Assembly (NCBI GenBank): GCA_002783265.1 | Contig: PFFG01000003.1 | Span: 1-39,298, forward strand | Length of the DNA: 39,298 nucleotides | Direction of reading: 5' to 3' | Origin: Candidatus Gracilibacteria bacterium CG17_big_fil_post_rev_8_21_14_2_50_48_13 | GTDB taxonomy: Bacteria > Patescibacteriota > Gracilibacteria > 1-14-2-50-48-13 | Shown: positions 1 through 39,298 of the stretch, one piece after another | How positions within the stretch are numbered: the stretch's first letter is position 1 | Layout of the letters: each line of letters begins with the position of its first letter | Notes under the pieces: generated by a model | Database searches by the model: none | The model's input: only the letters and a program-made list of their open reading frames with translations | Told to the model about the DNA's origin: nothing | Made by a program: the position numbers and the translations under genes

Positions 1-1
1 A

Positions 2-694
2 ATTTGGAATGAGACAAGCACGTACAACTACTGCGCTATTACTTTTTCTGGAACTACTCCGACGATTGGCACGAATAGCACCTTGTCGAACAGTTCGTTC
101 CAGACGGTCCAGAGGACAGATACTGCACTGGTCACCACTAACAAAGTAGTGGTTGTTGGAGGTACAGCTACTGCTACAAACGCAGTGATTATCTCTTTTT
201 CTGGAACAACGGCTAGTGCAGGAACAATAGCAACGGCGCTTACTACAGTGTCGACGATGTATTCTCGTAGTGTTATTGCGCGAAGTTCAACAGACATTCT
301 CGTCGCATGTGTTGCGACAATTTCTAGTTCAACTGGGTTGTACGCAAACCAACTCTCCGTAAGTGGCAACAACTTTACGCGTGGTGATATGCACAATGTC
401 GTGCCGTTTACGACCACTGTTTACGGGAATACACTGATCCAAACAACGAATTACAGTGTTATGGTTGCTTCTGCTGCTGCATCGCTTTCTATACGTATGT
501 ACGCTGTCCGCCACGGTAACGTGACTATTACTGTCAACGGCGAAGCGTTTGCTACATCGTCTAGTGTAAAACTGCTTTCATATATTGGCAGTCCTGTCGC
601 TATTGGTGGACGCAAAGTATACCTTGCTATTACAAACAACAACGCTTTTACACAGAGTATTCCTATGGGGTATGTATATGCTAACGTCGAATAA
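2..694 (+). CDS. Tail/receptor-binding repeat protein, C-terminal part (5' partial)
   Basis: The frame is open from base 2, so the gene enters from outside the window; its N-terminal part is the gene that runs off the other end at 38420. The protein is rich in Ser, Thr, Ala and Val and carries repeats of about 40-50 residues. Each repeat has a polar 'TNK/TDK' turn, a hydrophobic strand and a 'SGTT' strand, which suggests a beta-propeller-like or fibre fold. The last 90 residues lack the repeat and may form a terminal domain. It stands among tail genes, so a role in adsorption is inferred. I see no enzyme motif. The true start is not in this part of the window. Confidence 0.75.
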   Translation: MWNETSTYNYCAITFSGTTPTIGTNSTLSNSSFQTVQRTDTALVTTNKVVVVGGTATATNAVIISFSGTTASAGTIATALTTVSTMYSRSVIARSSTDILVACVATISSSTGLYANQLSVSGNNFTRGDMHNVVPFTTTVYGNTLIQTTNYSVMVASAAASLSIRMYAVRHGNVTITVNGEAFATSSSVKLLSYIGSPVAIGGRKVYLAITNNNAFTQSIPMGYVYANVE

Positions 695-696
695 CT

Positions 697-909
697 ATGA
701 CTATGCCCGCTTTTAAGATCGGTGAGAATGTTCTGTTCCAGTCCGGGATCACGCTCAGTGTCTCGACAGGAAAGAACGAATGGATGGAAGTCCCTGCGGC
801 GTTGATCACCGTGGCAAAAGTCCGGTTGGTTGACGGCGTATGGTACTACCATGACGCGTTTGATACGCAGACTTTATATCCAGAAGAAGCTGGACAACTC
901 TTTGCATAA
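697..909 (+). CDS. Small virion-associated protein, 70 aa, unknown
   Basis: A 70-residue protein that begins two bases after the stop of the repeat protein and is followed directly by the next ATG. It starts MTMPAFKIGENVLFQSG and continues as alternating hydrophobic and polar strands with aromatic residues (VWYYHDAF), which suggests a small SH3-like beta barrel. There are no signal peptide, membrane segment or cysteines. The position among tail genes suggests a tail-fibre accessory protein or chaperone. I do not recognise the family. Confidence 0.6.
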   Translation: MTMPAFKIGENVLFQSGITLSVSTGKNEWMEVPAALITVAKVRLVDGVWYYHDAFDTQTLYPEEAGQLFA

Positions 910-1218
910 ATGATCGCAGGCGCACCTCTTGCATCTAGGACCGTGACAGGACATACCGCAGAGTATTTCCCTATCTCTATTTTCCTTACGGACACATTGA
1001 CGCTTGTCGATAGTCTTGGCGATACGGAAGTAGAGTCCACGTCGACAGATACAATGACGCTTGTCGACACGCTTCCTGCACCGGAAGTAGAGACAACTAT
1101 CACAGAGATATTGACACTAAAAGATTACATGGTCGCACTCCTTGATGGGAAACTCGTTGACGGGTGGCGACGTACTGACAGACCTTCTACTTCTTGGCGA
1201 CGTGTCGATAGACCATGA
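910..1218 (+). CDS. Small structural protein with a 19-residue tandem repeat, unknown
   Basis: A 102-residue protein whose ATG directly follows the previous TAA. The middle carries an acidic repeat of the form T-D-T-L/M-T-L-V-D-(S/T)-L followed by (D/P)-x-E-V-E-(S/T). Two copies lie 57 bases apart and a third is degenerate. The C-terminus holds a second short duplication, WRRTDRP then WRRVDRP, which makes the tail basic. The TGA stop overlaps the next start (ATGA), so the two genes are probably translationally coupled. Virion or fibre function is inferred from position only. Confidence 0.6.
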   Translation: MIAGAPLASRTVTGHTAEYFPISIFLTDTLTLVDSLGDTEVESTSTDTMTLVDTLPAPEVETTITEILTLKDYMVALLDGKLVDGWRRTDRPSTSWRRVDRP

Positions 1219-2702
1219 AAAATGAAATAGTCCTCAATCAGTTTCACCTGACGCAGAACATGGATGACCCTATGGCGGACGGATGTCGTGCGTCACGGTT
1301 TATACGCTGTACGCCTCAACGCCAGCTTGGGCTTATTATGCCTTCTACTGGACCTGCTGGATGGACAGACGGTGTTTCGCCGTTTACAACAAACATTGCC
1401 TCCGCGTTTCTCCCATGGACGTTTGATGCAGGGTACTACTTCTTGCTCAATGATACCGTCTACGAAGGAGATCAAGACAACCAGACCGCGACACTCTTGC
1501 ATACACGCACACCTGCTGCTGGTGCAAAAGATGTCTACAATGTCATCTCTTTTGGCGCGTATATCTACTACGCTATGGAGAAACGTCTTGGACGGCTTGA
1601 TCCTGCGACGAATACGTTCAATGACAACTTCGCAACGTTTACGAATGGTGTGAGTAGTATCTATCACCCCATGCGTATAGTGAATGATACGCTGTATATC
1701 GGTGACGACGATCTTGTCGCGCAAGTCGACAGCGCGGGGATCTTCACTGCAAATGCACTGGATATAGAGCCGGGGTTTTCTGTGACCGCGTTGTACGAAT
1801 GGAATAATCAACTACTGATCGCTGCTGCTGCGGAGACAAACGGGACATCGTTCAATGAGCGTAAAGCGTCTTATAGTAAGATCTATCGCTGGAATACGTG
1901 GAGTGTTTCTTGGGATACGGCAACGATTGTTCCTGAAGAACTCGTCGCTGGATTTATCGTGAGCGGTGGAGGGTTGTACATGTTGACGAAGTCCGACAAG
2001 GTACGCTTTTACCGGTACAACGAGCCATACGCGGATATGGTGATGGAAATGCCTATCGGTGACATGGACACATCGAACAACCGTTATGCGACGGTATTCC
2101 CTATGGCCTTTCACGATTACCAAGGGACCACATATTTTGCAATAGGCAACGAAGCCGCCGTGACGACATCGTATGAGTCTGGTATCTACACGTTCAAAGC
2201 AAAGAAGTCTGGGTATCCTCCAACGGTCCAACTGGAATATCAGTACCGAGGGTATGAGACAAACAACTGGGTTGACTACTACTGCTTAGGAAGTCTTGAG
2301 AATGTTGGACTGTTTTGGTCGTATCACCAAACAGAGAATCCCGGTGAAGACGCTGCTGGAACGGATTACGTGAGTACAGGGAACTCAAATAGCGCTGTCT
2401 CAAGTTACATTGTCGACACGGGGTATATCACGGTGGATCGCGCGAACAGGAAACAGTTTCGTATCGCCGTTGATATGGGATACTGGACCAGTGGGACGAC
2501 GTGTGCCGTTGGTGCGTTGCTTGACGGACCTTCTGGATCAACACAGAATATCACGATGTTGCGGGATGAGGAACGCCGGATGTTTGTCTCTGATCTTATC
2601 ACCGATGAGTGCAACTTCATCAAGCTCCAAGTGACGATCTCTGATAGTAGTGTTGGACAGATGAACGATTGTATCCAAAGTATTCGTCTTTTATTCTCGT
2701 AG
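1215..2702 (+). CDS. Large tail protein, beta-propeller-like, 495 aa
   Basis: The protein is rich in Tyr, Trp and Thr. Short strands recur with patterns such as 'DTLYIGDDD', 'NQLLIAAAAE', 'GGLYMLTKSDKVRFYRY' and 'GTTYFAIGNEA', spaced about 40-60 residues apart, as in beta-propellers of phage tail or receptor-binding proteins. The C-terminal third (about 360-495) looks like a separate beta-sandwich. It overlaps the upstream gene by four bases and is followed after one base by a small fibre gene. No catalytic motif is visible. Structural role is inferred from order and composition. Confidence 0.7.
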   Translation: MKNEIVLNQFHLTQNMDDPMADGCRASRFIRCTPQRQLGLIMPSTGPAGWTDGVSPFTTNIASAFLPWTFDAGYYFLLNDTVYEGDQDNQTATLLHTRTPAAGAKDVYNVISFGAYIYYAMEKRLGRLDPATNTFNDNFATFTNGVSSIYHPMRIVNDTLYIGDDDLVAQVDSAGIFTANALDIEPGFSVTALYEWNNQLLIAAAAETNGTSFNERKASYSKIYRWNTWSVSWDTATIVPEELVAGFIVSGGGLYMLTKSDKVRFYRYNEPYADMVMEMPIGDMDTSNNRYATVFPMAFHDYQGTTYFAIGNEAAVTTSYESGIYTFKAKKSGYPPTVQLEYQYRGYETNNWVDYYCLGSLENVGLFWSYHQTENPGEDAAGTDYVSTGNSNSAVSSYIVDTGYITVDRANRKQFRIAVDMGYWTSGTTCAVGALLDGPSGSTQNITMLRDEERRMFVSDLITDECNFIKLQVTISDSSVGQMNDCIQSIRLLFS

Positions 2703-2703
2703 T

Positions 2704-3042
2704 ATGCAAGAAGATATTCGCCAGTTGCGTTCCCTTGTAGAGGCCATGTCACGTGATATACAATCATTACGTGATACGGTTCATGGACTCACACTCTCAC
2801 AGAGAGATTTCCAACTTGGGAACAGTATGCAACTAGGGAGCGGCGCAGAAGCAATGCACATGGACCGTCAAGGACTCTGGATGGGGACAAAAACGCTCGC
2901 AGAGATTACCGGTACAGTACCAATCCCCGGGTCGGCAATCCTTATGGACGGAACCATCTACGCGAAGGACGGGTTTACCGGTACGTTTACCGAGATGGGT
3001 GGTGGAAGTATAGACTTCGTCAACGGCATTTGCGTCGGATAA
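2704..3042 (+). CDS. Short tail fibre/spike-like protein with N-terminal coiled coil
   Basis: 112 residues. The first 35 (IRQLRSLVEAMSRDIQSLRD) form an amphipathic coiled coil likely to trimerise. The rest is Gly-rich beta sequence with 'HMDRQGLWMG' and 'AILMDGTIYAKDGF' segments and ends NGICVG, a layout seen in tail-fibre tip or neck segments. It starts one base after the stop of the propeller protein. The trimeric fibre role is inferred. Confidence 0.6.
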   Translation: MQEDIRQLRSLVEAMSRDIQSLRDTVHGLTLSQRDFQLGNSMQLGSGAEAMHMDRQGLWMGTKTLAEITGTVPIPGSAILMDGTIYAKDGFTGTFTEMGGGSIDFVNGICVG

Positions 3043-3060
3043 TATCATAACCTTCATACA

Positions 3061-5622
3061 ATGGCAGATAAGTATACGGTCCAGCCGGGTGATACCGTCG
3101 CAGGAATCGCACAAAAAGTGACGAGTGACCCTCTTGTTCAAGAGACACTGAAGCGCACGGGTATCTCCAATTTACTTCCCGGGCAAGAGATCCCTGTTCC
3201 CGCGCCCACAACAGGTGGAGTGACGACGCCTCCTCCTTTGGAATTTGGTGCGCCTGTTGCTGCTGCTACACCCGGACTAGGGACGGTCACGCCTCCTGCT
3301 CCTACAGATACAGGACGGACACTTGCACAGCTTCCTGTCGTAGGACAACCTCCTGCGCCGACGTACGAGAAACCTGCAATGAAAGGAGGCCAACAGACTT
3401 TTGATTTGTTCAACCGTCTTGTTTCTGGACAGGTAAAACCTGAAGGACAAACACCTGCGACCGTTGCGGAACAGGAAGCGTTCACGATGTACGGCAATTA
3501 CCAGAAGTACAACACGGCAGACTCGAAGACATTATTTGACGCTATCCAGAAGGGCGAGATCACGCCCGATCCAAGCAACGTCCTTTGGCGTGCTATTAGT
3601 GCAGGTGGTGAACCGACGCCACAGATGGTGGAGGCTTTCGGGTGGTGGAAGATGGCACAAGAACGGAACGCTGCGGGGAAACGTCCAGCGGATCCTTTCC
3701 TTGGTGGTGCGTTCCCGAAGCCTGCGAATCTTGATGAGGCCGACGCGCTCTTGAACGACGACCAGAAACGTATGAGTGAAGGCGATGGAGATACGACGGG
3801 GGCGATGGTCAATGAAGACCCTACAGCAACAAGTTTGTCCGGTGATGAGTACAGCAAGTATGAAAGCGAACTCCGTGCGATGTTGAATATCGCTGCACCT
3901 GCTGCGCCTGAGTATGAGAAGAATCTTCTCGCTTTACGTGGCCAGTACGGGGTCACAGCGCTTGAGTCTGACTTGGATACACTGCAAAAAGAATACGCGG
4001 ATATGGAAGCTATTACCCGCCAGCGTTTACAGTATCAGACCGACCAACCTGTCGCGATGAACGTGATCTCTGGGCGTATGACTGAAGTCCAGCGCCAGCA
4101 GAAAGAACGGCTTGATTACCTTGGACGTGAGATACAGTACCGGAACGATATGATCCAGACGGCGAATAGCGCGATCTCGATGATTATGAACGCAAAGCAG
4201 ATGGATTATGGCGTTGCACGCCAGCAGTGGGAAGACGGTGTGAATGCTGCGAAAGGACTCTTGCAAGAGTTTGGCGCGATGCGGCAGGCAGAGATGGACG
4301 ACGCAAATGCACGTCGTGATGACGCGCGTGCGGTATTGACAACGTACTACAACAACCTGACGGAAGGTACGATGAGTGCCGCTGATATGACACCGTCGGA
4401 GCAAATACAGGTAGCAAAGCTAGAACTACAAGCAGGGATGCCTGTCGGGACGTTCGCGAATTTGCGTAGTAAGAATCCTACGATGGATGTCCGCACACAG
4501 GTAGAACGGCATGACGCTGCGGGGAATAAGTATTTTGATATTGTGATGCAGGATAAGCGCACGGGGAAGGTGAGTATCCAGACCATCAAGGCAGGTTTTG
4601 ATGCAGAGAAAGCTATGGGACTTGCAAAGGACGAGTTGGATATGATGAAGACCGTTGGCGACATCGCATACCGTGACGTGGAGACACAGTTGAAACAAGA
4701 TGAGCTTTTGTATGATAAGCCGCTTGACCGTGAGAATGTCCGCTCACAGATATTCAACCGTTCCGTGGACACACAGAAAGCACAGTATGAGATGGCTACA
4801 GACTATAATGTGAGTGGTCCTGCGGCGAACGCGAACACGTCGGATTACTTCAAGAACTATGGTGCTATCACTGGTCCGAACGGTAGCCCACTTTGGAAGT
4901 ACGGGCTCGACGTGGATTTAAAGAAAGGAGATCCTGTTTACGCACCTGTCACGGGTGAAGTGGTCAAGGTAGGCACGAATGGTGGATTTGGCCAGCAGGT
5001 GCAGATCAAGGATGCACAAGGGAATCTTGTATGGCTTTCGCATCTTGATGGTGCGAGTGTACAAGTCGGCCAGAAAGTGAGTGCTGGTGCGCAAGTAGGT
5101 ATTGGTGGCAACACTGGTAATACGATCAAAGGCAAAGGCGGTGATGGATCACACTTGGATATAACGGTCAAGCGTCCTGATGGATCATACTTCTCTGCCC
5201 CTGATGTCCAGAATTATATCAGTAAGAACTACGCCGGAGAGGTAGGACGTGGCACGTCGGTCACGAAAAACGCGAATGCGAAGTCTGCAACAAAGACAGA
5301 GACGGAGAAGATGCTACGGGAGGAGTATGCTGGGTACATCAAAAGCGAAAATATTGTTGGGCCTGACGGGAAGATAAGCCCGAACGTGTACAACAACATG
5401 CGTCAAGTTTGGACACAACAAGGTTTGGACCCGACTGCGTTTGATGATACGTTTGGTATGTACGCGAACACACAACATATCAATGACTATAACATAGGAA
5501 CTACGGCACAAGTCGTGAAGAAGAACACTGCGTATGTTGGTGCAACAAGTGCTGCGGATAAACTCGCACAGGACGCACAATCTGCGGCAAAAAAAGCTAT
5601 TACCTCTCTTTCCGGTAACTAA
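3061..5622 (+). CDS. Virion protein with LysM and degenerate M23 peptidase domain
   Basis: 853 residues. Residues 4-48 are a LysM domain (YTVQPGDTVAGIAQ... NLLPGQEIPVP), expected to bind peptidoglycan. Residues about 60-110 are a Pro/Thr/Ala linker, and 284-440 are long charged helices. Residues about 590-730 match the M23 (LytM-like) fold, with 'GDPVYAPVTGEVVKVG' and 'GNTGNTIKGKGGDGSHLDI'. In family terms the zinc site should be H-xxx-D plus the second H of HxH. Here the first ligand is Lys613 (with D617 kept) and the HxH is H698-L-D700; H661 is kept. Zinc binding is therefore doubtful and the domain may be structural. It precedes the giant protein by two bases, so both are probably injected or tail-tip proteins. 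Confidence 0.8.
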   Translation: MADKYTVQPGDTVAGIAQKVTSDPLVQETLKRTGISNLLPGQEIPVPAPTTGGVTTPPPLEFGAPVAAATPGLGTVTPPAPTDTGRTLAQLPVVGQPPAPTYEKPAMKGGQQTFDLFNRLVSGQVKPEGQTPATVAEQEAFTMYGNYQKYNTADSKTLFDAIQKGEITPDPSNVLWRAISAGGEPTPQMVEAFGWWKMAQERNAAGKRPADPFLGGAFPKPANLDEADALLNDDQKRMSEGDGDTTGAMVNEDPTATSLSGDEYSKYESELRAMLNIAAPAAPEYEKNLLALRGQYGVTALESDLDTLQKEYADMEAITRQRLQYQTDQPVAMNVISGRMTEVQRQQKERLDYLGREIQYRNDMIQTANSAISMIMNAKQMDYGVARQQWEDGVNAAKGLLQEFGAMRQAEMDDANARRDDARAVLTTYYNNLTEGTMSAADMTPSEQIQVAKLELQAGMPVGTFANLRSKNPTMDVRTQVERHDAAGNKYFDIVMQDKRTGKVSIQTIKAGFDAEKAMGLAKDELDMMKTVGDIAYRDVETQLKQDELLYDKPLDRENVRSQIFNRSVDTQKAQYEMATDYNVSGPAANANTSDYFKNYGAITGPNGSPLWKYGLDVDLKKGDPVYAPVTGEVVKVGTNGGFGQQVQIKDAQGNLVWLSHLDGASVQVGQKVSAGAQVGIGGNTGNTIKGKGGDGSHLDITVKRPDGSYFSAPDVQNYISKNYAGEVGRGTSVTKNANAKSATKTETEKMLREEYAGYIKSENIVGPDGKISPNVYNNMRQVWTQQGLDPTAFDDTFGMYANTQHINDYNIGTTAQVVKKNTAYVGATSAADKLAQDAQSAAKKAITSLSGN

Positions 5623-5624
5623 CC

Positions 5625-8600
5625 ATGTCTGAACAAGAATTTCTCAAGAAGCTGAGTACAAAGTACAATACGCCGATTGTTCCGCCTGTCGTCGCGCCAA
5701 AGGTGAAATCAACGAACCAGCAAGGGATGGCGACGTCTAGTACACCTACAAAGGTAAAAACAACAACTGCTGAATCGCTCAAGCAAGAACTCCGTGCGTT
5801 GCCGTTTGCTGCACGTGAAGCGCTGAGAAAGAACGCGTTTGTTGACCAGCAGGGGATGATCAACTTGCCGTCGATGGACGCGGAAGAGTTGGGGAAATTT
5901 GGAGGACTGAAATTCTCTGAACAAGAGTGGACTCAGAACTATGCGTCTGTCTACGCGGAAGGACAAACTATTGGTCCTGCAACGGGGACATACGAGAGAT
6001 TGCCGGAGAATGTGTTTCCAGAGGACCCGTATAGTGAAGAGTTTATTGTCCGAGGCGAAGCGGAGCGCAACGCCGCAGATCGTCGTACACGCGTACAACA
6101 AGCAGAACAACAGGCGGGACTTGGATATATTGATTTGCTTCGTAGTGCAAAGCCAGTCGAAGACCCATACCGTGCGTTTGCATGGAATGACCCGTTGTCG
6201 TATATCGACCAGATGTCTCGTGCTGGTGATGTGCTCAACCGTGCAACACGTCGTGCTGGTGTTGAAGCGGTCCGTGGGATAGCAGGTACAGTAGAAACAA
6301 TTGCTGGAGAAAATCCGTATTTACAGTTCGCACGGAACTACGCTGAGCGTATCAATACAGATCTTGGCGTATTTATGAAGTCACGTCCGGATGTCTTCCA
6401 GAAATACGATACGCAGAAATCGTTTATGGAAGGCGGCTATGCAGATCCAACGTATTATTTAGACGCGATTGGAAGTGCTGTTCCGCACATGGTTGGTGCG
6501 CTTGGTGCGTCTATCGCTGGTGCTGCCGCTACAGGAAGTCCTGTAGGTGGTGCTGTTGCTGCGTTTACGTACGGTGCGAGTGTCGAGACGGGAAGTATGT
6601 ACAATGAGATGTTAGACCGTGGGTTTAACTTGGATCAAGCACGTACTGCTGCTGCGGTATATGGTAGTGTCGCCGGTGCGTTGGATAGTGTTGTACCGGG
6701 AGAGATTGGTGGAAAGATTATGTCGATGAATGCACGAAAGATTATTGACGAAGCAGCACGACAAGAAGTAAAACGCGGTGTTCTTGGTATGGTAGGAAAA
6801 GGTGGTTTGACCATGTTAAAAGAAGGAACAACAGAAGCGATGCAGGAGCTTGCAAACAATGTCACGATTTCATTTTACGACAAGTCACAGTCATGGTGGG
6901 AGAATCTTCCTGACGCGTTTGTTGGTGGTATGGTAGGTGGAGCATTGTTTGGCGCTGTCGACGTTGCGACTGATGGGACGGTAGACACCAACCTTCGCAA
7001 ACCACCGCTCCAAGGAGACGACGGTGCGCCTGTCCAGCAGGTATCTGCGGAACCTGTTGAACCTATTGGACAAGTAGAACCTACACCTGCGGGAACACCA
7101 CGTGAATCCCTTGAACAAGAGATCAATACATTGTTTAAATCTGCTCGTGCAGAGGAAGCTGCGATCCAGATTGGTGAGACGATTCTTGCACAAGACGGAG
7201 ACAACGCGGTCATTGCAGAGGCAGTACAAGACGCCCGTGAGTCACTCCGGAAGTATGACGCTGAAGCGAAGTTGATTCTGGAAAAGTATGCCCGGGACAG
7301 CGCACAACCTGTTGTCGCGAATGAGAATGTCCAGATCACGCTTGGTACACTACCTGATGGGCGGTTTGTTGCGTCCGGAGACATCACTATTGATGGTACA
7401 GGGTACTCAGTACCCTTTGATGTCACGAACGCACAGCAGATGAAAGGAGAGGCTATAGCGTCGGTAGTAACTGACATGAACACGTGGATGATCGACCAGC
7501 TTAGTACAGAGGGGATTACCAATGATGCTGCGGTGAAGAACGTTGTGGACACGTTGTCGAACACAGACACGTTGTATAGTAATATGCAGGACTTTGTCGC
7601 TGCGAATCAAGAGGCAGTCTTGTATGCACAGGACGCGATGACCGCAGAGGACTTTCAAGCGACCATGCAAGACGTTGCGCCGATCAATGAGAATATCGAC
7701 CTGAATACATTCTTCAAGAAAGCGACGAGCGCTGATGCGGTGTACCTCACGAAGGCCGCTGCGAAACAAGTGGCACAGGATCTTGCTGGTGATCTCGGTG
7801 TAGAAGTCCGGTTTGTTGATGAGATAGCGACGAACAAGCGAGCGTTGGGACGGTTTGTGCAGGACGTCTACGGTGGAGTGGTACAGCCCGGAGGTGCGAT
7901 AGAGATGCGTGCAGAGGGTGATCGTACACAGACAGGTGACGCGGTGATCCGTATGAGTACACCATACCATGAAGCTGCGCACGCGTACTTCCGCACCCTG
8001 TTACTCCCTGAAGAGCAGAAAGCTATTTTGGACGAGCTTCGTACAGAGAAACGCAAGGAAAGTATTTCTGATGCAGAGGCAGAAGAGATCCTTGTCGAGG
8101 ACCTGAAGAACACCGTGTTCAAGAAAAAGAAACGTGAGACACGGTACGGGAAGATCCTTGCACGTTTGATCGAGCTGACAGAGCGTATGATAAAATGGCT
8201 TGGTTTTGATCCTATGAGTAAGGTTGACCAGTTCTATGAAGACGTCTTATCTAAGAAGCGTCCTTCCGAGAAACGTGCCGCAACACTTGCACGTCGTCGT
8301 CAAGGACTCAACGATGTCCGACAGGAGTATTTTCAAGAGCCTACAAGACTCACGTCAAAGTATCTCAAGTTCAAAGAGATTGCAGGTAAGGAGTTTGTTT
8401 CCTATCAGCAGGCGATGAATGCGGTCAAGGGCGCAGGCTTGAAGCAGGCGGAGGCGGATATTATTACCGCTGTCCTGGAGACACAGTTCAAAGACCAGAA
8501 GAAGATCAGCGTTGCGAATCTGACGGATGCTATCATTGGCGAACTTCTGCCCTTGAGGGTATTGGATGCTCCTACGTATGCGAAGTACGGGCTAGAGAAT

Positions 8601-11600
8601 GTCGGCTTGCAGGATAGCGACGATGCCGTGACACATATTTACGAGACACCCGTACGTCATAATTATGGTGGCCATTTTGATTCTAATAGTCTATTCGGCC
8701 ATACCCGTATTGCTGATAATGGTAATACTAGGGCGATAACGGAGGTGCAAAGTGACTTCTTCCAGAAGTTACGTGATGGTATACCAAGGTTGGCGACACT
8801 TGCTGTCCGTGTACGTAGGGACCAGGCGGCGGTGGATTACATCAAGAGTTACAAACCAAAGGACGGCAAAGACAGTTCCTATGATGTAGGGCGCGATCTG
8901 CTTGGTGTAATCGGGTACGATGATTTCCAGGTTATTAAAGATAAGAATGTTCCTGATATGCTCGCGGCAATCTTAAAGATCAAGGAGAGTGATCTTGAGT
9001 CAAGTCGTGAAGATCTTGATGCTCTGGAGAGCGGTCTAAAAACACTCGCACCGTATGCGAATATCTGGCACGAGCGTATGATTAAGGAGGAAATACGTCT
9101 TGCAGCTATAGATGGCATAAAGACGTTCCGTGTGCCAACTCCTCGGACTCTTGCTTCTATTGAAGGGTACGAGGGAACCACAACAGAGGTTCCTTACGAC
9201 TACAATGACGAGGAATTTGTTGATGGTGTATTGCCATTAGGCGCTGTGATTAGTATGGACGGTGATGATTATTACGTTGTTGAGTCACGGGCGGATAATA
9301 TGGTTGTTGTCCCGAAGAGTGTTATGACAGAGGTTGAGAACAGCAATTCTTATTCTTTGGATGTACTTGGCGAGCAGTTTTTCTTTCCTCGAAATTATGC
9401 AGAGACAGTACCACAGCCTGCTTCTTATGCAGCGGGCAAGGCGTTCAGTATTGATAATCTTCCGAGCCAGCAGATGGCGGTGGTAAACTTCTACCAGTCC
9501 AAAGTCAATCCATACTTCAAAAAGCTACGCAAGGACGCTCGCGAGGTGACGGACGAAAACGGATTTACGTGGCTAGAGACTGATATTACAGCGGCAGATA
9601 ATGCGGCGGTGGAGGCGTTTCAGACGGAGGAGCCGGTGATGTACCGTGGTGGAAAGATACAGTCTATAAGTGAACTTGATCTTACAGCAAGCGCTGATCT
9701 TGTTCGACAGGGCGTATTGAATCTTGGTAGTGTTTTTGCAGAAGGTCCCGGGTACTACTTTTCTTCAGACAAAGAAGACGCGAACCGTTATGGTGACGTT
9801 GTCCTTAAAGTGAAAGGCAAGGAAGGCGTGCGTATTCTCACAAAGGACGACAAGCTGACACAGCGAGAGGTAAGTCGGATATTAGATAGCATTGACGAAG
9901 AGGTACTAGAAGGTGCCGCAAGTAATTGGTCGGAGAGTCTTTTCGCAGGGCGACAAGCATTGATGCGTGAGATTATGAACGGTGACAGCGCACTAGATCA
10001 GTTGATGTCCGTATGGGCGGATGTGTACTACTGGCAGAACCCAGATCAGTTCCTAGAGGTGATGCAGAAAAACGGTATAGACGGTATTCGTGTAGATAAG
10101 CCGGGTGATGTACAGCACACCATTATGTACAACAAGGAAGCATTGATCGAACTAGCTGATGAAGTCGAAGCCTTCCAAGAGTTTGACGAAGTAGAGATGC
10201 CCGGAGGACAGCTTGATCCTATGAAGCTCGTTGGATACCAGTCGTTCCAGCCGCTACACCAGCAGCACTATGTGGGTATAGCACGGGAGATTGTGGAGTC
10301 GACGAAACTTGCAAAGAACGGTGGCGACGATCTAGTGCGTGCAGCAAACACGGTAGAACTTGCGTATAAATACGAAGAGTTCCTTTTGCGCACGTATGGG
10401 TTTGGATACGAGGACCGGTTGCGTAGTCTTCTGGATACGCTGGAAGGGAACGTAGAAATGTACATGAGTATGGAGGTAGATACATACGGTGATGGGAACA
10501 ATGCTACATCGACGATTACTCCTGCACGTGTTGCTTCGATTGCAAAGTACGTGGGTAAAAACCTTGGTACCCTTTCTCGTGCGTACCGTGCGGTAACAAC
10601 ACGCAAGGTTGTTGTGGGTGATATAACTGATTTGCGCGACGTCCAGAGCACACTCGTGAGCTACGCTGCAAAACGTGGAGAAGTAGAACCTATTGTGAGA
10701 CAGGCTATAGATGTGTTGAAAATCGTTGAGTCTATGATGGAAGACGCGTTGATTGATACGAGTGACTTGGATCAAGCATACGAGGGTGTGCAAAACATGG
10801 TGCAACGTGCGATGGGAGAGACTGGGCGAGTACGTCTCAATGCAATCAATGAAGAAGTCAACGCCCATAGTGTGGCGATGGACAAAGTGCGTAAACAAAG
10901 CGAGCGTACGGATATGGTGAAGAACCGGTTGTTGACGTTGCGCAAGAAACGTATCGAACGTGAAGAGTTGCGATTGGGGCGTTCACTGGAAAAGAATACG
11001 AAGCGCCGTATCCACCAGAATATTATGAAGAACGGAGCGCCGTCTATCACGATGACACAGCGTGAGTTCTACGGTGCGCAGGCAAAGACCGCAGAAGAAG
11101 TAGCACGAGTGACGAAGAAGGAAATGCAGGCACAGTATCGGCTCGCGAAACAACGTGCAGACTTGATGCAGAAGATTGACAACGTGAAGAAGAAGTACAA
11201 AGCCGCGATCAAAGAAGGAAAACTGGTTGATGTACAGTATGCACAGACCATTCTTGACTTGTTTGATTCTTTCCAAAAATCACAGCCGTCACAAGCGACA
11301 CTGGAGAAACTAGATGCTCTTTTAGAGATGCAGAAGAAAGCACAGTGGTCACAGGTTGGTACACACTACGAGAGTACGCAGGACGATAAGGAGTCTATCT
11401 TCACCAAGGAAGACGCACAGGCGATGGACGATTATATATCCGCAGTCCAGAAGCGTCTCACACAACGTGCGTTGAGTAGTATGACGAACGACGAGTTGTC
11501 GGAGTTGTACAACCATATCCAGTCGGTCATTGAAGAAGCACGGGTATCCTTCCAGATTGGGAAATACGTGAAAGAAGAAACAAGAAAAGCACGTATTGCA

Positions 11601-13886
11601 GCAGTAACGACGCAGACTGTATCGTTGGATGATAAGAAAATCACGCAGCTTGTTGAGAAAGCGTTTGGTGAATCGTATGGAAGAATGTCAGGGAACTTGA
11701 AGCAGAACGCGCAGGACTACCTTTTGGCGCCTGTTGTTGTTGATGAAATGGATGGAGGTAAGTTTGGACAAGGTGTGAATAGTGAGATGCTTCGTGACTT
11801 GAATCAAGGTGAGTACGCGTACAGTGAGGAGAAAGAACGATTTGCCAATGTCTTGATGCACAAGTACCACGAGCTTGGGTTACCGGAGAGTATGACGGAA
11901 GAAGAGCAGGCGTTTGTCTCATTGTATATTCGTATGCGTGAAGAGAACGGACAGTTCCCTGCGCAGTTAATTCTTGATCAACATTTTGGCGGAGAAGTTC
12001 CTACACAAGCTGGTCGTTTGAACGCGTCGCAAGCAGAAGCGTTGGTCGATGCCTTACTAGAAACACGGGAAGAATTTGAGGTCACGAACCGTCAAGCTGG
12101 TACGTGGCAGGCTCGCACAAATAAAATCTTCCCACGGGCGAAGAATTATATTATGAAAAGCGCGTTCAAAAATCCACCGAAAGACTGGGTAGATGCGGAA
12201 GACGGCGGCATAGATATGATGCAGACGTTTGGACGTGGTGGTACAGGTGTATCTGATAAGTTCTCTTTGGAACGTCGTGCGGAGAATGAGAACCTTGTCC
12301 CACGCGTTGACTTTATGAATCTCTACTTAGAGACGGTCGATCATGCGATGTGGTATATCCATATGCAGCCGTCGATTGATATGGTGCAGCAAGTGGTCGG
12401 GTCGAAAGAATACACGCAACAGGCGGGTAAAATTGCGAGTACATGGTGGAAGACAACGTTGATGTTGACTGCACAGCGTGGAGCACGCGTTGGCGCACGG
12501 AAGATCGCCGCAGTGGATAAGTTTCGCAGTAATGTCACGACGGGTATTCTTGCGTTCAAACTCAGTACAATCTTAATGCAAGGCACACAGCCTATTACCG
12601 CGTCATTGGTCGCATTACCGTATGTTGGCCCTCGTGGAGCTGCACGGATTTTGTTTGAGTCTATGAAGTCTATGATGCCCGGGTATGTGAAGCGTATGTC
12701 TGAACAGTCGGGAAGTGTTGTCGCTCGTGGTAGCACGATGGGGTCGTACGATGTACAAGATGCACGTCGACTGATGATGCGAGACAAAAACCGGGTACGA
12801 AACTTTGCTTCGACGACATTGAGTCAAGCGGCAGAATACGGTATGTGGACGATGCAACGGCTTGACGTTGGATTCTTTGCGGCAGCACGTGAAGGTGCGT
12901 ACCAAGAACTTCTTGCACAAGGGAAGAGCGAAGAAGAAGCGGCACGTATGGCAGATTATATCGCAGAGGCGGGGAACAGTTCTGGCCTTGTCACGATGCG
13001 TCCGCACGTGTATTCCGATGGTAGCTATACACGGCTTTTCTTGATGTTGCAGTCATTCTCTATCGGATGGTTTTCCACAATGAGTATGTTGGTACGTGGT
13101 ACGGTTTCTTCTGGTAGCACTCGTCAACGACTCTACGGCGCGGTGGCAGCACTTTCTGCACCGATACTACAGTCGATGTTCGCGGATCTTGTTGCTCAGT
13201 TGACACGTGGTGGAGATGATGAAGAAGAGAAGAACCTTGCACAGCGTCTTATGAGTGAGTACCTCTACAACGTGCCGTTGTTCGGTAGTGTCGCACGTGG
13301 CGTATTTGAGTACGGAAAGACAGAAATGACGAACAGCGCCGCACTGAGCACACTCGGAAAACTGGTGGAAGGGTTGACTACTGCTATGAATACAGACGGA
13401 GAGCGACAAAAGAAAGCACTTATGCGTGCGTCGGAAGCGTTCTTTGTTTCTATGGGTATACCGTTTAGTGCGCAGGGGTTTGACTTACTAGAGCCTTTGT
13501 TGAAACGTCCGGACGAAGAAGTGAAAGATTTTTTACAAGAGAACGGTAAAAAACTTTTACATTCGACAGCGACAGATAGCGAGATTGACGACGCAGTAGA
13601 AAACGCGTACATGCGTGCGTATGGTGATACACTCCCCGAGATGACAACGAGTCAAAAAACCGCAGCACGCAAGAGTGTCATAAAAGCAATGGCCGTTGCA
13701 GACAAGAATAAATACGTTGGCATGGTGGCCAAATCAACGAAGAACGACGACAAGGCACGTGTACTTCTTGAAGCAAAAGGCGCATTGAGTGTAGGTGAGT
13801 TTGATTCGATGGTAGAGCGGTTACAAGAACTTCGACTCCTCTCTGAAGATGGATATAAAAAATATCTTGAACTGCAATATAAGTAA
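5625..13886 (+). CDS. Giant polyvalent virion protein (zincin, LPD and ART-like domains)
   Basis: 2753 residues, a fifth of the genome. Order: Gly/Ala-rich hydrophobic stretches at about 279-362 and 431-451 (possibly membrane-inserting); a zincin-like metallopeptidase motif HEAAH at 782-786 followed by an acidic helix; at 1010-1050 the phage 'large polyvalent protein' signature 'GGHFDSNSLFGHTR ... ITEVQSDFFQ'; about 1338-1502 an ADP-ribosyltransferase-like fold ('MYRGG', 'GYYFSSDKEDANRYG', 'GIDGIRVDKPGD'); charged coiled coils about 1650-2000; and a helical C-terminus (2300-2560) like the terminal domain of other polyvalent proteins, with a hydrophobic helix at about 2502-2526. Such proteins are packaged and enter the host with DNA. 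A role in early host takeover is inferred. The catalytic acid of the ART domain was not identified. Confidence 0.85.
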   Translation: MSEQEFLKKLSTKYNTPIVPPVVAPKVKSTNQQGMATSSTPTKVKTTTAESLKQELRALPFAAREALRKNAFVDQQGMINLPSMDAEELGKFGGLKFSEQEWTQNYASVYAEGQTIGPATGTYERLPENVFPEDPYSEEFIVRGEAERNAADRRTRVQQAEQQAGLGYIDLLRSAKPVEDPYRAFAWNDPLSYIDQMSRAGDVLNRATRRAGVEAVRGIAGTVETIAGENPYLQFARNYAERINTDLGVFMKSRPDVFQKYDTQKSFMEGGYADPTYYLDAIGSAVPHMVGALGASIAGAAATGSPVGGAVAAFTYGASVETGSMYNEMLDRGFNLDQARTAAAVYGSVAGALDSVVPGEIGGKIMSMNARKIIDEAARQEVKRGVLGMVGKGGLTMLKEGTTEAMQELANNVTISFYDKSQSWWENLPDAFVGGMVGGALFGAVDVATDGTVDTNLRKPPLQGDDGAPVQQVSAEPVEPIGQVEPTPAGTPRESLEQEINTLFKSARAEEAAIQIGETILAQDGDNAVIAEAVQDARESLRKYDAEAKLILEKYARDSAQPVVANENVQITLGTLPDGRFVASGDITIDGTGYSVPFDVTNAQQMKGEAIASVVTDMNTWMIDQLSTEGITNDAAVKNVVDTLSNTDTLYSNMQDFVAANQEAVLYAQDAMTAEDFQATMQDVAPINENIDLNTFFKKATSADAVYLTKAAAKQVAQDLAGDLGVEVRFVDEIATNKRALGRFVQDVYGGVVQPGGAIEMRAEGDRTQTGDAVIRMSTPYHEAAHAYFRTLLLPEEQKAILDELRTEKRKESISDAEAEEILVEDLKNTVFKKKKRETRYGKILARLIELTERMIKWLGFDPMSKVDQFYEDVLSKKRPSEKRAATLARRRQGLNDVRQEYFQEPTRLTSKYLKFKEIAGKEFVSYQQAMNAVKGAGLKQAEADIITAVLETQFKDQKKISVANLTDAIIGELLPLRVLDAPTYAKYGLENVGLQDSDDAVTHIYETPVRHNYGGHFDSNSLFGHTRIADNGNTRAITEVQSDFFQKLRDGIPRLATLAVRVRRDQAAVDYIKSYKPKDGKDSSYDVGRDLLGVIGYDDFQVIKDKNVPDMLAAILKIKESDLESSREDLDALESGLKTLAPYANIWHERMIKEEIRLAAIDGIKTFRVPTPRTLASIEGYEGTTTEVPYDYNDEEFVDGVLPLGAVISMDGDDYYVVESRADNMVVVPKSVMTEVENSNSYSLDVLGEQFFFPRNYAETVPQPASYAAGKAFSIDNLPSQQMAVVNFYQSKVNPYFKKLRKDAREVTDENGFTWLETDITAADNAAVEAFQTEEPVMYRGGKIQSISELDLTASADLVRQGVLNLGSVFAEGPGYYFSSDKEDANRYGDVVLKVKGKEGVRILTKDDKLTQREVSRILDSIDEEVLEGAASNWSESLFAGRQALMREIMNGDSALDQLMSVWADVYYWQNPDQFLEVMQKNGIDGIRVDKPGDVQHTIMYNKEALIELADEVEAFQEFDEVEMPGGQLDPMKLVGYQSFQPLHQQHYVGIAREIVESTKLAKNGGDDLVRAANTVELAYKYEEFLLRTYGFGYEDRLRSLLDTLEGNVEMYMSMEVDTYGDGNNATSTITPARVASIAKYVGKNLGTLSRAYRAVTTRKVVVGDITDLRDVQSTLVSYAAKRGEVEPIVRQAIDVLKIVESMMEDALIDTSDLDQAYEGVQNMVQRAMGETGRVRLNAINEEVNAHSVAMDKVRKQSERTDMVKNRLLTLRKKRIEREELRLGRSLEKNTKRRIHQNIMKNGAPSITMTQREFYGAQAKTAEEVARVTKKEMQAQYRLAKQRADLMQKIDNVKKKYKAAIKEGKLVDVQYAQTILDLFDSFQKSQPSQATLEKLDALLEMQKKAQWSQVGTHYESTQDDKESIFTKEDAQAMDDYISAVQKRLTQRALSSMTNDELSELYNHIQSVIEEARVSFQIGKYVKEETRKARIAAVTTQTVSLDDKKITQLVEKAFGESYGRMSGNLKQNAQDYLLAPVVVDEMDGGKFGQGVNSEMLRDLNQGEYAYSEEKERFANVLMHKYHELGLPESMTEEEQAFVSLYIRMREENGQFPAQLILDQHFGGEVPTQAGRLNASQAEALVDALLETREEFEVTNRQAGTWQARTNKIFPRAKNYIMKSAFKNPPKDWVDAEDGGIDMMQTFGRGGTGVSDKFSLERRAENENLVPRVDFMNLYLETVDHAMWYIHMQPSIDMVQQVVGSKEYTQQAGKIASTWWKTTLMLTAQRGARVGARKIAAVDKFRSNVTTGILAFKLSTILMQGTQPITASLVALPYVGPRGAARILFESMKSMMPGYVKRMSEQSGSVVARGSTMGSYDVQDARRLMMRDKNRVRNFASTTLSQAAEYGMWTMQRLDVGFFAAAREGAYQELLAQGKSEEEAARMADYIAEAGNSSGLVTMRPHVYSDGSYTRLFLMLQSFSIGWFSTMSMLVRGTVSSGSTRQRLYGAVAALSAPILQSMFADLVAQLTRGGDDEEEKNLAQRLMSEYLYNVPLFGSVARGVFEYGKTEMTNSAALSTLGKLVEGLTTAMNTDGERQKKALMRASEAFFVSMGIPFSAQGFDLLEPLLKRPDEEVKDFLQENGKKLLHSTATDSEIDDAVENAYMRAYGDTLPEMTTSQKTAARKSVIKAMAVADKNKYVGMVAKSTKNDDKARVLLEAKGALSVGEFDSMVERLQELRLLSEDGYKKYLELQYK

Positions 13887-13895
13887 GAGGATAAT
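13867..13895 (+). promoter_or_regulatory. Sigma70-like promoter for the lysis genes
   Basis: TTGAAC at 13867-13872 and GATAAT at 13890-13895 are separated by exactly 17 bases. It lies at the end of the giant gene. The predicted start of transcription (about 13902) falls inside the hairpin that follows, so transcripts begun here would not form that terminator and would read into the amidase. Confidence 0.5.
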
Positions 13896-13925
13896 GGCGG
13901 TAGCTTACTTACTACCGCCTTTTTT
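13896..13925 (+). terminator. Rho-independent terminator after the giant protein gene
   Basis: GGCGGTAG (13896-13903) pairs perfectly with CTACCGCC (13912-13919) across the loop CTTACTTA and is followed by six T. It lies nine bases after the stop of the giant gene, and the last T touches the ATG of the amidase. It should end late transcripts coming from the virion genes. Confidence 0.8.
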
Positions 13926-14597
13926 ATGGGGAGTACCAATAGACCATCATGGATCGTCGTCCACCATACTGCTGTATCGTACGATAAGAATCCAAGCCAA
14001 CTCAGTGCGACGAACACCTTTCATAAAAACAAAGGGTTCCCGCAGTCGTCGCTTGGATTTTTTGTCGGGTATCACGCGATGGTAGAAAAAGACGGGCGTG
14101 TTATTATCACCCGCAAGGATAGTGATATAGGCGCACATACGTCGCAAGACAACATGAACTTTAACTCTGTGGCAATCTGTTTCACCGGGAACTTTGATAA
14201 GGAAGAACCAACACTGGAGCAGTGCAAGGCAGGACTATCGTGGATTAAAGGCAAGATGTCTAGCCTGCATATCCCCGCATCGAAAATCAAACCGCACCGG
14301 AACTGGGCGCCAAAGACGTGCTGGGGTAGCAAGGTCCCTGATGATATTATTTCTTATCTTGAACAACGTTGTATGGTCGTCGATGAAACACCTTCTTCTT
14401 GGGCGCTTCCTTCTTTTGCGAAAGCAGCAAAACTCGGCATGAGTGATGCACGTCCGAAAGAAGAAGTGGGGACAAGCCGTCTCCGGTTTATCCTCAATAA
14501 GTTGTATCAGAAACAGGTGATTGAAGAAAAAGACGCGCCTGTCACCTACGAAGAATATATCCACGCCCTCGACAAAGCGGGCGTATTACCTGCATAA
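13926..14597 (+). CDS. Endolysin: N-acetylmuramoyl-L-alanine amidase (Amidase_2/PGRP fold)
   Basis: 223 residues. The Amidase_2 core runs from about 7 to 140: 'WIVVHHTA' with the zinc histidine at 13-14, 'GYHAMVEKDGRVI', 'NSVAICFTGNFD', and the second zinc pair H124 and C132 in 'KPHRNWAPKTCWG'. It should cut the bond between N-acetylmuramic acid and L-alanine at lysis. Residues 150-223 form a helical tail ('SWALPSFAKAAKLGMSDARP') of the type that binds cell wall. The ATG abuts the T-run of a terminator and has no ribosome binding site; no earlier in-frame start exists back to the stop of the giant gene, which is in the same frame. The holin follows after three bases. Confidence 0.9.
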   Translation: MGSTNRPSWIVVHHTAVSYDKNPSQLSATNTFHKNKGFPQSSLGFFVGYHAMVEKDGRVIITRKDSDIGAHTSQDNMNFNSVAICFTGNFDKEEPTLEQCKAGLSWIKGKMSSLHIPASKIKPHRNWAPKTCWGSKVPDDIISYLEQRCMVVDETPSSWALPSFAKAAKLGMSDARPKEEVGTSRLRFILNKLYQKQVIEEKDAPVTYEEYIHALDKAGVLPA

Positions 14598-14600
14598 ACT

Positions 14601-14819
14601 ATGTTTCAAGAATTTCTCCAACTCTTCAAGGACAAAGAACTCGTTGAATTGCTGAAGACAGATAGCTTGATTATCGGAGGGCTGTTCATGTATGTCTTGT
14701 CCGGCGTGCTGTTCACGGACCGAGAGTACATATTCTCGCTGGTATACTTTGTGACGGGATCGTTCGTGATTTACCTTCGCACTCTGCGCAAACATGTTGA
14801 ACGTCAACGCCAAAAGTAA
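14601..14819 (+). CDS. Holin, two membrane segments
   Basis: 72 residues with two hydrophobic segments (about 21-39, LIIGGLFMYVLSGVLF, and 43-60, YIFSLVYFVTGSFVIYL) separated by a short polar loop (TDRE), and a strongly basic tail (RTLRKHVERQRQK). This is the layout of a class II holin. It lies between the amidase and a P-loop gene and overlaps the latter by 26 bases. Assignment rests on topology and position. Confidence 0.75.
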   Translation: MFQEFLQLFKDKELVELLKTDSLIIGGLFMYVLSGVLFTDREYIFSLVYFVTGSFVIYLRTLRKHVERQRQK

Positions 14820-15378
14820 CATCATTGTTTTAGGTGGTGCGTTCTCCACGGGGAAAAGCACGATGCTGGAACAGATCCAGTATGACTTTGGTGATAAGTA
14901 CAATTATATTCTGGACGGTGGACGGGAGATGCTAGAACTGTACGCGAACGGTCGAACGCCGGAAGAGCTTGACGAATGTGAGTTGGAAGTCGTACAACGG
15001 GCTATTATGGCGTATTATCTCGACGCAGAACACAAAGCGATGCGTGACCCACGTACCACGATAGCGGACGGTTCTCTTGTGGAAGTGGCAGCTTACTCGC
15101 AGTTTATTCTTGGACCGCGTGACTTCCAGAGGTTGAACGCGGAGCTACGGTATCGGTCGTTCAAGAACATCTATACGTACATCAAGTTCCCTACCACGTT
15201 GCCCATAGAATACGACGGCGTGCGACATAGTGACTATGAACACCGTGAGCTTATTGATAAACGTATTGATCGTGTTTTGTCTAAGAATGATTTTGACGTT
15301 GTCCGTCTTGTATCAGATAATATGATAGAACGGTACACTCAGATTCTCACGACGCTCGCTTTCCATGACTCCTATTGA
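14794..15378 (+). CDS. P-loop NTPase/kinase of the AAA_28 or NadR-like type
   Basis: 194 residues. Walker A is GGAFSTGKST near residues 14-23. A later 'TTIADGSLVEVAAYSQ' resembles the Asp-containing lid/substrate strand of nucleoside-kinase-like P-loop proteins (AAA_28, NadR C-terminal kinase). The substrate cannot be read from the sequence; a nucleotide or cofactor kinase is most likely. The gene overlaps the holin by 26 bases and the next gene by 14, so it is expressed with lysis genes, which is unusual for a kinase. The product could act on nucleotides released late in infection. Confidence 0.65.
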   Translation: MLNVNAKSNIIVLGGAFSTGKSTMLEQIQYDFGDKYNYILDGGREMLELYANGRTPEELDECELEVVQRAIMAYYLDAEHKAMRDPRTTIADGSLVEVAAYSQFILGPRDFQRLNAELRYRSFKNIYTYIKFPTTLPIEYDGVRHSDYEHRELIDKRIDRVLSKNDFDVVRLVSDNMIERYTQILTTLAFHDSY

Positions 15379-15634
15379 TTTCCTCAATGCCTACTGGCAG
15401 ATCAGTGCGAGCCTGCTCACTTTTATCATTGGATATTTCAAGTTACGCTATGACGTGGAAGCACTACAAAAGATCGCGATTGCACAGGATACGAAGATAG
15501 TTGCCCTTCAAGAAAACGATCAAGATATTATGATCAACATCGCGGCAATCAAGCAACAGATTGACAACACGTCAAACAATATCAACGATATACGCCGCGT
15601 GTTGGAGCGCCTCGACGAACGTCTCCACAAGTAA
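15365..15634 (+). CDS. Membrane-anchored coiled-coil protein (spanin- or holin-accessory-like)
   Basis: 89 residues: an N-terminal membrane segment (about 11-26, ISASLLTFIIGYF) followed by a long coiled coil rich in Asn, Gln and Ile (30-87). This is the topology of an inner-membrane spanin or of XhlA-type lysis helpers. It is the last gene of the rightward lysis unit. Its 3' end overlaps the 3' end of the convergent RusA gene by 63 bases and no terminator is seen there. Role inferred from topology and position. Confidence 0.55.
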   Translation: MTPIDFLNAYWQISASLLTFIIGYFKLRYDVEALQKIAIAQDTKIVALQENDQDIMINIAAIKQQIDNTSNNINDIRRVLERLDERLHK

Positions 15635-15973
15635 GAGTTCAACGCGAGGGTTTGTTTTGTCTGTCTTGTAGATATGGATCGTTGATGCGATTTCTTTTCG
15701 TGTGTCGTTGCGCAGTACACCAGATTCGACAAGGCCGTCAAAGAAAAACTTTGTAGCAAACGAAACATTGTCCGGGTCCTTTCGTTCCGTTTTGGTATAC
15801 CAAACGAAGACGGTATGGAGAGGGTATCTGGTCAATGGATCAAAGTCTTGTGCTATATACTGCGCACGTGCTGTCTCTTCTTTCTTGATCTTTGCTCCTA
15901 TGAACCGGTTGCGTCGTTCTGCGTTCACGTATTCGTTGAGGGATATGTACTCCCCCGGGAATATGATCGTCAT
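15572..15973 (-). CDS. RusA-like Holliday junction resolvase
   Basis: 133 residues. The region around 65-115 carries the RusA signature: 'ERKDPDNVSFATKFFFDGL' with the Asp-x-Asp-Asn metal-binding motif, then 'ESGVLRNDTRKEIA' with a further Asp. RusA enzymes cut four-way junctions made by recombination and replication, which suits a phage with RecT and a RecB-like nuclease. The ATG overlaps the HNH gene stop (ATGA). It is the last gene of the leftward accessory operon. Confidence 0.75.
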   Translation of the reverse strand: MTIIFPGEYISLNEYVNAERRNRFIGAKIKKEETARAQYIAQDFDPLTRYPLHTVFVWYTKTERKDPDNVSFATKFFFDGLVESGVLRNDTRKEIASTIHIYKTDKTNPRVELLLVETFVEALQHAAYIVDIV

Positions 15974-16470
15974 TTTTTGAAGTTGATACGAGATTGTAAG
16001 TCCTCGTTTTCTGCTTTGAGCTCTTCGTTCTCTATTGCAAGGACGCGGATCGTGCGAAAGTTAGACATGACGGTAAGTACCAGCATCTCCTTGAACTCTT
16101 CTCCTACTTTATCGATGAGGTTGGTGACGTACTCTTCCATGAGTATCTCGTCAATCTCTGCGATTTGAGCCTTGGCTATCTTTGTTTTTTCTTTGTCGCG
16201 GATATGTTTCTTAATGAAGTTTGCAAGATGGATACGTCGCCCCACGAGCTTGCTATCTTTGGCGTTGCATACTGCATGGAGATACTCGTGGAACGCCCTG
16301 TATAAGATTATGTAGTTTTCTTGCAAGTCCGGACCAGAAAACAAGCGAGGCACCACGTGGTGAGCAGCTAGATCGTGGCGTTTCCCTGTGATCTCACATT
16401 GTGGCGTAGGCATTTGTTCTAGCTTCTTTTCCCGTTCCTCTCGGTGTTGTTTCCCGTATCCATTCCTCAT
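15970..16470 (-). CDS. HNH endonuclease-like protein
   Basis: 166 residues. After a basic N-terminus comes CEITG, then 'AAHHVVPRLFSG', 'ENYIILYRAFHEYLHAVCN', giving the His-His, Asn and HxxxH residues of an HNH (beta-beta-alpha metal) nuclease. Only one Cys-x-x pair is seen, so a structural zinc is doubtful. The C-terminal half (90-166) is a charged coiled coil (ENEELKAENEDLQSRI). It may nick or cut DNA for recombination, packaging or defence against competitors. Coupled to RusA by an ATGA overlap. Confidence 0.7.
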   Translation of the reverse strand: MRNGYGKQHREEREKKLEQMPTPQCEITGKRHDLAAHHVVPRLFSGPDLQENYIILYRAFHEYLHAVCNAKDSKLVGRRIHLANFIKKHIRDKEKTKIAKAQIAEIDEILMEEYVTNLIDKVGEEFKEMLVLTVMSNFRTIRVLAIENEELKAENEDLQSRINFKK

Positions 16471-16528
16471 GGTGGTATTGTAAGCAAGTATCGTGAAAAT
16501 TATCCTCTTACTTGTGGGAAAGGGCTAG

Positions 16529-16780
16529 TTATTCTGTCGGATTTTTATGGTCAAAAATCACCTCAAATATTTTTTGGTAGTGGTACTGCGCCTCATTCAC
16601 ACGATGCAGGAAGCCGTCCATGATAGGAAGGAGCTGCGCTATTTTGTTCCGCGTCATGGCAAGGTGGAGTTCCGCTTCGATGGGGATTTTATTGCAGTCG
16701 ATGTGGTTGAGCTGGTCGTTGGCCTCGATGAGCCACTGGTGGAGTTCGTTGAGGTGCATAGAGAGTTGGTAAGGAGACAC
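16529..16780 (-). CDS. Small helical protein, 83 aa, unknown
   Basis: A mostly helical protein with regular Leu/His/Gln spacing. The start is either GTG at 16780, seven bases after the previous stop, or ATG at 16759. No cysteine pair or membrane segment is present. It belongs to the leftward operon of small early genes. Not recognised. Confidence 0.5.
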   Translation of the reverse strand: MSPYQLSMHLNELHQWLIEANDQLNHIDCNKIPIEAELHLAMTRNKIAQLLPIMDGFLHRVNEAQYHYQKIFEVIFDHKNPTE

Positions 16781-16787
16781 AAAAAGT

Positions 16788-17036
16788 CTAGTCCTGCTCG
16801 TCGGTCAAATCAACATCCTCCTTGCGTGGGTAGTTCCCCAGTAAAAACCCTTCATATTCTTCGTAGGCGCTTTCCGCAGCACCCATGATGGACAAGAGAG
16901 CGTTGCGATAGTTGCGAAGCGTCTGGTAGGCAATCACGAAGGAAATTTGCTGTTCAGTGTCCATACCTTCGTAGGTGTGGTCTTCCATGTGGGTGATGGC
17001 TTCGTTGGCCCAGAGGTAGTGGTCGGAAAGGTTCAT
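16788..17036 (-). CDS. Small acidic helical protein, 82 aa, unknown
   Basis: It starts MNLSDHYLWANEAITHMED. That start is chosen because it overlaps the stop of the upstream gene as ATGA; the frame is open further upstream but that part lies inside the neighbouring gene. The C-terminus (KEDVDLTDEQD) is strongly acidic. Many small acidic early phage proteins inhibit host enzymes or mimic DNA, but nothing here proves that. Confidence 0.55.
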   Translation of the reverse strand: MNLSDHYLWANEAITHMEDHTYEGMDTEQQISFVIAYQTLRNYRNALLSIMGAAESAYEEYEGFLLGNYPRKEDVDLTDEQD

Positions 17037-17251
17037 TGTTTGGGTGTAAGGATATGAGCGCGGGTCATTTTTGCATACTCCACTGCTTTTTGTTTGCGCC
17101 TTGTGCGCATATAAAACTTTTGCTTGAGCGTGTAGCACGGCTTGCAGTAATTGCCCCGCATGGTGTTTCTCTTAAATAATTGGTCACACACCGTGCAGAT
17201 GTGGACGGTGCGCAGAAACTCTTTTAGCTCTGCTTCTGTTTTTGGGAACAT
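17033..17251 (-). CDS. Zinc-finger microprotein, 72 aa
   Basis: Two Cys pairs, C-x-x-C in 'HICTVCDQL' and in 'GNYCKPCYTLK', lie 16 residues apart and form a probable zinc ribbon. A highly basic stretch (MRTRRKQKAVEY) follows, which would suit nucleic-acid binding. It overlaps the upstream gene by 19 bases and the downstream gene by 4. Specific function unknown. Confidence 0.6.
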   Translation of the reverse strand: MFPKTEAELKEFLRTVHICTVCDQLFKRNTMRGNYCKPCYTLKQKFYMRTRRKQKAVEYAKMTRAHILTPKQ

Positions 17252-17526
17252 GGGTCACAAATGACATGGGATATTTTTCTTTTGACGTACTCACTCACCC
17301 CAGTGTGCATGGACTCAATCCACTTTTTCATCTCGACAGCATGAGCAAGGCGCTCTGCCTCTTCCTTATCAGGGCACCATGCGCAAATGTGGTGGAGCTT
17401 ATCATCAGCGTACTGGTACGCCTTGGGGAGATTGTCGCTCATTCTTGCTAGTGTAGTAATGTAGTGGATATGCTTTGCGTCGTGGACGTGTTCCTCGACG
17501 TAGCGGGCGGTTTCGTAGATGTTCAT
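17224..17526 (-). CDS. Small protein with separated CxxC pairs, 100 aa
   Basis: The N-terminus is His-rich and helical (EEHVHDAKHIHYITT). One pair is CAWC (about 48-51) and another CDPC near the C-terminus (about 91-94), which could close one zinc site over a helical insert. It overlaps both neighbours (19-28 bases downstream, ATGA upstream). Not recognised beyond a likely zinc-binding role. Confidence 0.55.
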   Translation of the reverse strand: MNIYETARYVEEHVHDAKHIHYITTLARMSDNLPKAYQYADDKLHHICAWCPDKEEAERLAHAVEMKKWIESMHTGVSEYVKRKISHVICDPCSQKQKQS

Positions 17527-17861
17527 GTTTTGAATTTACTTTTTTCAGCGAGCCAGTAGTGGTCAAGGTTCAGGTACGGCGAGACGGTCATGCCACGCTC
17601 TATGGCGTAGTCATACCACGCAAATAGGACGTTCTCGGGGATTTCCTCCTCTAGAGCAAGGACAATGTCGTTGATAGAAAAGAAATAGTCGCTTATCTGC
17701 CAAACTCCAAGCGTATCACCGCCTACAGGAAAAAAGTTGATACTAGCGAAGTCCTCCTCCTCCTCGCAAAAATAGGTCTCAATGAAACGTGTCACGACAA
17801 GTAACTCGTCTTCGTAAAAGTCTTCTAACAGGTCTTTGGTAGGTCTCATATCAGTTCGCAT
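17523..17861 (-). CDS. Acidic small protein, 112 aa, unknown
   Basis: Rich in Glu and Asp, with an EEEEDF run near residue 35, aromatic strands (FFPVGGDTLGVWQISDYFF) and a C-terminus NLDHYWLAEKSKFKT. Its stop overlaps the next ATG. No motif identified. The acidity and early position would fit an inhibitor of a DNA-binding host protein, but that is a guess. Confidence 0.5.
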   Translation of the reverse strand: MRTDMRPTKDLLEDFYEDELLVVTRFIETYFCEEEEDFASINFFPVGGDTLGVWQISDYFFSINDIVLALEEEIPENVLFAWYDYAIERGMTVSPYLNLDHYWLAEKSKFKT

Positions 17862-18072
17862 AGTATTTAAGATGGCTCATCCCCTGCCCGCCATTCTTCT
17901 TATCCTCCTTCGCTGCAAGCCATTTCTGGAGATTCATCATCCCTAGCCGCTGCATCTGTTTGTAGATAGTATCTCGGACAATGTTGATTTCTCTTCGTTT
18001 GAACGGGTCAACGGCGAGGTTGAGTTTCTGGAACGCATCGGTGCTGCGTTCTTGGTGGGGTGTTTGATTCAT
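17851..18072 (-). CDS. Small basic helical protein, 73 aa, unknown
   Basis: I take the start MNQTPHQERSTDAFQ. The frame stays open upstream to an ATG at 18153, but the extra 27 residues lie in a hairpin-rich segment and look unlike the rest. The middle (DPFKRREINIVRDTIYKQMQRLG) is a basic amphipathic helix. It overlaps the next gene by 11 bases. Confidence 0.5.
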   Translation of the reverse strand: MNQTPHQERSTDAFQKLNLAVDPFKRREINIVRDTIYKQMQRLGMMNLQKWLAAKEDKKNGGQGMSHLKYYAN

Positions 18073-18363
18073 GGTGTAGTTTGTAATGTAAAGGGAGACC
18101 GTGGGCACGATTTCACGTGCATTAGGGCTGTTAGTACCCCATTTTGCCCTCATTTACCTGCCCGCCTCACTTGGGCAGCACCCAGGGATTTCTGATCAAT
18201 CAAGCGTTTCCCCTTGTGTCCTCCGACAACTGGCACACGGTCATGTAAGGTGGGGAGGGCGTGGATTTCACCATGCTAAGCGTCCTTAGGCGAGACAAGT
18301 TTACGGCTTATGTCGCCACCTCCCCATGTTGAGCAGTTTATCGTCGTGCTTAGGACTCACCAA
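18073..18363 (-). other. Gene-free, hairpin-rich gap: candidate structured RNA (leftward)
   Basis: This is the longest gap in an operon where genes otherwise overlap, and it looks richer in G and C. On the minus strand I see a long-range pair TGGGGAGG/CCTCCCCA; inside it GGCGA/TCGCC and CTAAG-GACG-CTTAG; two hairpins with the same loop TGAAAT (TGG/CCA and GCACG/CGTGC); and two mutually exclusive pairings of CTGCCC (TGGG-tgctg-CCCA or CTGCCC-...-GGGCAG) just before a possible ATG. Only tiny frames (20-24 codons) fit. It does not look like a tRNA or tmRNA. A leader RNA, small RNA or regulatory switch is possible. Confidence 0.45.
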
Positions 18364-18567
18364 CTAAGCTGTCCAGTGTTTCACTGCCCACATGACAGAC
18401 TCTTCGAGTTTTGTTTTTGCAAGCGACAATTCGCGACTGCCTGCCTGTGTGCTACCATTGTCGTCAACCATAAGCGCAAGCAACACTTCTGCCTGCTCTT
18501 TAATCTTGTCGATCCGTTCCTTAGTTGCCTCGGATAGCTCTTTGTAAACTGGTCTAAATGTACTCAT
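18364..18567 (-). CDS. Acb2/Tad1-like cyclic-nucleotide sponge (anti-CBASS/anti-Thoeris)
   Basis: 67 residues from MSTFRPVYKELSEATKERI. The C-terminal half (SRELSLAKTKLEESVMWAV) matches the conserved 'SRExSLALTKLEEAVMWA' signature I recall for Acb2. Acb2 is a hexameric helical protein that sequesters the cyclic di- and trinucleotide signals of CBASS, and related proteins also bind the Thoeris signal. It would act in the cytoplasm early in infection, in line with its place in a leftward early operon. The frame is open 16 codons further upstream, but this ATG gives the normal family length. Which nucleotide it binds is not evident. Confidence 0.8.
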   Translation of the reverse strand: MSTFRPVYKELSEATKERIDKIKEQAEVLLALMVDDNGSTQAGSRELSLAKTKLEESVMWAVKHWTA

Positions 18568-18630
18568 TTTGTAGGAGTAAAAAAAATTAGGTGAGAGTGA
18601 ATAGTTTTTTGTCATACTCAGGACAAAACT

Positions 18631-18714
18631 TTAGCCGTTGCCGTTGCCGTAGCCGTAGCCGTTGCCGTCGCCGTCGCCGTCGCCGTAGCCGTTGCCGTCG
18701 TTTACTGTTGCCAT
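18631..18714 (-). CDS. (D/N/Y)-Gly repeat microprotein, 27 aa
   Basis: An ATG at 18714 lies inside the last codons of the upstream gene (ATGGCAACAGTAA holds both this start and that stop). It opens MATVN followed by eleven X-Gly dipeptides, with X = Asp, Asn or Tyr, then TAA. The reading frame is -1 to the upstream gene. It may be a separate coupled microprotein, or the former C-terminal tail of the upstream protein separated by a one-base change; some relatives of that protein, as I recall them, end in Gly-rich acidic tails. Confidence 0.45.
   Translation of the reverse strand: MATVNDGNGYGDGDGDGNGYGYGNGNG
18634..18699 (-). repeat. Hexanucleotide array, 11 units
   Basis: Eleven perfect-length units of GCCGTN on the plus strand (N = T,T,A,A,T,C,C,C,A,T,C). 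On the minus strand it encodes X-Gly dipeptides in the frame -1 to the upstream gene. Such arrays can gain or lose units by slippage without breaking the frame. Confidence 0.9.
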
Positions 18715-19073
18715 ACTGGTACGTTAGCAATACAAATACGCGCCTCTTCTGTCACATCCAATACCTCAATTACTTCCGTTAAATCAACCAAAGAAACCTC
18801 GCAAGGGAATTTGCAGTCATTCGGGTTCTTGACTCCTTCCATAGCAAGCTGTGATAGAGAAGACGCACCACTCCAGTACCACAAACGCCGTGCGTTTTTT
18901 AGTGTGGCTTCTTTCCCCTCACGGTGCGCAAGATAACCTGCGAAGACGCCTGCACTATATGTGCGAGCAATAACGTACTTCATCCCGTCTAAACTTTGTG
19001 CTGGTCTCATTTCCGTTCCTTTCGGTACGTAGACAACTCCGTTAATCTCTAACTCATTGAGCGTGGTTTTCAT
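18702..19073 (-). CDS. Conserved small phage protein (DUF6948-like), 123 aa
   Basis: The central segment 'KYVIARTYSAGVFAGYLA ... REGKEATLKNARRLWYWSGA ... LSQLAMEGV' is a conserved pattern of a small protein common in phages and annotated DUF6948 as far as I remember. The fold is probably a beta-rich domain followed by a short helix. Biochemical function is unknown to me. It ends IANVPVWQQ with TAA, immediately followed out of frame by the Gly-repeat array. It lies just upstream of the Acb2-like gene in the accessory operon. Confidence 0.65.
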   Translation of the reverse strand: MKTTLNELEINGVVYVPKGTEMRPAQSLDGMKYVIARTYSAGVFAGYLAHREGKEATLKNARRLWYWSGASSLSQLAMEGVKNPNDCKFPCEVSLVDLTEVIEVLDVTEEARICIANVPVWQQ

Positions 19074-19116
19074 GGTAAAATGAAAATAGGTAAATATATA
19101 GTCTGGTATAAAAACA

Positions 19117-19317
19117 TCACATCGGCGGCGTGTACCGCAAGTCCTCCATCTCGTCGTCCCGCCGTCTCGTGGCTATCTCTTTGAGGAGTTTGTCCTTGGA
19201 CTCCTCTATAACAGTTTGTAGGAAGCGCTTGAACTCTTCTCTCTGCTGGAATATGGATTGCTCTTTGTCGTGGGCTATGTCCATAGCTTGTTGGGTGTAG
19301 GTGTCGAGGTTACTCAT
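19117..19317 (-). CDS. Small charged helical protein, 66 aa
   Basis: It starts MSNLDTYTQQAMDIAHDKEQ at the repeated junction 12-mer. The frame is open to 19491, but that extension is the wrong frame of the real 54-residue gene next to it. The product is one long charged helix with a basic patch (ATRRRDDE). Coiled-coil self-association is likely; function unknown. Confidence 0.55.
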   Translation of the reverse strand: MSNLDTYTQQAMDIAHDKEQSIFQQREEFKRFLQTVIEESKDKLLKEIATRRRDDEMEDLRYTPPM

Positions 19318-19330
19318 GGTCAGTAATATA

Positions 19331-19495
19331 TTATTTTTTGGTAATCCAGTAGTGCCTCTCAAGGGTGGAGTCAAAGTTAGTATAGTACCACTGTTCCTTG
19401 CAACACCGTTTACAGCGCCGCTGGGGAGGTAGATAAGGGTTTGTGCTGTACTGCCATTTGTGCAACCGAAAAAGACATAAGAGTACATCACTCAT
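19331..19495 (-). CDS. CxxC microprotein (DUF1660-like), 54 aa
   Basis: Found by reading the gap in a third frame: MSDVLLCLFRLHKWQYSTNP, then RRCKRCCKEQWYY and ending HYWITKK. The pattern 'C-x-F-x-L-H-K-W ... R-x-C-K-R-C' resembles small zinc-binding phage proteins of the DUF1660 kind. Its start overlaps the upstream stop as ATGAGTGA. After its TAA the same frame reads seven more codons to DHE and a stop, the same ending as two upstream genes, so it may have been shortened by a base change in the A-run. Confidence 0.6.
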   Translation of the reverse strand: MSDVLLCLFRLHKWQYSTNPYLPPQRRCKRCCKEQWYYTNFDSTLERHYWITKK

Positions 19496-19760
19496 CTTGT
19501 TTGGGGTTACTGGTAAGGGAGGAACGGGCTTGTTCTAGCTTGTCAATCCACGTAGAAAGTGACATTTTTTGGCCTACCTTTTCCATCTTTGTAGCCTCAT
19601 CAGTAGCGTTGTTTAGCTCTTGATGGCGAACGTTCCAATCCTGCTTCATATCATCTATGATGGCGTCTAGCAGGTCTCTCTGAGCATTGGTCACCACTTC
19701 CTGCATCCCCTTGATAGTCCAGACTTGGTGCTTTTGGATTGCTTCCTGTATTTTACTCAT
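19488..19760 (-). CDS. Small helical protein, 90 aa, unknown
   Basis: It begins MSKIQEAIQKHQVWTIKG. The start is fixed by the ATGAGTAA overlap with the upstream gene. Long amphipathic helices with many Gln, Lys and Glu (LLDAIIDDMKQDWNVRHQEL) suggest a coiled coil. No known motif. Part of the small-gene operon. Confidence 0.55.
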   Translation of the reverse strand: MSKIQEAIQKHQVWTIKGMQEVVTNAQRDLLDAIIDDMKQDWNVRHQELNNATDEATKMEKVGQKMSLSTWIDKLEQARSSLTSNPKQDE

Positions 19761-19764
19761 GGTC
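19753..19764. repeat. Repeated gene-junction 12-mer TTACTCATGGTC
   Basis: The identical 12-mer occurs at 19310-19321, 19753-19764 and 19928-19939. In each it carries, on the minus strand, the start ATGAGTAA of the next gene. At the last two it also carries the preceding stop after Asp-His-Glu. Confidence 0.8.
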
Positions 19765-19935
19765 GGTAGTGTAAAAATGTAGGCATCTCGCTGGCACGTT
19801 TCGTACTGAGGTGTTGGGGAAACGTGTCGCAAACTCGGCACATGTCATATTCCTTTCGTTAACGTATGAGGCAACGACGACGGCCACCCATAGGAAAGCC
19901 AGTACACAAAGCGCCCAAAGTAGTTGTTTACTCAT
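19753..19935 (-). CDS. Single-pass membrane microprotein, 60 aa
   Basis: An N-terminal hydrophobic segment (LLWALCVLAFLWVAVVVASYV, about 5-25) is followed by a short polar domain with two cysteines (C32 and C51). It is probably inserted in the inner membrane with its tail outside. The ATG sits in the ATGAGTAA junction with the upstream gene and it ends TTDHE in the same junction with the next. Superinfection exclusion or inhibition of a membrane protein is possible but not shown. Confidence 0.6.
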   Translation of the reverse strand: MSKQLLWALCVLAFLWVAVVVASYVNERNMTCAEFATRFPNTSVRNVPARCLHFYTTDHE

Positions 19936-20254
19936 GGTCTTTCGTCTTGGTTAGGGATAGAGAGTTGCGGGCCATTTGCATCCTGTCTGCCACTTGTCGC
20001 ATTGCAAAGTTAATGATTTCTTCGTATTGTCCGTCGCTGCTGTCCCCTATTCGTGCTGCCTCTGCTCGGGTGTCCTCAATAAACAAATCAAGTAGACGTT
20101 CCGCTAGGCTGTTTTGTAAATCCATAGCGTCCTGTAAGTCCACAGCAAATGTATGTACGTCACCTACTGAGACAGATATAGCACAGGATGCCATATCAAA
20201 TCCTAGTTCCTCCATCACCTCCCGCACTCTTTCTGCCAAAGTGTTATTGGTCAT
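19928..20254 (-). CDS. Small helical protein, 108 aa, unknown
   Basis: The start MTNNTLAERVREVMEEL follows the XRE gene stop after four bases. The frame is open further upstream inside that gene. The N-terminal half has a short beta segment (CAISVSVGDVHTFAVDL); the rest is helical with many Glu, Arg and Met. It ends TKDHE at the shared junction. Not recognised. Confidence 0.5.
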   Translation of the reverse strand: MTNNTLAERVREVMEELGFDMASCAISVSVGDVHTFAVDLQDAMDLQNSLAERLLDLFIEDTRAEAARIGDSSDGQYEEIINFAMRQVADRMQMARNSLSLTKTKDHE

Positions 20255-20258
20255 CTGG

Positions 20259-20576
20259 TTATGTAAGCCGCGTCCTGCGGAAAATAAAATCCATGCTCTC
20301 CTTCGATAACTCAAGCGCACCTGCTTCTATTTTCTCATCTAGTTCCCACAAAAGGCGTTTTAGTTCTGTCTCATATTCGGATTGGTTCAGAATAAAAGTC
20401 ACTGCATCGACCACCTCTAGGAACTTCATATCCCTTGTGCCCGACTCAATGCAAGATATTGCGCTTCGTGGCACTCTTAGATGATCTGCAAGTGTCTGTT
20501 GTGATACAGAAGCCTTTTCACGGAGACTTTTCAACGCCGCTGCTAGGTCTTTCTTGTCTATGGGGTTATTGGTCAT
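20259..20576 (-). CDS. XRE-family HTH repressor-like protein, 105 aa
   Basis: A helix-turn-helix lies at about residues 12-60: 'LKSLREKASVSQQTLADHL' then 'RVPRSAISCIESGTRDM', the usual XRE order with the 'S-x-I-E-S-G' end. The C-terminal part is helical and lacks a cleavage (LexA-like) domain. It is embedded mid-operon, so it may down-regulate the leftward early promoter. The start is the ATG that overlaps the preceding 58-residue gene (ATGACCAATAA). Confidence 0.75.
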   Translation of the reverse strand: MTNNPIDKKDLAAALKSLREKASVSQQTLADHLRVPRSAISCIESGTRDMKFLEVVDAVTFILNQSEYETELKRLLWELDEKIEAGALELSKESMDFIFRRTRLT

Positions 20577-20742
20577 GGCGACGACTAAGTAAATAAGATT
20601 GGTAAGCTCTATCGCGTGCTCTACGCAGGTTCTCGCGATACTGCATATTGACTCCGCGCACATACTCTCGCGACTTTTTCTCACGTCGCTCTATACCAAG
20701 TATCTTTCGGAAGAACATGATAATAGGGTGTTGGGTGGTCAT
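20566..20742 (-). CDS. Very basic microprotein, 58 aa
   Basis: A short reading frame filling an apparent gap: MTTQHPIIMFFRKILG, then many Arg and Lys (IERREKKSREYVRG, YRENLRRARDRAYQ) and ending SRRHDQ. Its ATG comes two bases after the upstream stop and its TAA overlaps the XRE start by 11 bases, as is usual in this operon. It could bind nucleic acid; an amphipathic membrane-surface helix at the N-terminus is also possible. Confidence 0.55.
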   Translation of the reverse strand: MTTQHPIIMFFRKILGIERREKKSREYVRGVNMQYRENLRRARDRAYQSYLLSRRHDQ

Positions 20743-20744
20743 GG

Positions 20745-21227
20745 TTACTCTTTAATACGAAGTACGGAAACATCCACCCCGATCTTGTCCGCCACTTCCT
20801 GCAAGGTGAGTTCTACGGTCTCTTTCTCCTCTGGCTGGACAGTGAAATCTTTCTGTATGTCTGATACGGTCCACCAAGTATCTTTCTGCGACACGTCATT
20901 CTCGTTTAGTTTGGAGAGGAACAAAATGTCGCCACATCTGCCAAGCACTTTTCTTGTATTGCCGTTTTGTGTAATAAACACGTCTCCTACTTTTACATCA
21001 TCCAGCGTCTTTGGGCCTTCCCAGCGGGCGAGAAAGGAACCTTCTTCGTATACGTGTGAGCATCCATCGATATAAAAATGTGTTTCTGAGACCTCTGTTA
21101 TTTCCACCTCATTGCTGCCTTCATCTTCCAACTTCCCACAATTGTTATGTTTCCCTTCCACCGCCTTCACCCTGTCCCCCACTTTAATCACGCCTTTAAG
21201 CTGGTCGTAGCTGTATTCTTTCCACAT
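20745..21227 (-). CDS. SH3-like repeat protein, 160 aa, unknown
   Basis: Two related beta segments, each with a V-G-D-x-V/F core: 'IKVGDRVKAVEGKHNNCG' near 14-31 and 'VKVGDVFITQNGNTRKVLG' near 78-96, suggest duplicated KOW/SH3-like barrels. The C-terminus (VELTLQEVADKIGVDVSVLRI) is a small HTH-like helix pair. Cytoplasmic; no catalytic residues identified. Second gene of the operon. Confidence 0.55.
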   Translation of the reverse strand: MWKEYSYDQLKGVIKVGDRVKAVEGKHNNCGKLEDEGSNEVEITEVSETHFYIDGCSHVYEEGSFLARWEGPKTLDDVKVGDVFITQNGNTRKVLGRCGDILFLSKLNENDVSQKDTWWTVSDIQKDFTVQPEEKETVELTLQEVADKIGVDVSVLRIKE

Positions 21228-21254
21228 GGTTTACGTTGTTAGTAATAGGTTTTT

Positions 21255-21431
21255 TTAGTTGTCATGCCGTTGTTTGTTCAGGAGCCGTTTAATGGCGTCC
21301 TGTATATCCGACACCTCCTCTTGAAGGCAGATAATCTGCTCCTCACTCATCTTCTCCCAGTTCTCGGCGAGATCTGTCTTGATGAGTTTGATCTCTTCGA
21401 TTAATGTCCGCACTTCGTTGTTTGGTTTCAT
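21255..21431 (-). CDS. First gene of the accessory operon: charged coiled coil, 58 aa
   Basis: Begins MKPNNEVRTLIEEIKLIKTD and continues as one long charged helix ending RLLNKQRHDN. It lies just downstream of a consensus promoter, about 25 bases after the -10. No ribosome binding site precedes the ATG. Function unknown. Confidence 0.6.
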   Translation of the reverse strand: MKPNNEVRTLIEEIKLIKTDLAENWEKMSEEQIICLQEEVSDIQDAIKRLLNKQRHDN

Positions 21432-21458
21432 ATATGGTGAATTACTTGGTACATCTTG

Positions 21459-21487
21459 AGTGTATACACTTAGTTTACAACTGTCAA
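21459..21487 (-). promoter_or_regulatory. Leftward early promoter with palindromic operator
   Basis: On the minus strand TTGACA (21487-21482) is followed after 17 bases by TACACT (21464-21459). The -10 lies in the perfect 12-base palindrome AGTGTATACACT (21459-21470), a likely repressor site. The -35 overlaps the stop codon of the upstream HTH gene. It should drive the small-gene operon down to RusA. Confidence 0.7.
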
Positions 21488-21714
21488 TCTTTTATATACA
21501 TTTTTTCAAAGTCTTCTACGGGAATCCCTATTGAACGGGTGATAGTTTTCAACTCACGTGCTACTTGATCTGGAACGGGGTACTTGCCAGACTCAATATG
21601 CTTGAGCTGTCCTTCTGTGAGCGACAGATACCGGACGAATTGCGGAAGCGAGAGATTGAGTTTTTTACGTAGCCAGCGTGGAAACTCTTTATGCGTGAAA
21701 GGAAATAATTCCAT
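21484..21714 (-). CDS. XRE-family HTH protein, 76 aa (repressor candidate)
   Basis: Starts MELFPFTHKEFPRWLRKKLN. The HTH is 'LSLPQFVRYLSLTEGQLKHIESGKYPVPDQ', with the S/T-x-x-x-I-E-S-G-K pattern of Cro/cI-like proteins. It ends at the promoter of the accessory operon, whose palindrome is a natural target. It overlaps the membrane-HTH gene upstream by 26 bases, so the two are expressed together. Confidence 0.75.
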   Translation of the reverse strand: MELFPFTHKEFPRWLRKKLNLSLPQFVRYLSLTEGQLKHIESGKYPVPDQVARELKTITRSIGIPVEDFEKMYIKD

Positions 21715-22096
21715 AGAAAGCAAGACAGAAAAAGATAAAAGTGAGTAGCCCAAACACGCCAACAAGGATTCGTTGTGTTGTTCTCGTCGTCTTGATCTGT
21801 GGTTTTTCGTTGTATATCGTGATAATCTTGTTTTTGAGTTTTTGTACGATCTCTTCGTGGACGTTGCGTCGTGGTGTATTCGGATAGTTCGGGTGGTCCA
21901 TGTGAAGGAGAATATAATAATCTCCGGTGGTATACCCTAGTTGTATAAGAACTTTGAGAAGAGTTGTATATGTGAGTTGCCTGTCACGCTGCATGATCCT
22001 TTGTGCTGTTGTGCGCGACGTGACATCACGTAGTGTAAGATGTTTTCTGCGGCATAGCTCTTCGATAATCGCACACAAAACATTTTTTCGGTCCAT
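21689..22096 (-). CDS. HTH protein with C-terminal membrane anchor, 135 aa
   Basis: The N-terminal 60 residues are helical and HTH-like (LTLRDVTSRTTAQRIMQRD ... LLKVLIQLGYTTGDY). A basic linker follows, then one clear membrane segment at about 110-132 (RILVGVFGLLTFIFFCLAF). A DNA-binding head tethered to the membrane is unusual for a phage. The neighbour upstream is a lysozyme-like enzyme and the one downstream is the short HTH repressor. DNA binding is inferred, and the N-terminal fold match is weaker than in the other HTH genes here. Confidence 0.55.
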   Translation of the reverse strand: MDRKNVLCAIIEELCRRKHLTLRDVTSRTTAQRIMQRDRQLTYTTLLKVLIQLGYTTGDYYILLHMDHPNYPNTPRRNVHEEIVQKLKNKIITIYNEKPQIKTTRTTQRILVGVFGLLTFIFFCLAFYGIISFHA

Positions 22097-22123
22097 GGGA
22101 AGATGGAGAGAGAGTAAAAGTAT

Positions 22124-22774
22124 TTATTCTGTGATGATTTCAAAACGTTTCAACACACCGGGGCTGTACGCATTCGCCATACCGTGCCACTTCATACCGT
22201 CTCGCGACCGCCAGTCTCTCCATCTCGCGGAAAAAAGTACATCATTTACATCAGCAACAGCACGAAAATCACGACAACCTTTCTCGATTTGTTTTTCGAT
22301 GCTGTGAAAATCTTGAGAACGTACAAACGCAATATTGTCTTTATACCGCTTGTTTCCAGTGAACCACTGGAACAAGCCATGATCTGAAGTCGGCCCCTTT
22401 GCGTACATGTCCCACCGTGATTCTGCCTCGACCATAAACACAGCATCAATACTGCCACACTCGCGAATAAGCTTTGGAATCATTTCATTGATTTTGGCAA
22501 GGTCCGCCTCAGTGTGGAACTTGTCCTTCAACCTCTTCACTGACACAATCTTTTTGCCAACAAATGGGTTTTGGTAGTGTAACGTCGGTGCCTTGATATA
22601 CCTCCGCAGTGTCACCGTTCCGTCGGCGGCCAAATAGCTCTGATATGCCGTGAACTTCACGGGCTTGTCTGCCACCGTGTGCGGTGAGGGCACAGGGAGA
22701 ATCGCGGCGTTGCTCGCTGGAAGCCAGCATAGAACAACTCCCAGAAGAAACAGGTAAAAGAAAAATCGGTACAT
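22124..22774 (-). CDS. Secreted lysozyme/transglycosylase-like protein, 216 aa
   Basis: The chosen start MYRFFFYLFLLGVVLCWLP gives a signal peptide (basic n-region, hydrophobic core, then PASNA-A). The mature part has an 'EAESRWDMYAKG ... SDHGLFQW' motif, with E118 as the probable catalytic acid and the G-L-x-Q element of SLT-type lysozyme-like folds. It should act on glycan strands outside the membrane. Because it sits in a leftward regulatory operon and not with the lysis genes, wall remodelling or superinfection exclusion is more likely than lysis. A longer start at 22828 is possible but would lose the signal peptide. Confidence 0.65.
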   Translation of the reverse strand: MYRFFFYLFLLGVVLCWLPASNAAILPVPSPHTVADKPVKFTAYQSYLAADGTVTLRRYIKAPTLHYQNPFVGKKIVSVKRLKDKFHTEADLAKINEMIPKLIRECGSIDAVFMVEAESRWDMYAKGPTSDHGLFQWFTGNKRYKDNIAFVRSQDFHSIEKQIEKGCRDFRAVADVNDVLFSARWRDWRSRDGMKWHGMANAYSPGVLKRFEIITE

Positions 22775-22785
22775 AGAAAAGAAAG

Positions 22786-23136
22786 TTACGAGTTGAGAAT
22801 ACACCCGCGCACCGTACGTTTCCCCCACTGGTTTGCGGCAAGACGTCCAGCGTCACCGTGCCCCATCCAAATATCCAGACGATCGTACGCGTATCCACGC
22901 TTCCCAGCAGGAACAATCGCACCACCACGGTCTTCGACGGTATACGTCTTTCCGTTGATCTGGATCTTCGTGCCAAACGCGTACTTCGCAGGAGCCGCCA
23001 TCATACCATCAAAAACAGGTTTACGGGACGCACCATGTGTGCCGTTTCCTTGCAACCGTTTTTCTTTGGCAAGTGTTCCCATGTTATAGGCGCGTTGGCC
23101 GGGGAGAGGAGAATAGTATGCTGTCACCACAAACAT
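22786..23136 (-). CDS. 3D-domain (double-psi beta-barrel) protein
   Basis: The product, from MFVVTAYYSPLPGQRAYN, has the 3D pattern: VTAYY near the start, 'GTHGASRKPVFDGMMAAP', 'AFGTKIQI', 'VEDRGGAIVP' and 'YDRLDIWMGHGDAGR'. These form the double-psi barrel seen in MltA/RlpA-like wall enzymes and contain the conserved aspartates. Upstream in the same frame 'AHAAELDTCQ' runs into this ATG, as in relatives I recall, but no ATG, GTG or TTG precedes it, so the start as drawn cuts into the domain. The missing N-terminus is probably supplied by -1 frameshifting from the upstream gene. Confidence 0.65.
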   Translation of the reverse strand: MFVVTAYYSPLPGQRAYNMGTLAKEKRLQGNGTHGASRKPVFDGMMAAPAKYAFGTKIQINGKTYTVEDRGGAIVPAGKRGYAYDRLDIWMGHGDAGRLAANQWGKRTVRGCILNS

Positions 23137-23185
23137 CTGGCATGTATCCAGTTCTGCTGCATGTGCTTGCGGGAGAATAGTTTTC

Positions 23186-23211
23186 GACGGTTTCGCGTCT
23201 ATTCTTTTCCC
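23186..23211 (-). promoter_or_regulatory. Candidate -1 ribosomal frameshift site
   Basis: On the minus strand the slippery heptamer GGGAAAA (23211-23205) is in frame as G-GGA-AAA. It is followed after five bases by a short hairpin, GACG-cgaaac-CGTC (23199-23186), and the zero-frame stop TAG lies at 23201-23199. Lambda G-GT shifting uses GGGAAAG, one base different. The -1 frame joins the 3D domain. Confidence 0.55.
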
Positions 23212-23507
23212 AACGCATCGGACTTCGCACGCAACTCTTGGATTTTCGTTTTCCGTTCGTTGGCAAGTGCGTTGACCTCTGCTTGTTTCTGCTGTGCTTC
23301 AGTGATAATCTTCTGCTTCTCTGCCCACGTTGCTTGTAGGCGCTTCACTTCAATCTCCAGTTCTATTACTTGTGCTGCATACTCGCGGTACTTCGCTGCT
23401 GCTGGATCAAAGACATTGTTCCATGCTGCACCGCCGGCGACAAGAGCAATCGCGCTCGCGACGCCTACCGCACCCAAAACAAATTTGTTGAAAAGAATGT
23501 GTGTCAT
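23199..23507 (-). CDS. Membrane-anchored coiled-coil protein, 102 aa
   Basis: Starts MTHILFNKFVLGAVGV; a membrane segment at about 7-27 (FVLGAVGVASAIALVAGGAAW) is followed by a coiled coil from 40 to 102 (YAAQVIELEIEVKRLQATW...). Spanin-like topology, but it is in an early operon. Two codons before the TAG stop is the heptamer G-GGA-AAA. A -1 shift there continues directly into the 3D domain. Confidence 0.65.
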   Translation of the reverse strand: MTHILFNKFVLGAVGVASAIALVAGGAAWNNVFDPAAAKYREYAAQVIELEIEVKRLQATWAEKQKIITEAQQKQAEVNALANERKTKIQELRAKSDALGKE

Positions 23508-23514
23508 GTTTGTA

Positions 23515-23874
23515 TTATTGTAAAGGAATGAACACGCCTGCAACATGCAGGATACTCATCAGTACCACACCAAGGAACACCACCCATGCAACGATATTGG
23601 TCCAGTCTATAGAGGGGAGAGATCGTCCTACAGGACGTTTCGCCCATTGATCTTTTTCCGACTGTGGGATTACCTGCATCATGTGTTTCGCCATAAGATT
23701 CTGCACATCGCGCAGTATCAGTGGGATATACTTCTTCCCGTATTTTGTGGCCGGGTTCAACCGTTGTGACATAGCACCTTCACTGATCCCGTACATAGAC
23801 GCAAGATCTCTTTGTGTGAGTTTTAAGATTGCCATGTCACAGACGAGCAGTGCCTTTTTTTGTTGAATAGACAT
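23515..23874 (-). CDS. HTH protein with C-terminal membrane anchor, 119 aa
   Basis: An HTH lies at about 16-42: 'LKLTQRDLASMYGISEGAMSQRLN'. A basic linker follows and then a membrane helix at about 92-115 (WTNIVAWVVFLGVVLMSIL). The start overlaps the upstream gene stop as TAATG. Together with the similar gene at 21689-22096 it brackets the cell-wall genes. It could be a repressor whose activity depends on the membrane. Confidence 0.6.
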   Translation of the reverse strand: MSIQQKKALLVCDMAILKLTQRDLASMYGISEGAMSQRLNPATKYGKKYIPLILRDVQNLMAKHMMQVIPQSEKDQWAKRPVGRSLPSIDWTNIVAWVVFLGVVLMSILHVAGVFIPLQ

Positions 23875-24116
23875 TAGATACGAGAGAAAAAAGAAGTATT
23901 TACATAATCCATCGCGGGGTTGTAGAACCGCTGGAAGAAATCTTCCTTCGTGCTCCATACACCGAGATGTGAAAAATCACCAAACAACTCCTCGCCGTCT
24001 TCAAACGTATACGGCTCGACTGGTGCTCCTTCGCGACGTGTTGCTTCGAGCAGTCCGCGCATATATAGCACGAGCTGGTCATAAACCACGGTCTCCACAC
24101 GAGTTTTTTTGTCCAT
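23874..24116 (-). CDS. First gene of the leftward regulatory operon, 80 aa, unknown
   Basis: Start MDKKTRVETVVYDQLVLYM, about 33 bases downstream of a leftward -10. An acidic protein with helical N-terminus and aromatic C-terminus (FSHLGVWSTKEDFFQRFYN). No known motif. TAATG overlap with the membrane-HTH gene indicates coupling. Confidence 0.55.
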   Translation of the reverse strand: MDKKTRVETVVYDQLVLYMRGLLEATRREGAPVEPYTFEDGEELFGDFSHLGVWSTKEDFFQRFYNPAMDYVNTSFFSRI

Positions 24117-24148
24117 AAGCAGTTGCGTGAAAAAGTAAGGACAGCACC

Positions 24149-24177
24149 ATCGTAGCAAACACCCTCCGAATTGTCAA
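24149..24177 (-). promoter_or_regulatory. Leftward divergent promoter
   Basis: Minus strand TTGACA (24177-24172), 17 bases, TACGAT (24154-24149). It drives the HTH-TM and wall-module operon. Confidence 0.65.
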
Positions 24178-24212
24178 CTATTTTATTACAAATGTTCAGA
24201 AAATATTGACAA
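24171..24212. promoter_or_regulatory. Inverted repeat joining the divergent promoters
   Basis: TTGTCAACTATTTT (24171-24184) and AAAATATTGACAA (24200-24212) are reverse complements except for one inserted base, around a 15-base centre. The arms contain the two -35 boxes, so a dimeric regulator bound here would affect both promoters. Confidence 0.65.
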
Positions 24213-24234
24213 CAAAGGAGAGCATCTATAGGAT
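24206..24234 (+). promoter_or_regulatory. Rightward promoter for recombination/replication genes
   Basis: TTGACA (24206-24211), 17 bases, TAGGAT (24229-24234), about 26 bases before the recT start. Confidence 0.6.
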
Positions 24235-24260
24235 AAGGGTGTTCCTTATTTTTTGACGTC

Positions 24261-25271
24261 ATGTCTATGAACGAACTAAGCACCGTACGGGCGGTGGACC
24301 TTTCAACGGTCAATCCCACAACACTGGAGACTATCAAGCAGACCGTTGCAAAAGATGCAACAGATGCGGAGTTGTCGATGTTTTTGACACTCGCGGGGAA
24401 ATACCAATTAGACCCCTTTGCCCGGCAGATTTATTTTATGAAGACGGGCGGCAAGCCAACAATTATCACGGGACGTGATGGGTATCTTGCTATCGCGCAA
24501 CGTGATGCAGGATTTGATGGACTTGTATCTGGTACAGTTTACGAAGGAGACATTTACGAACAAGACAACGAGAAGGGTACCGTCAAACATGTCCATGATT
24601 TTTCTCAACCCCGTGGGGCAATTGTAGGAGCATGGGCGATTGCATACCATAAGCATCGACGACCTGCACCGGCGTTTGTATGGTGGGATGAGTATAAGAA
24701 ACCAGTGAAGGATAAGTGGGGAAACACGACACCTTGGGGGCAGTACCCTTCTTCTATGATAGAGAAGGTAGCGGAAATTCGCGCTCTCAAGAAGCAGTTT
24801 GGTATTTCTGGATTGGTCACAGAGGAAGAGATCGGTACGGAAGCACCAGCGCAAGCACCAATGGAGTACGGGAACACGATAGAGATACCACGGAACCCAG
24901 CACCAGCAGTCCCAGCGGAAGTGGTGGACGACGAGCCAGTATTTAAGCGTGGAGTCGAGGCAGTCTACATGGACGCAGGGCAAATCCTGCAAGACCTTTT
25001 GGAACACCAAGGAAATGACCCGACAAAATGGCAGCAGATGATTGCGGTCAAGGTTGACGCATTGTACAAGAAAACCGTCTACGCATGTACGAAGAAAGAG
25101 ATGGAGACGATTCGTGATGGTATCCAGCTTGCATTCCAGCGATTACAAGAAGCGCAGCAGGAGGTTGAACCGGAAGTCGTCGAGAACGCTCCCGTCTTAG
25201 ACGAAAATACACGAAACGCAGGGGAGCTTACGTTCGAGGAAGCAGAGGCACTTTTTAACGGAGAGAAATAA
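24261..25271 (+). CDS. recT: RecT/Bet-family single-strand annealing protein
   Basis: 336 residues. Core (about 30-205): 'ATDAELSMFLTLAGKYQLDPFARQIYF', 'PTIITGRDGYLAIAQR', 'GAIVGAWAIAYHK' and 'SSMIEKVAEIRALKKQF', the typical Redbeta/RecT order ending in an acidic 'VTEEEIG'. It anneals complementary single strands made by the partner nuclease, whose gene overlaps it (TAATG). The C-terminal third is Pro/Ala/Glu-rich and helical, probably a regulatory or partner-binding arm. First gene after the rightward promoter. The start could also be the second Met at 24267. Confidence 0.85.
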   Translation: MSMNELSTVRAVDLSTVNPTTLETIKQTVAKDATDAELSMFLTLAGKYQLDPFARQIYFMKTGGKPTIITGRDGYLAIAQRDAGFDGLVSGTVYEGDIYEQDNEKGTVKHVHDFSQPRGAIVGAWAIAYHKHRRPAPAFVWWDEYKKPVKDKWGNTTPWGQYPSSMIEKVAEIRALKKQFGISGLVTEEEIGTEAPAQAPMEYGNTIEIPRNPAPAVPAEVVDDEPVFKRGVEAVYMDAGQILQDLLEHQGNDPTKWQQMIAVKVDALYKKTVYACTKKEMETIRDGIQLAFQRLQEAQQEVEPEVVENAPVLDENTRNAGELTFEEAEALFNGEK

Positions 25272-26245
25272 TGATCCAACACCTTAGCCCGTCGAGCATT
25301 ATCGACTACGCAACAGACCGGCAGATGTTCTACAAGAAGTGGATACGGAAAGAACGAGACAGTAAAACATGGCTCGGCACGATCATCGGGTCCGTTGTCC
25401 ACCAAGTGCTTGATAGTCATATCAGTGCAGGAGGCAAAGCAGACATGTACGCAGAGCAGTACATCGCGGACCAAGTGAAGCTGTTTCAGACAGGTGCGAT
25501 TGTCTTAAATGACTGTGACAACGTCGAGGATTTCCAGCGTGAAGTCCGCTCTGGTGTGTACCGCGTGTTGCCGAACGCATTGAGTTATATCAATACGACC
25601 TTCGCACAAAGCAAGCTGTTGACGGAGGTGACGTACCGCACACAGATCGGGTCCGCAGTGGGCATGACGCCAACGCAGTTGCCGGTGAAGTGTATTGTGG
25701 ACGTCGTCGATACGAAGCACCACGTTTTGTACGACTACAAAGTCGTCAAGGAATACAAAGACGACCAAGCGGTCCGACTGGTCCAAGCGGTGATTAACGC
25801 ACTGAACTACGCGGAACATACGGGCCAGTTGCCAGAGAAGTTCGTATTTGTCGAGATGCTCCGTCTTCCAACTCTGGAAGACAAACTCACCGAATACGAA
25901 GCGAACTTACTTTTGTGGGAACAACAGAAAGCAGCAGGGGAGAAAGTCGCGAAGCCACGGAAGCCAACAGGGAAGCCAAAACCACGCTTGCGGGAGATGG
26001 TGATTACCTTGGAAGAATGGCAGATCAAAGTGGTAATGCAGTTGATCAAGAACATCGTGGATGAACTCCACGGGATCAATATCATGGCAGAAGGCCGGGC
26101 AATCCCGAACCTTACGCCAAAGTACAGTGCAGAGGGATGGGAGGATTTTTGTACGAGTGTCTTAGGATACAATCCGTATAACGGCGAAGTCAGACCCGGG
26201 GCACGTGTGGACCAACCTATAACCGTTGATGACTTACCTTTCTAA
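25271..26245 (+). CDS. RecB/Cas4-like PD-(D/E)XK exonuclease
   Basis: 324 residues. The N-terminal 'LSPSSIIDYATDRQMFYKKW' and 'GSVVHQVLD' match the start of PDDEXK_1 nucleases; the metal-binding core is probably D144 and D155-x-K157 in 'CIVDVVD ... LYDYKVV'. The middle carries a Lys/Pro-rich insert (about 230-250). It should resect DNA ends for RecT. The last residues, PITVDDLPF, copy the acidic-Pro-Phe tip of SSB proteins. No four-cysteine Fe-S cluster is seen, unlike classic Cas4. Confidence 0.8.
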   Translation: MIQHLSPSSIIDYATDRQMFYKKWIRKERDSKTWLGTIIGSVVHQVLDSHISAGGKADMYAEQYIADQVKLFQTGAIVLNDCDNVEDFQREVRSGVYRVLPNALSYINTTFAQSKLLTEVTYRTQIGSAVGMTPTQLPVKCIVDVVDTKHHVLYDYKVVKEYKDDQAVRLVQAVINALNYAEHTGQLPEKFVFVEMLRLPTLEDKLTEYEANLLLWEQQKAAGEKVAKPRKPTGKPKPRLREMVITLEEWQIKVVMQLIKNIVDELHGINIMAEGRAIPNLTPKYSAEGWEDFCTSVLGYNPYNGEVRPGARVDQPITVDDLPF

Positions 26246-26248
26246 ATT

Positions 26249-26500
26249 ATGGACATGATACTGAATAAAATCCGACAGCACGTAGAACGTGATACAAATC
26301 TCGTGGATATGGCGACGCATATCGGGAAATCCCGTACGACGTTGTATAAATACTTGGACAATATCACACAGCCAGATAAGGATACCGCGCTCAAAATAGC
26401 GCAGTATCTTGGCGTTCCTATGGACGCACTTTTTACCCTTGATGCTACCGACGATGGCAGAATTGATTGCGGCGTGCCCGAAGCCGAACATGGAGCTTAG
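26249..26500 (+). CDS. XRE-family HTH protein, 83 aa
   Basis: HTH at about 14-58: 'DTNLVDMATHIGKSRTTLYKYLDNIT', then 'ALKIAQYLGVPMDALFTL'. Lacks any second domain. It lies between the exonuclease and SSB genes and may tune the rightward promoter. It is followed, with an 11-base overlap, by a small gene. Confidence 0.7.
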   Translation: MDMILNKIRQHVERDTNLVDMATHIGKSRTTLYKYLDNITQPDKDTALKIAQYLGVPMDALFTLDATDDGRIDCGVPEAEHGA

Positions 26501-26663
26501 ACAGACTCCAAACGGGCAGTTTGTAGTGATTATGAAAGGTCCCCACGACACGGTGCGCACGGCGATTGTGCTGGAACCACAGGATCTTGTGGACCTCTAC
26601 AAATTCTTACATACCGTCAATGACTTATACCCCCTGCGGTATATCAAAACTGAACTTCAATAA
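26490..26663 (+). CDS. Small protein, 57 aa, unknown
   Basis: Begins MELRQTPNGQFVVIMKGPHD inside the last codons of the HTH gene; an alternative ATG at 26454 would add 12 residues. Beta strands at the N-terminus and one helix (PQDLVDLYKFLHTVNDLY). Not recognised. Confidence 0.5.
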   Translation: MELRQTPNGQFVVIMKGPHDTVRTAIVLEPQDLVDLYKFLHTVNDLYPLRYIKTELQ

Positions 26664-26674
26664 CAATTTTTCTT

Positions 26675-27139
26675 ATGGATATGAACAAAGTATGGCTGAT
26701 GGGAACCGTATTCCGTGACCCAAAAAGCTACAAAGACGGGGCAGTGGCGAGCTTCACTCTCGCGACCAGCGAAACATCGAAAACAAAGGATGGCAACACG
26801 CGCTACGAGAACGCCTACCACAACTGTGCAGCGTTTGGCAACCTCGCAACAAAGGTGATAGCAGAAGTGCATGACCGTTCCCGCGTGGCCGTAGAAGGCA
26901 AAATAACACAGGAAAAGAAGGAGCGAGAAGACGGGACCAGTATCACGTACCACGGGATCAAGATCGACAAGCTCCATATCTTCCCAGAAGTGGACCTGCA
27001 AGAGCCTGCTAAGGCGCCTAGAAAACAAGCAAGCGCACCGAAAGCAAAGACGCTAGAGGAAGCAGAAACGAATATCGAAAAACGTCAACCTGTGTACCAG
27101 AAACAGGACGATATTTCTATTGAAGATGTCCCGTTCTAA
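26675..27139 (+). CDS. ssb: Single-stranded DNA-binding protein
   Basis: 154 residues. OB fold in the first 110: 'MNKVWLMGTVFRDPKSY', 'ASFTLATSE', 'YENAYHNCAAFGNLATKV', 'SRVAVEGKITQEKKE' and 'ITYHGIKIDKLHIF'. A Lys/Ala linker follows, and the tail 'DDISIEDVPF' is the acidic tip that recruits SSB partners. It coats single strands made by replication and by the exonuclease. A start at the second Met (26681) fits the family equally well. Confidence 0.9.
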   Translation: MDMNKVWLMGTVFRDPKSYKDGAVASFTLATSETSKTKDGNTRYENAYHNCAAFGNLATKVIAEVHDRSRVAVEGKITQEKKEREDGTSITYHGIKIDKLHIFPEVDLQEPAKAPRKQASAPKAKTLEEAETNIEKRQPVYQKQDDISIEDVPF

Positions 27140-27156
27140 GCGTACATTATAGGAGT

Positions 27157-27233
27157 CAATCAGCTTAAATAAGAGATCACTATATTTAGGAACGAGGACA
27201 CAAGTGCTGATTGATCTCTTAGCTTGTGCCCTC
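27157..27233 (+). other. Pseudoknot-like structured element upstream of the initiator gene
   Basis: A hairpin is formed by 27194-27204 and 27223-27233 (GAGGACACAAG with CTTGTGCCCTC, one mismatch). Its loop holds GCTGATTGATCTCTTA, which is complementary to two upstream segments: CAATCAGC (27157-27164) and TAAGAGATCA (27170-27179). The two loop pairings share two bases, so they compete. It may be a terminator/attenuator (pyrimidine-rich tail), an initiator-translation switch, or part of the origin. Confidence 0.55.
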
Positions 27234-27250
27234 TTTCCTGCGTGTAATTT

Positions 27251-27919
27251 ATGGATAAAAAAAATAGGGGATATAGGAAGCCTGTACCTCTGGATATTTA
27301 TAACTATCCAGAGTTTGGGTATCACGAACGAGCGCTATGGTTTGAGATATATTTCCAATGCGCGAATACTGCAAAACGCATAAAGGTCAAGCATGGAAAT
27401 TGCTGGGTCTTCGTTACGTTGGAATGTGGTCAAATGCTACTTAATGTGAGTGAATATGCGGCCTTAAATCACTTCACACCATATTATGTCAAGTCGATGG
27501 TCGAGTCTTTGTCGTTTGGCTATAGCGAAATGCAAATCACAAGACACACGTGCGGCCTCATTATAACAGTGCTGGAGCACGAGGAGCTGAAAAAAATGCA
27601 AATCACAAGCACTATCACGACAACATCACGACAACATCACGACGATATCACAACGACCAGCTATAGTAATAAGAGTGGAAAGAGTGGTAGATCGTTAAGA
27701 TCTACCAACCAAGGAAAAAATAATTTTTCTGACGAAAATTCTTTTTTTCCAGCAAAACACTGGAACACATGGAAAGACGTACCTGACAAGGTGATAGAAA
27801 AGTTTGACGAGAGATACTTTGACTTGAAGTTTTGGAGACAGGATATGCGTAACGATAAGGATAACCTACGACTGGTAGCTTTTAACTATTTCAAAAAAAA
27901 CCCACATGAAACACTCTAG
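27251..27919 (+). CDS. Replication initiator / helicase loader-like protein
   Basis: 222 residues. The N-terminal 100 resemble a winged-helix replication-protein fold (PVPLDIYNYPEFGYHERALW ... GQMLLNVSEYAALNH). A Thr/Ser/His-rich linker (about 115-150) is encoded by iteron-like DNA repeats. The C-terminal domain (FDERYFDLKFWRQDMRNDKD) may contact the helicase, whose gene overlaps it by 14 bases. The order SSB - initiator - DnaB and the repeats within the gene parallel lambda O/P. Assignment rests on context more than motif. Confidence 0.6.
   Translation: MDKKNRGYRKPVPLDIYNYPEFGYHERALWFEIYFQCANTAKRIKVKHGNCWVFVTLECGQMLLNVSEYAALNHFTPYYVKSMVESLSFGYSEMQITRHTCGLIITVLEHEELKKMQITSTITTTSRQHHDDITTTSYSNKSGKSGRSLRSTNQGKNNFSDENSFFPAKHWNTWKDVPDKVIEKFDERYFDLKFWRQDMRNDKDNLRLVAFNYFKKNPHETL
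27596..27760. other. Probable replication origin inside the initiator gene
   Basis: Contains, in order, four adjacent 11-base repeats (27614-27657), a perfect 9-base inverted repeat (27685-27693 with 27699-27707, loop GTTAA), and an A/T-rich tract of about 40 bases (27710-27752). Iterons next to an A/T-rich unwinding region within the initiator gene is the lambdoid ori layout. Confidence 0.6.
27614..27657. repeat. Four tandem 11-base iteron-like repeats
   Basis: ATCACGACAAC twice, then ATCACGACGAT and ATCACAACGAC, without spacers. A degenerate copy lies at 27602-27612. The 14-mer ATGCAAATCACAAG occurs at 27530-27543 and 27596-27609. Confidence 0.75.
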
Positions 27920-29309
27920 TTTTGCAGAAGCACAAACCAAACGCCTAACGCCTCAAGAGCAAGAGAAATCGTACTCGTTTATCGAAGCAAACTTCATTGC
28001 AACAATGTTCTGTCTTGATGGGAAGTTTATGCACTTATACGCCAGCAGGGTCACAGAAGCATGGTTCTTATACGAACCCTTTGCTTTGATATGGAAACAG
28101 ATGCGAGCGCATTACCAGAAGCATAAGAACTTGGATAAGGAAATTGTCCTGGATAAAACGTACCCGAACTGGGCGCGCGTGTTGGATACAGGCGTGTTCC
28201 AGGAATACACGCAGATAGCAGCGTATATATTTACACTGACTGATTACTCACTTGGTACAGCACACGCAGCACGATACTACGACTTCCGTATGCAGTACCG
28301 TAAGCGACGTATGATGGAATTGACGAAAGAGAAAACAACGAAGCTGGACAACGTCGATGCAGACTTAGATGAAGTTGATGTGTGGTATGACAGAGCACAA
28401 CGTGAACTCAAAGAGGAAACGGATGATATTCTGATAGACACACCACAACACGTAGCAGATGCAGCGTTTTCTAGTTATATCCAGCAAGCAAATGATAAGG
28501 AACTTGGCGTCTTTACGCAGACACGTTTTGGCGTCGACGCTATTGATCAATACACTGGTGGACTTCGTGGAGGACAAGTCTATATCCTCGCCGCACCAAC
28601 AGGATGCGGAAAGAGTGCAGTGGCTATCAATATCGCGAAACATGTAGCACAACAAGGACGGCGCGTCTTGTATTTTTCCTTGGAGATGAAGCAGGAACAA
28701 ATTCTACATCGGCTCTGGTCGTCTCTTGGCAGATTCCCGACAAAGAAACTTATGGAGCTGAACAACGAAGTGACGTTTATGCAAAAGCTGGAGACCGTCG
28801 TGGAACAAACGAAACAGTTACAAATCACCGTGGTAGATCGTGGATTTATAACTCCTGTGGTAGTAGAACGTGAACTGCAAAAGAGTATGGATAATCCGTA
28901 TGACTTAGTGATTATTGACCACGTAGGACTGATGAAGCAGGATGGGAAAAGATCGAGGTACGAACAGCAAACACAGCATATCAACGAGATCAATCAACTC
29001 TGTATGGAGTATGATACCGCAGCGCTGGTACTCACACAGTTGACAAAACAAGCGACGTTGAACAACGGTAAAGAGATAGATGAAGCACCAAAGATGGGAC
29101 ATATCAAGGATTCCAGTGCTATAGCTGAAATCGCAGAGGCTATTTTCTTACTCCATCGCCCCAGATCAGACCACGATTGCCGGCAAGGAAAGAAGATTAT
29201 GCTGACGATCCCAAAAGCACGCAACGCGCAGACAGACGATACCATCACGCTACACACAGACCTTGCGCAGATGTACGTCGATCCACATGCTGATGTACCG
29301 TTATTTTAA
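27906..29309 (+). CDS. dnaB: Replicative DNA helicase, DnaB family
   Basis: 467 residues. The N-terminal domain (30-165) is helical. The RecA-like motor has Walker A 'APTGCGKSA' (K236), H1a 'YFSLEMKQEQILHR', Walker B 'YDLVIIDHVGLM', and a late 'GHIKDSSAIAEIAEAIFLLHR' with arginine-finger-type residues. It unwinds DNA ahead of a host polymerase, as the phage encodes none here. The gene overlaps the initiator and is the last before the late promoter. It ends DVPLF. Confidence 0.9.
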   Translation: MKHSSFAEAQTKRLTPQEQEKSYSFIEANFIATMFCLDGKFMHLYASRVTEAWFLYEPFALIWKQMRAHYQKHKNLDKEIVLDKTYPNWARVLDTGVFQEYTQIAAYIFTLTDYSLGTAHAARYYDFRMQYRKRRMMELTKEKTTKLDNVDADLDEVDVWYDRAQRELKEETDDILIDTPQHVADAAFSSYIQQANDKELGVFTQTRFGVDAIDQYTGGLRGGQVYILAAPTGCGKSAVAINIAKHVAQQGRRVLYFSLEMKQEQILHRLWSSLGRFPTKKLMELNNEVTFMQKLETVVEQTKQLQITVVDRGFITPVVVERELQKSMDNPYDLVIIDHVGLMKQDGKRSRYEQQTQHINEINQLCMEYDTAALVLTQLTKQATLNNGKEIDEAPKMGHIKDSSAIAEIAEAIFLLHRPRSDHDCRQGKKIMLTIPKARNAQTDDTITLHTDLAQMYVDPHADVPLF

Positions 29310-29312
29310 TTA

Positions 29313-29341
29313 TTGACACCGTACCGTCACCATCGTACAGT
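29313..29341 (+). promoter_or_regulatory. Promoter before the packaging genes
   Basis: TTGACA (29313-29318), 17 bases, TACAGT (29336-29341), three bases after the helicase stop and about 30 before the terminase small subunit. Confidence 0.6.
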
Positions 29342-29371
29342 GCAGATGATTCCTCCAATTTACCGCCAGAT

Positions 29372-29869
29372 ATGAGCGAGACCAAGAAGCAGAAGAGAAA
29401 AAAAACATCGAAACTTCCCCATGGAAGGCCGTCAAAGTATCTTCCTGCGTACGACGAACAAGTCTACAAAATGGCACTTCTTGGACTTATTGACGAACAA
29501 ATGGCGAAGTTCCTAGAGGTTGACGTACAGACGTTTAATACGTGGAAACATAAATACCCAAGTTTTCTCGAGTCCCTAACGAAAGGGAAGATTGCCGCTG
29601 ACGCCAATGTAGCAGAGGCTTTGTACAAGAGAGCGACAGGATATTCGTACAAGGAAGAGGAGGCGAAAGTGGTGCCACAAGGACAAGGACTTGGATCAGA
29701 AATCGAAGTGATTGTGGTTGCAAAACACCAACCACCAAGTGATATTGCAGCGATCCACTGGCTTAAGAACCGACAGAATAAACTTTGGCGTGATAAACAA
29801 GAACAAGATATTACGCACAAGGGCATTGATATTTCCATTACCAAATTCCAACGTGAAGACCAACAGTAA
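29372..29869 (+). CDS. terS: Terminase small subunit
   Basis: 165 residues. A basic N-terminus (KKQKRKKTSKLPHGRPSKY) is followed by an HTH ('LIDEQMAKFLEVDVQTFNTW') and 'AEALYKRATGYSYKEEEAKV', the usual pattern of phage small terminases that bind the pac/cos site and assemble into a ring. The C-terminal part (IAAIHWLKNRQNKLWRDKQ) would contact the large subunit. First late gene; a 17-base overlap with the next gene. Confidence 0.8.
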   Translation: MSETKKQKRKKTSKLPHGRPSKYLPAYDEQVYKMALLGLIDEQMAKFLEVDVQTFNTWKHKYPSFLESLTKGKIAADANVAEALYKRATGYSYKEEEAKVVPQGQGLGSEIEVIVVAKHQPPSDIAAIHWLKNRQNKLWRDKQEQDITHKGIDISITKFQREDQQ

Positions 29870-30242
29870 AATCCTTAGTATTCCCGTCATTGACCGTGAT
29901 GGAAGTATCCGCAAGAAAGCGTTGCTTGATGCAGCGAACCAGCCCACAGGTGAAGAGCGTGAGTTGCTCGTGCTGGATGTTGTCCTTGATGCCGTGTTCA
30001 TGGTCGACACGATGCGGTTGATTACGAGCCGGGAGCAGGCAGAACAGATCCTTCCTGCGAAGATGAAAGAGAACTTCGAGCTTTGGCAAGCGCTTTTGAA
30101 GGGTGACGACTTGACGGTGCCACAGCGTGACGCGATCAAGGGATACGTCATTGGTATGCAAGGGAGCGACGTGGTCAAGCACCAAGTGGTGATGATGGTT
30201 GACTCACTGATCACAACGCATGACGATACTGCTGCCGCATAA
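29853..30242 (+). CDS. Small protein between the terminase genes, 129 aa
   Basis: I take the GTG at 29853 inside the small terminase gene; the frame is open upstream but that part is a shadow of it. The product is mostly helical (VLDVVLDAVFMVDTMRLITS ... DAIKGYVIGMQGSDVVKHQ). It overlaps the large terminase by 23 bases. Perhaps a packaging accessory factor; not recognised. Confidence 0.55.
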   Translation: MKTNSKILSIPVIDRDGSIRKKALLDAANQPTGEERELLVLDVVLDAVFMVDTMRLITSREQAEQILPAKMKENFELWQALLKGDDLTVPQRDAIKGYVIGMQGSDVVKHQVVMMVDSLITTHDDTAAA

Positions 30243-31560
30243 CCACCGGCCACGGGATTATATGATTCCGTTCTGGGAAGCACTGGATGCAGGCGTCAAG
30301 CGTATTGGATTGATTCTCCCACGACGATCCGGAAAAACAGTCACGAGTGTCAACGCGACGTTCCGGGATATGTACGAGCGACAAGGCGCACACTTCCACT
30401 ACTTCCCAACATACAAACAAGGCCGCACGGTTGTCTGGGATGGTATGGATGGGAATGGGAACAGATTTCTGGACCACCTCCCGAAAGAACTTGTCTACGC
30501 ACGGAACAACCAAGAGATGATACTGACGAGTCGTAGCACTGCGGATCTAGCGGAACCCGGATCAGTCTATCGTATCATTGGCTCGGATAACATTGACCGT
30601 AGTGTCGGATCGAATCCCGTCTGGACGTTGTTTGATGAGTATAGCTTGTCGGACCCCATCGCATGGGATTACGTGCGTCCAATCCTCGCGGAGAATGGAG
30701 GCACGGCAATCTTCATCTTCACACCACGTGGAAAGAACCACGCGTACAGGTTGTATCAAAGCACAAAGGATGACCCGAACTGGTTCTGGATGCGGCTCAC
30801 GGTTGATGATACTGCGCACATTCCGAAAGCAGTCCTTGAGCAGGAACGCAAAGAGATCATAGCCAAGAATGGTGATGATGCTCTTTTTTGGCAGGAGTAT
30901 TACTGTGACTTTGATGCTCCGGTGCAAGGTGCGATTTACGGCACCATGATGCGTGAGATAGAGACAGAAGGCCGTGTGCGTGATGTACCGCACGATAAAG
31001 CGCTTGTTGTCCATACGTCATGGGATCTGGGTCGTGGAGATAATACCGTTGTTTGGTTCGTCCAGCTTGATCCGTTTGGTGAGTATCGCGTTATTGATCA
31101 CTACGCAAACAAAGGACACAATATCGAGCATTACTTCGAGGTGTTGAAGAAGAAAGAGCGCGAGCTTGGATACTACTACGGCGGGCATTATCTCCCGCAT
31201 GATGCAAGTGCAGAGCGTATCGACACGAAGAAAACCGTGGAACAGATGATGGCAGACTGGTTCCCCGCACGGGATATACACGTCGTCCCTCGTGTTGCAC
31301 GGAAGTTTGACCGTATCCAGTTGGTACGTCAGATGCTTCGTCGGTGTTACTTCGACACAAAACGCACAGAACCCGGGCGCGAAGCGCTTGTATCGTACCA
31401 CTACGTGTGGGACGAGAAGAGGATGCAGTTCAAAGACGAGCCGGAACATGACTGGGCATCAGACCATGCAGATGCGTTTGGACAGATCTTCCAGTATATC
31501 TACCCGAGGAAAGCAGGAGGAAGCAGGTCGTTTGCGATGGAGCATGACCCGTACAAATAA
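30220..31560 (+). CDS. terL: Terminase large subunit
   Basis: 446 residues. ATPase: Walker A 'LPRRSGKT' (K39) and Walker B 'WTLFDEYSL' (D139, E140). Nuclease: the first acidic residue D269 in 'TSWDLGRGD', with later 'LPHDASAERID' and 'HDWASDHADAFGQI' supplying further metal ligands. It pumps DNA into proheads and cuts the concatemer. The start ATG lies within the preceding gene's last 23 bases. Confidence 0.9.
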   Translation: MTILLPHNHRPRDYMIPFWEALDAGVKRIGLILPRRSGKTVTSVNATFRDMYERQGAHFHYFPTYKQGRTVVWDGMDGNGNRFLDHLPKELVYARNNQEMILTSRSTADLAEPGSVYRIIGSDNIDRSVGSNPVWTLFDEYSLSDPIAWDYVRPILAENGGTAIFIFTPRGKNHAYRLYQSTKDDPNWFWMRLTVDDTAHIPKAVLEQERKEIIAKNGDDALFWQEYYCDFDAPVQGAIYGTMMREIETEGRVRDVPHDKALVVHTSWDLGRGDNTVVWFVQLDPFGEYRVIDHYANKGHNIEHYFEVLKKKERELGYYYGGHYLPHDASAERIDTKKTVEQMMADWFPARDIHVVPRVARKFDRIQLVRQMLRRCYFDTKRTEPGREALVSYHYVWDEKRMQFKDEPEHDWASDHADAFGQIFQYIYPRKAGGSRSFAMEHDPYK

Positions 31561-31564
31561 CGTC

Positions 31565-31593
31565 TTGCGACGCACCGACAGCACCCGTACAAT
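31565..31593 (+). promoter_or_regulatory. Promoter before the portal gene
   Basis: TTGCGA (31565-31570), 17 bases, TACAAT (31588-31593), within CCCGTACAATAT; closely similar to the one at 36527. Confidence 0.6.
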
Positions 31594-31622
31594 ATCCTTA
31601 GCAATTCTTTTTCCATAGCACA

Positions 31623-33560
31623 ATGGTGAACCGTGACGAGTACAAATTATCGGACCGGGGCAAAAAAACCGAAGCGCATAAGAAATTACTAGGGCGCGTG
31701 ATCCAAGAATTTAATGCAGCGTTTGATACAACGAACAACCTTTTCGACGAGTGGGAGATCCGCACGAAGATGCTGAACAACCAGATGAAAGACAAGAATT
31801 CCGTCGGTGTACCGCTTATGTACACGACGTTGAATACTGTCGTATCTGCGTTGTACGACGATAAGCTTGGTGTGACGCATATCCCGTATAGTTCTGCCGG
31901 ATCAGATCGTGCGCAAGCGCTTGATCAGATGGCGCTCAACGATTACCGTGTGATGAAGAAAGGTATCACGGATTACCACTGGATATGGGACGCAGCATTC
32001 TACGGCCATAGCCCGCTCTTGATGCAGGGATGGTGTAAAGACAAGCAGGTCCCGGAAGTAGAACTCATGGACCCTATGACGTTTTTCTATGACCCTACTG
32101 CCGTGTTTGTGAATCCCTTCATGGGGAAAACCGGACTCCGGTTCTTTGGACGACAGCGTATTAAGTCGATAGACGCACTGAAAGGCACAGACTTGTACAA
32201 GCAATACTTCAATCATGCAGAGTTTGTCCCGCACCGTGGATCTGGAGATCGTGTCGAGCAGGCAGATCTTACGCGTAAGGAGATGCAGAACTTGATAGCA
32301 AGTAGTAAGAACGTGATTACAGGCGGACCAAAGAGCGGTATGCTCGTAACAGAATGGTGGACGTTTGATGATGAGGGGAAACGTGTGTATATCGAAGTCA
32401 TGGGTCAACTTTCTCGTGGACTGGATGAATCTTGTATTATCCGATACGAGCAACTGGACTTCCAAGACAATTGGCCATTAGTGAATCGCGTCTTGATCCC
32501 ACTTGGAGAAACATTCCGTGGGATTTCTATTCCGGATTTAACAGAAGACAAGCAGCGGTACACAGCAAAGTTCTTAAATCTCGCACTCAAGTCCGCAGAG
32601 TTTGCGACGTACGGGCAGTATATTGTCAACACGCAACGTCTCTCGTTGGATGAAGTAGGGACACCTGCACCGAATAAACTGATCGCGTCGGATGGTGATC
32701 CAACGAACGCGATGATCCCTGTGCAGCGTGAAGGACTCCGTGGTGAGTTCCAGTGGGTGATGAATTACATGGATCAAGTTTCACAGCAAGCGACGGCGAC
32801 TCCTGCTATTGCACAAGGCATGACGCCCGACAAGAGCCGTAGTGCCACAGAAATAGCCCAGCAATCGTCCGGTGTTGATCGTCGGCATACTTTGTCGGCA
32901 AAGATCCTCGGATGGTCTGAGACTGAATACTACGAGCAGTGGTACCGATGCTATAAGAAGTTTTTCCCGAAAGCTGGAGAGAAGGTGATTCGATTGATGG
33001 GGGAGATGGGAACATTGTTCACGACGTTTGGCCGGACGGATTTCATGGATGATAAGCAGCCGGAAGTGTATATCCAGTCTGCGGTGATGGGGGAAATCGA
33101 GCGGACCACGAAGCTTCAGAATATGACCAACGTCATGCAGGTGATTTCTGCGGACCCGAACGTGAATACCCGGTATATGTTCCGTAAGGTTGCAGAGTTG
33201 TCGGATTTTTCCAAGGAGGAAGTCGAGATGCTTCTCCCACGTACTCCGGAAGAACTCCATGCAGAAGGCGAGAACGATTTGATTCTCAAGGGAGAAACAC
33301 CACGAATCAGTATGCGTGATGATCACATGGCGCACTTAGAAATCCACGCAAAGCTTCCAGAAGGTCCGCTTCGTGATGCGCATATCGCAGCGCATAAGAA
33401 AGCGATGTTACTTGCTCGTATGAATCCGGAGATTATGCCGGCACCAAACGCGGTGAACCCGGCGAATATGACGGAGGCGAACCCAGAGGTCGCAGCACAG
33501 CAAGGCGTGACGCCGAATCCCACAGCGATGAACTTCAAATCCCCTGTACAAACTGCATAA
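31623..33560 (+). CDS. Portal protein
   Basis: 645 residues. 'MLNNQMKDKNSVGVPLMYTT', 'AFYGHSPLLMQGW' and 'LMDPMTFFYDPTA' in the first 160 residues, and a long helical C-terminal half with 'QQATATPAIAQGMTPD' and 'SATEIAQQSSGVDRR', resemble portals of podoviruses. The 12-mer ring forms the DNA gate of the capsid. Position directly after terL and before scaffold and capsid supports this. No ribosome binding site; the start is the first ATG after the promoter. Confidence 0.85.
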   Translation: MVNRDEYKLSDRGKKTEAHKKLLGRVIQEFNAAFDTTNNLFDEWEIRTKMLNNQMKDKNSVGVPLMYTTLNTVVSALYDDKLGVTHIPYSSAGSDRAQALDQMALNDYRVMKKGITDYHWIWDAAFYGHSPLLMQGWCKDKQVPEVELMDPMTFFYDPTAVFVNPFMGKTGLRFFGRQRIKSIDALKGTDLYKQYFNHAEFVPHRGSGDRVEQADLTRKEMQNLIASSKNVITGGPKSGMLVTEWWTFDDEGKRVYIEVMGQLSRGLDESCIIRYEQLDFQDNWPLVNRVLIPLGETFRGISIPDLTEDKQRYTAKFLNLALKSAEFATYGQYIVNTQRLSLDEVGTPAPNKLIASDGDPTNAMIPVQREGLRGEFQWVMNYMDQVSQQATATPAIAQGMTPDKSRSATEIAQQSSGVDRRHTLSAKILGWSETEYYEQWYRCYKKFFPKAGEKVIRLMGEMGTLFTTFGRTDFMDDKQPEVYIQSAVMGEIERTTKLQNMTNVMQVISADPNVNTRYMFRKVAELSDFSKEEVEMLLPRTPEELHAEGENDLILKGETPRISMRDDHMAHLEIHAKLPEGPLRDAHIAAHKKAMLLARMNPEIMPAPNAVNPANMTEANPEVAAQQGVTPNPTAMNFKSPVQTA

Positions 33561-33844
33561 TGGAACAGCACCAAATGATGATGGAGGCACTGATCAAAAG
33601 CCCAGCATGGGATCTCTTGACACTGTACCTCAAAAAGAATATTGCTGAATTAGAGCGATATATCCTTGAGGGGCACTATGATAGTATCGACACGTACCAA
33701 CGCGCGGTTGATAAACGGAAAGTGCTCCTTGACATGTATGAACTCCCATTGAAGATTGCCGCACTGTCACCGCGTGAGGTGGCAGCGCCGCAGTCGTTGG
33801 ACCCGTACGAGACGGTGGAAGAATCTCGCAGGAAGAGAACATAA
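33560..33844 (+). CDS. Small head-region protein, 94 aa
   Basis: Overlaps the portal stop by one base (TAATG). Helical (LLTLYLKKNIAELERYIL ... DKRKVLLDMYELPLK) with a basic C-terminus (ESRRKRT). Perhaps a packaging or assembly factor. Followed by a 103-base gap. Confidence 0.55.
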   Translation: MEQHQMMMEALIKSPAWDLLTLYLKKNIAELERYILEGHYDSIDTYQRAVDKRKVLLDMYELPLKIAALSPREVAAPQSLDPYETVEESRRKRT

Positions 33845-33947
33845 ATCTAGGGGTGATGTGATGGGTACGCCTTATGCCCCGGTCTACCGTCACGTTGCCC
33901 CCGGGTGGATGTTTGTTCCACTTAGGTCTATTTTTTTTCAGACTACA
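33845..33947 (+). other. Gap before the scaffold gene with a weak terminator-like hairpin
   Basis: The region has C/G-rich runs and a hairpin GTGGA-tgtttgt-TCCAC followed after ten bases by eight T. The T-run is too far from the stem for a good terminator. No promoter of the type seen elsewhere is evident. Confidence 0.35.
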
Positions 33948-34505
33948 ATGACCGACACAACTGTCGAGACTCCCGAGCAGGGGGACTCCATAGAGAGGAA
34001 TCCAGCTACGGAGGCTCCGTCGACTACTGCCCAGCAGTCGGCACAGGAGAAACAAAACTGGTACGCGAGAAGGCAACAAGAGAAACTCCGCAAGAAGCAA
34101 ACCGCTGAAGCAGAGGAACTCCAAGCCAAGATTGAACGGGGAGAACTTTTTGCAGGACCGGACGACGTCGAAGAACTTGTTTTTGAAAAAGAACAAGAGA
34201 ACCGGGTACTGCGCACAGAAATATTTCTTCGCGATAGTGGACCATTTTCTGCGTATAAGGACGAGATCCTTGCCGCAGCAAAAGAACCACGATACGCGTC
34301 ACTCACCCCCGCCGAACTCGCAAAGGTTGTTGCAGCAGATAAACTCTTGGATTCGTCACAGAATAACCAAGCGGTCACTGCTCACGCAACTGGTACTGGT
34401 GCATCTGCACGAGAGAACATGCGGGACCAAGCAGTAGATTATAAGTCTATGCCGAAAGCCGATTTTGATCTCTACACGCAGAAAGTGATTAGTGGGCAAC
34501 TCTAG
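33948..34505 (+). CDS. Scaffold protein
   Basis: 185 residues from MTDTTVETPEQGDS. Very acidic and charged: an N-terminal Thr/Ser/Ala stretch, then coiled coil (RRQQEKLRKKQTAEAEELQA) and a C-terminus 'KSMPKADFDLYTQKVISGQL', typical of phage scaffolds that precede the major capsid gene and bind it by a C-terminal helix. The frame is open upstream, but this start gives the usual size. Confidence 0.75.
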   Translation: MTDTTVETPEQGDSIERNPATEAPSTTAQQSAQEKQNWYARRQQEKLRKKQTAEAEELQAKIERGELFAGPDDVEELVFEKEQENRVLRTEIFLRDSGPFSAYKDEILAAAKEPRYASLTPAELAKVVAADKLLDSSQNNQAVTAHATGTGASARENMRDQAVDYKSMPKADFDLYTQKVISGQL

Positions 34506-34525
34506 CCTTTTTCTCTCTTTTGTGT

Positions 34526-35488
34526 ATGAACAGTACATCAAATATCACCAACGCGGTGAACAACTATTACGATCAGCTTTTGCTGCATCGTGCTACCTCT
34601 GAGCTTCTTCATGGTATGTTTGCGCAGAAGCGCCCTTTGCCTCGCAACGGGTCTACGAATACCATCAAGTTCCGCCGGTACTCTAACCTCTCCACGGCAA
34701 CCACGCCTTTGGTAGAAGGACAGAACCCCGGATCTGTACAGTTCACCATCGCTGATGTCACCGCACAGGTACAGGAGTATGGTAATTACGTTGAGGTTTC
34801 CTCCACGCTTGACTGGTCTGTGGTATCTTCCGAGCCTGCTGAATGGATGCAGATTCTTGGATACAACGCCAATGATACGCTGGATGTTCTGATGCGTGAC
34901 GCATACAACGCTGGTACGAATGTATACTACGGTGGTAACGCAACACTGACGAGTAACGTGGATACGGCGGACCTTATTGATACGACTGCGATCAAGAAGT
35001 CTGTACGTCTTCTCAAGAACAACGACGCACGCACGATTACCTCTTTCGGATATACGGACGATGCGCAGGATGTGAAGAATATCCGTCCTTGTTTTGTTGG
35101 TATTTGCCACCCAAACACGACGTATACGCTCAAGGGACTCACGGGATGGACGGATATTGAGCAGTACGCACACTCCACGCAGACAATGCCCGGAGAGGTT
35201 GGTAAGCTTGATGAAGTACGTTTCATTGAGACAACCAATGCAAAGATCAAGACGGGTCAAGGAGATTCTGGTATTGACGTCTACACGACGTTGATTTTTG
35301 CACAGGATGCTGTCGGTCGAACGATGGTGACTGGTGAAGATCTCAAGACGATCTACCACCCTTTTGGTTCTGCTGGTGCGTCTGATCCTCTCAACCGTAT
35401 CTCTACGATGGGATGGACGACGACCTTTGTTGCGATGATTCTGAACAACGCGTACCTTGTACGTATTGAGCACGCAGTCTCCGCTTAA
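34526..35488 (+). CDS. Major capsid protein, N4-gp56 family
   Basis: 320 residues from MNSTSNITNAVNNYYDQLL. Family hallmarks in order: 'FAQKRPLPRNGSTNTIKFRR', 'TPLVEGQNPG', 'VQEYGNYVEVSSTLDW', 'DAYNAGTNVYYGGN', 'MPGEVGKLDEVRFIETTNAK' and 'IYHPFGSAGASDPLNRISTMGW'. It forms the HK97-fold shell. Preceded by a pyrimidine-rich leader, no SD. It follows the scaffold as expected. Confidence 0.9.
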   Translation: MNSTSNITNAVNNYYDQLLLHRATSELLHGMFAQKRPLPRNGSTNTIKFRRYSNLSTATTPLVEGQNPGSVQFTIADVTAQVQEYGNYVEVSSTLDWSVVSSEPAEWMQILGYNANDTLDVLMRDAYNAGTNVYYGGNATLTSNVDTADLIDTTAIKKSVRLLKNNDARTITSFGYTDDAQDVKNIRPCFVGICHPNTTYTLKGLTGWTDIEQYAHSTQTMPGEVGKLDEVRFIETTNAKIKTGQGDSGIDVYTTLIFAQDAVGRTMVTGEDLKTIYHPFGSAGASDPLNRISTMGWTTTFVAMILNNAYLVRIEHAVSA

Positions 35489-35508
35489 ATTTTCTAAGAA
35501 TATTGTTT

Positions 35509-35964
35509 ATGAAAACCACCAAAATGCAGGTACAGCCCGTTGATTTCACAAAGGAGGACGCACCCGCTACTCCCGCTCGTGCTAGTCGTAGTGCTGCACT
35601 CACCCCAGCCCAGCGCGTCCAAGCTGGCGAAAAGATCTCTTTCGAAGAGCTGGAAGAACTCCGCAAGTCTGGTCGGTCTGATCTTTGGATTAGACACGAA
35701 CTCTTGCACGGACAGAAAGAAGTCGTGACGATCCCGCTGGATATGGGCGAAGGATTCGACAAAGTTGATCAGCGTACAGGAGAAGTCTTGTACCCTATGG
35801 AGTTTGTCGCAATCAATGGTATCACTGCACACGTCCCCAAAGGCGTTCCTGTCGCGGTATCGTACTTGATTGCTCAGCAACTCAAGCCGTATATCAACAG
35901 CAAGATCCCTCGTAAGCATATTCCTATGAATGTGTCGAAGCCGCAGGTGTCTTATTCTTTCTAA
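35509..35964 (+). CDS. Head-associated protein after the capsid gene, 151 aa
   Basis: Begins MKTTKMQVQPVDFTKEDAP with an Ala/Arg/Pro-rich disordered N-terminus (35 residues), then a beta-rich domain (LWIRHELLHGQKEVVTIPLD ... VPKGVPVAVSYLIAQQ). Proteins in this position are often head completion or decoration proteins. Not identified further. Confidence 0.6.
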   Translation: MKTTKMQVQPVDFTKEDAPATPARASRSAALTPAQRVQAGEKISFEELEELRKSGRSDLWIRHELLHGQKEVVTIPLDMGEGFDKVDQRTGEVLYPMEFVAINGITAHVPKGVPVAVSYLIAQQLKPYINSKIPRKHIPMNVSKPQVSYSF

Positions 35965-35977
35965 CTAGAACAACTGT

Positions 35978-36469
35978 ATGAGTAATTATTCTGACGGACA
36001 TATTGAGTCCCGCAAGTCTCTGATCGAGCTTGCAAAATCTGCAAATCACACGCTTCTTTCTACTGGCGGTCTCGCGATCAAGGCTGGTGGATCTGCGCTG
36101 GTGAAGGCTGCTACGGCATGCCGCGCGTTTGTGAACGGTACGCTGGTCTCTATCTCCGCGAATACGGATATGGCTGCACTTGCTGGTACTATCACCGCTG
36201 ACCTCTTCAATGTGTATGTCTTCTCTGTGGACTCTGCTGGTACGCTGTACACGCAGATGGGTACAGAAGGTGCTGCACTTGGTGATATTGTGTTCCCTGT
36301 GGTTCCTGCTGACCGTGCAGTGATTGGATTTATTATCGTCAATCCTACCGGTACTGGTAACTTCGTGGGAGGTACGACGGCTTTGGACGACGCTACTGTT
36401 GTCCCAAACGCTGTGTACGTGAACACGCCATACCCTTTCAATCCTTCTCTGTCTCTCGCTGCTGCGTAA
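35978..36469 (+). CDS. Capsid decoration-like protein, 163 aa
   Basis: Rich in Ala, Gly, Thr and Val with regular beta strands: 'GGLAIKAGGSALVKAATACR', 'NTDMAALAGTITADLFNVYV' and 'AVIGFIIVNPTGTGNFVGGT'. No membrane or coiled segment. It is the last gene before a strong terminator, so it belongs to the head transcription unit. Decoration or stabilising role inferred. Confidence 0.55.
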   Translation: MSNYSDGHIESRKSLIELAKSANHTLLSTGGLAIKAGGSALVKAATACRAFVNGTLVSISANTDMAALAGTITADLFNVYVFSVDSAGTLYTQMGTEGAALGDIVFPVVPADRAVIGFIIVNPTGTGNFVGGTTALDDATVVPNAVYVNTPYPFNPSLSLAAA

Positions 36470-36493
36470 AGACAAGACTGATCACAACGGAAG

Positions 36494-36525
36494 AATACTC
36501 GCTCGAAAGGGCGGGTATTTTTTTT
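36494..36525 (+). terminator. Strong rho-independent terminator after the head genes
   Basis: AATACTCGCTC (36494-36504) pairs along all 11 positions (two G-T pairs) with GGGCGGGTATT (36509-36519) across the tetraloop GAAA and runs into T (to 36525). Confidence 0.9.
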
Positions 36526-36526
36526 G

Positions 36527-36555
36527 TTGCGTGCGTTCTACACACCCCGTACAAT
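36527..36555 (+). promoter_or_regulatory. Promoter of the adaptor/tail unit
   Basis: TTGCGT (36527-36532), 17 bases, TACAAT (36550-36555) inside CCCGTACAATAT, directly after the terminator. Confidence 0.65.
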
Positions 36556-36584
36556 ATACATAGTATGGGGCGCAACTTCTTTTG

Positions 36585-37301
36585 ATGAACGGTATACAGT
36601 TCGCGGCACTTGTCCGCACCACCACGAATCAAGACTCTGCAACGTTCCCGGATGCACGTATGGTTGCGTATACCAACGCTGCACTAGAAGAACTTGTCCC
36701 ACGTGTTGAATCCGTCAACGAGGGATTTTTTACGATGGAGTATTACCATGATCTGGTCGCTGATCAACGGCTCTACACGTTCCCGGACGATATGATGAAC
36801 CGGATGGAAAAACTCGCGATCAAGTTTGAAACATGGGATGGGTATAAATGGTGTGAAGAAGATCGGTTGTCGATGACGGGTCTCCCTGCGGATGAAGCAA
36901 CAATCCGTGCGCAGTACAGTGATAGCCGCCCGAAGTTCTGGCTCCGTCGTGAAGGGTTGTATATTCTCACGGGAAGCGCTATCCCGGACGCGACGGATGG
37001 TATCCAGTTTTGGGCGAAGAAGTACCCGAACGATATTTCTGCGACAACGCTTGCGCAGTCGTTTGATATGTCTATCGCGCCTGCTGCGGATGGTGTTGGT
37101 ATCCCACGCTTGATGCACCGTGTCCTCGCGATGCGTGTGTCGATTATGTACAAGGAGGATCGTGACCGTCCGCTTCCTCTGACGCAGGCAGAACAGAACT
37201 TTGAGTTTCATGTCCAGAAGATGCTTGATAGTATCGGTGGACAGAATCTTGAACGTTCTATTACGCCACGGTTCCCGTATGATGATGGTTCTCAATACTA
37301 A
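36585..37301 (+). CDS. Head-to-tail adaptor-like protein, 238 aa
   Basis: Begins MNGIQFAALVRTTTNQDS. 'FPDARMVAYTNAALEELVPR' and 'RVSIMYKEDRDRPLPLTQ ... FEFHVQKML' are helical, with a mixed middle domain (YTFPDDMMNRMEKLAIKFE). Adaptors that attach below the portal have this size and place. First gene of the last late unit. Confidence 0.65.
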   Translation: MNGIQFAALVRTTTNQDSATFPDARMVAYTNAALEELVPRVESVNEGFFTMEYYHDLVADQRLYTFPDDMMNRMEKLAIKFETWDGYKWCEEDRLSMTGLPADEATIRAQYSDSRPKFWLRREGLYILTGSAIPDATDGIQFWAKKYPNDISATTLAQSFDMSIAPAADGVGIPRLMHRVLAMRVSIMYKEDRDRPLPLTQAEQNFEFHVQKMLDSIGGQNLERSITPRFPYDDGSQY

Positions 37302-37313
37302 CTTTCTTTTCGT

Positions 37314-37877
37314 ATGCTTCTCCGTTCACGACTTAAAATCAAGAACAATGTCCGCGCTGTGTTGAAAGACGCAGATGGGAATATTGTTCCCGTGTTCCAG
37401 CCGAACGCGTTTGGACTCGCGTTCTTTAAGGCAACAGGGAAACTCCCGCAGTTGCCTGTCTTTGGCGCGATGAGTACCACACTCTCTTTGAGTAACCTTG
37501 TGACGACCGCAGGACGTGCGGCGCTTGCTGCAAAGATCGGCGGTGTTTCTGTTGTAGGGGATTGGAAGTATCTCGCGATTGGTACAGACAACACGGCTGC
37601 AACGATTGGCGATATTGCGCTTGGTGCAGAAATCACGACAGGTGGCGGTGCTCGTGCGGTAGCAACGGCTGCACTCACGACGACAGATACCACGAATGAC
37701 ACATTACAACTTGATTATGAATGGACGTTCTCCTCGACGTTTGCAGTCAATGAGGTGGGTGTGTTTAATGCTGCATCTGGTCCTACGATGCTTGCTCGTG
37801 TGTTGTTTCCTGCTGGCGTTATCAACGTTTCTAGTGGGATGAAGCTGCATGTATATTGGAAACTTGACCTCGACTAA
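37314..37877 (+). CDS. Virion/tail-fibre-like protein, 187 aa
   Basis: After a basic N-terminus (LLRSRLKIKNNVRAVLKD) come segments typical of small tail-fibre-base proteins: 'NLVTTAGRAALAAKIGG', 'WKYLAIGTDNTAATIGD', 'ALGAEITTGGGARAVATAAL', 'VNEVGVFNAASGPTMLARVL' and 'SSGMKLHVYWKLDLD'. The pattern is widespread in phage structural modules. Probably attaches fibres to the tail. A three-base gap leads to the next gene. Confidence 0.6.
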   Translation: MLLRSRLKIKNNVRAVLKDADGNIVPVFQPNAFGLAFFKATGKLPQLPVFGAMSTTLSLSNLVTTAGRAALAAKIGGVSVVGDWKYLAIGTDNTAATIGDIALGAEITTGGGARAVATAALTTTDTTNDTLQLDYEWTFSSTFAVNEVGVFNAASGPTMLARVLFPAGVINVSSGMKLHVYWKLDLD

Positions 37878-37880
37878 CCT

Positions 37881-38417
37881 ATGGCTCGTATATTACCTCC
37901 AACACGGAACCGCACGAAGGTGCTTGTCTCTGGTACAATCAGTGCCGGAGCGGTTTCTATTACGCTCACGTCCGGACAAGGCGCGTTACTCCCCGATCCT
38001 GCAACGGAAGGCGAGTACCGGCTTGTTTTATATGATGCGTCCACCTATCCAGATCCAACGGACGATCCAGATTGCGAAGATGTTACCGTCACGGCGAAGT
38101 CGACGGACACGCTAACCGTTGATCCCGTCGTGAATAACCATACGACGATCGGCGTGCAGTACGTCATGTACTTGTCTTTCGATAAAGAACAGATCGACGA
38201 GATCGATGATTTCTTACAGGACCTTACACGTGCAGTAACCAGCATCACATACACAGATGGGTACGCTACAACGATTACAACACCGACACGTACATATACG
38301 TTGACATACGACCAATATGGCGAAGTAGAGACGGTCACGACAAATGATAGTCCTGCTGTTGTCTACACGATCGTAAGAAACAGGGAAGGACAACTTCAAT
38401 CTATAACACGCGCATAA
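37881..38417 (+). CDS. Structural protein with Rhs/YD-type C-terminal repeats, 178 aa
   Basis: The N-terminus (TKVLVSGTISAGAVSITLTS) is a beta-domain common in fibre-base proteins. Residues 115-178 alternate tyrosine and hydrophobic strands, 'TYTLTYDQYGEVETVTT' and 'VYTIVRNREGQLQSITRA', with the YDxxG of Rhs/YD repeats. The two-base gap to the large repeat protein supports a joint fibre role. Confidence 0.6.
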   Translation: MARILPPTRNRTKVLVSGTISAGAVSITLTSGQGALLPDPATEGEYRLVLYDASTYPDPTDDPDCEDVTVTAKSTDTLTVDPVVNNHTTIGVQYVMYLSFDKEQIDEIDDFLQDLTRAVTSITYTDGYATTITTPTRTYTLTYDQYGEVETVTTNDSPAVVYTIVRNREGQLQSITRA

Positions 38418-38419
38418 AT

Positions 38420-39298
38420 ATGCTGACTATCAACGCAACACCATTTAAAAGTCCTATTGGTCTTAGTACAGGGAAATACACACCATACGCAGTGCTCACC
38501 GATAATAAGTGTGTTGACCTTGATACATGGTCTGATGGGACCAGTGGAACACACGGGCTCTTGTATCCCATTAACTACGCGACAACAGAGCAGACTTTAA
38601 TCAATACCAACATGACTGCTGCGCAGGGTATTTTCACGATTGACGATAACTCGTACGCTACTACTGCAACAAAGAAAAAGATTCTTGGTAACTTCTACAA
38701 TGAGTACAAGAACGTTTCCCGTGTTGGACTTTTTTTGGATGATATGTTCGCGAATAGTACCACGTTGAACGCTTCGACAGGCGCACGTCGTATTGTAGAG
38801 ATTGCTACCGATAAGGTTGCTGTTGTGTACATAGACAGCGCAGATTCTAGTAAATGCAAAGTGCTTATTGTTGAACTCACAAACAATGGTACTGCGACGG
38901 CTGGCTCTGTATATACACTTGATAATACTGCGAGTTGTTATACTCCGAATGTTGTTGCTTTGGGTACGGATAAGTTTGTTGCTACATGGGGACGTAGTAA
39001 TACGCAGCACGCTTCTGTATGTACTGTTTCTGGTACAGTTGTCACTGTCGGTAGCGCAGCATCTGCGACGACAAACTCAAGCTCACCAAACGGCATTGTA
39101 AAACTCGACACAGACAAGTTTGCTATGTCGTTTGTGGATAATACGTCTTCTAATATGGAAGTCATCGCAGCGACTGTTTCTGGTACAACAATAAGTTTTG
39201 GCACAAAGGCAACCGTACTTACGGGTACAGGAACACCTTTCGTTGGTGGTAACTCAACACAAGGTTGTCGTTCTATGCAGCAGTTGGATACAAACAAG
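38420..39298 (+). CDS. Tail/receptor-binding repeat protein, N-terminal part (3' partial)
   Basis: Open to the last base (293 codons). Residues 1-110 are unique (MLTINATPFKSPIGLSTGKY). From about 125 the same repeat as at 2-694 begins: 'TDKVAVVYIDSADS', 'GTDKFVATWGRSNTQH', 'DTDKFAMSFVDNTSS' and 'QLDTNK' at the end, each followed by 'SGT' strands. The next repeat would begin with Phe and Val; base 1 of the window resumes it at the Ile-Trp. The intact protein would therefore have about 527 residues. No catalytic motif; adhesion inferred. Confidence 0.75.
   Translation, partial: MLTINATPFKSPIGLSTGKYTPYAVLTDNKCVDLDTWSDGTSGTHGLLYPINYATTEQTLINTNMTAAQGIFTIDDNSYATTATKKKILGNFYNEYKNVSRVGLFLDDMFANSTTLNASTGARRIVEIATDKVAVVYIDSADSSKCKVLIVELTNNGTATAGSVYTLDNTASCYTPNVVALGTDKFVATWGRSNTQHASVCTVSGTVVTVGSAASATTNSSSPNGIVKLDTDKFAMSFVDNTSSNMEVIAATVSGTTISFGTKATVLTGTGTPFVGGNSTQGCRSMQQLDTNK

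Follow-up and report, generated by a model that had tools for sequence, protein, structure and literature searches.

Among DNA phages, tail chaperones are the best-known case of frameshifting. The lambda G-GT tail chaperone is produced by −1 frameshifting at G_GGA_AAG (Xu, Hendrix and Duda 2004, cited in PMC10885494; review, PMC5009743), and a study cited in the same review linked expression of the MS2 lysis gene to frameshifting/termination in the coat gene. The phage cassette described here resembles lambda G-GT, as presented in these sources, in that a GGGAAA-type X_XXY_YYZ site lies near the zero-frame end and a minor extended product would share its N-terminus with the major one. However, the lambda site lies in tail genes and has Z = G, whereas the present site lies among lysis-type genes and has Z = A. 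As in the cited MS2 case, frameshifting would be tied to a lysis function; however, it leads there to initiation at a separate gene and would lead here to a fusion protein. The enzymatic part of the cassette is comparable to the 3D lytic transglycosylases YuiC/Sps and MltA (PMC4499186), with which it shares the MltA fold, a YuiC profile, and two acidic residues, and from which it differs by an alanine at a third position and by a coiled-coil tether. The anchor part recalls the two-component spanins Rz/Rz1 (PMC6139136), in which an inner-membrane anchor and coiled coil overlap a second frame in the lysis region. In contrast to Rz1, the second frame of the phage encodes an enzyme domain without a lipobox, and the PHROG matches to Rz are based on the coiled coil. 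A literature search, which was not exhaustive, returned no lysin or lysis enzyme made by programmed frameshifting.

The window analysed (39,298 bp) is the entire contig C10 of an 11-contig genome of 1.28 Mb. Judged by its 3D relatives, the host belongs to the class Gracilibacteria as GTDB defines it (Peregrinibacteria, Peribacteria, and Absconditabacterales). The window carries a tailed phage with RecT, a DnaB-like helicase, a terminase, an SU10-type portal, and a major head protein. Its last base is joined to its first, with 8 bases between, in an IMG/VR contig of 39,378 bp; therefore, the phage genome was assembled as a circle and is essentially complete. We propose that −1 programmed frameshifting at G_GGA_AAA probably makes a 240-aa membrane-tethered lysin in this phage. 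The fusion interpretation is supported by several independent lines of evidence that are individually modest, and the sequence tests for the frameshift are each modest singly and post hoc.

The zero-frame anchor gene (23199..23507, minus strand) is an ORF of 102 aa that begins at ATG 23507, ends at TAG 23201-23199, and reads ...GCG TTG GGA AAA GAA TAG at its 3' end. Hydropathy places an N-terminal membrane segment at approximately residues 4-29, followed by a coiled coil of ~70 residues. This layout agrees with the N-terminal membrane segment plus periplasmic coiled coil expected of an Rz-like spanin, and the weak PHROG matches of the gene (E 0.0014-0.05) are also Rz-like spanin/coiled-coil matches. 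The overlapping frame contained no Rz-type outer-membrane lipoprotein partner; it encodes the 3D domain, which has no lipobox. The candidate −1 slippery heptamer G_GGA_AAA (23205..23211, minus strand) lies inside the overlap, and its X_XXY_YYZ zero-frame register was verified. The earlier note was right that this heptamer is in frame near the stop of the anchor gene (GAA separates AAA from TAG, so that AAA is second from the stop) and that a −1 shift leads from it into the 3D frame, which gives a fusion of 240 aa. Among 382 phage and host ORFs, the chance of a canonical heptamer is 2% within the last 5 codons and 11% within the last 33 codons. The five-base spacer and the short hairpin GACG-CGAAAC-CGUC proposed to follow the heptamer are also present (23186..23199, minus strand; 4-bp stem GACG/CGUC, −2.3 kcal/mol). 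However, a stimulatory role for the hairpin gained no support: the hairpin is weak, and folds of 55-131 nt in this region were not significantly better than those of shuffled sequences (z −0.8 to −1.5). Reading by eye, we found no evident SD-like stimulator upstream of the heptamer.

To our knowledge, the Z = A version of the GGGAAAG-type site is less well documented in bacteria. The change from GGA-AAA to GGG-AAA would permit full re-pairing by tRNAs with UCC and UUU anticodons, and tRNA-Gly(UCC), tRNA-Lys(UUU), and tRNA-Lys(CUU) are all present in the host. Strong AAG-type sites in Escherichia coli depend on its sole tRNA-Lys (PMC5009743). Since the present host has a separate tRNA-Lys(CUU), an AAG site would be expected to re-pair poorly in it.

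Slippage of the RNA polymerase at the A-run, instead of the ribosome, would give the same product; however, a run of four A is too short for this, and we regard transcriptional slippage as scarcely credible. It is also improbable, if less so, that the two frames were parted by a recent one-base break in a once-fused gene or by an assembly error, with the 3D domain then unmade or made only by rare errors. One base gained or lost in the A-run would suffice to part them, and the linker beyond the break is still coding-like. In contrast, the break coincides exactly with a canonical heptamer, the domain is undecayed, with coding codon usage and two acidic positions kept, and the assemblies are identical here though different elsewhere. 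The cassette sequence is the same in two IMG/VR contigs, of which one has another opening point; outside the cassette, each of the two departs from the window by 5-6 bases. These bases appear confined to ~18.6-20.2 kb (window 18634-20219), because the overlapping loci match exactly from 20,220 onwards, and the other parts compared are identical as well. An erroneous base call in the A-run, a concern of the earlier note, is unlikely given that the second assembly has exactly the same letters there, although the reads of the assemblies are not necessarily independent.

We then consider whether the 3D frame has a start of its own. A codon scan of this frame, which is open from 23298 to 22786 (minus strand), bore out the claim that it has no ATG, GTG, or TTG before ATG 23136, and the only near-start codons ahead of this ATG are ATA 23202, ATT 23178, and CTG 23151. 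The host 16S rRNA has a normal anti-SD sequence (CACCTCC). However, an SD-like tetramer is rare ahead of starts (2 of 34 listed in the phage; 4% of 252 in the host) and commoner ahead of internal ATGs (14%). The Shine-Dalgarno sequence was thus useless as a test of the 3D start, and leader models were used instead. As an observation in its own right, host and phage starts (in the window and in loci L088-L106) are depleted of SD sequences despite the intact 16S anti-SD, and their leaders are pyrimidine-rich. In the leader model trained on host starts, the median of 33 phage starts equals the host median (4.3). ATG 23136 scored −3.67, equal to the median of internal ATGs; 97% of host starts scored higher, and only one of the 33 phage starts scored lower. 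A phage-trained model agreed. Therefore, under both models, ATG 23136 is a poor start that looks like an internal ATG.

This result bears on the reading in which two proteins are made: the anchor with its coiled coil, and a 3D lysin that is re-initiated at ATG 23136 after TAG 23199, stays in the cytoplasm, and is released by a holin. The position of ATG 23136 at the edge of the domain, with the core domain complete from there, speaks for two proteins. So do the classic endolysins, which do not require a signal peptide. In contrast, the context of ATG 23136 is that of an internal ATG, and, together with the evidence on the linker, the first strand, and the neighbouring gene given below, this leads us to consider two separate proteins unlikely. 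Initiation of the 3D ORF at one of the rarely used non-standard start codons, for instance ATT 23178 or CTG 23151, appears very unlikely. As a start, ATT 23178 scores in the intermediate range (0.12; 18% of host starts score lower). However, ATT starts are rare, CTG 23151 scored badly in the host-trained model, and a signal peptide would not be gained with either codon.

Codon usage speaks for translation across the junction. The 63 bases before the first ATG (23137..23199, minus strand) read DAKPSKTILPQAHAAELDTCQ in the 3D frame. Scored with phage codon usage, the sequence is positive in the anchor frame up to the heptamer (~23200) and in the 3D frame thereafter. The linker scores +3.6 bits in the 3D frame versus −7.3 and −5.6 bits in the other two frames. 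This score is exceeded by 78% of in-frame windows; among open windows, 4% of the off-frame ones and 15% of the intergenic ones reach it. The maximum-likelihood frame switch falls at 23199-23211, i.e., at the heptamer, and a fused model is better by 3.3 bits than a stop, noncoding gap, and ATG. Codon usage thus gives moderate support for a coding gap, which argues against two proteins. The earlier note had also claimed that the stretch AHAAELDTCQ resembles relatives. By eye, the pre-ATG peptide looks like the ends of host signal peptides (PQANA, PQASA, AHAA), but this likeness was not significant when set against shuffled sequences or windows of phage ORFs.

The 3D/MltA-type domain (22786..23136, minus strand; a 116-aa ORF if begun at ATG 23136) scored 15.6 bits against Pfam 3D, below the cut-off of 23.8. 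Its AF2 model, built with 40 relatives, has a pLDDT of 92 and the fold of a 3D/MltA lytic transglycosylase, with a Foldseek match to MltA (2gae, E 5e-4), and profiles match YuiC. Counterparts of YuiC D151 and of the catalytic D162 are retained (VEDRGG and RLDIW); the counterpart of D129 is Ala, as it is in nearly all aligned relatives from the class. The codon usage of the domain is that of coding sequence, with no decay. In the AF2 model, the first beta-strand covers residues 19-30; its T19, C20, and Q21 precede the ATG-encoded M22. The last strand (128-135) carries C133. C20, encoded ahead of the ATG, and C133 are the only cysteines in the fusion. Among relatives, excluding the phage, three of the six with a cysteine near the first strand also have one in the last strand, versus 7 of 100 others (p 0.011), and the cysteine positions of L157 and L187 shift in step (residue sum 153), as expected of antiparallel strands. 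Together with the model, these patterns suggest a disulfide in the fusion that would require a codon ahead of the ATG. A start at ATG 23136 would remove three residues and the paired cysteine from the first strand, which argues against re-initiation there.

The single chain of membrane anchor, coiled coil, and wall domain envisaged in the earlier note is thus supported by the codon switch, the poor ATG, and the first strand, but not by the hairpin as a stimulator or by the homology of AHAAELDTCQ. On the evidence of the sequence and the model, a −1 frameshift linking both frames is the best-supported reading, and the indirect tests favour a fusion.

The 3D domain is present in 301 of the 353 genomes of the class. 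The host-type relatives are long secreted proteins (~400-600 aa) with a signal peptide and C-terminal repeats, and the signal peptide stands just before the domain in nearly all of the host relatives inspected. The phage domain differs in that its ORF alone has no hydrophobic segment or export signal by hydropathy. Its closest relative, and the upper limit of its identity to the class-wide protein (63%), is a gene of its own host (G000:C3:68267-68608), which suggests that the domain was captured from a host. Searches of IMG/VR and the 353 class genomes found no divergent relative of the anchor/3D cassette and yielded only near-identical copies of the phage. A stand-alone, signal-less 3D ORF of 184 aa is present in a phage-like contig of an unrelated MAG (L150:154-708, readable with code 25). 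It overlaps an upstream ORF in a −1 relation, yet it possesses an in-frame ATG of its own and lacks a canonical heptamer. This contig shows that phages use the 3D domain in an overlapped arrangement. It lends weight to the two-protein reading; with regard to frameshifting as a general rule, it is neutral to mildly unfavourable. Three other candidates were rejected: an IMG/VR 18-mer match (L031) was a chance match in an unrelated frame, and two candidate phage fusions (L140 and L172) were both host proteins. The terminase and RecT, as a route to sister phages, led to the same phage, to distant proteins, or to a chromosomal-looking contig of another Gracilibacteria genome (G001). The terminase in that contig (L056:2990-4291) has 40% identity to that of the phage and stands there alone.

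What we observe is a set of sequence features, codon usage specific to each frame, a start context that is poor, and a predicted fold; from these, we infer the slip itself, its efficiency, the export of the enzyme, and its role in lysis. The majority of ribosomes would terminate at TAG 23199 and release a membrane-anchored coiled coil. A fraction would slip back one base, with tRNA-Gly moving from GGA to GGG and tRNA-Lys from AAA to AAA, and would then read a linker of 20 residues and the 3D/MltA-type lytic transglycosylase domain. The anchor would export the enzyme and hold it outside the membrane on a coiled coil of ~10 nm (~70 helical residues), alongside a second secreted lysin-like gene product, and the tethered enzyme may help to cut the wall at lysis. 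The short anchor product may co-assemble with the fusion and set the dose of the enzyme. We are evenly divided on the stronger proposal that the lysin is made solely by −1 frameshifting, such that slip frequency sets the anchor/enzyme ratio, and with it timing and dose, in a bacterium that barely uses SD sequences. If true, a frameshift-dosed, membrane-tethered lysin would be a new use of frameshifting in phages and would offer a direct way to study the passage of phages through the little-known envelopes of Gracilibacteria/Patescibacteria. Start-context models of this kind could also reveal further hidden fusions in genomes without Shine-Dalgarno signals.

The second lysin-like gene is the one that follows the 3D ORF (22124..22774, minus strand). 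It was recognized from its ORF and, by eye, from an SLT-lysozyme-like ES...GLFQ motif, and its product appears to be secreted. Neither Pfam nor PHROG assigned it to a family, the PDB gave no meaningful match, and its single-sequence AF2 model was poor. Its own N-terminal signal-like segment argues against a cytoplasmic, holin-released 3D lysin beside it. The gene preceding the cassette (23515..23874, minus strand) encodes an N-terminal HTH-like region, based on weak HTH matches, and a C-terminal membrane segment with a hydropathy peak of 2.64 at residues 98-116. Another flanking gene (21689-22096, minus strand) likewise has an HTH-like region at the N-terminus and a single membrane segment at the C-terminus. 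It is possible that these two genes encode membrane-tethered regulators or unusual holins.
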